From Allobranchiibius sp. CTAmp26 (GTDB lineage: Bacteria > Actinomycetota > Actinomycetes > Actinomycetales > Dermatophilaceae), in assembly GCF_017565405.1 (NCBI RefSeq), contig NZ_JAGEKR010000006.1:1-64000 (forward strand): 64,000 bases of DNA, read 5' to 3'. Both the position numbers and the translations under genes were made by a program. Below are positions 1 through 64,000 of the stretch, piece after piece. The notes beneath the pieces are model-generated. The model was not told where the DNA came from. It did not search any database and saw nothing but the letters and a program-made list of their open reading frames with translations. Every line of letters starts with the position of its first letter. Within the stretch, counting starts at the first letter, position 1.

Positions 1-22
1 TAATCTGCCGACAACTTGACAC
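1..22 (+). rRNA. 23S rRNA, 3' terminal tip (partial)
   Basis: The window opens with TAATCTGCCGACAACTTGAC. This fits the extreme 3' end of actinobacterial 23S rRNA, whose conserved final helix reads GGTACTAAT followed by a CCGA..ACTTGAC-like strand. Only about 20 nt of the gene lie inside the window, so the call rests on this short match and on the 5S gene that follows in the correct orientation. The exact 3' end is approximate. Confidence 0.5.
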
Positions 23-166
23 CACAACCAAAACTTTAAGAGCTTGCTCGCGTCCACTGTGTGATTCTGGAACAACACACCCACCCCACCACCAACAACA
101 CCACCCGCAAAACGGGGGTGTGGTTGGTGATGGTGACCACCAAAAGGGTCAATACAGTTCCATAGT
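23..166 (+). other. 23S-5S internal transcribed spacer
   Basis: The spacer contains the stretch GCTCGCGTCCACTGTGTGATTCTGG (about 48-71), a block common in actinobacterial rrn spacers. It also contains a long imperfect stem whose left arm (about 87-107, CACCACC..CACCACCCG) pairs with a right arm (about 112-136, CGGGGGTGTGG..GATGGTG) around a short A-rich loop. Such stems commonly serve rRNA processing. No tRNA is embedded in it. Confidence 0.65.
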
Positions 167-285
167 GTTACGGCGGTCATAGCGAAGTGGGAAACGCCCG
201 GTCCCATACCGAACCCGGAAGCTAAGCCCTTCAGCGCCGATGGTACTGCACACGGGAGTGTGTGGGAGAGTAGGACACCGCCGAA
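167..285 (+). rRNA. rrf: 5S ribosomal RNA
   Basis: This is a full-length 5S gene of about 119 nt. The 5' strand GTTACGGCGGTCATAGCG pairs with the 3' strand ending ACACCGCCGAAC to close helix I. The internal signature CCCGGTCCCATACCGAACCCGG (loop B and helix III) and GGGAGAGTAGGACACCGCC are diagnostic. It lies directly downstream of the 23S tip and is followed by a terminator, so it closes an rrn operon. Confidence 0.97.
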
Positions 286-296
286 CTACCTTTGAT

Positions 297-351
297 GAAT
301 GCGGGGGTGCGAGATAACCGAATGGTTGTCTTGCACCTCCGCATTCTTTTT
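297..351 (+). terminator. Intrinsic terminator of the rrn operon
   Basis: A near-perfect hairpin has left arm GAATGCGGGGGTGCGAGA and right arm TTGCACCTCCGCATTC, with the inner part ATAACC/GGTTGT also pairing. It is followed at once by TTTTT. This is the only classical hairpin-plus-U-tract terminator noticed in the window. It sits about 12 nt after the 5S gene. Confidence 0.92.
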
Positions 352-422
352 GTGCACCTTGTGCTCGATGTCCACGTGCTGTTGCCGCGCCGGCGTCCGG
401 GCGGCTGACGCCGGCGTCGCAC

Positions 423-428
423 TAGGGT
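423..428 (+). promoter_or_regulatory. Candidate -10 element for the TPR gene
   Basis: TAGGGT lies about 27 nt upstream of the GTG start at 456 in a non-coding stretch, downstream of a 9-bp perfect inverted repeat (GCCGGCGTC at 389-397, GACGCCGGC at 407-415). No convincing -35 is visible, so this is a weak call based on the actinobacterial TANNNT pattern. Confidence 0.3.
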
Positions 429-455
429 GCTGACCAGCGATCTACCAGGAGTGAG

Positions 456-1661
456 GTGTCGGCGATGCCCGATCAGGACGAGAACGCCGGACAGGAATCT
501 GAGTCGACGGAGCGCTCCGCACGGTGGGGAGCGGCCCGTGGCCGTCAGGCCGACCCGGCTGACGGGGCCAGCAGCCGCGGCGACGAGTCGACTGCGCGCG
601 GGCAGCGTCCCGAACAGCGTCGTACCGGTGGTGCGCAGCGCTCGGACCGGAGCCGGTCCGGGGGAGGCCGCTCGGGCGCGGCCCCGGACCGGTCGCGTGA
701 GGCCAGAGGGGGATCGGGTGCTCGCGATTCACGCCAGGGTGGGCGTCCCACGGGGGCTGGCGGTGCCCGGGATGGGCGTGCATCCGGGCACGCCCCGCGG
801 GCCGGTCGTGGCGAGGAGCGCCCTGAACGTCGGGACCGTGGCCCGCGCAGCTGGGAGCTCAACGCACCCGGGCGGGCGTCGGACCGTCCTCGGGTCCGCG
901 AACCGGAGCTTCCCGACGAGATCACCGGCAAGGAACTGGATCGTCAGGTCTGGACCCAACTGCGCACGTTGAGCAAGGAGAACGCGCAGGGCGTTGCGCG
1001 TCACCTGGTGGCGGCTGCGCACTTCCTCGACGAGGACCCGGACCTGGCGCTCGAGCACGCCGAGCATGCCGCCAAGCGCGCCGGGCGGGTGCCTGCGGTG
1101 CGGGAGGCTCTCGGGCTGGTGCGCTACCGACGGCGCGAGTTCTCCGATGCGCTGCGTGAGTTCCGCACGGCGCGCCGGCTGTCCGGTTCGAACCACCTGA
1201 TCGCGTACATGGTCGACTGCGAGCGTGGTCTGGGCCGCGCCGATCGCGCCCTGGAACTCGCGTCCTCCGCGGATGCGAAGAACCTCGCGGAGGCCGACAA
1301 CATCGAGTTGGCGATCGTGGTGTCCGGGGTCCGCCGTGACCTGGGGCAGGCGGATGCGGCGGTGATGGGCCTGCGGATCCCCGCCCTGCAGCGGGCGACG
1401 AATCAGCCGTGGGCCGCGCGGCTGTTCTACGCGTACGCCGATGCGCTGCTCGCAACCGGTGACGAGGACGGTGCCCGGACCTGGTTCACCAAGGCCATGG
1501 AAGCCGATACCGACGACGAGACGGACGCCGCGGAACGGCTCGGGGTCGGCTCCGACATCGAGATGACCGATCTGCTCGATGGGTCCGACGGCGAGGACGA
1601 GGCCGGCAGCTCCGAAGACTCCGGCGGTCGCGACGAGGAGCCCGGGAAGCCGCACTCGTAG
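456..1661 (+). CDS. TPR-repeat protein with disordered Arg/Gly-rich N-terminus
   Basis: The product (401 aa) has two halves. Residues 1 to about 148 are an Arg-, Gly-, Ser- and Asp-rich low-complexity region. Residues about 150-365 are an all-helical tetratricopeptide-like domain (for example LALEHAEHAAKRAG, then FSDALREFRTARRLSGSNHL). The tail is acidic. TPR domains mediate protein contacts; the partner is unknown. The GTG start has AGGAG just upstream; an ATG three codons later is an alternative. It occupies the same place as mycobacterial Rv1691, upstream of the HAD phosphatase, tlyA, nadK and recN. No signal peptide or membrane segment is seen, so a cytoplasmic location is likely. Confidence 0.85.
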   Translation: MSAMPDQDENAGQESESTERSARWGAARGRQADPADGASSRGDESTARGQRPEQRRTGGAQRSDRSRSGGGRSGAAPDRSREARGGSGARDSRQGGRPTGAGGARDGRASGHAPRAGRGEERPERRDRGPRSWELNAPGRASDRPRVREPELPDEITGKELDRQVWTQLRTLSKENAQGVARHLVAAAHFLDEDPDLALEHAEHAAKRAGRVPAVREALGLVRYRRREFSDALREFRTARRLSGSNHLIAYMVDCERGLGRADRALELASSADAKNLAEADNIELAIVVSGVRRDLGQADAAVMGLRIPALQRATNQPWAARLFYAYADALLATGDEDGARTWFTKAMEADTDDETDAAERLGVGSDIEMTDLLDGSDGEDEAGSSEDSGGRDEEPGKPHS

Positions 1662-1831
1662 CTCCTGCGCGGTGTAGGCCCGCGTGAGGCACACTCTCGC
1701 GGGTCTATGTGCGGGCTCTGTGCACATCCCCTGGCGGCCCGGCCGGTTGTGCACAGGCCTACGACGTTGCCTGGCCCGCGGCGTGACCTCCGTCCACTCT
1801 GTGATGACACCAGAAGGACGAGGAGCAGGAC

Positions 1832-2212
1832 ATGGCACAGGCAGCGAACGAGGGACCGGTCCGAGGGCCCGGCCTCAACGATGTACAGCTCGTCGGCCGG
1901 ATCAGCGCACCGGCGGAGCGTCGGGTGATGCCGAGCGACGACGAGTTGGTCAGCTTCCGGTTGGTCGTCGATCGAGAACCGGCGCGGAGGCCCGCCTCGG
2001 ACCGCAAGCGGCCGACGGTCGACGTCATCGACGTCGCCTGCTGGACTTCGAGGACCCGCAGAGCGGCGCTGGGGTTGCAGGCCGGGGACGTCGTACGGGT
2101 GCAGGGGGCTCTTCGCCGGCGCTTCTGGAAAGCCGGTGGTGGTGCGGTCAGCCGCCACGAGGTGGAGGCCGCCTCGGTGGGCAAGGTGCGTGGTGTCCCC
2201 GGGCGGCGGTGA
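1832..2212 (+). CDS. Single-stranded DNA-binding (SSB-like OB-fold) protein
   Basis: The product (126 aa) matches the actinobacterial SSB-like family. It has an N-terminal strand (NDVQLVGRISAPAERR), the conserved stretch MPSDDELVSFRLVVDRE, and GDVVRVQGALRRRFW, the OB-fold strand seen in SSB proteins. It lacks the long Gly-rich linker and acidic C-terminal tip of the canonical Ssb, so it is a short paralogue rather than the main SSB. The ATG has the purine-rich AAGGACGAGGAG upstream. It ends 9 nt before the HAD phosphatase gene and is probably cotranscribed with it. A role in DNA maintenance is inferred from fold only. Confidence 0.8.
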   Translation: MAQAANEGPVRGPGLNDVQLVGRISAPAERRVMPSDDELVSFRLVVDREPARRPASDRKRPTVDVIDVACWTSRTRRAALGLQAGDVVRVQGALRRRFWKAGGGAVSRHEVEAASVGKVRGVPGRR

Positions 2213-2221
2213 CAATGAGGT

Positions 2222-3259
2222 ATGCCGAGTGCTCTGCGTGACCTCTACCCCGGCCTTGTCTGCGACCTCGACGGGGTGGTCTACCGAGGTGCCGATGCGG
2301 TGCCGTACGCCGTCGAGGAGCTCTCCGCGGTGGCGTCGGCGTCTCCTGGCGGCGTGGTGTACGCCACCAACAACGCCTCCCGCCCACCTGAACAGGTCGC
2401 CGAGCAGCTTCGGTCGCTGGGCCTGTCGGTGAACGGCGAGCACGTGGTCAACAGTTCGGTGGCGGGGGCGCAGGTGCTGGCGGGGCGTCTCGCCGCCGGG
2501 GCCTCCGTCTTGGCAGTGGGAGGAATGGGCGTCGCCGACGCCCTGCGCGGTGCGGGGCTGAGCCCGGTGAGCCCGCCGGAGGCCGCGGCGTCCTCCCGGT
2601 CCGTGGATGCCGTACTGCAGGGGTACGGCCCCGACGTCCGGGCGAGCGATCTCGCGGAGGTCGCGTACGCCGTCCAGTCCGGTGCCGTCTGGGTGGTCAC
2701 CAACGCCGACCGGACCCTGCCGACCGACCGGGGGATCGCGCCGGGCAACGGGTCGCTGGTCGGCGCCGTGCGCGTCGCAGTCGATGTCGACCCCGAGGTG
2801 GTCGGCAAGCCGGGTCCGTTGATGTACGAGCTCGCCGCGGAGCGGCTCGGCACCGACCCGGCACACACGCTCGGCATCGGCGACCGGTTGGAGACCGACA
2901 TCGCTGGTGCGCATGCGGCCGGAATGGATGCCTTGCTGGTGTTCACCGGCGTGCACGGGGTCGCCGACGTGGTTGCTGCCGATCCGCATCTGCGCCCTCG
3001 CTACGTGGCCGGTGACCTGCGAGCGCTGGGTGAGCCGTACGACGAACCGGCGGCCGACGGCCCGGGCTGGCGGGTGGGCGATCTGCTCGGGGTGCTGGAG
3101 TCGTCCGCGCAACCGGCCGTGCGGTTCCGGGGTCGGGAGAGTGGTGCTGAACTCGGGCAGGACGGGTTGCGCATCGCGCTGCGTGTCCTGTGGTCGGCCG
3201 TGGACGACGGTCGGATCTCCACCCAGGCGGCAGTGTCGGCGACCTCGCGCTGGCAGTAG
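2222..3259 (+). CDS. HAD-superfamily sugar/glycerol-phosphate phosphatase (Rv1692-like)
   Basis: The product (345 aa) is a NagD/PGP-type HAD hydrolase. Motif I is DLDGVVY at residues 15-21 (Asp15 nucleophile, Asp17 acid/base). Motif II is near residue 49 in ATNNASR. The motif III Lys lies in VGKPGP (about 195-200), and motif IV is GIGDRLETDI (about 218-227). About 90 residues follow the core, as in mycobacterial Rv1692, a glycerol-3-phosphate phosphatase of glycerophospholipid recycling with an extra C-terminal domain. The substrate here is inferred from that synteny. ATG 2222 follows the SSB-like gene by 9 nt. Confidence 0.85.
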   Translation: MPSALRDLYPGLVCDLDGVVYRGADAVPYAVEELSAVASASPGGVVYATNNASRPPEQVAEQLRSLGLSVNGEHVVNSSVAGAQVLAGRLAAGASVLAVGGMGVADALRGAGLSPVSPPEAAASSRSVDAVLQGYGPDVRASDLAEVAYAVQSGAVWVVTNADRTLPTDRGIAPGNGSLVGAVRVAVDVDPEVVGKPGPLMYELAAERLGTDPAHTLGIGDRLETDIAGAHAAGMDALLVFTGVHGVADVVAADPHLRPRYVAGDLRALGEPYDEPAADGPGWRVGDLLGVLESSAQPAVRFRGRESGAELGQDGLRIALRVLWSAVDDGRISTQAAVSATSRWQ

Positions 3260-3319
3260 CGTGGTCGCCCATACGGGCGCGTGCCGCACGTGCCGGACCT
3301 ACCTCGAAGGAACCCCGAC

Positions 3320-4738
3320 ATGGCACTAGACGGTCTGCGCTCTGCGCTGGCAATGATCACCGGGGTCAGCGAAGCCACCCGGGCCCGCGCGACGGAGGCC
3401 GCGGAGGGCCTGTTGGGATTGCCCGGGATCGGTCCGACGACCGCCAGGGCCGCCCAGGTCACCGGGCAGGTCAGCACCCTCGCCGACGAACTGGTGGCAG
3501 CCGCCGCGGCCAACCGCGCGATGATCTCCGACACCGTCCGTGCCGAGGTCGACCTGCAGCTGCAGCGAGTCGGCCTGACCACGTCCGGCGGGCTCACGTC
3601 CGCGCGGGACGAGATCGACCGGTTGAAGGCCCAGGTCGCCGACCTCCGGAGGGCGCTGGCCAACCGTGCTCCCGCGACACCGGCGGACGAGGTGGCGGTG
3701 CCGCGCACCAGCCGGCCGTCACGGGCGACGGTCGCTCATCGCGCGGGCACGACATCTGCCACGACGACCCGTCCGTCGACGGCTGCGACGAAATCGGCGG
3801 CGCGTTCGGCGAGCAAGAAGGCGACGCCGTCCGCGGTGAAGAAGTCTGCGGCGACGACCACGTCGACGGCCAGTAAGAAGACGGCGCCGTCCGCGGTGAA
3901 GAAGTCTGCGGCGACGACCACGTCGACGGCCAGTAAGAAGGCGACGGCGACCAGTAAGAAGTCAGCGCCGTCTGCGGCGAAGAAGACGACGAAGTCGGCG
4001 AATTCGAGAACGGCGTCGGCGCAGACGACGTCGGCCGCGCGTTCGGCGAGCAAGAAGGCGACGCCGTCTGTTGCAAAGAAGGCCACCGCTGCGAAGCGCA
4101 CCACCGCCAAGAAGGCCACTGACGCCAGCAGCGTACCGAGTGCCGCCGTGTCCGCGGTTGCCTCGACCCCGGCATCGAAGACCCCGGCATCGAAGACCCC
4201 GGCATCGAAGACATCGGCGACGAAGGCCACGACGAAGAGGTCCTCCACCAAGAAGGCCACGACGAAGGCCACGACGAAGGCCACGACGAAGAAGTCGGCA
4301 ACCAAGAAGAGTTCGCCGGCAGCCAAGACGTCGACGACGACGGGCACCACGACGGCACCGAGCCCGACGGCCGGTCGGCCGACGACCGCGAACACGCCCG
4401 CGACGCCCGGTAGCGAGATCCACACGCCGACCGACGCGGTCGTGGAGCAGGGCAATACCCGCCATCTCGACGCGGACACGACCGCGACCGCTCCTGGGTA
4501 CGGCACCGGCGCGGAGGCTGCGATGAGCCATTCGACCGACGCGGTGGTCGAACAGGGCAACACCCGCCACCTCGACGGCGGTTCGGCTGCGGACGTCTCG
4601 GCGGGAGTGACCGGATCAGCGGCAGTTGCTGACGTCCAGGGGGTCGTCGCACGTGCCGCGTCCACCGAGCCGGGCGACGCCGCGGAGTCCGATGCCGCGC
4701 CGGCAGGCGCCACCGCCGGGTCGGGTGACGGCGCATGA
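3320..4738 (+). CDS. Lys/Ala/Thr-rich repeat protein with helical N-domain
   Basis: The product (472 aa) is not a recognised enzyme. Residues 1 to about 115 form a helical domain ending in a coiled-coil-like segment (DEIDRLKAQVADLRRAL). From about 150 to 355 it is a histone-H1/AlgP-like run of KKS, KKAT, ASKTP and ATTK repeats, strongly basic and probably disordered. The acidic tail carries TDAVVEQGNTRHLD twice (residues 371-384 and 406-419). ATG 3320 is chosen because GAAGGA lies at the right distance; an earlier GTG at 3281 lacks this. Basic tails of this type bind DNA or, in phasin-like proteins, link granules to DNA; both functions are inference. It overlaps the next gene by 4 bp. Confidence 0.75.
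   Translation: MALDGLRSALAMITGVSEATRARATEAAEGLLGLPGIGPTTARAAQVTGQVSTLADELVAAAAANRAMISDTVRAEVDLQLQRVGLTTSGGLTSARDEIDRLKAQVADLRRALANRAPATPADEVAVPRTSRPSRATVAHRAGTTSATTTRPSTAATKSAARSASKKATPSAVKKSAATTTSTASKKTAPSAVKKSAATTTSTASKKATATSKKSAPSAAKKTTKSANSRTASAQTTSAARSASKKATPSVAKKATAAKRTTAKKATDASSVPSAAVSAVASTPASKTPASKTPASKTSATKATTKRSSTKKATTKATTKATTKKSATKKSSPAAKTSTTTGTTTAPSPTAGRPTTANTPATPGSEIHTPTDAVVEQGNTRHLDADTTATAPGYGTGAEAAMSHSTDAVVEQGNTRHLDGGSAADVSAGVTGSAAVADVQGVVARAASTEPGDAAESDAAPAGATAGSGDGA
3821..3940 (+). repeat. 60-bp tandem duplication inside the Lys/Ala-rich gene
   Basis: There are two adjacent 60-bp units (3821-3880 and 3881-3940) that differ at only two positions near their starts (GCGACG versus ACGGCG). 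Each encodes 20 residues of the form x-x-P-S-A-V-K-K-S-A-A-T-T-T-S-T-A-S-K-K. Near identity implies recent duplication. Confidence 0.9.
4166..4210 (+). repeat. 15-bp perfect tandem repeat x3
   Basis: Three identical copies of ACCCCGGCATCGAAG encode the ASKTP pentapeptide run in the basic region of the repeat protein. A tract of this kind is prone to copy-number change by strand slippage without altering the frame. Confidence 0.9.
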
Positions 4739-4974
4739 GTGTCGGCCCGCCGAGCCCCGCCTCGATGGGTCGTCGCCCGGACGCCGTGCCCACTGGTCGT
4801 CCGACCTCGGGCTCCGAGAAAGATCGCTCCGAGGACGCGTCGGATCAGCTCGAGGCGGTCCGGGCGGCGCTCGGCCTGCGGATCGGTCCCGACACCGACC
4901 TCGCTGCGGCCACCGAATCGCTCACGGCCGCCCACGATGCGCTGCAACGCCGGTTGAGTGATCTGTCCAGCTGA
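4735..4974 (+). CDS. Small conserved-position hypothetical protein upstream of tlyA
   Basis: The product is 79 aa. The N-terminal 30 residues are Pro/Ser-rich. Residues about 36-79 are amphipathic helical (DQLEAVRAALGLRIGPDT, then AATESLTAAHDALQRRL). The ATG overlaps the stop codon of the preceding repeat gene (ATGA), implying translational coupling. It ends 13 nt before tlyA. A small gene occupies the same slot in mycobacteria (Rv1693), but I cannot confirm homology. No function is assigned. Confidence 0.6.
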   Translation: MSVGPPSPASMGRRPDAVPTGRPTSGSEKDRSEDASDQLEAVRAALGLRIGPDTDLAAATESLTAAHDALQRRLSDLSS

Positions 4975-4987
4975 CGGCGGGTCTGCG

Positions 4988-5779
4988 ATGCGCCTGGATC
5001 AGGCCCTCGTCGCCCGCGGCCTGGCGCGCTCCCGGGCGGTCGCTGCCGAGTTGGTGCAGGGCGGCCGGGTGCGGGTCGACGGTGCGGTCGCGCACAAGGC
5101 CTCGATCCGAGTGGGCGCGGACACCGGTGTGGAGGTCGAGGGCGCACCAGAGCGCTGGGTGGGGCGCGCGGCGTACAAGCTGGTGGCCGCGCTGGAGGCC
5201 TTCCCGATCGACCCCTCGGGTGCCGGCTGTATCGACGTCGGTGCGTCGACCGGGGGATTCACCCAGGTCCTGCTCACGGCGGGAGCCCGTCACGTCGTCG
5301 CTCTCGACGTCGGCCATGACCAGCTCGCTCCCGTCGTGGCGGAAGATCCGCGCGTGACCGAGATGTCCGGGCAGAACGTGCGCGACCTGGATCCTGAGCG
5401 AGTCGGCGGTCCTGCCGACATCGTCGTCGCGGATCTCAGCTTCATCTCGCTGCGGCTGGTGCTGGACACGCTGGCGCGTTTCACCGCACCGGGCGGCGAC
5501 CTGGTGACCCTCGTGAAACCCCAGTTCGAGGTGGGCCGCGAACGCCTCGGGCGCACAGGGGTGGTCATCTCGGCGCAGCAGCACGCCGAGGTCGTGCGCA
5601 CGGTGATCGAGCACGCGCGCGCTGCGACACTGCACGTGCACGGTCTGCTGCGCAGCCCGGTCGTGGGAGGGACGGGCAACACGGAGTACCTGATGTGGGC
5701 ACGGCACGCGGCGGCAGGCAAGATGACCGACGTGTCCATCGACGAATTCGTGAGCGCCGTCGCAGGTGAGCAGCGGTGA
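4988..5779 (+). CDS. tlyA: TlyA rRNA 2'-O-methyltransferase / hemolysin-family protein
   Basis: The product (263 aa) has an S4 RNA-binding domain at residues 1-60 (RLDQALVARGLARSRAVAAE, then VQGGRVRVDG) followed by an FtsJ/RrmJ-like Rossmann methyltransferase with SAM motif DVGASTGG (83-90), VALDVGHDQL, DLSFISLRL and LVKPQFEVG. The family uses a K-D-K-E tetrad; Lys64 in AAYKL is the likely first lysine. TlyA methylates cytidines in 16S and 23S rRNA and so confers capreomycin/viomycin sensitivity. The ATG at 4988 begins the S4 domain exactly. The stop overlaps the nadK GTG. Confidence 0.93.
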   Translation: MRLDQALVARGLARSRAVAAELVQGGRVRVDGAVAHKASIRVGADTGVEVEGAPERWVGRAAYKLVAALEAFPIDPSGAGCIDVGASTGGFTQVLLTAGARHVVALDVGHDQLAPVVAEDPRVTEMSGQNVRDLDPERVGGPADIVVADLSFISLRLVLDTLARFTAPGGDLVTLVKPQFEVGRERLGRTGVVISAQQHAEVVRTVIEHARAATLHVHGLLRSPVVGGTGNTEYLMWARHAAAGKMTDVSIDEFVSAVAGEQR

Positions 5780-6693
5780 GTCGCCGCATCGTCCTGATCG
5801 GTCATCCGCGCCGGGCCGAGGCGCTGGACATCGCCTGCAAACTGGTCCGCGACCTGGCGGCCGCCGACGTCGAGGTGACCGGACCGGCCGATGAACTCGA
5901 GGCGTTCGGGGTGCTCCACGAACCCAACGTGTCGGTGGCCGACTGCCGTGAGTCGATGGATGGGGCGGAACTCGCCGTCGTGCTCGGTGGGGACGGCACG
6001 ATCCTGCGCGCCGCCGAACTCGTGCGGGACATCGGGGTGCCGCTCCTCGGGATCAACCTCGGTCACGTCGGATTCCTCGCCGAGGCGGACCGCGACGACA
6101 TCCATCGGACGGTGCGCAAGATCGTCGAGCGGTCGTGGAGCGTCGAGGAGCGGATGACCCTCGAGGTCGAGGTGAGCGTCGAGGGCCGCGTCGTGTGGAC
6201 GAGCTGGGCCCTCAACGAGGCATCGGTCGAGAAGCGGTCTCGCGAGCGGATGCTCGAGCTGGTGCTGGAGATCGACGACCGCCCGCTGTCGACCTGGGGC
6301 GCCGACGGCATCGTGATGGCCACACCGACCGGCTCCACGGCGTACGCGTTCTCCGCCGGCGGACCCGTTGTCTGGCCGGGTGTCGACGCGCTGCTGCTGG
6401 TGCCCATCTCCGCGCACGCGCTCTTCGCGCGGCCGCTGGTCCTGGACCACAACTCCCGCGTCGGGATCGAGATGCTGGACCGCACGGGAGCCCAAGCCGT
6501 CGTCTGGTGCGACGGGCGCCGTTCGTTCGACATCCCGTCGTCGGCCCGCATCGACGTACGCCGCAGCGGGCGTCCGGTGCGCCTCGCGCGGCTGTCCACG
6601 GCGCCGTTCACCGACCGGCTCGTTGCGAAGTTCGACCTGTCCGTGTCCGGGTGGCGCGGCATGGGCCCCGCGCCGGGCCCCTCCGAGGCCTGA
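5776..6693 (+). CDS. nadK: NAD kinase
   Basis: The product (305 aa) phosphorylates NAD to NADP in the cytoplasm. The diagnostic GGDGT motif is at residues 71-75. It is followed by PLLGINLGHVGFLAE and later by TPTGSTAYAFSAGGPV, both conserved in the NAD/diacylglycerol kinase fold. The GTG start overlaps the tlyA stop (GTGA), and the gene's own TGA shares a base with the recN ATG (TGATG). The tlyA-nadK-recN order is conserved in actinobacteria and in Bacillus. Confidence 0.96.
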   Translation: MSRRIVLIGHPRRAEALDIACKLVRDLAAADVEVTGPADELEAFGVLHEPNVSVADCRESMDGAELAVVLGGDGTILRAAELVRDIGVPLLGINLGHVGFLAEADRDDIHRTVRKIVERSWSVEERMTLEVEVSVEGRVVWTSWALNEASVEKRSRERMLELVLEIDDRPLSTWGADGIVMATPTGSTAYAFSAGGPVVWPGVDALLLVPISAHALFARPLVLDHNSRVGIEMLDRTGAQAVVWCDGRRSFDIPSSARIDVRRSGRPVRLARLSTAPFTDRLVAKFDLSVSGWRGMGPAPGPSEA

Positions 6694-8462
6694 TGCTCCA
6701 GGAGATCCATCTGCGTGGCCTCGGGGTCATCGACGATGCGTTGTTGGAGCTGTCCGACGGCCTCAACGTCGTCACCGGAGAGACCGGTGCCGGCAAGACG
6801 ATGGTGGTGCAGGGTCTCGGCCTCCTCCTCGGCGGTCGTGCCGACCCCGGGTTGGTGCGCGCCGGCAGCGGCCAGGCCGTGGTCGAGGGCGTGGTCCAGG
6901 TGTCCGACGGCGATCCCGCACTGCTCCGAGCGCTGGAGGCGGGTGCCGACGCCGAGGATGCCGTCCGCGACGGTCTGGTCCTGGTGCGCAGCGTGTCCGC
7001 GGCCGGCAGGTCCCGTGCCCACATCGGTGGGCGCAGTGCCCCGATCGGGGTGCTGGGCGAGATCGGCGAGCATCTGGTCGCCGTGCACGGCCAGGCCGAC
7101 CAGTGGCGTTTGCAGCGACCCGATCAGCACCGCGTGGTGCTCGACGAATTCGGGGGCGTGACGCTCGCGGACACCCGGGCGGCGTACGTGACGCTCTTCG
7201 ACGAATGGACCGTGACGCAGGCCGAGCTCACGGCCTTGCGCGAGGAGTCCCGCGAGCGTGTCCAACGCCTGGAACTGCTGACCGCGGGCTTGGAGGAGAT
7301 CGCGGCCGTCGACCCCCAGCCGGGTGAGGACGACGAGCTCGCCGCGCAGAGCGAGCGGATGCTGCACGTCGACGCACTGCGGGAGGCCGCCGCGATCGCC
7401 CATGCCGCGCTGGTGGGCGACGACGACGAGCCCGAGCGGGCGCCGTACGTCGTGGACCTCGTCTCGCACGCCCGCCAGTCGCTGGCGGGAGAGGGCGATC
7501 ACGACGTCGAGCTCGCCGGCCTGGCCGACCGGCTGAGGGAGATCGGCATCCTGGCCGGTGAACTCGGGACCGATCTGGGCAGCTATCTGGCGGGACTGGA
7601 CATCGAGCCGGGCCGCCTCGAAGCGGTGCAGCAGAGGCGTGCGGCGCTGGGCCGGCTGACCCGCAAGTACGGCGCCGACGTGGCCGAGGTGCTCGCCTGG
7701 GCCAAGGACGCGGCCGCCTCGGTCGACGCCCTGGCGGGCAGCGACGACCGCATCGCCCACCTCGGCGCACGGCTCGAACAGCTGGCGACCCAGCTGGTGG
7801 ACGCGGCCGACGCGTTGACCGCAGGGCGTCGTACGGCAGCGGTGACCCTGCAGGAGCTGGTCGCGCAGGAGCTGGCCCACCTGGCGATGGGGTCGGCGCG
7901 GATCGAGGTGATGGTCACCCCCACGCCTGGGGAGTACACCGCTCACGGCATCGACCGGGTCGAGATCATGCTGGCGGCGAACAAGGGTGCCGCGCTGCGC
8001 AACCTCGCCAAGGCGGCGTCCGGGGGTGAACTCTCCCGGGTGATGCTCGCACTGGAGGTGGTCACCGGCTCCGGAGCGGTGCCGACGTTCGTCTTCGACG
8101 AGGTCGACGCGGGCGTCGGGGGAGCCGCGGCGCTGGACGTCGGCGCCCGGTTGCAGCGCCTCGCCGAGCACGCGCAGGTCATCGTGGTCACCCACCTGGC
8201 TCAGGTCGCGGCGTACGCCGACCGGCACCTGGTCGTCCGCAAGGAGAGCGACGGACAAGTCACCCAGAGCGACGTGGCCGTGGTCGAGGGTGACGACCGG
8301 CTGGCCGAACTCGCGCGGATGCTGGGCGGCGTGAGCGAGAGCCAGGTCGCCCAGGAGCACGCCCGCGAGCTGCTCGAGGCGGCCCAGGGCCCGGCCCTGC
8401 GCGGAGCAGGCGTGTCGGCTACGTCCGGAGGCCGGCGACGGCCCGTGGATGACGTAGGCTGA
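6693..8462 (+). CDS. recN: DNA repair protein RecN
   Basis: The product (589 aa) is an SMC-like ATPase acting in double-strand-break repair. Walker A is GETGAGKT (29-36). A long central coiled-coil region follows, then the ABC signature region AASGGELSRVMLALE and Walker B TFVFDEVDAGVGG, and a DNA-repair-type D-loop region (VIVVTHLAQVAAYAD). The length is typical for the family. ATG 6693 overlaps the nadK stop by one base. The frame stays open upstream through nadK, but homology begins only here. Confidence 0.95.
   Translation: MLQEIHLRGLGVIDDALLELSDGLNVVTGETGAGKTMVVQGLGLLLGGRADPGLVRAGSGQAVVEGVVQVSDGDPALLRALEAGADAEDAVRDGLVLVRSVSAAGRSRAHIGGRSAPIGVLGEIGEHLVAVHGQADQWRLQRPDQHRVVLDEFGGVTLADTRAAYVTLFDEWTVTQAELTALREESRERVQRLELLTAGLEEIAAVDPQPGEDDELAAQSERMLHVDALREAAAIAHAALVGDDDEPERAPYVVDLVSHARQSLAGEGDHDVELAGLADRLREIGILAGELGTDLGSYLAGLDIEPGRLEAVQQRRAALGRLTRKYGADVAEVLAWAKDAAASVDALAGSDDRIAHLGARLEQLATQLVDAADALTAGRRTAAVTLQELVAQELAHLAMGSARIEVMVTPTPGEYTAHGIDRVEIMLAANKGAALRNLAKAASGGELSRVMLALEVVTGSGAVPTFVFDEVDAGVGGAAALDVGARLQRLAEHAQVIVVTHLAQVAAYADRHLVVRKESDGQVTQSDVAVVEGDDRLAELARMLGGVSESQVAQEHARELLEAAQGPALRGAGVSATSGGRRRPVDDVG
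8455..8460 (+). promoter_or_regulatory. Candidate -10 (near-leaderless) for pyrG
   Basis: TAGGCT lies inside the last codons of recN, 8 nt before the pyrG GTG at 8469, and no Shine-Dalgarno sequence precedes that GTG. The spacing is close to that of leaderless promoters, so pyrG may have its own start in addition to read-through. No clear -35 is seen. Confidence 0.35.
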
Positions 8463-8468
8463 GAGCCC

Positions 8469-10154
8469 GTGGTGGACATTACGAAACACATATTCGTCAC
8501 CGGCGGCGTTGCCTCCTCGCTCGGCAAGGGCCTGACCGCCTCCAGCCTCGGACATCTGCTCCGGGCGCGCGGACTGCGGGTCACCATGCAGAAGCTGGAT
8601 CCGTACCTCAACGTCGATCCCGGCACGATGAACCCGTTCCAGCACGGCGAGGTCTTCGTCACCGAGGACGGCGCCGAGACGGACCTGGACGTCGGGCACT
8701 ACGAGCGCTTCCTGGATGTGAATCTCGCCGGTGACGCCAACGTCACCACCGGCAAGGTCTACAGCCGGGTGCTCGCCCGGGAGCGCCGCGGGGAGTACCT
8801 CGGCGACACCGTGCAGGTCATCCCGCACGTGACCAACGAGATCAAGACGCAGATGCGCGCGCAGGCCGCGGACGACGTCGACCTGATCATCACCGAGATC
8901 GGCGGGACCGTCGGCGACATCGAGTCGCTGCCCTTCCTGGAGGCCGCCCGTCAAGTGCGCCAGGACGTCGGGCGCGACAACGTCTTCTTCCTGCACGTCT
9001 CGCTCGTGCCCTATCTCGCGCCCAGCGGCGAGTTGAAGACCAAGCCGACCCAGCACTCCGTCGCCGCGCTGCGGCAGGTCGGCATCCAGCCCGACGGGCT
9101 CGTGCTGCGCGCCGACCGGGAGATCCCGGAGAGCATCAAGGCCAAGATCTCGCTGATGTGCGACGTGGACACCGAGGCCTGCGCGGCCGCGATCGACGCG
9201 CCGAGCATCTACGACATCCCCAAGGTGCTGCACACCCAGGGGCTCGACGCCTACGTCGTACGCCGCCTCGGGCTGTCCTTCCGCGACGTGGACTGGCACG
9301 ACTGGGACGAGCTGCTGCAGCGGGTGCACCGCCCTCAGCACGAGGTCGAGATCGCCCTGGTCGGCAAGTACGTCGACCTGCCGGACGCCTACCTGTCGGT
9401 CACCGAGGCGCTGCGCGCCGGTGGATTCCACCACGACGCGAAGGCGCGGATCCGCTGGGTCGCGAGCGATGAGTGCAAGACCCCCGGCGGCGCGCAGAAG
9501 GCGCTCGGGGGAGTCGACGCGGTGCTGGTGCCCGGCGGCTTCGGCGTACGCGGCATCGAGGGCAAGCTCGGTGCGTTGCGGTGGGCGCGCGAGAACCGTG
9601 TGCCGACGCTCGGCATCTGCCTAGGCCTGCAGTGCATGGTCATCGAGTACGCGCGGGACGTCGCGAAGATCGAGGGCGCGTCGTCCTCGGAGTTCGACCC
9701 CGAGACGCCGGCGCCGGTGATCGCCACGATGGAGGAGCAGAAGGCCTTCGTCGAGGGCGCGGGCGACCTCGGTGGCACCATGCGCCTGGGCGCGTATCCC
9801 GCTCTGCTGGAAGAGGGCTCGGTGATCGCCGAGGCGTACGGCACGATCCGCGTCTCCGAGCGCCACCGGCACCGCTACGAGGTCAACAACGCCTACCGCG
9901 AGCAGCTCGCCGAGGCCGGGCTGGTCTTCAGCGGCACGTCGCCCGATGGCACCCTGGTGGAGTTCGTGGAGTTGCCGCGCGACGTGCACCCGTACTACGT
10001 CTCCACGCAAGCGCACCCGGAGTTCCTGTCCCGCCCGCACCGCGCGCACCCGCTCTTCGCCGGGCTGATCGGCGCCGCGATCGACGAGCAGCGCGCCAGC
10101 CGGCTGGTCGACGTACCCAGCGCCCGACCCGCCGAGACCGCCGTCGCCCCGTGA
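8469..10154 (+). CDS. pyrG: CTP synthase
   Basis: The product (561 aa) makes CTP from UTP, ATP and glutamine. The N-terminal synthetase domain starts at once ([20 protein letters not shown], then [18 protein letters not shown]). The class I glutamine amidotransferase domain follows from about residue 295, with catalytic Cys in [15 protein letters not shown] and the His/Glu pair in QAHPEF. The length is standard. A tail of about 20 residues after the amidotransferase domain is variable. It overlaps the Nudix gene by 4 bp. In mycobacteria steA and steB separate recN from pyrG; here only 6 nt do. Confidence 0.97.
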
Positions 10155-10786
10155 CGTTCGGTGACCGGTACGACCCGCGGCCGGTCGTCTCCTCCGAGCA
10201 TCCTTTCCACGGGCACGTCTGGGATGTGCGCACCGATGTGGTCGACCTCGGTCATGCCGGTGAGGTGACCCGCGACTACATCGAGCACACCGGTGCCGTC
10301 GCGGTCGTCGCGCTGCGTGGCGAGCCGGGGCTCGAGGAGGTGGCGATGATCCAGCAGTACCGCCACCCGGTGCGCACGTACGACTGGGAGATCCCCGCGG
10401 GTCTGCTCGACCAGCCCGGTGAGGACCCGCGCGACGCGGCTGCCCGGGAACTGCGCGAGGAGGCCGACCTCGACGCGCACCGGTGGGACGTCCTGATCGA
10501 CCTGTTCACCTCGCCCGGTGCGCTGTCGGAGAACATCCGCGTCTTCCTCGCGCGTGACGTGTTCGACGCCACCGCAGAGGGTTTCGTGCGCGAGGGCGAA
10601 GAAGCCGGTATGACGACGACCTGGGTCCGTCTCGACGACGCGGTCGACGCCGTGCTCGACGGACGGATGCACAACGGCCCCGGGGCCGCGGCCGTCATGG
10701 CGGCCTACATCGCCCGGCAACGCGACTGGGCAGGGCTGCGTGCATCGGACGCGCCCTGGCCGTTCCACCCGGCGTACCGGCAATGA
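10151..10786 (+). CDS. Nudix hydrolase, ADP-ribose pyrophosphatase type
   Basis: The product (211 aa) has a Nudix box ([20 protein letters not shown] followed by REEADL) with the one-residue insertion before the first Glu that also occurs in mycobacterial Rv1700, an ADP-ribose pyrophosphatase next to pyrG. The N-terminal strand [10 protein letters not shown] and the C-terminal region fit the same subfamily. ADP-ribose hydrolysis is therefore likely, though not proved by sequence. GTG 10151 overlaps the pyrG stop (GTGA). Confidence 0.88.
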
Positions 10787-10802
10787 CCCCACGCCGTCAC
10801 CG

Positions 10803-11954
10803 ATGAGCCGCACCCCGTCGTCCCGCAGTGCGGTCGCACCCTTCCAGGTGATGCAGCTGGTGCGCGCCGCGGCGGCCCGGCAGCGCAGTCACGGTGACGC
10901 GATCCTGCTCTGCGTCGGACAACCGTCGACACCGGCGCCGCGCGTAGTGGTGGACGCGGTGCACGATGCGATCGACACCCAGGTGCTCGGCTACACCGAG
11001 TCCGACGGGATCCCGGTGCTGCGCGCCGCCGTCGCCGAGCACTACCAGACGGCGTACGGCCTGGCGGTCACCCCGCAGGACGTCCTGGTGACCAATGGGT
11101 CGTCGGGCGGTTTCAGCACGCTGCTGCTGGCGGCGTTCGAGCCGGGTGCGCGGATCGCGATGACCCGGCCCGGCTACCCGGCGTACCGCAACACGGTGCA
11201 GGCGCTCGGATGCGTGCCGGTCGACCTGGTCTGCGGACCGGAGACCAGGTTCCAGCCGACCGTCGAGCTGCTCGAGGCGCTCCCGCAGCGCCCGGACGGA
11301 GTCATCCTCGCGAGCCCGGCGAACCCCACCGGCACGATCATCGATGCCCGCGAGCTGGAGCGGATCGCGCACTGGTGCGAAGCGAACGACGTGCTGCTGA
11401 TCTCCGACGAGATCTACCACGGCATCTCCTACGGGCGCGAGTGCGCGAGCGCGTGGGAGTTCTCGGGGGCCGGCGCGGTGATGGGATCGGTCAGCAAGTA
11501 CCACTCGATGACCGGCTGGCGACTGGGTTGGGCATTGCTGCCGCCGGAGTTGCGTACGTCGGTCGACCGGCTCCAGGGCAACCTCGCCATCTGTGCTCCC
11601 GCCGTGTCCCAGGTCGGGGCGGTGGCGGCGTTCTCCGCAGGCGCCCAGCACGAACTGCGGTCGCACGTCGAGCGATACGCGCGTAACCGCGATGTCCTGC
11701 TGGGCCGGCTGCCGGAACTCGGGATCACGTCGTTCGCGCCGCCGGACGGGGCGTTCTACGCGTACTGCGACATCGGTCACCTCACCACCGACTCCCTGAC
11801 GTGGTGCCACGACGTCCTCGCGCGCACCGGGGTGGCGCTGGCGCCGGGCATCGACTTCGACCCGATCGACGGGCACCACTACATGCGGTTGTCCTTCTGT
11901 GGTGACACCGCCGATCTGAACGAGGCGCTGGACCGGCTGGCGGCGGTCTGCTGA
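10803..11954 (+). CDS. PLP-dependent class I/II aminotransferase
   Basis: The product (383 aa) is a fold-type I aminotransferase. The PLP-Lys is in GSVSKYHSMTGWRLGW (Lys near residue 231). Other conserved points are ASPANPTGTIID (substrate/PLP contacts), LLISDEIYHGISY (Asp-x-x-Tyr) and the C-terminal MRLSFCGD (carboxylate-binding Arg). The substrate cannot be told from sequence; alanine/aspartate-type or valine-pyruvate-type are possible. ATG 10803 starts 16 nt after the Nudix stop. This gene replaces xerD, found at this position in mycobacteria. A 48-bp palindromic repeat begins 15 nt after its stop. Confidence 0.85.
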   Translation: MSRTPSSRSAVAPFQVMQLVRAAAARQRSHGDAILLCVGQPSTPAPRVVVDAVHDAIDTQVLGYTESDGIPVLRAAVAEHYQTAYGLAVTPQDVLVTNGSSGGFSTLLLAAFEPGARIAMTRPGYPAYRNTVQALGCVPVDLVCGPETRFQPTVELLEALPQRPDGVILASPANPTGTIIDARELERIAHWCEANDVLLISDEIYHGISYGRECASAWEFSGAGAVMGSVSKYHSMTGWRLGWALLPPELRTSVDRLQGNLAICAPAVSQVGAVAAFSAGAQHELRSHVERYARNRDVLLGRLPELGITSFAPPDGAFYAYCDIGHLTTDSLTWCHDVLARTGVALAPGIDFDPIDGHHYMRLSFCGDTADLNEALDRLAAVC

Positions 11955-11969
11955 CCGCGCGCCCCGCTC

Positions 11970-12017
11970 GGTTGTCCGCAGTTTCGCGCAGACGGTGTCA
12001 CGAATCTGCGGACACTC
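11970..12017 (+). repeat. 48-bp palindromic repeat family 1, copy A
   Basis: It starts GGTTGTCCGC and ends CACGAATCTGCGGACACTC. The geometry is 19-nt arms around a 10-nt loop. It aligns without gaps to copies B, C and D. It sits between the aminotransferase stop and the DUF1304 promoter and could also act as a terminator. Its right arm is less symmetrical than in copies B and C. Confidence 0.85.
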
Positions 12018-12025
12018 GGCACCGC

Positions 12026-12031
12026 TAGATT
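12026..12031 (+). promoter_or_regulatory. -10 element of a leaderless DUF1304 transcript
   Basis: TAGATT is separated from the GTG at 12038 by exactly 6 nt (GCCGGT), and there is no Shine-Dalgarno sequence. This is the spacing expected when transcription starts at the first base of the start codon. The upstream -35 region would overlap the right arm of repeat copy A. Confidence 0.5.
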
Positions 12032-12037
12032 GCCGGT

Positions 12038-12418
12038 GTGGTCTCTCTCGCATACGTGCTGCTCGGCCTGGCCGCGGTCGTGCACGTGTGCATCTTCTGG
12101 CTCGAGTCCTTCGCCTGGACGGCGTCGCGCACCCGCGCCGCGTTCGGCACCAGCCCCGAGGAGGCGGAGGTCACGCGGGCCCTCGCGTACAACCAGGGGT
12201 TCTACAACCTGTTCCTCGCGGTGGTGGTCGCCGCGGCGATCGTGCTCCGGATCGCAGGCCACACCCAGGGATCGGTCGCACTGGCGATCGCCGGCGCCGG
12301 GTCGATGGTCGCCGCCGCCGTGGTCCTCGCCACCAGCGACCACTCCAAGCTGCGCGCCGCCGCCATCCAGGGTGCCGCGCCGGCGCTGGGCCTGATCGCG
12401 CTGGCGTTCACCGGCTAA
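12038..12418 (+). CDS. DUF1304 family small membrane protein
   Basis: The product (126 aa) has four hydrophobic segments. The first is SLAYVLLGLAAVVHVCIFWL (about 3-22). The second is the LFLAVVVAAAIVLRI region. The last two are the Ala-rich helices near 85-100 and 108-124. The sequence RALAYNQGFYNLFLA is typical of DUF1304 integral membrane proteins, whose function is unknown. The GTG start is probably the transcript start (leaderless). The gene is bracketed by repeat copies A and B. Confidence 0.82.
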   Translation: MVSLAYVLLGLAAVVHVCIFWLESFAWTASRTRAAFGTSPEEAEVTRALAYNQGFYNLFLAVVVAAAIVLRIAGHTQGSVALAIAGAGSMVAAAVVLATSDHSKLRAAAIQGAAPALGLIALAFTG

Positions 12419-12440
12419 GCGTCCCCGCCGGTCGTACGTC

Positions 12441-12488
12441 GGTTGTCCGCGCTTTCGTGTCGACGCCGTCACGAATCTGCGGACAACC
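12441..12488 (+). repeat. 48-bp palindromic repeat family 1, copy B
   Basis: This is the best palindrome of the family: outer arms GGTTGTCCGC and GCGGACAACC, inner arms TTCGTG and CACGAA, loop TCGACGCCGT. It lies between the stop of DUF1304 and the stop of the convergent small gene on the minus strand, so it may also work as a bidirectional terminator. Confidence 0.9.
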
Positions 12489-12492
12489 ACCG

Positions 12493-12948
12493 TCAGGAGT
12501 CGAGCAGCTGCCCCACCGGGGCGACCTGCTCCGAGGTCTCGGGGCAGCACCACACCATGTCGTCCTCGACCATGCGGGCATCGAGCGGGTGAGTGCGCGG
12601 ATGCGCGGGGCAGGGTGGCCAGTTGCTCCGCCCGGACGAAGCACCGGCTTCCTGGATGTGCGCCTCCACCGCAGTGGTGGTGGCCCACAACCGCGAGGGC
12701 CAGTCGATGTCCTCAGGATGAATCCACAGCCCGATGCTGCTCCCGCTCGAGTCCCGTAGCCACCATCCGTTGATCTCCGGGAGGTCCTCGGTCGTCGTGG
12801 ACCCGGGCAGGAGGCGCAGGCCGAGGTCGGTCCAGAGGGAAGACCCGATGTCGCGCAGGACAGCGAACTCGGGCGGCAGGTCCGCCGGCAGGTCAGGAGG
12901 TCGGTTGTCCGCACTTCCGTGTCGACGTCGTCGCGATCTTGCGGACAA
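12493..12948 (-). CDS. Hypothetical protein, start unclear (overlaps a repeat)
   Basis: The product is up to 151 aa. Notable stretches are ADLPPEFAVLRDIGSSLW, GLRLLPGSTTTEDLPEINGW, and the C-terminal NWPPCPAHPRTHPLDARMVEDD followed by VWCCPE, where two Cys-containing motifs look like a degenerate metal site. I do not recognise the family. The only in-frame start near the 5' end is TTG 12948, which lies inside repeat copy C, so the first 15-16 codons come from repeat DNA and no Shine-Dalgarno sequence is visible. It follows argG on the same strand 15 nt after its stop and could be co-transcribed with it. Confidence 0.6.
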   Translation of the reverse strand: MSARSRRRRHGSADNRPPDLPADLPPEFAVLRDIGSSLWTDLGLRLLPGSTTTEDLPEINGWWLRDSSGSSIGLWIHPEDIDWPSRLWATTTAVEAHIQEAGASSGRSNWPPCPAHPRTHPLDARMVEDDMVWCCPETSEQVAPVGQLLDS

Positions 12949-12950
12949 CC
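12903..12950 (+). repeat. 48-bp palindromic repeat family 1, copy C
   Basis: Its outer arms GGTTGTCCGC and GCGGACAACC are identical to those of copy B. The centre has diverged (ACTTCCGTG, loop TCGACGTCGT, then CGCGATCTT). It lies between the argG stop and the body of the small downstream gene, and it overlaps that gene's only candidate start codon. It starts 462 bp after copy B. Confidence 0.9.
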
Positions 12951-12963
12951 GATCGGCTTGCTG

Positions 12964-14388
<1,425 letters not shown>

Positions 14389-14438
14389 ACGGCGCTGCGC
14401 CGACCGCCGCCGAGCGCGTCGCCTGCCGGGCGGGCGCG

Positions 14439-15333
14439 TCACAGGTCAACGGCCCGATTGACCCACGTGGAGACGATGCGCATGCCCAGATGCAGGTAGA
14501 GCGGGAGAGCGCCGGTGCGGCTGTCAGTGGCGAGGGTCGCGCGGTGCGCCCTGTTCCCGCAGCGTGGCGAAGGTGTCGGCGAGCAGTGCCCGGGCGAGCC
14601 CGCGCCGGCGATGGGTCGCGCGGACGGCGAGCCGCTCGACGTCGCCGGTGCCCTCCTCGAGGATCGCGTACGCGGCGCCCACCACCGTCCCGTCGGAGTC
14701 GACGACCACTCGCAGGTGCGACGGTGCGAACCCCGGCCGTTGCAGGGTGCGCGCCAGGAAGTCCTCGAGCGAGGCCCTGTCCCGGTCCGACCACTCGAGG
14801 AAGGCGTCCTCCATGACCTGCCAGACGACGTCGTAATCGGCCGTCGTCGCCTCTCGGATGCGGAATCCGGCGGGGACCCGCGCCGCATCCAGCTGGGCCG
14901 AGGGGGGCAACTCCAGATCCCACGCGGTCCAGCGCAGGCGGTAGCCGTGTCGCTCCAGGAACCGGTCGGCGGCACTGCCCTGCGGCACCTGCATCCCGAC
15001 CCGCGGCGCGCCGTCCGCGCGCGCCCGCTCCTGGCACCACCGGGCGAGCGCCGTACCGATGCTCCGCCCGTGCCGTCCGGGATCCACCGCGGCGTCGCAG
15101 TTCCCGGAGCCGGAGTACGCGGCGTACCCGACGAGCCGCTGCTGCTCGAAGACCCCGATGGTTCCGGCGATCGGGTCGAAGCTGGGGCGCTGCCAGTCGG
15201 CGACGAGATCGGCGGCGGTGATCTCCGCGTAGCCCAGCGCGACGATCTCCTCCGCGCCGATGAGAGTCGCGGCCATGGGGGCGTCCGCCATGGTCAGGGG
15301 GCGGGTCGTGAGGTCGGCGGGCAGGTCGTCCAC
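14439..15333 (-). pseudogene. GNAT N-acetyltransferase with C-terminal frameshift
   Basis: Reading from GTG 15333, two GNAT-like halves are visible. The N-terminal half covers DLPADLTTRPLTMADAPMAA through RHGRSIGTALARW. The C-terminal half ends with AVRATHRRRGLARALLADTF, the acetyl-CoA motif. In this frame the protein stops at 14524 after ...REQGAPRDPRH. A different frame continues with ATLATDSRTGALPLYLHLGM then RIVSTWVNRAVDL, ending at 14439. This is exactly the expected GNAT C-terminus (alpha-4/beta-6-7). Adding two bases (one GC) in the CGCG run near 14538-14543 restores one continuous frame. This is either a real inactivating or truncating mutation or a sequencing error. It lies 62 bp upstream of argG on the same strand; the substrate is unknown. 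Confidence 0.75.
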
Positions 15334-15378
15334 GCCGCACAGTTATGCCGCACCGGGGACGGGCTGTCCATCGGTTTC

Positions 15379-15384
15379 TATCCT
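15379..15384 (+). promoter_or_regulatory. -10 element of a leaderless ychJ-like transcript
   Basis: TATCCT stands 6 nt (TGCGCC) before ATG 15391 and no Shine-Dalgarno sequence is present. On the opposite strand CATAAC lies 8 nt before the GNAT start at 15333, so two divergent promoters share this 57-bp gap. Confidence 0.5.
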
Positions 15385-15390
15385 TGCGCC

Positions 15391-15756
15391 ATGTCCGACC
15401 CCTGCCCATGCGGCTCCGGCCTGCCGTACGACGACTGCTGCGGCCCCCTCCTCGCCACCACCCGGCTCGCCCGCACCGCGCTCGAACTGATGCGGTCGCG
15501 CTACACGGCGTACTACTACGGGAACGCCGAACACCTCTGGCGCACGTGGCATCCCGCAACCCGACCGGTCGAGGTCACCCTCGATCGCGAGGTCACGTGG
15601 ACGGGTCTGCGGATCCTCGAGGTGGTCGACGGCGAGGCCGAGGACAGCACCGGTGTCGTGGGGTTCGTCGCGTCGTACGACGGGGGGTCGTTGCGCGAGC
15701 GCAGCAGCTTCGAGCGGCGCGGCGGCCGGTGGCTCTACCGGGGCGAGCACTCCTGA
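15391..15756 (+). CDS. YchJ-like SEC-C motif protein (UPF0225)
   Basis: The product (121 aa) starts MSDPCPCGSGLPYDDCC, a CxC(x)nCC zinc-binding SEC-C motif. It continues with SRYTAYYYGNAEHLWRTWHP and ends with SSFERRGGRWLYRGEH, the conserved YchJ/UPF0225 pattern (NTF2-like fold). The biochemical function is not known. The start ATG coincides with the predicted transcription start. Repeat copy D begins on the last two bases of its stop codon. Confidence 0.88.
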   Translation: MSDPCPCGSGLPYDDCCGPLLATTRLARTALELMRSRYTAYYYGNAEHLWRTWHPATRPVEVTLDREVTWTGLRILEVVDGEAEDSTGVVGFVASYDGGSLRERSSFERRGGRWLYRGEHS

Positions 15757-15802
15757 TCGTCAGCGGATTCGTGGCGTCGGCGCCACCAGAACGCTGACAA
15801 TC
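15755..15802 (-). repeat. 48-bp palindromic repeat family 1, copy D (inverted)
   Basis: Read on the minus strand it starts GATTGTCAGC and contains CACGAATCCGCTGACGATC. It aligns over all 48 positions, without gaps, to copies A-C, sharing the block CACGAATC and the 19-10-19 geometry. It is the most divergent copy and lies about 2.8 kb from the A-C cluster in opposite orientation, between the ychJ-like gene and aspS. Confidence 0.75.
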
Positions 15803-15849
15803 GGGGCCCGCGCGACGGATACCGGGATGCCGCACGTCCAGCGCTTCCG

Positions 15850-15855
15850 TACGAT
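15850..15855 (+). promoter_or_regulatory. Candidate -10 for aspS
   Basis: TACGAT lies about 68 nt upstream of the aspS start in the 120-bp gap after repeat copy D. The -35 region at 17-bp spacing is poor. The resulting leader would be about 60 nt and shows no T-box features. Confidence 0.35.
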
Positions 15856-15923
15856 GGCGGACGGCCCGCTTCACAAGCGCGCGCCCGTCCGAACGATCCT
15901 CGAACCCCCGCAAAGGAACCCCT

Positions 15924-17741
15924 GTGCTTCGCACCCAGGAGGCCGGCACGCTGCGTGCCGACCACGCCGACCAGACCGTCACGCTCGCCGGGTGGGTCGC
16001 CCGTCGTCGGGATCACGGCGGGGTCGCGTTCCTGGATCTGCGCGACGCCAGCGGCGTGGCCCAGGTCGTCGTACGCGACGAGGTGCTCGAGGAGGGTGGC
16101 GCGCACGACCTGCGCAACGAGTACTGCGTGCAGGTCACCGGGCGCGTCCGCGTGCGGCCCGACGGCAACTTCAACACCGAGCTGCCGACCGGTGAGATCG
16201 AGGTCGTCGCCTCCGACATCGAGGTGCTCAGCGCCTCGGTCACGCTGCCGTTCCAGCTGGACGAGCGGGTGACCGTCGGCGAGGAGACCCGCCTGAAGTA
16301 CCGCTACCTGGACCTGCGACGCCCGGAGGCGGGTGGCGCGATCCGGTTGCGCAGCAAGCTGACCCGCGCCGCACGCGGCGTCCTCGACGACCGCGACTTC
16401 GTCGAGATCGAGACCCCCACGCTGACCCGATCGACCCCGGAGGGCGCCCGCGACTTCCTGGTGCCGGCGCGGCTGTCACCGGGCAGCTGGTACGCGCTCC
16501 CGCAGAGCCCGCAGCTGTTCAAGCAGCTGCTGATGGTCGCCGGGATGGAGCGCTACTACCAGATCGCGCGCTGCTACCGCGACGAGGACTTCCGCGCCGA
16601 CCGCCAGCCCGAGTTCACCCAGCTCGACATCGAGATGAGCTTCGTCGAGCAGGCCGACATCATCGAGCTGGGGGAGTCGATCGCGAAGGCCGTCTGGGCC
16701 GTCGCCGGCATCGACCTGCCCACGCCGTTCCCGCAGATGACCTATGCCGATGCCATGGACCGCTTCGGCTCCGACAAGCCCGACCTGCGGTTCGGCAACG
16801 AACTCGTCGAGTGCACGCAGCTGTTCGCCGACACCGGCTTCCGGGTCTTCCAGGCGCCGTACGTCGGTGCCGTCGTCATGCCGGGCGGCGCTTCCCAGCC
16901 GCGTCGGCAGCTGGACGCCTGGCAGGACTGGGCCAAGCAGCGGGGGGCCCGCGGCCTCGCGTACGTGCTGGTGCAGGAGGACGGGACGCTCGGCGGCCCG
17001 GTCGCCAAGAACCTCAGCGACGCCGAGACCTCCGCGCTGCCCGGGCACGTCGGCGCCAAGCCCGGCGACTGCATCTTCTTCGCCGCCGGGCCCGGCAAGA
17101 GCGAGCGTGCGCTGCTCGGTGCCGCCCGCCTGGAGATCGGCCGCCGTTGTGGCCTGATCGACGAGTCCGCGTGGTCGTTCCTCTGGGTGCTTGATGCTCC
17201 GCTCTTCGAGCCTGCCTCTGACGCAGTCGCGTCTGGCGACGTCGCCGTCGGCTCAGGCGCCTGGACCGCGGTGCACCACGCGTTCACCAGCCCCAAGAAG
17301 GAGTTCCTCGACACCTTCGACACCGACCCCGGCAGTGCGCTCGCGTACGCCTACGACATGGTCTGCAACGGCAACGAGATCGGCGGCGGGTCCATCCGTA
17401 TCCACCGCCGGGACATCCAGGAGCGGGTCTTCAAGGTGATGGGCCTGTCCGACGAGGATGCCCAGGAGAAGTTCGGCTTCCTGCTCGACGCTTTCGCGTT
17501 CGGTGCGCCGCCGCACGGCGGCATCGCCTTCGGATGGGACCGGATCTGCGCGCTGCTCGCCGGGACCGACTCGATCCGTGAGGTCATCGCCTTCCCGAAG
17601 TCCGGCGGCGGCTTCGACCCGCTCACCGCGGCGCCGGCCCCGATCACGCCCGAGCAGCGCAAGGAGGCCGGGGTCGACGCGAAACCTGCGGCCGCCGTGC
17701 CCGCCCAGGGTGCCCCCGAGGTCAACCCCAAGCAGAGCTGA
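15924..17741 (+). CDS. aspS: Aspartate-tRNA ligase
   Basis: The product (605 aa) is a bacterial-type class II aspartyl-tRNA synthetase. It has an N-terminal OB anticodon-binding domain ([20 protein letters not shown]), motif 2 ([20 protein letters not shown], followed by [10 protein letters not shown]) and motif 3 ([16 protein letters not shown]). The large GAD insertion domain lies in the middle. The tail after motif 3 is somewhat long and Pro/Ala-rich. GTG 15924 has AAAGGA upstream. Many actinobacteria use a non-discriminating AspRS with GatCAB; the sequence alone does not settle this. A strong hairpin terminator follows the stop. Confidence 0.97.
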
Positions 17742-17761
17742 CCCGCACACCGCGAGCACCG

Positions 17762-17792
17762 AACCGACCACCGGGCCACCCGGTGGTCGGTT
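17762..17792 (+). terminator. Hairpin terminator after aspS
   Basis: A perfect 14-bp stem: AACCGACCACCGGG, loop CCA, CCCGGTGGTCGGTT. It lies 21 nt after the aspS stop. It has no U tract beyond TTT, as is common in high-GC actinobacteria. Its last four bases are shared with the next hairpin. Confidence 0.8.
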
Positions 17793-17836
17793 TGCGTTCT
17801 CGGCCAGTGCTGCCGCCCTGGCCGAGAACGCAAACC
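17789..17836. repeat. 48-bp perfect palindrome overlapping the aspS terminator
   Basis: Two 19-bp perfectly complementary arms (GGTTTGCGTTCTCGGCCAG and its inverse) flank a 10-nt loop TGCTGCCGCC. It has the same 19-10-19 geometry as repeat family 1 but unrelated sequence. The 12-mer ACGCAAACCGTC, partly in its right arm (17828-17839), recurs at 17847-17858. It lies between aspS and the convergent thioesterase gene and probably ends transcription from that side. Confidence 0.75.
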
Positions 17837-17894
17837 GTCAGCACCGACGCAAACCGTCGCCGCCGTCGGACAGGTACGTCGTACGACGCGTCGC

Positions 17895-18737
17895 TCAGGT
17901 CGCGGGGAAGCGGGCCGCGCCGAGCTGCCGGGACTGGGCGACCAGCGCGCCGGTGCTGTCCCAGACCGTGCAGTCCTCGTTGAAGAGGCCGCCCGCGACG
18001 TGGTCGGTGTGGGTGCGCACCTGCAGCCAGCCGGGTGCCGGCCGGGCGCGCACGTACCCGGTGAACTCGATCGTCGGCGCCCAGCCCTGACTGCCCAGGT
18101 CGAAGACGACCGGCGGGAAGGCGTCCAGCGCCAGCAGCAGCGACAGCGCGTCGGGAGCGCGGTCGTCCTGCAGCCGCATCCAGCCCCGCAGCTCGCCCTT
18201 TCCGCTCGGAGCGCCGACCGCCCACCCGATCGTGGCCGGGTCCAGGCGCAGATCGAGCCGTTGCAGCAGCCCCGACTGCGACAAGCTGGGCGGCGCGTCC
18301 TTGGCGCTCATGCACTCCGCGAGGGGAGGAATCGTCGGTGGGGCGACGGTCTTGCGGGGCGCTTCGTCGTACCGGCCGAGATCGCCCAGGGTCAGGAGCG
18401 CGCGGAAGCGCTCGACGTCGACACCGTCGACGGGCTGGGTCACCACCACCTGCGCGGTGCTCATCGAGCGCCCCGTACGCAGGATCGTCGGACGGGCTCG
18501 CACCGGACCGGGCGAACTGGGCGAGAGAAAGATCCCACTGAAGCTCAGGGTGTCGGCGTGTCCGCCCGCGCGCTGTGACGCGTCACCGGTGGCGCGGGCG
18601 GACAACGCCATCAGCAGCCCGCCGTTGACCGCCTCGCCGATACCCCACTCGTGCGTGAGTACGCCGACGTACGCGCCGCTGTCGTCGGGCCCGGTGGTCG
18701 CGATGGCATCGTCGAACTCGCTCATGGTGGCCATCAT
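17895..18737 (-). CDS. Thioesterase-family (acyl-CoA thioesterase-like) protein
   Basis: The product (up to 280 aa) fits the double-hotdog TesB-like thioesterase pattern: [16 protein letters not shown] near the N-terminus, then [16 protein letters not shown], a linker, and the second hotdog with [38 protein letters not shown] and AQSRQLG. It probably hydrolyses acyl-CoA in the cytoplasm; chain specificity is unknown. ATG 18737 has a GAGG-containing stretch upstream; ATG 18734 and 18725 are alternatives. It is divergent from rarA across a 75-bp gap and convergent with aspS. Confidence 0.8.
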
Positions 18738-18800
18738 GTCGGGCACGCCTCGTGGACCGGGCGCGGGCCCGCCCTGGCCCGCCCTGTCCTGGCCGGCGGA

Positions 18801-18806
18801 TACGGT
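18801..18806 (+). promoter_or_regulatory. -10 element of a leaderless rarA transcript
   Basis: TACGGT is followed by GACCGC (6 nt) and then GTG 18813, with no Shine-Dalgarno sequence between. This is the leaderless spacing also seen at argG, DUF1304 and the ychJ-like gene. Confidence 0.45.
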
Positions 18807-18812
18807 GACCGC

Positions 18813-20180
18813 GTGGCAGACCTGTTCTCCGACCCGGGACGCGCACGGGGCACGGACCCGTCCGACCGGGCGGGGTTGCCGCCGCTCGCGGTCCGGATGC
18901 GACCCCGCTCGCTGGAGGAGGTGCGCGGTCAGACCGACGTGCTGCGACCGGGCAGCCCGTTGCGCCGGTTGGTCGAGGGTGCGAGCGGCGCGGCCGGAGC
19001 GATGTCGGCCATCCTCTGGGGGCCGCCCGGCACCGGTAAGACCACCCTGGCGCACCTGGTGGCCGATGCGGCAGGGCGCACCTTCGTGGAGATGTCGGCG
19101 ATCAACGCCGGCGTCAAGGACGTGCGAGCGGTGATGGACCAGGCCGCACGTGAGCGCGACCTCTACGGGCGCCAGACCGTGCTCTTCCTCGACGAGATCC
19201 ACCGGTTCAGCAAGGCGCAGCAGGACGCGCTGCTCCCCGGGGTCGAGAACCGGCTGATCGTGCTGGTCGCCGCGACCACGGAGAATCCGTCGTTCAGCGT
19301 CATCGCACCCCTGCTCTCGCGGTCGGTGCTGGTGCGCCTCACGTCGCTGTCGGACGAGGACATCACCCTCCTGCTCGCGGACGCCGTCCGCGACGAGCGA
19401 GGTCTCGCAGCAGCGTTCGCCCTCGACGACGACGCTCGCGCGCACCTGGTGCGGATGGCCGGGGGTGACGCGCGCCGGTCGCTGACCGCTCTCGAGGCGG
19501 CGGCCGGCGTCGCGCAGGACCGTGCCTCGACGCGGATCGAGCTGACCGACGTCGAGCAGGCCATGGACCAGGCAGCGGTCCGCTACGACCGGGCGGGCGA
19601 TCAGCACTACGACGTCGCGAGCGCGCTGATCAAGTCGATGCGCGGCAGCGACGTGGACGCCGCGCTGCACTACCTGGCGCGGATGCTGGAGGCGGGGGAG
19701 GACCCGCGCTTCATCGCCCGGCGGATCGTGATCGCCGCGAGCGAGGACGTCGGGATGGCCGACCCGACCGCGTTGCAGACCGCGGTGGCGGCGCTGCACG
19801 CTGTCGCGCAGATCGGCATGCCGGAGGCCCGGATCATCCTGGCGCAGGCGGTCGTGCACAACGCGATAGCGCCGAAGTCGAACGCGTCGTACAACGGCAT
19901 CAACGCCGCCATCGCCGACGTACGCGGCGGATTCGGGGGAGCGGTGCCCGCTCACCTGCGCGGCAGCGGGTACGCCGGCGCTGCCGATCTGGGCCACGGC
20001 GACGGCTATCGCTACAGCCACGACGAGTCGAACGGCGTGGGGCCACAACAGTTCCTGCCCGACGATCTGCTCGCGAGGGCCGACTACTACCACCCCACCG
20101 GGCGTGGCTGGGAGGCGAGCCTGGGCGCTCGCTGGGCCTCGCTGCGCAGGGTGATCCGAGGCGAGGACTCGCCTCAGTAA
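18813..20180 (+). CDS. rarA: Replication-associated recombination AAA+ ATPase RarA (MgsA)
   Basis: The product (455 aa) is a clamp-loader-like AAA+ ATPase that acts at stalled forks. Walker A is GPPGTGKTT (about residue 70), followed by [15 protein letters not shown], Walker [21 protein letters not shown] and sensor [10 protein letters not shown]. The C-terminal tetramerisation region includes [30 protein letters not shown] and FLPDDL. The open frame extends upstream, but homology begins near GTG 18813, which also fits the leaderless promoter. The rarA-alaS linkage is conserved in actinobacteria, but here the two genes are about 13 kb apart. Confidence 0.95.
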
Positions 20181-20323
20181 CGGTTTGGTCACCGTCAGGT
20201 ATCAGCCGGAAGCGAACGGGCCACCGTGTGGCATCTTCATCCCAGGGCAGCCCACCACCCCGCAGCCGCCCGGTGTTCTGCTCGACGCATCCCTGTCGTG
20301 TCCGTTCAGGAGGATCTGACTTC

Positions 20324-20986
20324 GTGTTCGCGGTCCGTCAACGTTCCGACCCGTCGCTCCCGACGCGTCCGCCGGCGGATCCCGTGACCGGTTCGAACGT
20401 GGCCGACCAGACGTTCCGGAGCACGTCGGCGTGGGCGTACACGCTCGTCGTATGGGCGTTCTGCGGGCTGTGCGCGGTGCTGGCGATCCTTCAGGAGCCG
20501 GCGCTCACCGCGGTGCGGGTGGTCCTGACGTCCGCGACGGTCGCGCTGCTGGCGTGGGCCGTGCTGCTGCGCCCGCACTTGCGCGTGACCGATGCCGCCG
20601 TCGTGGTCTCGAATGTGTGGCGTACCCACGTGATCCCGTTCGGCGCCGTCGCCTATGTGCGCACCCGTGGCCTGGTCGAGGTCGTGGTGCGCGAGGGCGA
20701 GCGCGAGCGGGTCTACCGATCGTGGAACGCGCCCGGCAACACGGCCCGGAGGCCGCGCGTGAGCGACCCGCAGGCCCGCAACCACCTGCGCAGGATGGGT
20801 GTCTCCCCGCAGGGCCACTCGCACGCGCTGAGCGCGGGGAGCGGTGCGGCGGGGCGACTCATCGAGGAGCGGATGGATGCCGCGGCGCCCGGCGCGCCGA
20901 CGTCGATCCGCTCCAACTGGAACCTCCCGATCATCGCGGCTGTGCTCGCCGCGCTCGTCGTCACCGTGGGGGCGTGGTCGCTGTGA
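20324..20986 (+). CDS. PH-like domain membrane protein (bPH6-type)
   Basis: The product (220 aa) has a short polar N-terminus, two adjacent transmembrane helices (about 34-57 and 62-82: YTLVVWAFCGLCAVLAIL and VRVVLTSATVALLAWAVLL), a PH-like beta-domain (LRVTDAAVVVSNVWRTHVIP, followed by FGAVAYVRTRG), a polar linker and a C-terminal helix (PIIAAVLAALVVTVGAW). This matches the common actinobacterial membrane PH-domain proteins of unknown function. GTG 20324 has an ideal AGGAGG site. It lies upstream of the first peptide-transport operon but is separated from it by 110 bp. Confidence 0.75.
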   Translation: MFAVRQRSDPSLPTRPPADPVTGSNVADQTFRSTSAWAYTLVVWAFCGLCAVLAILQEPALTAVRVVLTSATVALLAWAVLLRPHLRVTDAAVVVSNVWRTHVIPFGAVAYVRTRGLVEVVVREGERERVYRSWNAPGNTARRPRVSDPQARNHLRRMGVSPQGHSHALSAGSGAAGRLIEERMDAAAPGAPTSIRSNWNLPIIAAVLAALVVTVGAWSL

Positions 20987-21096
20987 GCATCGCGCACGAC
21001 ACGCCGACTCATCCGCGTCGTAGACGCACATCGGATGCCCGCCTCGTACATAGTCGCCCTGTGGAACGTCGTCTCGTGAGAAGGAGCGCTCCCCTC

Positions 21097-21156
21097 ATGC
21101 ACCCTGCTGTTCCTCCGTTCCGCCCCGTCGGTGACCACTCGGGGGGCCGGCCGTGA
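21097..21156 (+). CDS. 19-codon upstream ORF coupled to the peptide permease gene
   Basis: ATG 21097 has AAGGAG at 21081-21086, the best ribosome-binding site in this leader. The frame encodes MHPAVPPFRPVGDHSGGRP and ends with TGA at 21154-21156, which overlaps the GTG start of the permease gene (GTGA). The permease GTG itself has only a weak G-rich site. The arrangement suggests translation of the short ORF delivers ribosomes to the permease start. The peptide is Pro-rich (5 of 19). Whether the peptide has any function of its own is unknown. Confidence 0.5.
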   Translation: MHPAVPPFRPVGDHSGGRP

Positions 21157-22133
21157 GCCTCTTCCTGCTGCGGCGGTTCGTCAACTACGTGATCCTGACG
21201 CTGGTCGCGACCACGTTCAGCTACATCCTCGCGAGCATCTTCGAGAACCCCGCGGCCCGCTACCTGGGCAAGAACCCACGCCCCAGCAACGAGACGATCG
21301 CCCGCACCCTGGACCGGTACGGCACCAACCCGAACACGCCGGTGCTCGAACGCACCTGGCACTGGTTCACCCAGTTGGTCTTCCACGGCAACCTGGGCCA
21401 GGAGTACGACGGCACGAGCGTCGTGCACGACATGATCGTGCGCTCCGGCGTGAGCCTGCAGCTGCTGTTGATCGGGTCCATCCTCGGAGCCCTGCTCGGA
21501 GTGGCGCTCGGCGTGTGGGGCGCGGTCCGCCAGTACAAGGCCAGCGACCAGACGGTGACCTACCTGTCGTACCTGATCCTCTCGATCCCGGTGTACGTGC
21601 TCGGTGTCCTGCTCATGATCGTCGCGACGAAGTTCAACGACGTGATCGGCACCAACGCGATCGTCTTCACGGGCCAGTACACCCCCGGGACGTCGGGCTT
21701 CTGGTCGATCCTGTTGGACCGGCTCAGTCACCTGCTGCTGCCGACGATCGCGCTCATGCTGACCAGCGCCGCGTCGTACTCGCGGTACCAGCGCAACGCG
21801 ATGCTCGACGTGCTGAGCGCCGACTACATCCGCACGGCGCGCTCCAAGGGACGTCCCCGGAACGCCGCGATGATCCGGCACGGGGTGCGGGTCGCGCTGA
21901 TCCCGATGTCGACGTTCTTCGCGTACAGCTTCGGGCTGCTGGTCGCGGGATCGATCTTCCTGGAGAAGATCTTCACCTGGCACGGGATGGGTGAGTTGGC
22001 GCTGAACTCGGTCAACCAGAACGACATCAACGCCACGACCGGCTCGATCCTCTACGTGGCGATCCTGATCCTGATCAGCTCGACGCTGTCGCAGATCCTG
22101 TACGCCGCGCTCGACCCGAGAGTGAGAATCTGA
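21153..22133 (+). CDS. ABC peptide transporter permease, DppB/OppB type (operon 1)
   Basis: The product (326 aa) is an inner-membrane permease of the dipeptide/oligopeptide importer family. Its N-terminus (LFLLRRFVNYVILTLVATTF) is the family's conserved first helix. About six transmembrane segments follow. The EAA loop that contacts the ATPase is in DYIRTARSKGRPRNAAMIRH. The C-terminus ALDPRVRI is typical of DppB. The GTG start overlaps a short upstream ORF and the stop overlaps dppC (TGATG). The substrate is probably a peptide, but nickel or other solutes are possible in this family. Confidence 0.9.
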   Translation: MSLFLLRRFVNYVILTLVATTFSYILASIFENPAARYLGKNPRPSNETIARTLDRYGTNPNTPVLERTWHWFTQLVFHGNLGQEYDGTSVVHDMIVRSGVSLQLLLIGSILGALLGVALGVWGAVRQYKASDQTVTYLSYLILSIPVYVLGVLLMIVATKFNDVIGTNAIVFTGQYTPGTSGFWSILLDRLSHLLLPTIALMLTSAASYSRYQRNAMLDVLSADYIRTARSKGRPRNAAMIRHGVRVALIPMSTFFAYSFGLLVAGSIFLEKIFTWHGMGELALNSVNQNDINATTGSILYVAILILISSTLSQILYAALDPRVRI

Positions 22134-23068
22134 TGGCCCTCACCAATCTGGAGATCCTGGAAGAGCCGGAGCCCTCGGCCGCGCCCCTCAGCAGCTCGGC
22201 CAAGAACGCCGGCAGCGCCAGCCGCGGGAAGCTCATCTGGCTGCGGTTGCGTTCGACGGCTCGTTTCTGGATCGGCAGCATCATCGTGCTGCTGCTCATC
22301 CTGTGGGCCATCTTCGGTCCGGCGTTCAGCAACTTCGGGGCCGGCGACACCGACCTGCTCAACACCGGGGTCGGGCCGAGCGGGGCGCACTGGTTCGGCA
22401 CCGACGGCATCGGTCACGACCTCTACGTCGAGACCGCCCTCGGGTTGCGCATCTCGCTGGTCATCGGTCTGGTCGGCGGACCGCTCGGCACGGTCATCGC
22501 CGCGATCGTGGGGGCCTTCGCCGGCTACATCGGCGGGGTCTTCGACAAGGTCGTGTCCTGGTTCATCGACCTGATGCTCGTGCTCCCGTCGTTCTTCATC
22601 CTGCTGCTGATCAGCCCGGCGCTGAAGAAGCTGTCCTGGGTCGCGCTGGTCTTCTTCATCCCCGCGTTCGGTTGGATGATCATGGCCCAGGTGGTGCGGT
22701 CCTCGACCCGCTCGCTCACCGACCGCGACTTCGTGAAGGCCGCGCGGTTCATGGGAGTGAAGACCGGCACCATCATCTTCCGGCACATCATCCCGAACGT
22801 CGCGTCGCTGCTGATCATCGACGCCACCCTCGGTGTGGTCTACGCGATCAGTTCCGAGACGGCCCTGTCCTACTTCGGCTACGGCATCCAGGCGCCGCAG
22901 ATCTCGTTGGGCACGCTCATCGCCGATGGGACGCCCGGCGCGACCACGCAGGCCTGGCTCTTCCTCTTCCCCACCATCGCCCTGGTCCTGCTCCTCTTCG
23001 CCGTCGGTCTCGTCGGCGACGCGCTGCGGGACGCCGTCGACCCGACCTCCGGAGTCACCCGTGACTGA
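22133..23068 (+). CDS. ABC peptide transporter permease, DppC/OppC type (operon 1)
   Basis: The product (311 aa) is the partner permease. It has a long cytoplasmic N-terminus with Ser/Ala-rich residues (1-40), a first helix near 42-62 (FWIGSIIVLLLILWAIFGPA), the conserved periplasmic HWFGTDGIGHDLYVE (OppC signature), and an EAA loop in RDFVKAARFMGVKTGTIIFR. The C-terminal GDALRDAVDPTS is a typical DppC ending. The ATG overlaps the dppB stop by one base, and the end overlaps the ATPase gene by 8 bp. Confidence 0.9.
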   Translation: MALTNLEILEEPEPSAAPLSSSAKNAGSASRGKLIWLRLRSTARFWIGSIIVLLLILWAIFGPAFSNFGAGDTDLLNTGVGPSGAHWFGTDGIGHDLYVETALGLRISLVIGLVGGPLGTVIAAIVGAFAGYIGGVFDKVVSWFIDLMLVLPSFFILLLISPALKKLSWVALVFFIPAFGWMIMAQVVRSSTRSLTDRDFVKAARFMGVKTGTIIFRHIIPNVASLLIIDATLGVVYAISSETALSYFGYGIQAPQISLGTLIADGTPGATTQAWLFLFPTIALVLLLFAVGLVGDALRDAVDPTSGVTRD

Positions 23069-25169
23069 ATCGCCCCTGCTCGAGGTCGACAACCTGTCGG
23101 TCGAGTTCCTGCAACGCGGAGCAGCCACCGTCAACGCGGTCCGCGGCATCTCCTACCACGTCAACCGCGGCGAGTTCCTCGGCATCGTGGGGGAGTCCGG
23201 CTCGGGCAAGTCCGTGTCCTCGATGGCGGTCATGGGCCTGCTGCCCAGCACCGCCCGGGTCACCGGCGACATCCGCTACCGCGGGGAGTCGTTGCTGGAG
23301 CGCGACGACAAGACACTGTCGAAGCTGCGCGGCAAAGAGATCTCGATGGTCTTCCAGGACCCGCTGTCGGCGCTGACTCCCGTCTACACGGTGGGCAATC
23401 AGATCACCGAGGCGCTGAAGCTGCACGATTCCGGCCTGTCCGACAAGGCGGCCGACGCGCGGGTCATCGAGCTGCTCACCACGGTCGGCATCCCGGCGCC
23501 CGAACGACGGGCCAAGGCGTTCCCGCACGAGTTCTCCGGCGGTATGCGCCAGCGGGTGATGATCGCGATGGCCATCGCGAACGACCCCGACCTGATCATC
23601 GCCGACGAGCCGACCACGGCCCTGGACGTCACGATCCAGGCGCAGATCCTCGAGGTGTTGCAGAAGGCCAAGGAGGTCACCGGCGCCGCCGTCGTGCTCA
23701 TCACCCACGACCTGGGTGTGGTTGCCGGCAACGTCGACCGGGTGGCCGTGATGTACGCCGGGCGGCTGGTCGAGACCGGCACCGTGGAGCAGGTGCTGAC
23801 CGCGCCCCGGATGCCGTACACGATGGGACTGCTGCGCTCGGTGCCGAACATGCAGACCGCCGGCCGGTCCCGGCTCGTGCCGATGGAGGGACGTCCGCCG
23901 TCGCTCGCCGCGCTGCCGCCGGGGTGCCCGTTCGAGCCCCGCTGCCCGGCCTCGATCGACGCCTGCAGCACGGCCGAGCCGCCGCTCGTGCAGATCGGCG
24001 GCACCGGCCCCGGCAGCCGCGAGGTCGCGTGCATCCGGGCCGATGAGTTCGAGCGGGGGACGCTGGGCATCGCCGACGTGTTCCCTCACCCGGAGCCCGT
24101 TCCGCCGGAGGAGCAGGCGCAGGTCAAGGGCGCCACGGTGCTCCAAGTCACCGACCTGAAGCGGCACTTCCCGCTGACCAAGGGCGTGGTGTTCCGCAAG
24201 ACCATCGGCTCGGTGAAGGCCGTCGACGGGATCACCTTCGACATCGAGGAGAAGCAGGTACTTGGGCTCGTCGGTGAGTCCGGGTGCGGGAAGTCCACCA
24301 CCATCCTGGAGATCCTCGAGCTGGCCCGACCGCAGAGCGGCTCCATCGAGCTCAACGGCGTCGACGTCGCGAGCCTGAACTCCTCGGCTCGACTGAAGCT
24401 GCGCGGCGACGTGCAGGTGGTCTTCCAGGACCCGATGGCGGCCATCGACCCGCGGCTCAGCATCGAGGACATCGTCTCCGAGCCGCTCACCGTGCGCGGT
24501 GCATCGCGTTCGGAACGGTCGGCCAAGGTCCGGGAGCTGCTCGAGACGGTGGGCCTGGATCCTGCGATGTCGGGCCGGTACCCCCACCAGTTCTCCGGTG
24601 GTCAGCGCCAGCGCATCGGCATCGCCCGGGCCCTCGCGACGGACCCGAAGCTGCTCATCCTCGACGAGCCGGTGTCCGCCCTGGACGTGTCGATCCAGGC
24701 CGGTGTCATCAACCTGCTGCAGGACCTGAAGGACAGCCGGGGACTCTCCTACCTCTTCGTGGCACACGATCTGGCCGTGGTGCGTCAGATCGCCGACGTC
24801 GTCGCCGTCATGTACCTGGGTCGGATCGTCGAGCTGGGGGAGGCGGACAACGTGTTCAGCCACCCGCAGCACCCGTACACCCAGGCCCTGCTGTCGGCCG
24901 TGCCGATCCCCGACCCGCGGGTGGAGCGCACCCGCCAGCGGGTGCTGCTGGACGGCGACCTGCCCAGCCCGACGCAGGAGATCCCGGGCTGCAACTTCCA
25001 CGGGCGCTGCCCGCTGTTCAAGATTTTGGATGCCGCCCATCAGGAGCGCTGCATCCAGACGGACCCGAGCCTGCGCTCGGTCCACAACTCTTCGGTTGCC
25101 TGCCACTTCGCGGAAGAGAATCCGCTGCGGGTCACCGGGGTCGATATCACCGAGAAGGAGAAATCATGA
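23061..25169 (+). CDS. Fused DppD-DppF ABC ATPase (operon 1)
   Basis: The product (702 aa) carries two complete ATPase units in one chain. Unit 1 has Walker A GESGSGKS (about 45-52), signature [10 protein letters not shown], Walker [13 protein letters not shown] and a Cys-rich oligopeptide-transporter tail ([16 protein letters not shown]). Unit 2 has Walker [10 protein letters not shown] (about 405-413), signature [11 protein letters not shown], Walker [13 protein letters not shown] and a second tail with [10 protein letters not shown]. Both look active. Operon 2 encodes these subunits as separate genes. GTG 23061 overlaps dppC by 8 bp; the stop overlaps the binding-protein ATG. Confidence 0.92.
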
Positions 25170-26884
25170 GGGCGAAGTTGACGGTAGCGACGGCGATGGG
25201 GGTGGGGCTCGCCCTCTCCCTGTCGGCGTGTGGTGGCAGTAGCGGTGGCGGCAAGTCGTCGTCGGCGACGTCGGGGGGCAAGAGCAGCAGCGCCTCGAAC
25301 GGAGCGACCTCGAGTCTTCCGCCCTCGGCGTACACCAAGGCCGCGTACGCCTCGGTCAAGCAGGGCGGCACGCTGACCGGCGAGATCGCCCAGCTTCCCG
25401 CCAACTACAACAACTACCAGGCGAACGGTCTGCTGGGCGACACCCAGACGATCCAGAACCCGCTGACCCCGGCCGGCGGCGGCTTCACGTTCAACCCCGA
25501 CGGTTCCTACAAGATCGACCCCGACTACGTGACGTCGGCGAAGATCGTGGCGAACAGCCCGACCAAGATCGAGGTGAAGCTGAACCCCAAGGGCGTGTGG
25601 TCCGACGGCAAGCCGATCACCTACCTGGACGAGGTCAACAACTGGAAGGCCCTGAACAACACCAACCCGAAGTTCGAGGCCGCCACGACCTCCGGGTGGG
25701 ACCAGATCACCGCTGTCACCAAGGGGTCCAGCAACTACGACTACACGGTCACCTTCAAGACCGCGTACTCGGACTGGGTCGGCTACGTCTACCCGGTGCT
25801 GCCCTCGACCGTGACGGACACCCCCACGCACTTCAACACCACGTGGGCCTCCAAGCAGTACCCGACCAACGGCCCGTTCGTCATCAGCAAGATCGACGCC
25901 AGCGCCCAGGTCATCACCGAGACCCCGAACCCGAAGTGGTGGGGTCGTAAGCCCAAGCTGGCCAAGATCGTCTGGCGCGTCATCGACCAGAGCTCGATCG
26001 GTCAGTCGTTCGTCAACAAGGAACTGGACGTCGTCGACACCCAGGCGAACGCCGACGTCATCAAGCAGGCGTCCGGTCGCACCGACGCCACGCTGATGAA
26101 GTCCGGTGGCCTCAACTGGACCCAGCTGACGATGAACGACAGCAAGGCGCCGTTCAACGACGTCAACGTCCGCAAGGCCGTCGCGTACGGCATCGACCGG
26201 ACGACGTTCGCCAAGGTCGTGCAGAAGGGCCTCACGGTCCCGCCGCAGACCCAGGGCAACGGCATCCTGATGCCCGGGCAGAAGGGGTACGAGGACAACT
26301 TCGGCAACGCCTACCCGTACTCGACCTCCAAGTCGGACGCGCTGCTGAAGCAGTCGGGCTACACCAAGGGCAGCGACGGCTACTACGCCAAGGGTGGCCA
26401 GACGCTCTCGTTCGCGATCCTGGTGCCGTCCGGTACGCCGACCAACGCCCAGCGCGCTCAGCTGATCCAGGCCTTCCTCAAGAAGGTCGGCATCAAGGTC
26501 ACGCTGAACACCGTCCCGACGGCGAAGTACTTCAGCGACTACATCCAGACCGGCAACTACCAGGCGAGCAGCTTCACCTGGCAGGGCGGCCTGCTGCCGG
26601 TGTCCTCCAGCGAGCCGATCTACTACCCGGCCAACGGTGGATCGAACTACTCCAAGATCACCGGACCCAACCAGGGCAAGCTGTGGGCCAAGGCGCTGAG
26701 CAACCTCGACCCCACCTCGCGGTTGAAGGACATCGACGCCATCGACAAGGACCTGACGTCGTACGTCGCGATCATCCCGCTCGCGACGAGCCCGCTCATC
26801 TGGGGCGTCAAGAAGGGCATCGTGAACTACGGGCCCACCCAGTTCGAGACGATCGACTGGACGCAGGTCGGCTACACCAGCTGA
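25166..26884 (+). CDS. Peptide-binding lipoprotein, SBP family 5 (operon 1)
   Basis: The product (572 aa) has a lipoprotein signal: hydrophobic core then LSAC with Cys22. A Ser/Gly/Lys-rich linker to about residue 55 precedes the binding domain. Family-5 solute-binding features include KIEVKLNPKGVWSDGKPITY, FNDVNVRKAVAYGIDR and the C-terminal TQFETIDWTQVGYTS. It is anchored outside the membrane and delivers peptides or similar solutes to the operon 1 permease. ATG 25166 has a strong GAGAAGGAG and overlaps the ATPase stop (ATGA). It is the last gene of operon 1, followed by a hairpin. Confidence 0.92.
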   Translation: MRAKLTVATAMGVGLALSLSACGGSSGGGKSSSATSGGKSSSASNGATSSLPPSAYTKAAYASVKQGGTLTGEIAQLPANYNNYQANGLLGDTQTIQNPLTPAGGGFTFNPDGSYKIDPDYVTSAKIVANSPTKIEVKLNPKGVWSDGKPITYLDEVNNWKALNNTNPKFEAATTSGWDQITAVTKGSSNYDYTVTFKTAYSDWVGYVYPVLPSTVTDTPTHFNTTWASKQYPTNGPFVISKIDASAQVITETPNPKWWGRKPKLAKIVWRVIDQSSIGQSFVNKELDVVDTQANADVIKQASGRTDATLMKSGGLNWTQLTMNDSKAPFNDVNVRKAVAYGIDRTTFAKVVQKGLTVPPQTQGNGILMPGQKGYEDNFGNAYPYSTSKSDALLKQSGYTKGSDGYYAKGGQTLSFAILVPSGTPTNAQRAQLIQAFLKKVGIKVTLNTVPTAKYFSDYIQTGNYQASSFTWQGGLLPVSSSEPIYYPANGGSNYSKITGPNQGKLWAKALSNLDPTSRLKDIDAIDKDLTSYVAIIPLATSPLIWGVKKGIVNYGPTQFETIDWTQVGYTS

Positions 26885-26908
26885 TGCACTGACGTCGCTT
26901 CGACGCAA

Positions 26909-26949
26909 CGACGGGGTCGGGATCCGGTACGCGGATCCCGGCCTCGTCG
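26909..26949 (+). terminator. Hairpin after peptide-transport operon 1
   Basis: Left arm CGACGGGGTCGGGATCC, loop GGTACGC, right arm GGATCCCGGCCTCGTCG: 17-nt arms with two mismatches. It begins 24 nt after the binding-protein stop. No U tract follows. Confidence 0.65.
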
Positions 26950-27070
26950 CCGTCGGTGGCGGTCGGCACGGCACCACCCAGGTCACGATTTGGTTGCACG
27001 TCGCGCCGGGTCCTCGATCCGGCACCCTTCCCGTGGCAGCCTTTCCCTGCACCCCCTGGGACAGCACAGT

Positions 27071-27106
27071 GATTTCGCACGTCCCGGGGTCGCGAAACCG
27101 TAAAAT
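27071..27106 (+). promoter_or_regulatory. Candidate promoter and operator of peptide-transport operon 2
   Basis: TAAAAT at 27101-27106 is the best -10 hexamer in this gap (5 of 6 to TATAAT). Directly upstream, GATTTCGC (27071-27078) and GCGAAACC (27092-27099) form an interrupted inverted repeat with a 13-nt spacer, covering the -35 to -10 region. This position suits a repressor. The -35 itself is not recognisable. The RBS GGAGG at 27116-27120 follows closely. Confidence 0.42.
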
Positions 27107-27129
27107 CTCTCGTCTGGAGGCAGATTGCG

Positions 27130-28128
27130 TTGTCGGTGATCATCGAAAGTCCCGACGCAGCATCGGCACCGGGTCAGGGCGACAGTCCGAAGGAGATCCA
27201 GGGCAGGTCGCCCCGACAGCTCGCGTGGATGCACCTGAAGCGCGACCGGGTCACCCTGATCGCCGGGGTCATCGCCATCCTCGGGATCCTCATCGGCATC
27301 GCGGCGCCCATCCTCAGCAAGCTCGGGGTCATCGGCCCGACGGACAACCACCAGAACCTGCTCTCCTCAGCCGGTATGCCGATCGGTGCCTTCACCGGCG
27401 CGTCCGGCAGTCAGCTGCTCGGCGTGAGTCCCGCCAACGGATACCCGATGCTGGGCCGTCTGATGCTGGGGACGACGTACTCCCTCGCGATCGCGCTCGG
27501 CGCGACTGCGATCACGCTCATCCTGGGCGCGATCATCGGGATGGTCAGCGGCTTCGTCGGCGGCAAGGTCGACTTCGTCTTCGGCCGCATCATCGACCTC
27601 ACCCTGTGCTTCCCGCAGACCCTGATGCTGCTCGCGCTGTCCGCGACGCTGGTGGAGGTCCTCACCTCGACCTTCCACGTGCCGACGGGCGCGACGGCCA
27701 ACGGCCTCTACGCCATGCTGGTACTGGGACTGTTCGGCTGGCCCAACTTCGCCCGTGTGATCCGCGGCCAGGTGCTGACGTTGCGCAACCGGGAGTTCGT
27801 CGAGGCGGCCAACAGCCTCGGATCGTCCACCATGCGCATCTACATTCGCGAACTGCTGCCCAACCTGTGGGCGCCGTTCCTGGTCTACACCTCGCTCTAC
27901 ATGCCGCAGTACATCTCGGCGGAGGCAGCGCTGGCGTTCCTGAACGTCGGCATCCAGCCGCCGACGCCGACGCTCGGCAACATCCTCAACGACTCGGTCA
28001 GCTACATCCAGACCGACTCGACGTTCTTCTTCGAACCCGCCCTGGTGATCGTCATCCTGGTCCTGGCGTTCAACCTGCTGGGCGACGGCCTGCGTGACGC
28101 CTTCGACCCGAAGGCCGGAAGGCGTTGA
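27130..28128 (+). CDS. ABC peptide transporter permease, DppC/OppC type (operon 2)
   Basis: The product (332 aa) has a polar N-terminus, a first transmembrane helix near residues 42-62 (TLIAGVIAILGILIGIAAPI), a long periplasmic loop, and later helices. The EAA loop is in REFVEAANSLGSSTMRIYIR, and the ending GDGLRDAFDPKAGRR is typical of DppC. The start is TTG 27130, supported by GGAGG nine bases upstream; GTG 27136 is an alternative. It is unusual for the C-type permease to lead the operon, before the binding protein and the B-type permease. Confidence 0.88.
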   Translation: MSVIIESPDAASAPGQGDSPKEIQGRSPRQLAWMHLKRDRVTLIAGVIAILGILIGIAAPILSKLGVIGPTDNHQNLLSSAGMPIGAFTGASGSQLLGVSPANGYPMLGRLMLGTTYSLAIALGATAITLILGAIIGMVSGFVGGKVDFVFGRIIDLTLCFPQTLMLLALSATLVEVLTSTFHVPTGATANGLYAMLVLGLFGWPNFARVIRGQVLTLRNREFVEAANSLGSSTMRIYIRELLPNLWAPFLVYTSLYMPQYISAEAALAFLNVGIQPPTPTLGNILNDSVSYIQTDSTFFFEPALVIVILVLAFNLLGDGLRDAFDPKAGRR

Positions 28129-28222
28129 GCACCCCCGGAGCGTAAGCGCTCCACCCCTGATCCCGTCGGCATTCGTCGGCGCCTCTCGCGCACACACCGC
28201 GCGTACGTCCAAGGAGAAACAA

Positions 28223-29947
28223 ATGGCATTGAGGAAGAAGCCCATCGTGGCGGTCGTCGCCACCGCGATCACCGCCGGGACGGCGTTGTCGGCGTGTGGA
28301 GGCGGCGGCGGTGGCACAACCCCCGCGAGCTCCAACAGCACGTACAAGGGTGGGAATCTCACCTACCTGTACGAGGACACGGTCACCAGCTGGGACCCGC
28401 AGCGGTCCTACGTCGGTGTCGACCTCAGCAACGAGAGCCGGCTCTTCTCGCGCAGCCTGGTGCAGCTGCCCGTCACCACCGACGCGAAGACCGCCGCGAC
28501 GCCGATCCCCGACCTCGCCACCAACACGGGCACCAAGTCCGACGGTGCGAAGACGTGGTCCTACACCCTCAAGAGCGGTGTGAAGTGGCAGGACGGCAAG
28601 GCCATCAGCTGCGCCGACGTCAAGTACGGCCTCGAGCGCAACTTCAACCCGAACCTCACCGGCGGCCCGACGTACGCCTGGGGCTACCTCAACATCCCCC
28701 ACGGCTCGGACGGCCTCCCGTCGTACAAGGGCCCCGCCGACACCAAGAACCAGGCGGCCTTCGACAAGGCGGTCGTGTGCTCCGGCAACACGATCACCTA
28801 CCACTTCAACAAGCCGTTCCCGGACTTCCCCCTGGCGCTGGCTTCGCTGCGTGAGTTCGACCCGTACCGCAAGGACAAGGACCAGGGCGTCAAGAACAAC
28901 CTGACGATCTTCTCCGACGGTCCGTACATGATCCAGGGCAACTGGCAGACCGGCAGTGGCGGCACGTTCGTGCGCAACCCGAACTACGACCCGAAGACGG
29001 ACGGCAACCGCAAGGCGCTTCCCGCGACGATCACGTTCAAGGAGAACATCCAGCCCGACACCGCGGCGTCGCGACTCATCGCGAACAACGGTGCGGACCA
29101 GTCCGCGGTCGAGATGATGAACATCCCGCCGTCGAACCTGTCCCAGCTGGTGGCCGGCAACGTCAAGAGCCGCGTGGAGAACCCGCAGTCCCCGTTCGTG
29201 GACTACATCCTCCCGAACATGAAGCGTCTGACGAACCCCAAGGTCCGTCAGGCCCTCGCGACCAGCCTCAACCAGGCCGCGTACATCAAGGGTTACGGTG
29301 GCTCGCAGACCGCGTCCGCCGCCAAGTCGCTGGTCAGCCCCGCGCTGCTCGGCTACAAGCCGAACCCGACCACCGGCGCGCTCGGTCAGGGTGACGTCTC
29401 TGCGGCGAAGAAGCTGCTGCAGGGCGCCGGCGTTCCGATGCCGTATCCGATCAAGTTCACCTTCCGCAACAACCCGGCCCGGTTGGCGGGTGCGGAGGCA
29501 CTGGCCGCCACCTGGAACCAGGCCGGCTTCAAGGTGACCCTGAACCCGATCACCAACAAGTACTACCCGACCATCCAGACGCCGTCGGACAACTCCGACC
29601 TGTACTGGGCGGGCTGGGGTGCTGACTGGTCGGCACAGTCGACCGTGCTTCCCCCGCTGTTCGACTCGCGGGTGAACCTCACCTCGTCGACGAAGACGTC
29701 GGACTACGGCAACTACACGAGCAAGACCACCAACGCGCTGTTCGACAAGGCGTCGATGCAGACCAGCGTCGAGGCGGCCGCGTCGGTCTACAACGAGGCC
29801 GATGCGCAGCTCGGCAAGGACTACGCGTACTTCCCGCTCATCGTCGAGAAGTTCGTCTTCCTGCGTGGCTCGAAGGTCACGAACTACATCAACAACCCCG
29901 CCGTGAGCATGTACCCGGACCTCGGTTCGGTCGGCGTCAGCAAGTAA
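28223..29947 (+). CDS. Peptide-binding lipoprotein, SBP family 5 (operon 2)
   Basis: The product (574 aa) has a basic start, a hydrophobic core and lipobox LSAC with Cys25, followed by a Gly-rich linker. Family-5 features include VTSWDPQRSYVGVD near the N-terminus, TYTLKSGVKWQDGKAISCAD-type text (SGVKWQDGK) and TNPKVRQALATSLNQAAYIK. It shares only family-level similarity with the operon 1 protein, so the two transporters probably take different substrates. ATG 28223 has a strong AAGGAG. A 16-bp hairpin follows its stop within the operon. Confidence 0.92.
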   Translation: MALRKKPIVAVVATAITAGTALSACGGGGGGTTPASSNSTYKGGNLTYLYEDTVTSWDPQRSYVGVDLSNESRLFSRSLVQLPVTTDAKTAATPIPDLATNTGTKSDGAKTWSYTLKSGVKWQDGKAISCADVKYGLERNFNPNLTGGPTYAWGYLNIPHGSDGLPSYKGPADTKNQAAFDKAVVCSGNTITYHFNKPFPDFPLALASLREFDPYRKDKDQGVKNNLTIFSDGPYMIQGNWQTGSGGTFVRNPNYDPKTDGNRKALPATITFKENIQPDTAASRLIANNGADQSAVEMMNIPPSNLSQLVAGNVKSRVENPQSPFVDYILPNMKRLTNPKVRQALATSLNQAAYIKGYGGSQTASAAKSLVSPALLGYKPNPTTGALGQGDVSAAKKLLQGAGVPMPYPIKFTFRNNPARLAGAEALAATWNQAGFKVTLNPITNKYYPTIQTPSDNSDLYWAGWGADWSAQSTVLPPLFDSRVNLTSSTKTSDYGNYTSKTTNALFDKASMQTSVEAAASVYNEADAQLGKDYAYFPLIVEKFVFLRGSKVTNYINNPAVSMYPDLGSVGVSK

Positions 29948-29960
29948 CCGTCACATCTGT

Positions 29961-29995
29961 GGTGGCCGGGCCCTCCTCTGGAGGGCCCGGCCACC
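29961..29995 (+). terminator. Strong hairpin inside operon 2, after the binding-protein gene
   Basis: A perfect 16-bp GC-rich stem GGTGGCCGGGCCCTCC, loop TCT, and its complement. It lies 13 nt after the binding-protein stop and 74 nt before the dppB gene. Within an operon such a hairpin would typically stabilise the upstream message or reduce read-through, giving more binding protein than permease (inference). Confidence 0.75.
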
Positions 29996-30068
29996 GCAGC
30001 CATGATCCACGTCCTACCCATTCGCGAGACCGCTTCCCGGTCACGCGCGCCCCGGGAGCGGAGTCAGC

Positions 30069-31082
30069 TTGTTCGCCTACGTCGTTCGTCGATTGATCGG
30101 TGGAGTGTTCCTGCTCCTCTTAGTCAGCCTGGTGACGTTCGTCCTCTTCTTCGCGGGGCCGATCAACCCGGCCAAGTTCACCTGCGGCAAGCAGTGCACG
30201 CCCGCGCTGATCGAGCAGAACACCAAGGCTCTGGGATACGACAAGCCCGTCCTGGAGCAGTGGGGGACCTACGTGGTCGGGATCGTCAAGGGACGCGACT
30301 TCCCCGACGACCCGGCTCTGAAGAAGACCGCCCCCGAGACCATCGCTCACTGCTCCGCGCCGTGCCTCGGGTACTCCCCACAGACCTCGCAGAACGTCAC
30401 CACGGAGCTGCAGCCTCGAATACCGGTGTCGGTGTCCCTGGCCATCGCCGCGTTCATCATGTGGATGATCATCGGCGTCGGTGCCGGCATCATCGCCGCG
30501 CTCCTTCGAGGGAGCGTGATCGACAAGGCCCTGGTCGGCGTCTCGCTGATCTTCTACGCGATGCCCACCGTCGTCACCGGCCTGCTGCTCTACCAGTTCG
30601 TCGCCATCAAGTGGCAACTGGTGCCGGCGCCGCAGTACGTGCCGTTCTCGCAGAGTCCGGTGCAATGGCTCCAAGGACTCTTCCTGCCCGCTTTGACTCT
30701 GGCGTTGTACTACGCCGCCGGCTACGTGCGACTGACCCGTGCCTTCATCCTGGAGACCCTCGGTGAGGACTACCTGCGCACTGCCAAGGCCAAGGGCGTG
30801 CCGCGGGTACGGGTGCTGTTCCGGCACACGCTGCGCGCCGCGCTCACCCCGATCGTGACCCAGGCGGGGCTGGACCTCGGCGCGCTGCTGGGTGGCGCGA
30901 TCATCACCGAGCAGATCTTCTCCTATCCCGGCCTGGGCGCCCTGGCGGTCTCGTCGGCGAACCAGTACGACCTGCCGACCACGATCGGCATCGTGCTCGT
31001 CGTCGCCACCTTCATCATCATCGCCAACCTGGTGGTCGACGTCCTGTACGGCTTGATCGACCCGCGTGTGAAACTGGCGTGA
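30069..31082 (+). CDS. ABC peptide transporter permease, DppB/OppB type (operon 2)
   Basis: The product (337 aa) starts with the conserved FAYVVRRLIGGVFLLLLVSL helix. A periplasmic loop carries two Cys-containing segments (FTCGKQCTP and AHCSAPCLGY), four Cys that may form disulphides and are not present in the operon 1 permease. The EAA loop is EDYLRTAKAKGVPRVRVLFR, and the end YGLIDPRVKLA is typical. The start is TTG 30069 with a GGAG-type site upstream; no better ATG or GTG fits the first helix. It is followed after 13 nt by dppD. Confidence 0.9.
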   Translation: MFAYVVRRLIGGVFLLLLVSLVTFVLFFAGPINPAKFTCGKQCTPALIEQNTKALGYDKPVLEQWGTYVVGIVKGRDFPDDPALKKTAPETIAHCSAPCLGYSPQTSQNVTTELQPRIPVSVSLAIAAFIMWMIIGVGAGIIAALLRGSVIDKALVGVSLIFYAMPTVVTGLLLYQFVAIKWQLVPAPQYVPFSQSPVQWLQGLFLPALTLALYYAAGYVRLTRAFILETLGEDYLRTAKAKGVPRVRVLFRHTLRAALTPIVTQAGLDLGALLGGAIITEQIFSYPGLGALAVSSANQYDLPTTIGIVLVVATFIIIANLVVDVLYGLIDPRVKLA

Positions 31083-31095
31083 GGAAGGCGGACAT

Positions 31096-32214
31096 ATGAG
31101 TACCCCATTGACCAAGGAACAGGGACGACCTGCCGACGCGCAGTCCGGTCCCCTGCTGCAGGTGGACGACCTGAAGGTGCACTTCCCGACCGACGACGGG
31201 GTGGTGAAGTCGGTCGACGGTGTGTCCTTCACGCTCGAGAAGGGGCAGACGCTCGGGATCGTCGGCGAGTCCGGGTCCGGCAAGTCGGTCAGCAGCAGCG
31301 CCATCATGGGGCTGCAGCGCGGGACGTCGGCCCGGGTCTCCGGATCCATCCTCTTCGACGGCCGCGAGCTGATGGAGGTCAGCGACGAGGAGTACCGCGA
31401 GTTGCGCGGCCAGGACATCGCGATGATCTTCCAGGATCCGCTGTCGGCCCTGCACCCGTACTACACGGTCGGCGCCCAGATCGCCGAGGGCTACCGGGTC
31501 CACCACCCGGACGCGAGCAAGAAGGACGCCCGCAACCGGACACTGGAGATGCTCGGCAAGGTCGGGATCCCCAACCCTGCACGACGGATCGACCAGTACC
31601 CGCACGAGTTCTCCGGCGGTATGCGGCAGCGTGCGATGGTCGCGATGGCGTTGATCAACGACCCCAAGCTGCTGATCGCGGACGAGCCGACGACGGCGCT
31701 CGACGTGACGGTCCAGGCGCAGATCCTCGACCTGATGGTGAGCCTGCAGGACGAGTTCCGGTCCGCGATCATCATCATCACCCACGACCTCGGAGTCGTC
31801 GCCGACGTCGCCGACGACATCCTGGTGATGTACGCCGGTCGGCCGGTTGAGAAGGGTACCGTGATGGACACCTTCGCGCGGCCGAAGCACCCGTACACCT
31901 GGGGGCTGTTGGCGTCCATGCCGAGGCTGGACCAGGAGCGCACGGACAAGCTGGACCCGATTCCGGGCAACCCGCCGTCCCTGATCAATCTGCCCACCGG
32001 ATGCGCCTTCAACCCCCGGTGTGCGCACCGGGACCGAGTGCCCGGCGACAAGTGCCGCACGGTGGAGCCCGAGCTGTTCCAGATCGGCACCCAGCAGGCG
32101 CGCTGCTTCCTGACCGACCAGGACCGCACCGAGATCGCGGCCGCCCACGACGTGAGCCCCGATGCCCACGACGTGAGCGCCGACGCCCACGACCGATCGC
32201 AGGAGAGTGCATGA
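31096..32214 (+). CDS. ABC peptide transporter ATPase, DppD/OppD type (operon 2)
   Basis: The product (372 aa) has Walker A GESGSGKS (about 57-64), Q-loop in [14 protein letters not shown], signature [11 protein letters not shown], Walker [13 protein letters not shown] and the switch His in IITHDLGVV. The oligopeptide-ATPase C-terminal region contains GCAFNPRCAHRDRVPGDKC. The tail ends in an odd short repeat (AHDVSPDAHDVSADAHD) of no known function. ATG 31096 has a GA-rich site upstream. The stop overlaps dppF (ATGA). Confidence 0.93.
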   Translation: MSTPLTKEQGRPADAQSGPLLQVDDLKVHFPTDDGVVKSVDGVSFTLEKGQTLGIVGESGSGKSVSSSAIMGLQRGTSARVSGSILFDGRELMEVSDEEYRELRGQDIAMIFQDPLSALHPYYTVGAQIAEGYRVHHPDASKKDARNRTLEMLGKVGIPNPARRIDQYPHEFSGGMRQRAMVAMALINDPKLLIADEPTTALDVTVQAQILDLMVSLQDEFRSAIIIITHDLGVVADVADDILVMYAGRPVEKGTVMDTFARPKHPYTWGLLASMPRLDQERTDKLDPIPGNPPSLINLPTGCAFNPRCAHRDRVPGDKCRTVEPELFQIGTQQARCFLTDQDRTEIAAAHDVSPDAHDVSADAHDRSQESA

Positions 32215-33365
32215 GCGAGCAGCCGCAGAGCGCGCATCAGGCCGGTGGCACGGCTGTCGACGACCGCGAGGACCTGCTGGTCGTGAAGGGCCTGCAGAAG
32301 TACTTCCCGCAGACGAAGGCCGGGCTCATCCACCGTCCGGACGCTCCGGTCAGGGCGGTCGACGGTATCGACATCACCGTTCGGCGTGGCGAGACCGTGG
32401 GACTCGTGGGGGAGTCGGGCTGTGGCAAGTCCACCGCCGGCCGCACGATGCTGAAGCTGTTGCAGCCGACCGGCGGCAGCATCAGCTTCGCCGGTGAGGA
32501 CATCACCGACGCCAAGGGCACGCGGTTGCGCAAGCTGCGCCGCGAGATGCAGATGGTCTTCCAGGATCCCTACGGTTCGCTCAACCCGCGGCACACGATC
32601 GGCAGCATCATCGCGGCGCCGTTCGAGATCCAGTCGGTCAAACCCGACGGCGGTGTCAAGAAGGCGGTGCAGGAGCTGATGGCCCGGGTGGGCCTCAACC
32701 CAGAGCACTACAACCGCTACCCGCACGAGTTCTCCGGTGGTCAGCGGCAGCGCATCGGCGTCGCCCGGGCGATCGCGCTGCGTCCGCAGCTGATCGTGTG
32801 TGACGAGCCCGTGTCGGCGCTGGACGTGTCGATCCAGGCGCAGGTGGTCAACCTGCTGGAGGAGATCCAGGACGAGCTGCAGCTGTCCTACATCTTCGTC
32901 GCGCACGACCTGTCGGTGGTGCGGCACATCTCCGACCGGGTCGTCGTGATGTACCTGGGCAAGGTCATGGAGGTCGCCGACCGCGACACGCTCTACGAGG
33001 CGCCGCAGCACCCGTACACACAGGCGCTGCTGTCCGCGGTGCCCGTGCCGGACCCGTCGCAGTCCCGCGACCGCGAGCGGATCCTGCTCACCGGTGACCT
33101 GCCCAGCCCGCAGCACCCGCCGTCGGGCTGCGTGTTCCGCACCCGGTGCTGGAAGGCGCAGGACGTCTGCGCCACCGAGGACCCGGTGCTGGAGCAGGCC
33201 GACGACGGACGCGACCACCAGCTGGCGTGCTTCTTCCCCTCCATCACCACCGACCGACCCACCGACAGCACGGCACCCTCGATGGGCCGGCGTGAGCGCG
33301 GCGGTAAGAACAGCGCGACCGGCACCGGCGGCGACACCGGTTCCGACGGAGCGACCCGCGTCTGA
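32211..33365 (+). CDS. ABC peptide transporter ATPase, DppF/OppF type (operon 2)
   Basis: The product (384 aa) has an N-terminal extension of about 20 polar residues, Walker [10 protein letters not shown] (about 69-77), MVFQDPYGSLNPRHTIG, signature [11 protein letters not shown], Walker [13 protein letters not shown], switch VAHDLSVVRHI and the Cys-containing C-terminal region (GCVFRTRCWKAQDVC). The last 45 residues are a Gly/Thr/Ser-rich tail not needed for the fold. ATG 32211 has AGGAGAG just upstream and overlaps the dppD stop. It is the last gene of operon 2; a long hairpin follows 6 nt after the stop. Confidence 0.93.
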   Translation: MSEQPQSAHQAGGTAVDDREDLLVVKGLQKYFPQTKAGLIHRPDAPVRAVDGIDITVRRGETVGLVGESGCGKSTAGRTMLKLLQPTGGSISFAGEDITDAKGTRLRKLRREMQMVFQDPYGSLNPRHTIGSIIAAPFEIQSVKPDGGVKKAVQELMARVGLNPEHYNRYPHEFSGGQRQRIGVARAIALRPQLIVCDEPVSALDVSIQAQVVNLLEEIQDELQLSYIFVAHDLSVVRHISDRVVVMYLGKVMEVADRDTLYEAPQHPYTQALLSAVPVPDPSQSRDRERILLTGDLPSPQHPPSGCVFRTRCWKAQDVCATEDPVLEQADDGRDHQLACFFPSITTDRPTDSTAPSMGRRERGGKNSATGTGGDTGSDGATRV

Positions 33366-33371
33366 CCCACT

Positions 33372-33416
33372 GATCGCCACCTGCCCGCACGAAACCCGTG
33401 CAGGCAGGTGGCGATC
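33372..33416 (+). terminator. Hairpin terminator after peptide-transport operon 2
   Basis: 19-nt arms (GATCGCCACCTGCCCGCAC and GTGCAGGCAGGTGGCGATC) pair with a single mismatch around a 7-nt loop GAAACCC. There is no U tract. It separates the transporter operon from the alaS promoter region. Confidence 0.75.
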
Positions 33417-33423
33417 GCGGTTG

Positions 33424-33475
33424 TAGGGTCGGGCGCGCTGTAGTTCTCGGGCGGCAACGCGCGTCGTTGCCGCCC
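33424..33475 (+). promoter_or_regulatory. alaS upstream region: -10 candidate and leader hairpin
   Basis: TAGGGT at 33424-33429 is a possible -10. Downstream, GGGCGGCAACG (33449-33459), loop CGCGT and CGTTGCCGCCC (33465-33475) form a perfect 11-bp stem that ends 16 nt before the alaS ATG, just ahead of its AGGAAG site. If it forms in the mRNA it could tune translation. As DNA it is a palindrome that a repressor could bind. No T-box elements are seen. Confidence 0.45.
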
Positions 33476-33491
33476 ACGACCAGGAAGCGTC

Positions 33492-36188
33492 ATGGAAACC
33501 GCCGAGATCCGTCGCCGTTGGCTCGCCTACTTCGAGGCGCGCGGGCACACCGTCGTCCCCAGCGCCTCGCTGATCTACGACGACCCGAACCTGCTGTTCG
33601 TCAACGCCGGCATGGTGCCGTTCAAGCCTTACTTCCTCGGCGAGCAGCAGCCCGGCTGGGATCGTGCGACGAGCGTGCAGAAGTGCGTGCGCACCGGTGA
33701 CATTGAAGAGGTCGGCAAGACCTCACGGCACGGCACGTTCTTCCAGATGAACGGCAACTTCTCCTTCGGGGACTACTTCAAAGAGGGCGCGATCGACTTC
33801 GCCTGGGGGTTGCTCACCACCAGTCAGGCGGACGGCGGCTACGGCCTGGACCCCGAGCGGCTGTGGCCGACGGTGTTCCGCGACGACGACGAGGCGTACG
33901 CGCTGTGGCGCGACCGGATCGGCATCCCGCAGGCGCGCATCGTGCGCCGTGACGAGGACGACAACTACTGGAGCATGGGCGTGCCCGGCCCGGCCGGCCC
34001 CAGCTCGGAGATCTTCTACGACCGCGGTGCGCAGTACGGCGCCGACGGCGGACCGGCGGTCGACGAGGACCGCTTCATGGAGGTCTGGAACCTGGTCTTC
34101 ATGCAGGACGAGTTGTCAGCGTTCCGCTCCAAGTCCGACTTCGACGTGCGGGGACCGCTGCCGCGGCGCAACATCGACACCGGGATGGGCCTGGAGCGGA
34201 TGGCCTCGGTGCTGCAGGGCAAGGACAACCTCTACGAGATCGACGAGGTCTACCCGGTCCTGGCGAAGGCCGCGGAGATGACCGGACGCACGTACGGCGC
34301 GAAGTCCGGCCATGCCGCGACCAGCTCGCACCCGGACGACGTGCACCTGCGGGTGGTCGCGGACCACATCCGCTCCTCCCTGATGTTGATCGGCGACGGC
34401 GTCACGCCCGGCAACGAGGGGCGCGGCTACGTGCTGCGACGGATGCTGCGTCGCGCGGTGCGCGCGATGCGGCTGCTCGGCTACCGCGACCACGCGCTGC
34501 CGCAGCTGCTCCCGGTCAGCAAGGACCGGATGAAGGCGAGCTACCCGGAGCTGGAGACCGACTTCGCGCGGATCAGCCAGATCGCGTACGCCGAGGAGGA
34601 CGCCTTCCGGCGCACCCTCGACGCGGGCACGACGATCCTGGACACGGCCGTCACGAAGGCGAAGAAGGAGCCCTCACCGCAGCTGTCGGGCGACGCGGCG
34701 TTCCAGCTGCACGACACCTACGGGTTCCCGATCGACCTGACCCTCGAGATGGCCGCCGAGCAGGGCGTCCAGGTCGACGAGGCGGGCTTCCGGTTCCTGA
34801 TGCAGGAGCAGCGCGACCGTGCCAAGGCGGACGCGAAGGCCAAGAAGTCCGGGCACGCCGACGTCGGCGTGTGGACCGAGTTGCTGTCGCTGGGCCGCAC
34901 GGACTGGCAAGCGTACGAGCACCTTTCGGTCGAGGCGTCGGTCATCGGCCTGGTCCGCGACGGCGAGCGGCAGCAGGAGCTCGAGCCCGGGGCGACCGGG
35001 CAGGTCGTGCTCGACCGCACCAGCTTCTACGCCGAGTCCGGTGGCCAGGTCGCCGACTCCGGCGAGATCGTGACCGACCAGGGCGTGCTGAAGATCCTCG
35101 ACGTGCAGCGGCCCGTGAAGGGTCTGGTCGTGCACACCGTGCAGGTGCAGGACGCTCCGGTCCGGGTCGGCGAGCAGGTGCAGGCGAAGGTCGACCCCGA
35201 CTGGCGGATCGCCGCGTGCCAGGCGCACTCGGGCACCCACGTCATCCACGCCGCCCTGCGGCAGGTGCTCGGCCCCTCGGCCCTGCAGTCCGGCTCCTAC
35301 AACAAGCCAGGCTACCTGCGGCTGGACTTCGCGTGGGGTTCCGCGCTGTCGCCGGAGACGCGCTCGGAGATCGAGGAGGTCGCGAATCTCGCCGTGCGCA
35401 GAGACCTTCCGGTGTCCGCACAGTTCATGACGCTGCCCGAGGCCCGCGAGTGGGGCGCCCTGGCACTGTTCGGCGAGACCTACGACGAGCAGGTGCGCGT
35501 CGTGCAGATCGGCGGCCCGTGGTCACGAGAGCTGTGCGGTGGCACCCACGTCGCGCACTCCTCGCAGGTGGGTGCGCTGACCCTCACCGGTGAGTCGTCG
35601 GTCGGATCCGGCGTACGCCGGGTCGAGGCGTTCGTGGGGATGGACGCCCTGCACTACCTGGCCGGCGAGCGGGCGATGGTCGCCGAGTTGTCCGGCCTGG
35701 TGAAGGTGCAGCCGGCCGAGTTGCCCGCGCGCATCTCCGAGCTGCTCACCCGGGTCAAGGACGCCGAACGCGAGATCGCCAAACTGCGCCAGCAGCAGGT
35801 GCTCGCCGGGGCCGGTGACCTGGTGGCGGGCGCCAAGGACGTCTTCGGGGTGCGCTACGTCGGCCATGACGCCGGAGCGGCGAGCGCCGACGAGGTGCGC
35901 GCCCTGGTGCTGCAGCTGCGCGATCAGCTCGGGGACGCGACCCCGTCGGTCGTGGCGGTCACAGGCGTCAGCAAGGACCGGCCGGTGATCGTGGTGGCCA
36001 CCAACGCGCAGGCTCGCGAGTGGGGCGTGCGCGCCGGTGACCTCGTGAAGGTCGCGGCCGGTGTCCTCGGCGGAGGCGGCGGCGGCAAGCCCGACCTCGC
36101 GCAGGGCGGTGGCAGCGATGCCAGCAGGACCGGTGAGGCCCTCGTCCGGGTCGAGCACACGGTGGGCGGGACGGTCACGTCTCGATGA
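33492..36188 (+). CDS. alaS: Alanine-tRNA ligase
   Basis: The product (898 aa) has the full AlaRS layout. The class II catalytic domain starts with RRRWLAYFEARGHTVVPSAS and includes MVPFKPYFLG, FFQMNGNFSFGDYFK and MGLERM. The editing domain has zinc ligands in HSGTHVIHAAL and CGGTHVAHSSQ. A linker coiled coil follows, then the C-Ala/DHHA1 domain with the glycine-rich GGGGGGKPDLAQGGG near the end. The length is standard. ATG 33492 has AGGAAG upstream. It opens the conserved alaS-ruvX-mltG-aroE run. Confidence 0.97.
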   Translation: METAEIRRRWLAYFEARGHTVVPSASLIYDDPNLLFVNAGMVPFKPYFLGEQQPGWDRATSVQKCVRTGDIEEVGKTSRHGTFFQMNGNFSFGDYFKEGAIDFAWGLLTTSQADGGYGLDPERLWPTVFRDDDEAYALWRDRIGIPQARIVRRDEDDNYWSMGVPGPAGPSSEIFYDRGAQYGADGGPAVDEDRFMEVWNLVFMQDELSAFRSKSDFDVRGPLPRRNIDTGMGLERMASVLQGKDNLYEIDEVYPVLAKAAEMTGRTYGAKSGHAATSSHPDDVHLRVVADHIRSSLMLIGDGVTPGNEGRGYVLRRMLRRAVRAMRLLGYRDHALPQLLPVSKDRMKASYPELETDFARISQIAYAEEDAFRRTLDAGTTILDTAVTKAKKEPSPQLSGDAAFQLHDTYGFPIDLTLEMAAEQGVQVDEAGFRFLMQEQRDRAKADAKAKKSGHADVGVWTELLSLGRTDWQAYEHLSVEASVIGLVRDGERQQELEPGATGQVVLDRTSFYAESGGQVADSGEIVTDQGVLKILDVQRPVKGLVVHTVQVQDAPVRVGEQVQAKVDPDWRIAACQAHSGTHVIHAALRQVLGPSALQSGSYNKPGYLRLDFAWGSALSPETRSEIEEVANLAVRRDLPVSAQFMTLPEAREWGALALFGETYDEQVRVVQIGGPWSRELCGGTHVAHSSQVGALTLTGESSVGSGVRRVEAFVGMDALHYLAGERAMVAELSGLVKVQPAELPARISELLTRVKDAEREIAKLRQQQVLAGAGDLVAGAKDVFGVRYVGHDAGAASADEVRALVLQLRDQLGDATPSVVAVTGVSKDRPVIVVATNAQAREWGVRAGDLVKVAAGVLGGGGGGKPDLAQGGGSDASRTGEALVRVEHTVGGTVTSR

Positions 36189-36198
36189 CGTCATCGCG

Positions 36199-36252
36199 CG
36201 TTTCGGACCTGCACATCGGGACGCGTACGCCCCGGTGTGCAGGTCCGAAACG
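36199..36252 (+). terminator. Long hairpin between alaS and ruvX
   Basis: 22-nt arms starting CGTTTCGGACCTGCACA pair with one G-T-type mismatch around the 10-nt loop ACGCGTACGC. It lies 10 nt after the alaS stop and ends only 12 nt before the ruvX start, so it may reduce expression of the downstream genes or mark an internal processing point. Confidence 0.65.
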
Positions 36253-36264
36253 GGGGTGGCGGCG

Positions 36265-36780
36265 ATGAGGCCGGGCGCCCGGCTGGGGGTCGATGTCGGT
36301 TCGGTGCGCATCGGTGTCGCGGCCAGCGATCCGGACGCCATGGTGGCGACGCCGCTGCGTACCGTGCGCCGCGACCCCGCGGGGATCGCCGACACCGCCG
36401 ACGTGGCGCAGGAGGCCGAGCAACGCGGTGTCATCGAGGTCGTCGTGGGGTTGCCTTTGTCGATGGACGGGGTGGAGCGGGCCGCGGCGCAGACCGCCCG
36501 GGCCTGGGCGGTGGCGCTCGCCCGACGGGTGCCCGGCGTGGTGGTGCGGTTGGTCGACGAGCGGTTGAGCACGGTGGACGCTCAGCGCGCGCTGCACGCG
36601 GCCGGGCGTACGGCGCGCTCCAGCAGGGAGATCATCGATCAACAGGCAGCTGTGCTGATCCTGCAAGCCGCGCTTGACTCCGAGCGCCTTTCCGGCCACG
36701 CTCCGGGAGAAATCGTCGGCGGCCGCAAGCCGCGCGCTCGTCAGAGTCGCCGTCGCGGCGCGAAAGGTTGGCCCGGATGA
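36265..36780 (+). CDS. ruvX: Holliday junction resolvase-like RNase, RuvX/YqgF family
   Basis: The product (171 aa) has the RNase H-like fold. The first acidic strand is ARLGVDVGSVRIGVAASDPD, the second is EVVVGLPLSMDG, and VRLVDERLSTVDAQRAL carries the last conserved acid. YqgF proteins act in pre-16S rRNA 5' end processing; the older resolvase label comes from structure. The C-terminus is basic. ATG 36265 is chosen; GTG 36256 is in frame and possible. Its TGA overlaps the mltG ATG. Confidence 0.92.
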   Translation: MRPGARLGVDVGSVRIGVAASDPDAMVATPLRTVRRDPAGIADTADVAQEAEQRGVIEVVVGLPLSMDGVERAAAQTARAWAVALARRVPGVVVRLVDERLSTVDAQRALHAAGRTARSSREIIDQQAAVLILQAALDSERLSGHAPGEIVGGRKPRARQSRRRGAKGWPG

Positions 36781-38093
36781 ACGACTCCCACCTGGGGGAT
36801 TCGATCTTTGGTGCTTCCGGGCGGAGGGCTCGGCAGGGCGACCACGACACGACCGGTCCGATCGTCGACCCGGACGCCACCGGTCCGGTGCCGCCCGCCG
36901 TCGCTCCCATGGCGGCCGGGCCGGCCTCGAGCCGCCGCGAAGTGCGCGAACGCGACGTCCACCAGCAGGTCGCTGCGCCCCCGCCACCCGCACGGCGGCC
37001 CCGCAGACGAGGGTCTCACCCCGACGAACGTCGTCCCGCGGTGCGCGGCTGCCTGGCGATGATCGTCGGTGCCCTCGTGATCGGTGCAGCGCTGATCTTC
37101 GCCGTCTCGACGCTCGGATCCTCGTTCCTGCCCAAGTTCGGTGGAGGGGGCGCCTTGGCCGGTGGCGGTGACTACGTGGGCGCGGGCACCGGCACCGTCT
37201 CCATCACCGTCGCGCCGGGGGACTCCGGCACGACGATCGGCGCGACCTTGCAGAAGGCCGGGGTCGTGAAGTCGGCGAGTTCCTTCACGGCGCTGGCCGC
37301 CAACAACTCCCAGTTCGCCACGCTGCAGCCGGGCACCTACCGGATGCGTCGGCACATGAGTTCCGCGGACGCCCTGGACGTGCTGCTGGACCCGAAGTCG
37401 AAGGTCGCCGGCGGGGTCACGATCCCCGAGGGTCTGTGGGCCACCGAGATCTACGCCCGCTTGTCCAAGGCGACCAAGGTGCCGCTCGCGAACTACACGA
37501 AGGTGCCTGTCGCGAGCCTCGGTCTGCCGAGCGCCGCCCAGGGCCGGGTCGAGGGCTACCTCTTCCCCTCGACGTACGACTTCCCGAAGGGCGCGAGTGC
37601 CGCGACCCAGCTGCAGGACATGGTGACCCGCTTCAAGCAGGAGGTGGCGAGCCTGGGGATTCCGGCCAGCCGCCTCGCGAGGGTGACCATCGTGGCCTCG
37701 TTGGTCGAGGCGGAGGCCAGCAGGCCGCAGGACGGGCCGAAGGTCGCGCGGGTGGTCGACAACCGGATCGCGCAGGGCATGCCGTTGCAGCTGGACTCCA
37801 CCGTGAACTACGTGCTGCACCGGCGCGGCAAGATCACGACGAGCGATTCCGCACGCGCGTCCTCCAATCCGTACAACACCTACCGCGCCGCGGGCCTGCC
37901 ACCCGGCCCGATCAGCAACCCCGGACTGGCGGCGCTGCGCGCGGCGTACCAGCCCACCCCGGGCCCCTGGCTCTACTTCGTGACCGTCGACCTCTCCACG
38001 GGTGAGACCGTCTTCGCGTCGAACCGCACCGAGCACGCGGCCGCGGTGCGCCGCTTCCAGGCCTGGTGCACCGCGCACCCGGGCAAGTGCTGA
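36777..38093 (+). CDS. mltG: Endolytic murein transglycosylase MltG (YceG)
   Basis: The product (438 aa) has a cytoplasmic basic N-terminus (1-85), one transmembrane helix (about 88-108, LAMIVGALVIGAALIFAVST) and an extracellular YceG domain. Within it are a LysM-like part (VTIPEGLWATEIYARLSKAT) and the catalytic part with EGYLFPSTYDF, the catalytic Glu in VASLVEAEASRP, MPLQLDSTVNY and AAGLPPGPISNPGLAAL. It cleaves nascent glycan strands and so ends their polymerisation. ATG 36777 overlaps the ruvX stop; the stop lies inside aroE's first codons. Confidence 0.93.
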   Translation: MNDSHLGDSIFGASGRRARQGDHDTTGPIVDPDATGPVPPAVAPMAAGPASSRREVRERDVHQQVAAPPPPARRPRRRGSHPDERRPAVRGCLAMIVGALVIGAALIFAVSTLGSSFLPKFGGGGALAGGGDYVGAGTGTVSITVAPGDSGTTIGATLQKAGVVKSASSFTALAANNSQFATLQPGTYRMRRHMSSADALDVLLDPKSKVAGGVTIPEGLWATEIYARLSKATKVPLANYTKVPVASLGLPSAAQGRVEGYLFPSTYDFPKGASAATQLQDMVTRFKQEVASLGIPASRLARVTIVASLVEAEASRPQDGPKVARVVDNRIAQGMPLQLDSTVNYVLHRRGKITTSDSARASSNPYNTYRAAGLPPGPISNPGLAALRAAYQPTPGPWLYFVTVDLSTGETVFASNRTEHAAAVRRFQAWCTAHPGKC

Positions 38094-38932
38094 GCGGTCC
38101 CCGTGCGGCCGTCCTCGGTCAACCGGTGGCGCATTCGCTGTCGCCGACGCTGCACCAGGCGGCGTACGACGCGCTGGGGCTCACCGACTGGACGTTCGAG
38201 CGGCACGAGGTAGGCGCCGCGGACCTGCCGCGCTTCCTCGCCTCGCTCGACAAGCGATGGCGCGGTCTGGCGCTCACGATGCCGTTGAAGGAGGCGGCCC
38301 TGGCGCTGGCCGACGTCGCGACGGACACCGCCGTGCGCACCGGAGCGGCCAACACCCTCATCCGGCAGGGCGACTCCTGGCATGCGGACAACACCGACGT
38401 GTGGGGGATCCGCGCTGCCCTGCATGACGCGGGCGCCCGGCCGGAGGGCACCGGATGGGCGCTCGTGCTCGGATCGGGCGCCACCGCGCGGTCGGCCCTG
38501 GCCGCGTTCTCGGCACTGGGCGTCCGTGACGTCGTCTTCGGTGTCCGCGACCGGGTGCGCCCCGAGACCCTGCGGCAGGCCGAGGCGGCCGGGATGAGGA
38601 CGTCGGTGCTCGCACTCGACGACGTCGCGCGGGCCGTGGCGGACGCCCCGGTCACGGTGAGCACGCTGCCGCCCGGCGGTGCCGACGGGGTCGCCGCGGC
38701 GCTGGAGGACCAGCGGCTCGCGGGCACGGGGGTGCTGCTCGACGTGGTGTACGCCGGGTGGCCGACCCCGCTGGCGGCCGAGGCGGGGCGCGCGGGGCTG
38801 AACGTCGTACCCGGCATCGAGATGCTGATCCACCAGGCCGCCGCACAGGTGCGGTCGATGACCGGTCGGGACGCGCCGCTGGCCGCGATGCAGGCCGCCG
38901 GACGGTCGACGCAGCGCACCAGGAGGGCGTGA
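38087..38932 (+). CDS. aroE: Shikimate dehydrogenase
   Basis: The product (281 aa) reduces 3-dehydroshikimate with NADPH. The shikimate site is in [20 protein letters not shown] and [10 protein letters not shown] (catalytic Lys); the conserved Asp is in ADNTDVWGI. The NADP fold has [12 protein letters not shown] and [12 protein letters not shown] 38087 overlaps the mltG stop by 7 bp and gives the family's standard N-terminus. It is the first of four consecutive aro genes. Confidence 0.94.
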
Positions 38933-38945
38933 CAAACTTCAGCGC

Positions 38946-40166
38946 ATGTTGCGTTGGTTGACCGCCGGTGAGTCGCACGGCCCCTCGCTCACCGCGGTGA
39001 TCGAGGGTCTGCCCGCGGGGATCCCGATCAGCCGGGAGGACCTGGTGGCCGCGCTGGCGCGCCGCAGACTCGGGTACGGCCGCGGTGCCCGGATGAAGTT
39101 CGAGCAGGACGAGGTGCAGTTCACCGGCGGGGTGCGTCACGGTCGCACGATGGGCTCGCCGGTCGCGATCACGATCGCCAACACCGAGTGGCCCAAGTGG
39201 GAGACGGTGATGAGCCCGGAGCCGGTCGAGGCGGCCGCGCTGCACGACGCCGACGACGTCGGTGCCCCGAAGGAGCTGGCCCGCAACAAGCCGCTGACCC
39301 GCCCGAGGCCGGGTCACGCCGACCTGGTCGGGATGCAGAAGTACGGGTTCGACGAGGCGCGCCCGGTGCTGGAACGCGCCTCCGCACGCGAGACGGCGGC
39401 CCGCGTGGCGCTCGGTGAGGTGGCCGCACGGTTCCTCGAGGCGGCGTACGGCATCCGGTTGGTCTCGCACACCGTGGCCATCGGCAGCGCCGGGGTCGCC
39501 GACGACGCGCCCCTGCCCGACCCGGACGACGTCGACGCGCTGGACGCCGACCCGGTGCGCACCCTCGACCCGGCCGGGTCCGCCGCGATGGTCGCGGCGG
39601 TCGACGCGGCCCGGCAGGAGGGCGACACGCTCGGCGGGGTGGTGGAGGTCATCGCCTACGACGTGCCGCCGGGCCTGGGATCCCACGTGCACTGGGACCG
39701 ACGGCTGGACTCCCGCCTGGCCGCTGCGCTGATGGGCATCCAGGCGATCAAGGGCGTCGAGGTCGGCGACGGTTTCCGGACCGCTGCGCGACCGGGATCG
39801 CAGGCCCACGACGAGATCGTCCGCGAGGACGGCGTCATACGCCGTACCTCCGGACGTGCCGGTGGCACCGAGGGCGGCATGTCCACCGGTGAGGTGCTGC
39901 GGGTGCGTGCCGCCATGAAACCCATCTCGACGGTGCCGCGCGCCCTGCGCACGATCGACACCGCGACCGGAGAGGCTGCCACCGCGATCCACCAGCGTTC
40001 GGACGTGTGCGCGGTGCCCGCGGCCGGGGTCGTCGCGGAGGCGATGGTGGCGCTCGTGCTGGCCCAGGCCTGCCTGGAGAAGTTCGGCGGCGACAGCGTC
40101 GCGGAGACCGCGCGCAACCACCTGGCCTACCTGCAGTCCATCCCGACCGAGATGCGGACCTGGTGA
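38946..40166 (+). CDS. aroC: Chorismate synthase
   Basis: The product (406 aa) converts EPSP to chorismate using reduced FMN. Signature 1 is at the N-terminus ([20 protein letters not shown]), followed by [12 protein letters not shown], the conserved [14 protein letters not shown], and [17 protein letters not shown] near the third signature. The length is standard for the actinobacterial enzyme. The ATG lies 13 nt after aroE. The stop overlaps the aroK GTG. Confidence 0.97.
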
Positions 40167-40681
40167 GCGTCGTCGCGGTCCTCATCGGACCACCCGGTGC
40201 GGGCAAGACCACCGTCGGTCGACGGCTCGCGGCGCGGTTGCAGGTGCCGTTCGTCGACACCGACCACCTCGTCGAGCAGGAGGCCGGAGCGAGCATCTCC
40301 GACATCTTCGTGGAGCAGGGCGAGCAGGCGTTCCGCGCGCTCGAGGCCGCTGCGGTCGCCCGTGGCCTGCAGGGCGACGGCGTGTTGGCGCTCGGCGGGG
40401 GTGCGGCCATGCATCCGGGCACCGGTGAGCTGCTGCGCGGTGCGCCGGTCGTCTTCCTCGACGTGACGATCAAGGATGCGGCGGGCCGGGTCGGCTTCGA
40501 CGGTTCGCGGCCCCTGCTGGCCGTCAACCCGCGCGCCACCTGGACCCGGATGATGGACGCGCGGCGCCCGACGTACGAAGCGCTCGCCACCTGGCGGGTC
40601 GACACCGGCGGCCGCAAGATCGCCGAGGTCGTCGAGCAGGTGGCCGAGCTGATCGAACCCGGCGGGGCGGGCCCGGCATGA
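40163..40681 (+). CDS. aroK: Shikimate kinase
   Basis: The product (172 aa) phosphorylates shikimate. The P-loop is GPPGAGKT (9-16), the shikimate-binding Asp is in [12 protein letters not shown], and the GGG motif is in [12 protein letters not shown]. The lid region has GSRPLLAV, where the Arg contacts ATP/shikimate. GTG 40163 overlaps the aroC stop (GTGA), and the stop overlaps the aroB ATG. No Shine-Dalgarno sequence of its own is needed given the coupling. Confidence 0.94.
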
Positions 40682-41754
40682 CCGTCGCCCGGATCCCGGT
40701 CGGCAGCGCGTACGACGTGCTGGTCGGACACGGCGTGCTGGAGCAGCTGCCCGAGGCGATCCCCGCCGACGCCACCCGGATCCTGCTCCTCCACCCACCG
40801 GCGCTGGCCGACCGCGTGGACGCGCTCGCCGCGACACTGCGTATCCGGGAGCGGGCGGTCCTGATGCAGGAGCTGCCCGACGCCGAGGCCGCCAAGACGG
40901 CGGACGTCGCGGCACGCCTGTGGTCCCAGCTCGGCGAGGCCGGGTTCACCCGCACCGACGTCGTGGTGGGGTTCGGCGGGGGAGCCACGACCGACCTGGC
41001 CGGGTTCGTGGCGGCCACGTGGCTGCGCGGGATCCGGGTGGTGCAGGTGCCGACGACGCTGCTGGGAATGGTCGACGCCGCGGTCGGGGGCAAGACCGGC
41101 ATCAACACCCCCGAGGGCAAGAACCTGGTGGGGGCCTTCCACGAACCGGTCTCGGTGCTGTGCGATCTGGACCTGCTGGCGACCCTGCCGCGGGCCGACC
41201 TGGTCGCCGGGCTCGCCGAGGTGGTCAAGTGCGGGTTCATCGCCGATCCGCGCATCCTGGAACTGGTGACGGCGAACCCCGCGGCCGCTGCAGATCCGGC
41301 TGGCGACGTGCTGCCCGAGCTGGTACGCCGCGCCGTCGCCGTGAAGGCCGAGGTGGTCGCCGCGGACCTCAAGGAGGCCTCGCTGCGCGAGATCCTCAAC
41401 TACGGGCACACCTTCGCGCACGCGATCGAGCAGGTGGAGCACTACACCTGGCGGCACGGTGACGCCGTCTCCGTGGGGATGGTCTACGTCGCCGAACTGG
41501 CCGGGCGGGCCGGACTGCTGCATCCCGACCTCGTCGCGCAGCACCGTCGGGTGCTGAGCTCGCTCGGGCTGCCCACGGCGTACCGCGGCGGGCGCTGGGA
41601 GGATCTGCTGGCGGCGATGCGACGCGACAAGAAGACCCGCGGTGACCTGCTGCGGTTCGTGGCGCTCACGGACATCGCGGCGGTCACCCGGTTGGAGGGA
41701 CCCGCGGAGTCGGACCTGCGTGCGGCGTACGACGCGGTGAGCGACACCGTCTGA
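40678..41754 (+). CDS. aroB: 3-dehydroquinate synthase
   Basis: The product (358 aa) cyclises DAHP with NAD and a divalent metal. NAD-binding [20 protein letters not shown] and [20 protein letters not shown] (catalytic Lys region) are intact. Metal ligands are expected in [22 protein letters not shown] and the final His of WRHGDAVS. The ATG overlaps the aroK stop (ATGA). The aroC-K-B order matches mycobacteria; aroQ and pepQ, found there between aroB and efp, are absent here. Confidence 0.96.
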
Positions 41755-41778
41755 TTCGGGGCACGGAGCCGCGGACCG

Positions 41779-41784
41779 TAGACT
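41779..41784 (+). promoter_or_regulatory. Candidate -10 for efp-nusB
   Basis: TAGACT lies 25 nt after the aroB stop; TTCGGG at 41755-41760 is a weak -35 at 18-bp spacing. The transcript would carry a leader of about 145 nt before the efp GTG. No riboswitch fold is recognised in it. Confidence 0.35.
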
Positions 41785-41936
41785 GGACCCGAAGATCCGG
41801 CGGCCGAATCGGCATCCACCCCGACGCAGACGTGCACCACCCCAATGTTTCCCACGTCCGTCCGCGTCGAACCGTGAGCGCCTGTGCCCGGGTCGTCCCC
41901 GAACCTGCACCTGACCAACCGAAGGAAGACGAGCAC

Positions 41937-42497
41937 GTGGCGAGCACGAACGAACTGAAGAACGGACTGGTCCTGTCCATCGACCGGCAGCTGTGGTCGG
42001 TGGTGGAGTTCCAGCACGTCAAGCCCGGCAAGGGACCCGCCTTCGTGCGCACCAAGCTGAAGAACGTGCTGTCCGGCAAGGTCGTCGACCGCACCTTCAA
42101 CGCCGGTGTGAAGGTCGAGACGGCCACCGTGGACCGCAGCGACATGCAGTACCTCTACAAGGACGGGGCCGACTACGTCTTCATGGACGTGAAGACCTAC
42201 GACCAGGTGACCATCCCCGCCGCCACCGTCGGGACCGCCGCGAACTTCCTGCTCGAGAACAACGAGGCGATCGTCGCGACGCATGACGGCGCCGTGCTCT
42301 ACGTCGAGCTGCCGACCTCCGTCGTCCTGGAGATCACCCACACCGAGCCGGGCCTGCAGGGCGACCGCTCCACCGGTGGCACCAAGCCCGCGACCCTGGA
42401 GACCGGCGCGGAGATCTCCGTGCCGCTCTTCCTGGAGACCGGCGTCAAGGTCAAGGTCGACACCCGCGACGGGTCGTACCTCGGCCGCGTGAGCTGA
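41937..42497 (+). CDS. efp: Translation elongation factor P
   Basis: The product (186 aa) rescues ribosomes stalled at polyproline. The N-terminal KOW-like domain has [20 protein letters not shown] and the tip loop [16 protein letters not shown], where Lys in PGKG occupies the residue modified in some bacteria. OB domains 2 and 3 follow ([16 protein letters not shown] and [20 protein letters not shown]). GTG 41937 has GAAGGAAGA upstream; an ATG-led extension upstream is not homologous. nusB follows after 7 nt. Confidence 0.96.
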
Positions 42498-42504
42498 GAC
42501 GACG

Positions 42505-42915
42505 GTGGGCGCTCGCACCAAGGCTCGCAAGCGCGCGCTCGACCTGCTCTTCGAGGCCGAGCAGCGCGGCGTCAACGCCGTGATCCTGCTCGACGAGCGG
42601 GTCGCGGACCCGGTCACCCCCGCTCCGCTGCCCGAGTACACCGCCGACCTGGTCCGCGGCGTGGTGGCCCACTGGTCGGTCATCAACGAGACGATCCAGA
42701 CCTACACGGATTGGCCGATGGACCGGATGCCGGCCGTCGACCGGGCCCTGCTGCGGCTCGCGGTGTGGGAGCTGGCGTTCAACGACGACGTACCGGAGAA
42801 GGTCGCGATCGCCGAGGCGACCCACCTGGCCGGTGAGCTGTCGACCGACGCCTCGCCCCAGTTCATGAGCGGACTGCTGACCCAGGTCGCGCAGGTCAAG
42901 CACACGCTGGCCTGA
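42505..42915 (+). CDS. nusB: Transcription antitermination factor NusB
   Basis: The product (136 aa) is an all-helical NusB. The N-terminal Arg-rich helix (ARTKARKRALDLLFEAEQRG) contacts boxA RNA, and the conserved DRALLRLAVWELAFNDDVPE is followed by KVAIAEATHLA. It acts with NusE/S10 in rRNA antitermination. The efp-nusB pair is conserved in actinobacteria. A hairpin follows its stop. Confidence 0.95.
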   Translation: MGARTKARKRALDLLFEAEQRGVNAVILLDERVADPVTPAPLPEYTADLVRGVVAHWSVINETIQTYTDWPMDRMPAVDRALLRLAVWELAFNDDVPEKVAIAEATHLAGELSTDASPQFMSGLLTQVAQVKHTLA

Positions 42916-42946
42916 CCCGGCCCGACCACCTCCGGCGCCCGCGCCG

Positions 42947-42988
42947 CTGGAGTCGCCGCGCGCTCTCTACGGCGCGCCGCGACTCCAG
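42947..42988 (+). terminator. Hairpin terminator after nusB
   Basis: Left arm CTGGAGTCGC then CGCGCGC; right arm GGCGCGCC then GCGACTCCAG. It has ten perfect outer base pairs and a second GC-rich inner stem around TCTCTAC. It begins 31 nt after nusB. Confidence 0.7.
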
Positions 42989-43121
42989 ATCGTCGCCGGG
43001 GACGAATTCTGTGAGAGTCGGCGTGGCGCCTTGCTTTTCGCCAGGTCCGCAAACCCCCAACCGGACATCCGCTGTGGCACGGTAAGCAGGCCCACCAGCC
43101 TCATCCGTCACAGGAGTCCCA

Positions 43122-46100
43122 GTGAACATCCGCCGTGGATCCCGATCCCGCACCGCTTTCCGCGCGACCTTGATCGGCACCGTCACGGCCGGCGCCACTC
43201 TGGGTCTGGCTGCGGGGCCCGCCGGCGCCGACCCGATGCCGGCCCCGTCACCCGTCCCGCCCGTCACCAGCGCCGCCGCGCCGGTCTCCGCGACCGCCGG
43301 TGCCACCGGGACCCGGACCGTGTCGTACGGCGGGGTGTCGGTGCGGGTGCCCGCCGCCTGGCGGGTCGTCGACCTGGACACGACCCCCGGCGCATGTGTG
43401 CGGCTGGACGTGCCGACGATCTACACCGGCGCGGCGGCCGCACAGCAGGACTGCCCCGCCCACCTCGTCGGGCGGGCGGACACCATCTGGCTCGCACCGT
43501 CGGCGGCCCCCACAGGCACACCGAGCGCTCGCGTGGGCACGATGGCCGCCCGCGTCGCGACGGACGACGCCTCCCACGAGCAACTGGCCGCGGTGAGCGG
43601 GCGCAAGGTCGTCATCCAGACGACGTGGGGCACCTCCCGTACGGCGGTCGACGCAGCCCTCGCGACCGTCACCGGCACCACCGGCTCGGTGCCCGCCGCC
43701 GCTCTGGCACGCGCCGCGACGAGCCCGGGCGCGCCGGCCACCTCGGCGGCGGCCACCGCACGCCTGCAGGCGACCACGAGTGCGGTGACGCCCTCGACCT
43801 CGGCGTTCACCGGATTCGGTCTGGACACCTGCTCCGCGCCCTCGACGGGCACCCTCAGCGCGTGGAAGAGCTCGCCGTACCGGGCCGTCGGCATCTACAT
43901 CGGCGGCGCGAACCGCGCATGCGGGGACGGCAACCTGTCGGCGTCGTGGGTGTCGTCGGTCAGCCGTGCCGGATGGGGCCTGATCCCCATCTACGTCGGT
44001 CTGCAGGCACCCTGCGTCCAGGCCGGTGGCCTCTCGACCATCTCCTACTCCAGCGCCTCCAGTCAGGGTGCCGCAGCAGCCGCCGACGCGATCGCCCAGG
44101 CCCGCAGGTTCGGGATCGGCACCGGTCGGCCCCTCTACTTCGACATGGAGAACTACGGCCTCGGCAGCTCCTGCCGGTCGGCCGCGCTGACCTTCCTGTC
44201 GGCATGGACCAGCGCGCTGCACCGCTCCGGCTATCTCTCGGGCGTCTACGGCGGCCCCCCGTCGGTGATGAGCGACATGTCCTCCGCCGGCAGCAGCTTC
44301 GTGGCACCGGACCACGTCTGGTTCGCCTATTGGAACGGCCTGGCCACCACGAGTGCCCAGTCGTCGTACTCGCGTTTCTCCGATGCCGAGTGGAGCAACC
44401 ATCAGCGGCTGCACCAGTACGCCGGGAACGTCACCGAGTCCTGGGGCGGGGTCCGGCTGAACATCGACGCCAACTGGATCGACGCTCCGCTCGCCGGCAA
44501 CGCGGTGCCGGTGTCGTACGGCGCGCAGACCACCGGTCCCGTGGGAACAGGGTTCGGACTCACCGGGCCGATGTCCTCCTGGCACACCATGACGGGTCAG
44601 GGGCTGGGCGGTCACGCGCTCTACACCGGCAGCAGCGGAGCCTCCACGGAGGTCAACGGTGCCACCTGGTCGATGTACCTGGCGCCCGGCTCCTACAGCG
44701 CGATGGCGTACGTGCCCTCCAGCAACAGCAGCGGGCGTGCGCGGTACTCGATCAGCGGTAGCGGGGTCGCGGTCAACTCGGTTCTCGACCAGTCCACCGC
44801 CAAGGGGTACCGCTCGGTCGGCACCTTCACGGTCCGCTCGGCCGGCACGGTGAGCGTGCACGTCGGCGACAACGGCGGCAGCGCCGCGCACACGCCGTTC
44901 GCGGTGGACGCCATGTGGTTCAAGGCGCTCTCGGCGACGCCGCCGCCACCGACCGCGCCGCCCACCCCGGCGGTCCCCGGCCGCACGTCCCAGCTGTACG
45001 CGTCGGTCGCCAGCGGAGGGTCGACCGTCCGCTGGGCGGCACCGACCACCGGCGGGGCGGTCACCAGCTACACCGTCACCGCGTCGCCGGGCGGCCGCTC
45101 GGCCACCGTGGGCGCGAGCCTGCGCAAGGCCACGGTGACCGGACTGAGCAACGGCACGACGTACCACTTCACCGTCGTCGCGAAGAACGCCGGCGGATCG
45201 GGGCCGGGCGTCACCACCGGCACGGTCGTGCCCACCGCACCGACCCGCCTCACGGCCGTGACGCCGGCGCGACTGGTCGACACCCGCTTCGGCACCCGGT
45301 TCAACGCGGTCCAGAAGCCGCTGGCCCCCGGGGCCTCGCTCAAGATCTGGGTCAGCGGGCTGGTCGGGTCGCCCGTGCCGTCCTCGGCGACCGGGGCTCA
45401 GCTGCACGTGAGCGTGTCGACGTCCGAGGCCGGGTGGCTCAGCACGCCCGGCGGGGCCGTGGTCTTCGGGGGCTCGCAGGTCAGCTCGTCCTCGCGGCTC
45501 TTCCCGCTGACCGGACGCGCGGTGACGGTCACCAACCATGGGCCCGCAGCGGTGCACCTCATGGTCGACGTAGAGGCGTACGCGTCGACGGCCGGCAGCC
45601 GGTGGACCCCGACGTCGCACACCCGCATCGTCGACACCCGCGTCGGCACCCGATCCAACACCCGCCGTGCGGCGATCCCGGCGAACGGCACCGTGACCTT
45701 CAAGGTCGCCGGTGCGGTCGGATCGCCGGTGCCCACGGGATCCGCGAGCGCGCTGCTGAACGTGACGACCACGTCGGCGGCCTCCGCGGGCTACCTCACG
45801 GTGAGCAGCAACACCACCTCCGTGCTCGCGTTCGGTGCGCAGCGCACCGTGGCCAGCACGGCGCTGGTACGGCTCGGCTCCGGCGGTACCGTCACCGTCA
45901 CCAACAAGTCCGCTCACAGCCTGCAGGTGATCATCGACGTGCAGGGGTACGGCGGTGCGTCGGGCGGTCAGTGGACGCAGGTGCCGTCCACCCGGATCCT
46001 GTCCGGCAGCGCTGCCACGGTGGCCTACCCGCACGTGGTCCAGCTCGCCGCACGCGCGTCGATCACCGTGCAGGTGCGTGACACGTCCGGCACGCCGTTG

Positions 46101-46334
46101 CCGGGTACGGCGACCGCCGCCGAGGTCGTGCTGGACGTCGAGTCCGCGCAGACTGCCGGTTATCTGACGAACGGGACCGTCTCCGGCTCGACGTCGTTGC
46201 TGGGCTTCGCGGGCGGCTCGGGCACGAACACCGCGCTGCTGCCGATCGGCGGCAGGGGCACGATCACCATCACCAACGTGTCGGGCGGGTCGGTGCGGCT
46301 CACGCTCGACGTGACGGCGTACACCGGTCCCTGA
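43122..46334 (+). CDS. Secreted multidomain protein: DUF1906, golvesin-like, FnIII, three C-terminal repeats
   Basis: The product (1070 aa) begins with a signal peptide (cleavage near AGPAGA-DP, about residue 36). After an N-domain (about 60-180) and an Ala/Thr-rich linker comes a DUF1906/Rv2525c-like glycoside-hydrolase-type barrel (about 229-452) with GFGLDTCSAPS, AVGIYIGGANRAC and LYFDMENYG, the last carrying candidate catalytic acids. A golvesin-like beta-domain follows (about 470-605), then a Pro-rich linker, an FnIII domain (617-703) and three repeats of about 115 residues (706-825, 828-945, 953-1070). The repeats are of the ARLVDTRxGTR type common in secreted actinobacterial proteins. 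Cell-wall binding or hydrolysis is inferred. GTG 43122 has CAGGAG upstream. It interrupts the usual nusB-pyrR vicinity. Confidence 0.85.
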   Translation: MNIRRGSRSRTAFRATLIGTVTAGATLGLAAGPAGADPMPAPSPVPPVTSAAAPVSATAGATGTRTVSYGGVSVRVPAAWRVVDLDTTPGACVRLDVPTIYTGAAAAQQDCPAHLVGRADTIWLAPSAAPTGTPSARVGTMAARVATDDASHEQLAAVSGRKVVIQTTWGTSRTAVDAALATVTGTTGSVPAAALARAATSPGAPATSAAATARLQATTSAVTPSTSAFTGFGLDTCSAPSTGTLSAWKSSPYRAVGIYIGGANRACGDGNLSASWVSSVSRAGWGLIPIYVGLQAPCVQAGGLSTISYSSASSQGAAAAADAIAQARRFGIGTGRPLYFDMENYGLGSSCRSAALTFLSAWTSALHRSGYLSGVYGGPPSVMSDMSSAGSSFVAPDHVWFAYWNGLATTSAQSSYSRFSDAEWSNHQRLHQYAGNVTESWGGVRLNIDANWIDAPLAGNAVPVSYGAQTTGPVGTGFGLTGPMSSWHTMTGQGLGGHALYTGSSGASTEVNGATWSMYLAPGSYSAMAYVPSSNSSGRARYSISGSGVAVNSVLDQSTAKGYRSVGTFTVRSAGTVSVHVGDNGGSAAHTPFAVDAMWFKALSATPPPPTAPPTPAVPGRTSQLYASVASGGSTVRWAAPTTGGAVTSYTVTASPGGRSATVGASLRKATVTGLSNGTTYHFTVVAKNAGGSGPGVTTGTVVPTAPTRLTAVTPARLVDTRFGTRFNAVQKPLAPGASLKIWVSGLVGSPVPSSATGAQLHVSVSTSEAGWLSTPGGAVVFGGSQVSSSSRLFPLTGRAVTVTNHGPAAVHLMVDVEAYASTAGSRWTPTSHTRIVDTRVGTRSNTRRAAIPANGTVTFKVAGAVGSPVPTGSASALLNVTTTSAASAGYLTVSSNTTSVLAFGAQRTVASTALVRLGSGGTVTVTNKSAHSLQVIIDVQGYGGASGGQWTQVPSTRILSGSAATVAYPHVVQLAARASITVQVRDTSGTPLPGTATAAEVVLDVESAQTAGYLTNGTVSGSTSLLGFAGGSGTNTALLPIGGRGTITITNVSGGSVRLTLDVTAYTGP

Positions 46335-46390
46335 CGCGGGTGCACGCTGACAACCGCCGTCGTCATCCGTCCTCCCGCACCGTGCCGCCG

Positions 46391-46419
46391 TCGTCACGCG
46401 ACTGCTGCTCCGCTACCAT
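46391..46419 (+). promoter_or_regulatory. Candidate pyr operon promoter
   Basis: TCGTCA (46391-46396, 4 of 6 to TTGACA) and TACCAT (46414-46419) are separated by 17 bp. Transcription would start near 46426, giving a leader of about 55 nt that holds the PyrR-binding motif. Confidence 0.5.
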
Positions 46420-46445
46420 CGGTGCCGACAGACATCCTTTAACGA

Positions 46446-46471
46446 TCCGTCCTGCGAGGCGGCGAAGGAGG
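46446..46471 (+). promoter_or_regulatory. PyrR-binding RNA element overlapping the pyrR ribosome-binding region
   Basis: TCCGTCCTGCGAGGCGG contains the PyrR anti-antiterminator core (UCCxGxGAGGC) and can fold as CCG/CGG-closed stem with the purine-rich loop. AAGGAGG follows at once (46465-46471), 9 nt before the TTG start. In mycobacteria PyrR-UMP binds such a loop to repress translation; no terminator is present here, so translational control is the likely mode (inference). Confidence 0.72.
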
Positions 46472-46480
46472 TCATGACGC

Positions 46481-47074
46481 TTGTCCACGCGTCCAGACCG
46501 CACGACTCCCGGTGCTTCCGCCGGTCGAGTAGTCCTCTCCGAGAACGAGATCCGTCGAGCCCTACGCCGCATCGCGCATGAGCTGCTCGAACGCAACAAG
46601 GGCGCCGAGGACTTGGTGCTGCTCGGGATCCCGCGACGCGGCGCCACCCTGGCCGCGCGCCTGGCCGAGGCGATCGCCGAGGTGGAGGGCGTGCACGTGC
46701 CCACCGGGTCGCTCGACGTCACCATGTACCGCGACGACCTGCGCCTGCAGCCCATCCGCGCCGCCGCACCCACCCAGATCCCGCCGGCCGGCATCGACGA
46801 CGCCGTCGTGGTGCTCGTGGACGACGTGCTCTTCCACGGCCGCACGGTGCGAGCGGCGCTCGACGCGATCGGCGACCTGGGGCGACCCCGCGCCGTACGT
46901 CTCGCCGTGCTGATCGACCGCGGCCACCGCGAGCTGCCCATCCGCGCCGACCACGTCGGCAAGAACCTCCCCACGGCGCTCAGCGAGCGCGTCCAGGTCT
47001 CACTGGTAGAGGACGACGGGGTGGACGAAGTGCGCATCGCCGATGCCGCCGACGCGTCGGAGGTGACGCCGTGA
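46481..47074 (+). CDS. pyrR: Bifunctional PyrR: pyr operon regulator / uracil phosphoribosyltransferase
   Basis: The product (197 aa) is a type I phosphoribosyltransferase. The PRPP loop is [40 protein letters not shown] holds the nucleotide and RNA contacts, and [20 protein letters not shown] is the PyrR-specific RNA-binding segment. It senses UMP and binds the leader RNA. The start is TTG 46481 with an ideal AAGGAGG; the nearby ATG 46474 is out of frame. The N-terminus has about 15 extra polar residues. It overlaps pyrB by 4 bp. Confidence 0.95.
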
Positions 47075-47994
47075 GACATCTGCTGTCCGCCGCCGACCTC
47101 GACCGCGACCAGGCGCTCACGATCCTGGAGACGGCCGCTCAGATGCACGAGGTGCAGCACCGCGAGGTCAAGAAGCTGCCCGCCCTGCGCGGTCGCACCG
47201 TCGTCAACCTCTTCTTCGAGGACTCCACCCGCACCCGCTCCTCCTTCGAGATCGCCGGGAAGTGGCTGTCCGCCGACGTCATCAACATCTCCGCCAAGGG
47301 GTCGTCGGTGAGCAAGGGGGAGTCGCTGCGCGACACCGTCACCACGGTGGCCGCGATGGGCATCGACGGGATGGTCATCCGCCACCACGCGAGCGGTGCG
47401 CCGGCGCAGGTGGCCGACTGGATCGACGCGGTCGTGGTGAACGCCGGTGACGGCACCCACGAGCACCCGACCCAGGCGCTGCTGGACGCGTACTCGATCA
47501 GCCGGCGGATCGGCGATCTGGCGGGCAAGCACGTGGTGATCGCCGGCGACCTCACCCACTCCCGCGTCGTCCGCAGCAACCTGCTGCTGCTGAAGACCCT
47601 CGGTGCGCAGGTGACGCTGGTGGCCCCGCCGACGCTGATGCCCAGCGGCGTCGCCGCGTGGAGCGAGGCTGCCGGGTTCGCGACGACCTACGACTTCGAC
47701 GCGGTGCTGCCCGACGCCGACGCGGTGATGATGCTGCGGGTGCAGAAGGAGCGGATGTCCGGGGGGTACTTCCCGACGCCGCGTGAGTACACCGTCGGCT
47801 ACGGCCTCACCCGGCAGCGCCTGAAGCTGCTCTCACCGAACGCCGTGATCGCCCACCCCGGGCCGATGAACCGGGGCCTGGAGATCACCGCCGACGCCGC
47901 CGACGAGGCCCGCTCGCTGATCCTCGACCAGGTCTCGGCCGGAGTCGCGGTGCGGATGAGCGTGCTCTACCACCTCCTAGGAGGCGCACAGTGA
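47071..47994 (+). CDS. pyrB: Aspartate carbamoyltransferase catalytic subunit
   Basis: The product (307 aa) makes carbamoyl-aspartate. The carbamoyl-phosphate site is in [20 protein letters not shown], the moving loop in [11 protein letters not shown], and the aspartate site in [10 protein letters not shown] and [12 protein letters not shown]. No regulatory subunit gene (pyrI) is present, as in other actinobacteria. GTG 47071 overlaps pyrR. The stop codon forms the start of a dispersed palindromic repeat that separates it from pyrC. Confidence 0.97.
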
Positions 47995-48043
47995 TACCCC
48001 ACGAAGTTCTGCGCTGCGCTCCGATACTTCGCGGGGACCCCGA
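47993..48043 (+). repeat. Palindromic repeat family 2, copy 1 (between pyrB and pyrC)
   Basis: It starts GATACCCCACGAAGTT and ends ATACTTCGCGGGGACCCCGA. The arms CCCCACGAAGT and ACTTCGCGGGG pair with one mismatch; the centre is 17-18 nt. A second copy with the same ends lies after metK. In both, the repeat begins on the gene's TGA stop codon. The pyrC ribosome-binding site follows immediately. Confidence 0.85.
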
Positions 48044-48055
48044 TCGGAGGAACCC

Positions 48056-49354
48056 GTGAGTGAGTCGTACTTGATCGTGGGCGCGGACGTCGTCGGCGAG
48101 GGCCGCGGTGACCTGCTGCTGCAGGACGGAGGCGTACGCCGGCTCAACTCGGCCGCGGATGCGCCGCGCGACGCACGCCGGATCGACGCCGACGGTCTCG
48201 TCGCGCTGCCCGGCCTCGTCGACCTGCACACCCACCTGCGCGAACCGGGCCGCGAGGACGCCGAGACGATCGCCACCGGGTCCGCGGCCGCCGCCGCGGG
48301 CGGTTTCACGGCCGTGCTCGCGATGGCCAACACCGATCCGGTCACCGACACGGCCGAGGCCGCGGAACGCGTGCACGAGCTGGGCCGCCAGGCGGGGCTG
48401 GTCGACGTACAGCCCGTCGGCGCCGTCACCAAAGCCCTGGCGGGAGAACAGCTCGCCGAGCTCGGGCTGATGGCGCGGTCCCGTGCGCAGGTGCGGGTCT
48501 TCTCCGACGACGGCAAGTGCGTGCACGACGCGCGACTGATGCGCCGGGCGCTGGAGTACGTGAAGGCGTTCGGTGGCGTGGTCTCCCAGCACGCCCAGGA
48601 CCCGCGGCTCGCGGGCTCCGAGGCATGCGCCCACGAGGGCGAGCTGTCCGGGCGGCTCGGCCTCCCGGGCTGGCCCGGGGTCGCCGAGGAGGTCATCGTC
48701 GCCCGGGACGTGATGCTGGCGCGGCACACCGGCAGCCGGGTGCACATCGCGCACGTCTCGACCGCGGGGACCGTCGAGGTCCTGCGCTGGGCCAAGGCGC
48801 AGGGCATCGCCGTGACCGCCGAGGTCACCCCGCACCACCTGATGCTGCCCGTCGACAAGGTCGCGACCTTCGACCCGACGTTCAAGGTGAACCCGCCGCT
48901 GCGGCCGGCCGAGGACATCGCCGCCCTGCGCGCGGCGCTGGCCGACGGCACCATCGACGCGGTGGCCACCGACCACGCGCCGCACGCCCGGCACGACAAG
49001 GAGCACGCCTTCGCCGAGGCGGCGTTCGGGATGCTCGGCCTGGAGCAGGCGCTGCAGGTCGTGCACACCGTGATGGTGCGCGGCGGGGCGATGGGCTGGG
49101 CGGCCGTGGCGGCCGCGATGTCCACGAACCCGGCACGGATCGCGGGGCTCGACCATCAGGGCGGTGGCCTCGCCGACGGCGCGCCGGCCAACCTGGTGCT
49201 CTTCGACCCGAGCGCCCGCGTCACGGTCGACCGGGACGCCTCACGGTCCCTGTCGTCCAACAACCCCTGGCACGGCATCGCGCTCGACGGCGCGGTGCAG
49301 GCCACCTTCCTACGAGGTCGGGCGACCCTGCTCGACGGCGAGGTACACGCGTGA
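48056..49354 (+). CDS. pyrC: Dihydroorotase
   Basis: The product (432 aa) is a class I amidohydrolase. Metal ligands are in [20 protein letters not shown], with further His in [10 protein letters not shown] and [11 protein letters not shown], and the catalytic Asp in VATDHAPHA. The substrate-binding region is [13 protein letters not shown]. It cyclises carbamoyl-aspartate to dihydroorotate. GTG 48056 has CGGAGG upstream. Unlike every other junction in this operon, the gene is separated from its neighbour by 61 nt, filled by repeat family 2. The end overlaps carA. Confidence 0.96.
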
Positions 49355-50517
49355 ATCAGCAGACAGCACAGGATCTCTCGGCACTGGACAGGTCGCCCGC
49401 GACCCTGGTGCTGGAGGACGGCACGACCTTCACCGGTGAGGCGTACGGCGCGACCGGCAGCACCTTCGGCGAAGCGGTCTTCTCCACCGGCATGACCGGC
49501 TATCAGGAGACGCTGACCGACCCGAGCTACCACCGGCAGGTGGTCGTGATGACCGCGCCGCACGTCGGCAACACCGGCGTCAACGACGAGGACGGGGAGT
49601 CGCGGCGCATCTGGGTCTCCGGGTACGTCGTGCGCGACCCCGCGCTGCGGCCGTCCAACTGGCGCTCCGTGCGCACCCTGGAGGACGACCTGCGCGACCA
49701 GGGCGTCGTCGGCATCTGCGGGATCGACACCCGCGCGCTGACCCGCCACCTGCGCGAACGCGGCGCGATGCGCGTCGGCATCTTCTCCGGCGACACTCCG
49801 ACCGCCGGCGATCTGGTCGCCCGGGTGCAGGACGCGCCCCGGATGGACGGCGCCGAGCTGGCGTCCGAGGTGACGACGCCGACGGCGTACGTCGTGCCCG
49901 CCGTGGGGGAGAAACGCTTCACCGTCGCGGCGATCGACCTCGGCATCAAGGCCGCCACGCCCGCGAGTCTCGCGGCGCGCGGCGTCGAGGTGCACGTGCT
50001 GCCGGCCACCACGACGTACGAGCAGATCGAGGCGCTCGCCCCCGACGGGGTGTTCTTCTCCAACGGCCCGGGCGACCCGGCGACCGCGCCGCAGGTCACC
50101 CTGCTCCGCGAGGTGCTGCTCGCCCGGATCCCGTTCTTCGGCATCTGCTTCGGCAACCAGCTGCTCGGCCGGGCGCTCGGCTTCGGCACCTACAAGCTGA
50201 AGTACGGCCACCGCGGCATCAACCAACCAGTGCTCGACCGGAGCACCCGCAAGGTCGAGATCACCGCGCACAACCACGGATTCGCGGTCGACGCGCCGCT
50301 GGACGGCGATGTCCTGGCACCCGAAGGGGCGCCGTACGGGCGGGTGCGGGTCTCGCACGTCTGCCTCAACGACGACGTCGTGGAGGGGCTGGAATGCCTC
50401 GACCTGCCGGCGTTCTCGGTGCAGTACCACCCGGAGTCGGCAGCGGGACCGCACGACGCGGCGTACCTCTTCGACCGGTTCATCGACCTGATGGCCAGCA
50501 CCAAGGAGAACAAGTAG
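49351..50517 (+). CDS. carA: Carbamoyl phosphate synthase small subunit
   Basis: The product (388 aa) supplies ammonia from glutamine to CarB. The N-terminal CPSase domain has [20 protein letters not shown] and [16 protein letters not shown]. The class I amidotransferase domain has the nucleophile Cys in [16 protein letters not shown] and the His-Glu pair in [14 protein letters not shown] 49351 overlaps the pyrC stop (GTGA). Its last codons contain AAGGAG, which serves carB, whose ATG follows the TAG directly. Confidence 0.97.
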
Positions 50518-53816
<3,299 letters not shown>

Positions 53817-53820
<4 letters not shown>

Positions 53821-54680
53821 CCTCGGCGCGTGCGGTCGCCGGGCGGGCGCCGTTCGGCGTCCGGTTGCGCTCCGCGATGGACGCGCAGGGCCCGCTGTGC
53901 GCCGGGATCGACCCGCACCGGGCGCTGGTCGAGGCGTGGGGGCTGCCCTACACGTTGGCGGGCGTCGAGCGGTTCGCGATGACCTGCGTCGAGGCGTTCG
54001 GCGGGCAGGTGGCGGCGGTCAAGCCGCAGTCGGCGTTCTTCGAGGTCTTCGGTTCCGGGGGAGTGGCCCTGCTCGAGCGCGTGGTCTCGGGCCTGCGGGC
54101 GGCAGGCACGCTGACCGTGCTCGACGTCAAGCGCGGCGACATCGGCAGCACGATGGCGGCGTACGCCGACGCGTTCCTGCGCGAGACCCCGCACGCGCCG
54201 GACGCGATCACCCTCAGCCCCTACCTGGGGTACGAGTCCCTGCGCCCCGCGATCGATCTGGCGCACGCGCAGGGGCGCGGGGTGTTCGTGCTGGCGCTCA
54301 CGTCCAACCCCGAGGGCGCGAGCGTGCAGCACGCCGCCCTCGACGGGGTCAGCGTGGCGCGCAGCGTGGTGGCCGGAGCGGCCGCGGACAACGCACCGGC
54401 GCGCGGGCGGGGGGCGCTCGGCAGCGTCGGGCTCGTCGTCGGGGCGACGGTGGGTGACGCCGTACGCCGCCTGGATCTGGATCTCGTGGGAGCAGCGACG
54501 CCGGTCCTCGCGCCCGGGGTGGGCGCCCAGGGCGCCGGCCCTGCGCAGCTGCGGGAGGTGTTCGGCGCCGCGCTGCCGCAGGTGCTGGCAGCCAGCAGCA
54601 GGGAGGTGCTCGGCGCCGGACCGGACGTGGGCCTCCTGCGGGACGCCGCCCGGCGTACGGCGGACGCGCTGCGGCTGTGA
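53817..54680 (+). CDS. pyrF: Orotidine 5'-phosphate decarboxylase, type 2
   Basis: The product (287 aa) is the longer type 2 enzyme of actinobacteria and myxobacteria. [18 protein letters not shown] opens the barrel, [17 protein letters not shown] follows, and the catalytic [19 protein letters not shown] carries the Asp-Lys-Asp set. It converts OMP to UMP. The ATG overlaps the carB stop. pyrD and pyrE are not in this operon and must lie elsewhere. Confidence 0.95.
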
Positions 54681-54764
54681 GATGTTCACCACGTCCGAAC
54701 GGTGTGCAGCTACGGCTGAGTAGGATCCGAAAGCCCCGCGAACACAACGGCATTGGCGCTCGGA

Positions 54765-54793
54765 TTGCCGAACGTCCTCCGGCTCGCTAGGTT
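54765..54793 (+). promoter_or_regulatory. Promoter of mihF-gmk
   Basis: TTGCCG (54765-54770) and TAGGTT (54788-54793) stand 17 bp apart in the 182-bp gap after pyrF. The predicted start near 54800 gives a leader of about 60 nt; an AGGAG site lies before the mihF GTG. Confidence 0.55.
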
Positions 54794-54862
54794 CGCTCGG
54801 AACGGCTGTCGCAGATTCCGCGGGTGGCCATCGACGACGCAGACTGATGCAGGAGTAACCCG

Positions 54863-55177
54863 GTGGCCCTCCCCGAACTGACGCCCGAGCAACGAGCCCA
54901 GGCGTTGGAGAAGGCGGCCGCGGCCCGCCGGGAGCGGGCGGAGGTCAAGAACCGCCTCAAGTACGCGCAGGGGTCGCTGCGCGACGTCATCGAGAGCGGC
55001 AAGCAGTCCGAGGTCATCGGCAAGATGAAGGTGTCGGCGCTGCTGGAGTCGATGCCGGGCGTGGGCCGGGTGCGCGCCGCGCAGATCATGCAGGAGATCG
55101 GCATCTCCGAGAGTCGGCGGGTGCGCGGACTCGGGGCCAACCAGATCACCGCACTGCTGGAGCGGTTCGAGGCCTGA
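54863..55177 (+). CDS. mihF: Integration host factor, actinobacterial type (mIHF)
   Basis: The product (104 aa) matches mycobacterial IHF: a long basic N-terminal helix (RAQALEKAAAARRERAEVKN) and the H2TH DNA-binding core (KMKVSALLESMPGVGRVRAA, then QIMQEIGI). It is a nucleoid protein unrelated in sequence to E. coli IHF. GTG 54863 has AGGAG upstream. The mihF-gmk-rpoZ-coaBC-metK-priA order is conserved in actinobacteria. It lies 3 nt before gmk. Confidence 0.95.
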   Translation: MALPELTPEQRAQALEKAAAARRERAEVKNRLKYAQGSLRDVIESGKQSEVIGKMKVSALLESMPGVGRVRAAQIMQEIGISESRRVRGLGANQITALLERFEA

Positions 55178-55180
55178 GGG

Positions 55181-55732
55181 ATGCCTGCACTCTTCGTGCT
55201 GGCCGGACCCACCGCGGTCGGGAAGGGCACGGTCTCGTCGTACATCCGCGAGCACTACCCCCAGGTGTGGCTGTCGGTCTCGATGACGACCCGCCGCCCC
55301 CGTCCCGGTGAGATCGAGGGCCGCCACTACCACTTCGTCACCCAGGAGCGCTTCGACGAGCTCGCCGCACAGGGTGAGTTCCTCGAGTACGCCGTCGTGC
55401 ACGGCCGGGCCAGCTACGGCACCCCGCGCGCACCCATGCAGGCCGCCATCGAGGCGGGCCTGCTGCCGCTGCTGGAGATCGACCTGCAGGGCGCGCGACA
55501 GGTGCGCGAGCAGCTGCCCGATGCGCACTTCGTCTTCCTGGCGCCACCGTCCTGGGACGAGCTGGTCCGCCGGCTCGTCGGACGCGGCACCGAGACGCCG
55601 GAGGAGCGCGAACGCCGACTGGCCACGGCCCGCTTGGAACTGGCCGCCGCCGACGAGTTCGACACGGTGATCGTCAACGACGACGTACAGCGCGCCTCCG
55701 GCGAACTCGTACACTTGATGCAGCAGCACTAG
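55181..55732 (+). CDS. gmk: Guanylate kinase
   Basis: The product (183 aa) phosphorylates GMP. The P-loop is [12 protein letters not shown] (family GPSGxGKxT; Ala-Val here). The GMP-binding region is [20 protein letters not shown] and [27 protein letters not shown] follows. It is short compared with some orthologues because it lacks an N-terminal extension. The gene end contains an 8-bp inverted repeat (TGCAGCAG..CTGCTGCA, 55719-55741) around the stop codon that may act as a hairpin. Confidence 0.95.
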
Positions 55733-55832
55733 ACTGCTGCAGTTGCGCGACCGTCGCGCCCTCCGCTCGACGAGGGCACGTCACCGGCCGCCACCATGCT
55801 CGCACTTGCACCGCAACGGAAAGAGATACTTC

Positions 55833-56096
55833 GTGTCCGGCACCCATGCCCACCCCGAGGGCATCACCGACCCGCCCATCGACGACCTGCTGCGCGTCGC
55901 CGACTCCAAGTACGCCCTGGTGATCTACGGCGCCAAGCGCGCCCGCCAGATCAACGCCTACTACTCCCAGCTGTCCGAGGGCCTGCTGGAGTACGCCGGC
56001 CCGCTCGTCGACAGCCAGGTCAACGACAAGCCCCTCTCGATCGCGCTGCGCGAGATCAACCAGGGTCTGCTCGACATCGAGAAGGTCGAGGCGTAG
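55833..56096 (+). CDS. rpoZ: RNA polymerase omega subunit
   Basis: The product (87 aa) contains the omega core: [37 protein letters not shown] and [20 protein letters not shown]. It helps assemble RNA polymerase and binds beta-prime. The start is taken as GTG 55833, which gives the usual short N-terminus; AAAGAGA lies upstream. The upstream open frame is Arg-rich and not conserved in kind. Confidence 0.94.
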
Positions 56097-56123
56097 GTCC
56101 CACGGCCCCCATCCGGTCCCGTC

Positions 56124-57347
56124 ATGCGCATCGTCCTCGGCGTCAGCGGTGGCATCGCCGCCTACAAGGCGTGCTCGTTGCTGCGGTCGTTCTCCGAGGA
56201 CGGCCATGACGTGACCGTCGTGCCCACGGCCGCAGCTCTGCGGTTCGTGGGCGCTCCCACGTGGGCGGCCCTCTCGGGCAAGCCGGTGAGCGACGACGTC
56301 TGGTCGCAGGTCCACGAGGTGCCCCACGTGCGGCTCGGCCAGCAGGCCGACCTCGTGGTCGTCGCTCCGGCGACCGCCGACCTCCTCGCGAAGGCGGCGC
56401 ACGGCATCGCCGACGACCTGCTCACCAACACGCTGCTCACCGCCCACTGTCCGGTCGTGCTGGCCCCGGCCATGCACACCGAGATGTGGCAGCACCCGGC
56501 CACCGTCGCCAACGTCGCGACGCTGCGCGAGCGTGGCGTGCACGTCATGGATCCCGCGAGCGGACGGCTCACCGGTGCCGACAGCGGACCGGGTCGACTG
56601 CCCGAACCGGCCGACATCGCTGCGTACTGTGCCCCGTTCCTCACGGGCGATCCGAGTGACCTCCGCGATCTGGCGGGGCTGCACGTGCTGGTCACCGCAG
56701 GTGGCACCCGCGAACCCCTGGACCCGGTGCGCTACCTCGGCAACCGGTCCTCCGGCAAGCAGGGCTACGCCCTCGCGGCCGTGGCGGCGCGGCGCGGCGC
56801 GCAGGTCACCCTCGTGTCCACCGTGAGCACCCCCGCGCCTCCGGGGTGCGCCCTGGTGCGCGTCGAGACCGCGCTGCAGCTGCGCGACGCCGTCCTGGCC
56901 GCGGATGCCGACGTCGTCGTGATGGCCGCCGCCGTGGCCGACTTCCGGCCGGACCACGCCGCCACCGCCAAGATCAAGAAGACCTTCGACCCGGCCACGC
57001 CGGACGCTGCTCCTATCGTGCAACTGGTGCGCAACCCGGACATCCTGGCCGAACTGCTGACTCGGCGCGGCGAGGGCACGGCACCGGTGCTGGTCGGATT
57101 CGCGGCCGAGACGGGCGACGAGCACGGCAGCGTGCTGGACCATGCCCGGGCCAAACTGGCCCGCAAGCCGGTCGACCTGCTGGTGGCCAACGAGGTCGGC
57201 GACGGAGTCACGTTCGGTCAGGACGACACCACCGTGCACCTGCTGAGCGGGGACGGTGCGACTCCGCGCGACATCGGCCCGGCGGACAAGACGGCGGTCG
57301 CGCACGCAGTGTGGGACGCCGTACGCGACATCCGCGGCACCGTCTAG
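56124..57347 (+). CDS. coaBC: CoaBC: phosphopantothenoylcysteine decarboxylase / synthetase
   Basis: The product (407 aa) carries out two steps of coenzyme A synthesis. The N-terminal flavoprotein decarboxylase (1 to about 180) has GVSGGIAAYKACSLLRSF, VVVAPATADLLAKAAHGIAD and PAMHTEMWQHP. The C-terminal CTP-dependent synthetase (from about 190) has VTAGGTREPLDPVRYLGNRS, AAAVADFRPDHAATAKIKK and LLVANEVGDGVTFG. ATG 56124 lies 27 nt after rpoZ. Confidence 0.96.
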   Translation: MRIVLGVSGGIAAYKACSLLRSFSEDGHDVTVVPTAAALRFVGAPTWAALSGKPVSDDVWSQVHEVPHVRLGQQADLVVVAPATADLLAKAAHGIADDLLTNTLLTAHCPVVLAPAMHTEMWQHPATVANVATLRERGVHVMDPASGRLTGADSGPGRLPEPADIAAYCAPFLTGDPSDLRDLAGLHVLVTAGGTREPLDPVRYLGNRSSGKQGYALAAVAARRGAQVTLVSTVSTPAPPGCALVRVETALQLRDAVLAADADVVVMAAAVADFRPDHAATAKIKKTFDPATPDAAPIVQLVRNPDILAELLTRRGEGTAPVLVGFAAETGDEHGSVLDHARAKLARKPVDLLVANEVGDGVTFGQDDTTVHLLSGDGATPRDIGPADKTAVAHAVWDAVRDIRGTV

Positions 57348-57442
57348 ACTCGGCCGTCGGCCGCGCGGTCCCCATGACGGGGTGTCGCGCGAGCATGCGG
57401 CAGACGCCGCACGAGCGGCGCGACCCATAGGAGAAGCCTGCA

Positions 57443-58663
57443 GTGGTACGACTCTTCACGTCCGAATCGGTCACCGAGGGACACCCGGACAAGATCTGCG
57501 ACCAGATCAGCGACGCGATCCTGGACGCCATGCTGAAAGAGGACCCCCGATCCCGGGTCGCGGTGGAGACCATGGTCACCACCGGTCTGGTCCACGTGGC
57601 CGGCGAGGTCACCACCAACAGTTACGTCCCGATCGCGCAGATCGTCCGCGACACCATCGTGAACGTCGGATACGACTCCTCGCTCAAGGGCTTCGACGGG
57701 CACTCCTGTGGGGTGTCCATCTCGATCGGCGCGCAGAGCTCCGACATCGCCCAGGGCGTCGACACCGCGCACGAGCACCGCGCCGAGGGCGGCACCGAGG
57801 CGCTGGACAGCCAGGGCGCCGGCGACCAGGGCCTGATGTTCGGCTACGCGTGCGACGACACCGCCGAGCTGATGCCGCTGCCGATCTTCCTCGCGCACCG
57901 GCTCTCCGAGCGCCTGACCCAGGTCCGCAAGGACGGCACGCTGCCCTACCTGCGCCCCGACGGCAAGACCCAGGTCACCATCTCCTACGAGGGTGACCGG
58001 GCCGTCGGTCTGGACACCGTGGTGCTCTCGACGCAGCACGCCGACGACATCTCGCTGGACGGCATGCTGGCGCCGGACATCGACCAGCACGTCATCCGGC
58101 CGGTGCTGGAGGACCTCGCCGCGGCGGGCAACACCCTCGACACCTCGTCGTACCGCAAGCTCATCAACCCGACCGGGCAGTTCATCATCGGCGGCCCGAT
58201 GGGCGACGCCGGCCTGACCGGTCGCAAGATCATCGTCGACACCTACGGCGGCATGGCACGGCACGGTGGCGGCGCGTTCTCCGGCAAGGACCCCTCGAAG
58301 GTCGACCGATCCGCGGCGTACGCGATGCGCTGGGTGGCCAAGAACGTCGTGGCCGCGGGGCTCGCCACCCGGTGCGAGGTGCAGGTCGCTTACGCGATCG
58401 GCAAGGCGCAGCCGGTCGGTCTCTACGTCGAGACGTTCGGCACCGAGACCGCGCCCCTGGACGACATCCAGAAGGCCATCACGGACGTCTTCGACCTGCG
58501 GCCCGCCGCGATCGTGGAGGAGCTGGACCTGCTGCGCCCGATCTATCAGCCGACCGCCGCCTACGGTCACTTCGGCCGCACCGAGGCGCCCGGCCTGCAG
58601 AATGCCTTCACCTGGGAGCGCACCGACCGGGTCGAGCACCTGCAGAAGGCCGTCCGCGGCTGA
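57443..58663 (+). CDS. metK: S-adenosylmethionine synthetase
   Basis: The product (406 aa) makes SAM from methionine and ATP. N-terminal [20 protein letters not shown], the signature [13 protein letters not shown], the second signature near [20 protein letters not shown], and the C-terminal domain are all intact. GTG 57443 has AGGAGAAG upstream. The 95-bp leader is GC-rich with several possible stems but does not resemble known SAM riboswitches. A palindromic repeat starts at its stop codon, followed by a strong hairpin. Confidence 0.98.
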
Positions 58664-58720
58664 TACCCCACGAAGTTTCTCCCCCGCTTCGCTCCTCCGA
58701 ATACTTCGCGGGGACCCCGA
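58662..58720 (+). repeat. Palindromic repeat family 2, copy 2 (after metK)
   Basis: It begins GATACCCCACGAAGTTT on the metK TGA and ends ATACTTCGCGGGGACCCCGA, the same termini as the copy between pyrB and pyrC. Its centre is 8 nt longer and more C-rich. The arms pair with one mismatch. Confidence 0.85.
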
Positions 58721-58750
58721 GGTGGGGCGCACCAACCTTGTTGTCTTACG

Positions 58751-58794
58751 GATGGGGTCGTGGCGCGCTCTATGGAGCGCGCTGCGACCCCATC
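58751..58794 (+). terminator. Hairpin terminator after metK
   Basis: 20-nt arms GATGGGGTCGTGGCGCGCTC and GAGCGCGCTGCGACCCCATC pair with only a two-base internal mismatch around the loop TATG. It lies 87 nt after metK, beyond the repeat, and before the priA promoter. Confidence 0.8.
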
Positions 58795-58830
58795 TGTCGT
58801 TGCGGCCGCGACCTTGTCCGGAGCAGGCCG

Positions 58831-58836
58831 TATAAC
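58831..58836 (+). promoter_or_regulatory. -10 element of a leaderless priA transcript
   Basis: TATAAC, 5 of 6 to the consensus, is followed by TGAGCGC (7 nt) and GTG 58844 without a Shine-Dalgarno sequence. Together with the terminator just upstream it indicates that priA is transcribed separately from metK. Confidence 0.55.
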
Positions 58837-58843
58837 TGAGCGC

Positions 58844-60958
58844 GTGGATCAGGAGGGCGGGACGCCGCAGGCGCCGAGCGAGCAGCAGTTGGCGCTGCTC
58901 CACGCGGCCGCCGCGACCCGTCGTACGAACGCGCAGGGGTCCTCCGACGGCGGGCCCGAGCTGCCCGTCGCGCAGGTGGCGGTCGATGTGGGGCTGGCCC
59001 ATCTGGACCGCCCGTTCGAGTACGCCGTGCCCACCGACCTCGACGAGACGGCCACCCCCGGCGCCCGCGTGAAGGTGCGGTTCGCGGGCAAGGACGTGTC
59101 CGGGTTCGTGCTGGCGCGCGCCCGGGACGCCGAGCACGTCGGGAGGCTCACCGACATCCGGCGCGTGGTCTCGCCGGAGGCGGCGCTGACCCCGGCGATC
59201 GCGCGGCTGTGTCGGGACGTCGCCGACCGGTACGCCGGTACGTTCAGCGACGTCGTACGCCTCGCCGTACCCGCCCGGCACGCCGGCGCGGAGAAGGCCC
59301 TGGACGCGCGGGCGGAGGGCGACGACTCGCCGTCGCCCGGCACCGGTGTGGACGAACGCGCTGTATCCGGCGCGGCCGTTCCCACACCGTCCAGCGCCTG
59401 GGAGCGGTACCCCGCGGGCCCGGCGTTCCTGCACCGGCTGAGCACGGGCGGAGCGCCCGCAGCTGCTTGGCTCGCGGCGCCCACGACCGACCCTGCGCTG
59501 GACTGGCCGTCCGCGATGGCGCAGGCGGCCCGCGCGGCGCTCGAGGGTGGGCGCGGAGCGGTCCTGGTGGTGCCCGATCACCGAGACGTCGACCGACTCG
59601 ACGACGCGCTCACCGAGCAGTTGGGACCAGGCCGGCACGTGCGGCTCACGGCGAGTCAGGGGCCGCAGGCGCGCTACACCGCGTTCCTGAAGCTGTTGCG
59701 CGGACATGTGCGGTGCGTCGTCGGCACCCGGGCCGCGGCGTTCGCGCCAGTGGCGGACCTCGGCCTGGTGGCCTGGTGGGACGACGGCGACGACCTGCTG
59801 GCCGAGCCGCGCGCGCCGTACCCGCACGTGCGCGAGGTGCTACGGCTGCGCGCCGAGCAAGAAGGTGCCGGCCTCTTGAGTGGCGGGTTCGCCCGGTCGG
59901 TCGCGATCCAGCAGTGGGTTCAGCAGGGCGTGCTGCAGTCGGTCGACCTTCCGGTACGCCGAGGGGCCGTGCCGCGGGTGGTCGTCGCCGGCGACGAACG
60001 CGACGTCGAACGCTCCGGCGCGGCGGCCCGCGCGCACCTGCCGTCGGCCGCGTGGCGCGCCGCGCACGAGGCGCTGCAGCACGGTCCGGTGCTGATCCAG
60101 GTGCCCCGACGCGGTTATCTGCCGTCGCTGCGCTGCGACACCTGCCGTGATCCCGCGCGGTGCGCGGTGTGCCACGGCCCGCTGGCGCTGACCGGGGCGC
60201 GGGAGACACCGGAGTGCCGGTGGTGCGGCGTACCCGCTGCCCCGTTCGACTGCCCGAACTGCCACTCCCACCGGTTGCGCGCGGGCGTGGTGGGCGCGCG
60301 GCGTACGGCCGAGGAGCTGGGCCGGGCCTTCCCGGGTGTGCCGGTGGTGCGCTCGGGCGCCGGGGAGGTCGTGGCCCACGTGGCAGCATCGCCGGCGTTG
60401 GTCATTGCGACGCCTGGCGCCGAACCCGTTGCGGCGGAGGGCTATCGGGCCACGTTACTGCTGGATGCCTGGGCACTGGTGGACCGACCGGTGCTCGCCG
60501 CCGGCGAGGAGACGCTGCGCCGCTGGTGCACGGCCGCAGCCCTCACGCGGTCCCACGACGACCACGGCCTGGTCGTCCTCTGCGGCGTCCGCGACGACGA
60601 GCCGCTGCCCGTGGTGCAGGCCCTCGTGCGGTGGGCCCCGGTGTGGCTCGCCGAGCGGGAGCTGGCCGAGCGGGAGGCGCTGGCCCTGCCGCCGGCGGTG
60701 TGGATGGCCGGGTTGACCGGCGATGCCGCGGCTGTCGCGTCGATCGACCGCGCTGTGGGCGAGGGGTTCGAGCGGATCGGGCCGCTCACCCATCCCGACC
60801 GTGACGGCACGGTGCAAGAGCGGCTGCTGCTGCGTACGTCGCTCGCGGACGGCCCGCGGGCGGCAGCGGCCCTGCACGCGGCGCGCGCCGGCCGCAGCGC
60901 CCGCAAGGAGCCGGGCAGCATCACTGTCCGCGTCGACCCGGCAGGCGACCTGCTCTGA
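58844..60958 (+). CDS. priA: Primosomal protein N' (PriA), actinobacterial helicase-less form
   Basis: The product (704 aa) has the N-terminal 3'-DNA-binding domain (VAVDVGLAHLDRPFEYAVPT), followed by GARVKVRFAGKDVSGFVLAR. A zinc-binding cluster lies near residues 425-480 (CDTCRDPARCAVCH, then CRWCG and CPNCH). The region aligned with helicase motif I reads EGGRGAVLVVPDHRDVD, lacking the GxGKT/S P-loop, and no DEAH box is seen. This is the known actinobacterial condition, so replication restart without PriA helicase activity is expected. GTG 58844 is supported by the leaderless promoter. Confidence 0.93.
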   Translation: MDQEGGTPQAPSEQQLALLHAAAATRRTNAQGSSDGGPELPVAQVAVDVGLAHLDRPFEYAVPTDLDETATPGARVKVRFAGKDVSGFVLARARDAEHVGRLTDIRRVVSPEAALTPAIARLCRDVADRYAGTFSDVVRLAVPARHAGAEKALDARAEGDDSPSPGTGVDERAVSGAAVPTPSSAWERYPAGPAFLHRLSTGGAPAAAWLAAPTTDPALDWPSAMAQAARAALEGGRGAVLVVPDHRDVDRLDDALTEQLGPGRHVRLTASQGPQARYTAFLKLLRGHVRCVVGTRAAAFAPVADLGLVAWWDDGDDLLAEPRAPYPHVREVLRLRAEQEGAGLLSGGFARSVAIQQWVQQGVLQSVDLPVRRGAVPRVVVAGDERDVERSGAAARAHLPSAAWRAAHEALQHGPVLIQVPRRGYLPSLRCDTCRDPARCAVCHGPLALTGARETPECRWCGVPAAPFDCPNCHSHRLRAGVVGARRTAEELGRAFPGVPVVRSGAGEVVAHVAASPALVIATPGAEPVAAEGYRATLLLDAWALVDRPVLAAGEETLRRWCTAAALTRSHDDHGLVVLCGVRDDEPLPVVQALVRWAPVWLAERELAEREALALPPAVWMAGLTGDAAAVASIDRAVGEGFERIGPLTHPDRDGTVQERLLLRTSLADGPRAAAALHAARAGRSARKEPGSITVRVDPAGDLL

Positions 60959-60960
60959 CC

Positions 60961-61044
60961 CTTCCCGTCGGGGGGTAGGGCAATCGTCGAGAGGTGGGGA
61001 TATAGACCCACCCCTCGACGATTTCTGCACCCCCCGACGGGAAG
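60961..61044. terminator. 84-bp inverted repeat between convergent priA and DJ-1/PfpI genes
   Basis: Two 38-nt arms (starting CTTCCCGTCGGGGGGT on the left, ending ACCCCCCGACGGGAAG on the right) pair over about 33 positions around the 8-nt loop GATATAGA. It fills the space between the two stop codons and probably ends transcription from both sides. Confidence 0.8.
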
Positions 61045-61051
61045 GAGCGGG

Positions 61052-61663
61052 TCAGACCGGTGGCTGCGGGTCGTACTGGATGCCGCGCCGCACCTGGCGC
61101 GCCCGCTCCTCACCCGCGAGGCGCCGCACGAGGTGCAGCGCCATGTCGATCCCGGCGGACACCCCGGACGCGGTGATCACGTCTCCGGAGTCGACGTAGC
61201 GGTCGTCCGGGCGGATCTCGATGCTCGGGTCCAGGGCGCGCAACTCCTCGATCGCACCCCAGTACGTCGTCGCCGGTCGCCCCGCGAGCAGTCCGGCCGC
61301 GGCGTACACCAGCGAACCGGTGCAGACACTCGTGAGGAGTGGGACCGACTCGCGTTGATCGCGCACCCAGTCCAGCTGCGCCTCGTCGACCAGGTGCGGC
61401 CTGGTGCCCTCGCCTCCGGGGTAGAGCAGCACCTCCCAGGACGGCGCGTCCGCGTAGGACAGTGGTGCGTGCAGGGTGAGGCCTTTCGCGCACCGCACCG
61501 GGCCGCTGTCGCGCGAGAAGCAGGACACGTCGTACCCGTCGTCGGGGAACTCTCTGCTCCAGAACGACAGGACCTCCCAGGGGCCGACCGCGTCCAGCTC
61601 CTCCACTCCGTCGAAGAGCAGGAGGCCGATGTGTCTGCGCACAGCCGGCGCGTCGGTGGTCAT
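61052..61663 (-). CDS. DJ-1/PfpI family protein, isonitrile-hydratase-like
   Basis: The product (203 aa) is a DJ-1/ThiJ/PfpI glutamine-amidotransferase-like protein. The nucleophile elbow has Cys114 in TSVCTGSLVYAAAGLLAGRP; VLLYPGGEGTRPHL precedes it, and ITASGVSAGIDMALHLVRRL follows. It resembles the isonitrile hydratase and the N-terminal domain of GlxA-type regulators but has no AraC DNA-binding domain. The substrate is unknown. The ATG at 61663 has CACGAT about 6 nt upstream, a possible leaderless promoter. It is convergent with priA. Confidence 0.87.
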   Translation of the reverse strand: MTTDAPAVRRHIGLLLFDGVEELDAVGPWEVLSFWSREFPDDGYDVSCFSRDSGPVRCAKGLTLHAPLSYADAPSWEVLLYPGGEGTRPHLVDEAQLDWVRDQRESVPLLTSVCTGSLVYAAAGLLAGRPATTYWGAIEELRALDPSIEIRPDDRYVDSGDVITASGVSAGIDMALHLVRRLAGEERARQVRRGIQYDPQPPV

Positions 61664-61707
61664 GCCCCGATCGTGCCAGCGAAGGCCGCCGTTAGGCTCC
61701 CTTCACC

Positions 61708-62412
61708 ATGAGTTCGAGCCTTCCGGAGTCCGGCGGATCCACCCTGCCCTCGCCCACGACGGTCGATCGCGACCCTCTCGCACCCTCACCCGTGCTGGCC
61801 GTGGTCTTCGACCTCGGCAACGTGTTGATCGAGTGGGACGCGCACGCCGCCATCAGCACCGCCGTCGGCGATGCCCGGGCACGTGCCTTCCTGGCCGACG
61901 ACGAGTTCGACTTCCACGCCTGGAACCTGCAGCAGGACGCCGGTCGGACCTGGGTGGAGGCCGAGGCTGACGCGATCGCCCGGCACCCGCACTATCGCGA
62001 GGAGATCCTGGCCTACCGGGAGCACTTCGAGGCCTCCCTGGTCGGGCCCATCGAGGGGGCGGTCGCCATCCTGCGGGAGCTGCACGCCGCGGGTACGCCG
62101 CTATTCGCGCTGACCAACTGGTCGCACGAGCTCTTCCCGGTCGCGTTGGACCGGTTCGAGTTCCTGCAGCTCTTCGAGGACATCGTGATCTCCGGCGAGG
62201 AGGGGATCGCCAAACCCGACCCAGAGATCTTCGAGGTGCTGGCCGAACGCCTGGAGCACGTCGGCGACCTGGAGGAGACCGTCTTCATCGACGACCGCCT
62301 CGACAACGTGCAGGCCGCCGTGCTGGCCGGGATGGACGCGGTGCAGTTCACCGGGGCGGCCGACCTGCGCGCGGACCTGCTCTTCCGCGGGCTCCCCGTG
62401 GAGGCGATCTGA
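61708..62412 (+). CDS. HAD-superfamily hydrolase (YihX/haloacid dehalogenase-like)
   Basis: The product (234 aa) has motif I DLGNVLIEW (Asp35), motif II in LFALTNWSHE, the motif III Lys in GIAKPDPEIFEV, and motif IV in VFIDDRLDNVQAA. The first 28 residues are Ser/Pro-rich and absent from most relatives. The motif set matches YihX-like phosphatases; the substrate is unknown. TAGGCT lies 9 nt before the ATG, suggesting a very short leader. The stop is adjacent to the def start, so they may be one operon. Confidence 0.88.
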   Translation: MSSSLPESGGSTLPSPTTVDRDPLAPSPVLAVVFDLGNVLIEWDAHAAISTAVGDARARAFLADDEFDFHAWNLQQDAGRTWVEAEADAIARHPHYREEILAYREHFEASLVGPIEGAVAILRELHAAGTPLFALTNWSHELFPVALDRFEFLQLFEDIVISGEEGIAKPDPEIFEVLAERLEHVGDLEETVFIDDRLDNVQAAVLAGMDAVQFTGAADLRADLLFRGLPVEAI

Positions 62413-62958
62413 GTGTCCGTCACCCCCATCCGCCTGTTCGGCGACCCGGTGCTGCGCACGCCGGCCGCGCCGGTGACCGTCTTCGACCGCGAGCTGCAGA
62501 CGCTCGTCACCGACCTGACCGACACGATGATGAATGCGCCCGGCGCGGGCCTCGCGGCCCCTCAGATCGGCGTGGGCCTGCGGGTCTTCACCTATTACGT
62601 CGACGGACAGCTGGGTCACCTGATCAATCCCGAGCTCACCCTGTCGCCGGAGCTGCAGTGCGGCCCTGAGGGCTGTCTGTCCATCCCGGATCTGCGTTTC
62701 GACACCACCCGGTCGCTGCGTGCGGTGGCTCGCGGTTTCGACATGCACGGCGAACCGGTGAGCATCGACGGCAGCGACATGCTCGCCCGTTGCTTCCAGC
62801 ACGAGACCGACCATCTCGACGGCATCCTCTTCGTGGACCGCCTCGACCCGACCGCCCGCCGTCAGGCCCTCAAGGCTATCCGCGACGCGGAGTGGGCCGG
62901 GCTGCCCGGCCCGATCGTGCGCGACAGCCCGCACGCGACGTACGGGCGTGCGCTGTGA
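62413..62958 (+). CDS. def: Peptide deformylase
   Basis: The product (181 aa) removes the formyl group from new proteins. Motif 1 is GAGLAAPQ (44-51), motif 2 EGCLS (86-90, metal ligand Cys88) and motif 3 HETDH (130-134, catalytic Glu and two metal His). The motif 2 context SIPDLRF differs slightly from the more common SVPGLR. GTG 62413 directly follows the HAD gene stop; the def stop overlaps the fmt GTG. Confidence 0.95.
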
Positions 62959-63881
62959 GGGTCGTGTTCGCCGGGACCCCGCAGGTCGCGGTCCCCTCGC
63001 TGCAGGCGGTGCTCGACTCCGCGCACGACGTGGTCGGCGTCATCACCCGCCCCGATGCGCCCGCAGGACGCGGGCGTTCGGTACGCCGATCTCCGGTGGG
63101 CGTGCTCGCCGACGAGGTGGGCGTGCCGGTCCTCACGCCGCAACGGCCGCGGGACCCGGACTTCCTGGCCCAGCTCGCCGAGCTGTCGCCGGACGTGTGC
63201 CCGGTCGTGGCGTACGGCGCCCTGGTGCCGCGCGTCGCCCTCGACGTGCCCCGCCTCGGCTGGATCAACCTGCACTTCTCCCTGCTGCCCGCCTGGCGCG
63301 GCGCGGCACCCGTCCAGCACGCCGTCATTCACGGTGACGAGGTCACCGGCGCCACGACGTTCCTGCTGGAGGAGGGCATGGACACCGGCCCGATCCTCGG
63401 CACCATGACCGAGGCCGTGCGGCCGCGGGACACCAGCGGCGACCTCCTCGAACGACTCGCGACCGCGGGCGCCGGGTTGCTGGTGGCGACACTGGACACG
63501 CTGGCCCAGGGTGACCTCACGCCGATGCCGCAGCCCGCCGAAGGCGTCTCGCTCGCACCCAAGATCTCCGTGGAGGATGCGCAGATCCGTTGGCACGAGC
63601 CGGCGTTCGCCGTCGATCGGCGCGTCCGGGGAGTGACGCCGGCGCCCGGTGCGTGGACCACGTTCCGTGGCCAGCGCCTCAAGGTGTCGCCCGTGACGCC
63701 GATCGACGGGGACGTCGGCGTTGCGCCCGGCGCGATCCGGGTCGGCAAGGGCGACGTCCATGTGCAGACCGGTGCCGGCGCGGTCCGTCTCGGCACGGTG
63801 CAGCCCCAGGGCAAGAAGGCGATGCCGGCGGCAGACTGGGCACGCGGCTCCCGAATCGGTGAGGGCGAGGTGTTCGGATGA
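62955..63881 (+). CDS. fmt: Methionyl-tRNA formyltransferase
   Basis: The product (308 aa) formylates initiator Met-t[23 protein letters not shown] opens the Rossmann part. [17 protein letters not shown] carries the catalytic Asn and His, and [15 protein letters not shown] the catalytic Asp. The C-terminal OB domain follows from about 205 ([19 protein letters not shown]). GTG 62955 overlaps the def stop (GTGA), and the fmt stop overlaps the next ATG. def and fmt act in the same formylation cycle. Confidence 0.96.
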
Positions 63882-64000
63882 GCGACGACGGCGGCGGCTA
63901 CCGCGACGCGAAGGGACGCCAGCGTCCCGCGGCGCGACGTCGCCCCAACGACGGACGCTCGGCGCAGCGCCCCACCGACCGGCGACGGTCCGGCGACCCG
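63878..64000 (+). CDS. Probable 16S rRNA m5C967 methyltransferase, N-terminus only
   Basis: ATG 63878 overlaps the fmt stop (ATGA), and the frame stays open to the window edge. The 41 residues seen are Arg/Asp/Gly-rich and disordered ([20 protein letters not shown]), with no conserved domain reached yet. The identity is inferred from position: rsmB (sun) usually follows fmt, and its actinobacterial form often has such an extension. Confidence 0.5.

Follow-up and report, generated by a model that had tools for sequence, protein, structure and literature searches.

The closest described systems are the REP, BIME and REPIN elements of E. coli and Pseudomonas, which are palindromes of 20-40 bp with 5-13-bp stems, dispersed in many copies through extragenic DNA, divided into subfamilies and partly arranged as tandem doublets. 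From mycobacteria, the MIRUs are known as actinobacterial intergenic repeats near stop codons with tandem copy-number variation, and TRIT is reportedly a sequence-conserved terminator motif of Mycobacterium tuberculosis, said to come from the RNIE work of Gardner in 2011. The TRIT hairpin was predicted downstream of actinobacterial genes (PMC3526491). A share of the E. coli REPs lies 1-20 nt past ORFs, and those at distances under 16 nt lower translation (PMC12306157). Gyrase is bound by E. coli BIMEs (PMC2817692), and E. coli REPs are reported to act in 3'-end protection, Rho-assisted termination and ribosome slowing (PMC12306157, PMC2817692, PMC3733652). Some REP families, e.g. CGTC, have no transposase association (PMC3733652); Actinobacteria are unmentioned in the main text of that study.

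The repeats described here resemble REP, BIME and REPIN elements in being extragenic palindromes that are scattered in many copies, fall into subfamilies and form tandem doublets. However, they are 50 bp long with stems of about 20 bp, have no RAYT and are present in far fewer copies. With the GTAG and CGTC REP superfamilies (PMC3733652) they share short palindromes and subfamilies separated by complementary stem changes, whereas the tetranucleotide tag of those elements was not noted. The likeness to TRIT, an actinobacterial hairpin past genes, is one of description and not of sequence, and the U-tract is missing from the repeat. By description, the intergenic stop-codon setting is also shared with MIRUs, but those are not palindromic hairpins of such size. 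As in integron cassettes, one gene is followed by one palindromic site; in contrast to them, attC core ends are missing, the genes lie in both orientations and the sites are scattered beside housekeeping genes. The repeats probably represent a REP-like family without RAYT that is restricted to one lineage and consists of repetitive extragenic palindromes of about 50 bp, which would serve as hairpins at mRNA 3' ends and in addition as a recombination seam. It would be an actinobacterial REP-like family that has neither the usual tag nor the usual transposase and that underwent its expansion in a single young lineage.

Repeats and genes at the locus

The window, i.e. the whole analysed stretch of 64,000 nucleotides, belongs to a genome of 3.7 Mb (G000), which was compared with a sister species (G002), a third congener (G001) and a genome of another genus (G006). 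The sequence-only reading had described three 48-bp palindromes with shared arms, regularly spaced around two small genes. The palindromes are real: copies A, B and C were found where they had been placed (Table 1) and form a gapless alignment, with their starts spaced by 471 and 462 bp. All three match the pattern TTGTCCGC-N20..36-GCGGACA, for which shuffling of the window gives an expectation of 0.02 occurrences. The copies are imperfect palindromes of 50 bp each; the 48-bp palindrome is there, but the element is longer when the CG/CG edges are counted. Both exact 10-bp arms are present in copies B and C, which are 86% identical, whereas copy A has the arms GGTTGTCCGC / GCGGACACTC and differs in the latter. 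The intervals were given correctly, but they result from two small genes of similar size and not from a periodicity of the repeat; the true periodicity, 63-64 bp, occurs in tandem copies at other sites.

Table 1. Coordinates of the repeats and genes in the window
Feature	Position	Strand	Remarks
Aminotransferase	10803..11954	+	PF00155; conserved left neighbour
Repeat copy A	11969..12018	+	subfamily I; 62.5 bits, E 2e-12; 14 bp past aminotransferase stop
DUF1304 membrane-protein gene	12038..12418	+	PF06993; between copies A and B
Repeat copy B	12440..12489	+	subfamily I; 21 bp past DUF1304 stop
Small ORF	12493..12948	-	between copies B and C; 151 aa from putative TTG start inside copy C
Repeat copy C	12902..12951	+	subfamily I; 12 bp past argG stop
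argG, argininosuccinate synthase	12964..14382	-	conserved right neighbour, convergent
Fourth copy	15756..15803	+	subfamily II, TGATCGTCAGC...GCTGACAATCG

The gene in the A-B interval had been named as DUF1304, which was borne out by its PF06993 match (E 5.5e-29); the nearest named sequences are those of Knoellia, Janibacter and Flexivirga. The gene of the second interval had been called unrecognised, and it gave no Pfam match. This small ORF, the 3' end of which is also adjoined by copy B, had no detected counterpart in the other genomes of the bacterial family that were searched, and distant homologues turned up in four genomes which belong to other families of the order. Near its 5' end (window 12900-12948), the sole ATG/GTG/TTG start is the TTG inside copy C. 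The start of a similar gene in the genome G036 suggests a CTG start near LPADLPPEF, and therefore the small ORF may be a truncated gene or one with an unusual start codon.

The fourth copy is situated at the stop codon of a gene ending at 15756; the sister species has this copy and G001 is without it. In the Rfam 15 search of the window at gathering thresholds, only 5S rRNA was detected and the repeat had no match. A strong palindrome, TTGTCCGCCCGCGC...GCGCGGGCGGACA, with the arm letters of the family and a different interior, was observed upstream of a gene at window 18559-18605.

Genome-wide family and its range

A covariance model built from 20 copies and searched against G000 gave 99 matches, counted over both strands, which correspond to roughly 55 places. 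The repeat is thus not confined to the locus, and the earlier suggestion of a REP-like family was sustained: it is genome-wide, extragenic and palindromic, with subfamilies and short tandem arrays. The arms of subfamilies I and II are TGTCCGC/GCGGACA and TGTCAGC/GCTGACA, respectively, with the bases swapped in step. Subfamily I reads CGGTTGTCCGCANTTTCGTG-CNGACGGGTG-CACGAAANTGCGGACAACCG with the variant arms CGAGTGTCCGC, subfamily II reads CGGTTGTCAGCGGATTCGTGGCG-CCGGCGCCACGAATCCGCTGACAACCG, and 10 of 92 copies were mixed or unclear. The half-arms of the repeat are TGTCCGCANTTTCGTG and TGTCAGCGGATTCGTG.

With the exact-arm pattern TGTCMGC-N26..30-GCKGACA, 64 and 47 copies were counted in G000 and G002, 14 in G006 and one convincing copy in G001, and 0-2 matches were found in each of 114 other genomes of the order. 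The sole copy of G001 is situated in the gyrB-gyrA gap, where G000 has a matching copy. The G006 copies form a cousin family: the outer arms are shared, the inside differs, and there are long 63-bp tandem arrays. The subfamily I consensus had no match in the GTDB r220 contigs and IMG/VR, collections from which near relatives are possibly left out. The palindrome CGAGCGGCGGACATC of G001 was considered as the counterpart family of that species and was rejected, as only a few copies were present.

In G006, the long tandem arrays of a 63-bp unit that includes the palindrome of the cousin family follow gene ends at L129 5741-6100 and L127 around 5900-6300. Another palindromic repeat of G006, GTAGTAGAGGAATCC...GGATTCCCCTACTAC, is unrelated to it and occurs after argG in at least two copies (L155 about 2920-3120). 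The reversed control pattern ACAGKCG-N26..30-CGMCTGT gave 45 matches in G085, a genome of the bacterial family, which suggests that this genome carries its own unrelated palindromic repeat family.

Both flanks of 47 G000 sites were found in the sister species, and a copy was detected there at 36 of them. Of the remaining 11 sites, those inspected mostly had a degenerate copy or fewer tandem copies; two, C23:121825 and C23:131432, differ by a gene insertion. The subfamily can differ between the sister species at one site, e.g. C8:285174 and C11:32952. In the orthologous gaps of G001 that were compared, the repeat is missing except at gyrB-gyrA. Since the copies occupy the same places in both sister species, they are old and now static. 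The expansion of the family would date to an ancestor shared by G000 and G002, later than the divergence of G001 (unless G001 lost nearly all of its copies) and earlier than the separation of the two sister species.

Hairpin and position relative to genes

The mean MFE of the hairpins was about -29 kcal/mol. Over 98 unique copies, 167 double changes which keep the pairing were counted vs 94 +/- 10 in shuffles that ignore the relatedness of the copies. Arm position 5, which separates the subfamilies, forms an A-T pair in 55 copies and a C-G pair in 39, and in 4 copies it is unpaired. Among 26 orthologous pairs of G000 and G002 copies, 23 double changes were detected vs 9.3 expected, and 11 of them keep the pairing; gene conversion could contribute to the paired changes. 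The copies keep their self-complementarity while the inner stem varies. The near-invariance of the outer arms suggests a sequence recognition beyond the hairpin alone, but it was by these arms that the copies were found. No U-tract follows the hairpin: the T content of the next 10 nt is 14% vs 16% in intergenic DNA. A classical intrinsic terminator, TRIT included, would fit the hairpin near the stop codon, but it was rejected due to the missing U-tract.

The position was determined for 92 copies from G000 and G002 with gene ends from a home-made codon-usage gene caller. In total, 63 copies (68%) start at most 25 bp downstream of a stop codon, compared with 17% of random intergenic placements, which is a much tighter arrangement than that of the E. 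coli REPs of PMC12306157. The proportion of copies between convergent genes was 35% vs 14% at random, and the distances to start codons look random. The neighbours include the housekeeping genes gyrB, parC, clpB, uvrA, gcvP, rho, valS and rpsD, some of these names being read from Pfam domains; beyond housekeeping, the neighbouring genes have no functional theme. Copies adjoin the 3' ends of gyrB, parE and parC (G000 C10:42418, C4:254725 and C4:260388), and the sole G001 copy is at C2:475305. This placement, noticed post hoc, may be more than coincidence given the gyrase binding of E. coli BIMEs.

As RNA, each copy would fold into a strong hairpin without a U-tract at the 3' end of the mRNA. 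By analogy with the E. coli REPs, the hairpin may protect the 3' end and, in addition, aid Rho-dependent termination or slow the ribosome at the stop codon. These roles fit the stop-codon placement, the paired changes and the missing U-tract, and a REP-like element which would act as RNA at message 3' ends is the favoured interpretation.

Joint gain or loss of genes and repeats

Across the three related genomes, the number of genes rises step by step along with the number of repeats. G001 has the aminotransferase directly next to argG, with 0 genes and 0 such repeats between them and an unrelated palindrome in their place. The G002 locus has 1 gene and 2 repeats, arranged around DUF1304, and the G000 locus has 2 genes and 3 repeats. 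One repeat, the counterpart of copy B, is present in G002 where G000 has copy B, the small ORF and copy C, i.e. the ORF and copy C are missing together. Neither G001 nor G002 has both genes without the repeats. Because the small ORF was not found in the other searched genomes of the bacterial family, its gain in G000 is a more parsimonious explanation than repeated loss.

At three further loci, two repeats of one sister species correspond to one in the other, and two of these loci differ by a gene. At C4:260388, G000 has one repeat and G002 a mycothiol-S-transferase-like gene with an extra repeat. Opposite the one repeat pair of G000 at C5:51114, another gene, which we take to be DUF2785-like, and an extra repeat pair were found in G002. 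At C8:73735, the two copies of G000 are 234 bp apart, and G002 has one. Gene-plus-repeat differences in G002 lie at 2120723-2121365 and 2868462-2869330. A flavin monooxygenase gene flanked by two repeats lies between parE and dinB in G000; in G001, parE and dinB are adjacent and the monooxygenase gene is at another place. Against a general rule, however, indels also occur without repeats: they were detected in 13 of 166 spaced gaps that are free of the repeat and in 8 of 48 that bear it. With an odds ratio of 2.35 and p = 0.095, the enrichment of gene indels at the repeats is suggestive and not significant.

Due to the shared sequence, neighbouring or incoming copies could recombine or slip. 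As repeated DNA gives seams for recombination or slippage, a gene between two repeats would be gained or lost with exactly one repeat, which would produce the 0/0, 1/2, 2/3 series. Recombination between repeats is a simpler account than the movement of cassettes. With 86% identity, a recent RecA recombination between copies B and C would be weak, and therefore the event would be old or have proceeded via slippage. The manner in which REP-like elements spread without RAYT, and a possible role of the repeats in guiding gene gain and loss, become testable within one genus.

The idea of small gene cassettes spreading with their bordering repeats was upheld in part: the sister species is without one gene-plus-repeat unit and G001 without both genes and the repeats, but the copies are stationary and the indels only weakly enriched. 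In its integron-like or Xer-like form, recombination would take place at the repeat, and a gene would move as one unit with its repeat. The stepwise series, the two G002 differences given by coordinates above and the differently placed monooxygenase gene argue for it. Against it, the element ends read GGTTGTC...GACAACC and not as attC-type ends (RYYYAAC...GTTRRRY), many copies lie behind housekeeping genes (gyrB, rho, valS, rpsD, clpB), the sites are static, the genes lie in both orientations and the indel enrichment is not significant; we consider such cassettes very unlikely. The case for a true cassette system is confined to its architecture. It is just as doubtful that a recombinase or transposase recognising the repeats puts a single gene and one repeat behind a resident stop codon, in a cassette system unlike integrons which would have built both the series and the parE-dinB insertion. 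The alternative of MITE-like elements, mobilised in trans by a transposase and tolerated or preferred near gene 3' ends, is rather unlikely. It is consistent with the burst of copies in one lineage, the G001 gaps without repeats and the cousin family of G006. However, a MITE of 50 bp would be very short, no transposase was present among 36 neighbouring proteins scanned, and no single-element insertion sites with target duplications were found between G000 and G002: a clean empty site is missing from G002, and the empty sites of G001 are too diverged for the junctions to be read.

A classical REP system driven by RAYT (TnpA_REP) would explain the extragenic palindromes, the two subfamilies and the BIME-like tandem pairs at 63-64 bp. 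The REP-associated tyrosine transposase which had been proposed as a candidate was sought with Y1_Tnp (PF01797), with a positive E. coli control; there was no match in G000, G001 or G002, nor in any further genome of the bacterial family that was searched. Also, no conserved GTAG/CGTC tetranucleotide beside the CG...CG edges was seen by eye in the aligned copies, and this origin is extremely unlikely. A binding site on DNA for a regulator, nucleoid protein or topoisomerase, instead of an RNA element, would account for the invariant outer arms. The copies behind gyrB, parE and parC, the gyrB-gyrA position of the only G001 copy and the binding of gyrase by BIMEs (PMC2817692) point in the same direction. 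The copies are nevertheless tied to stop codons and not to promoters, and the gyrase link is post hoc, which makes a protein site quite unlikely. The REP-like hairpin with a recombination seam is preferred.

At the G000 site C23:121825, most of the repeat is replaced in the sister species by a three-gene insertion (G002 C1:3240997-3243771), beside which the half arm GTGCGGACAACCG and a different palindrome remain.
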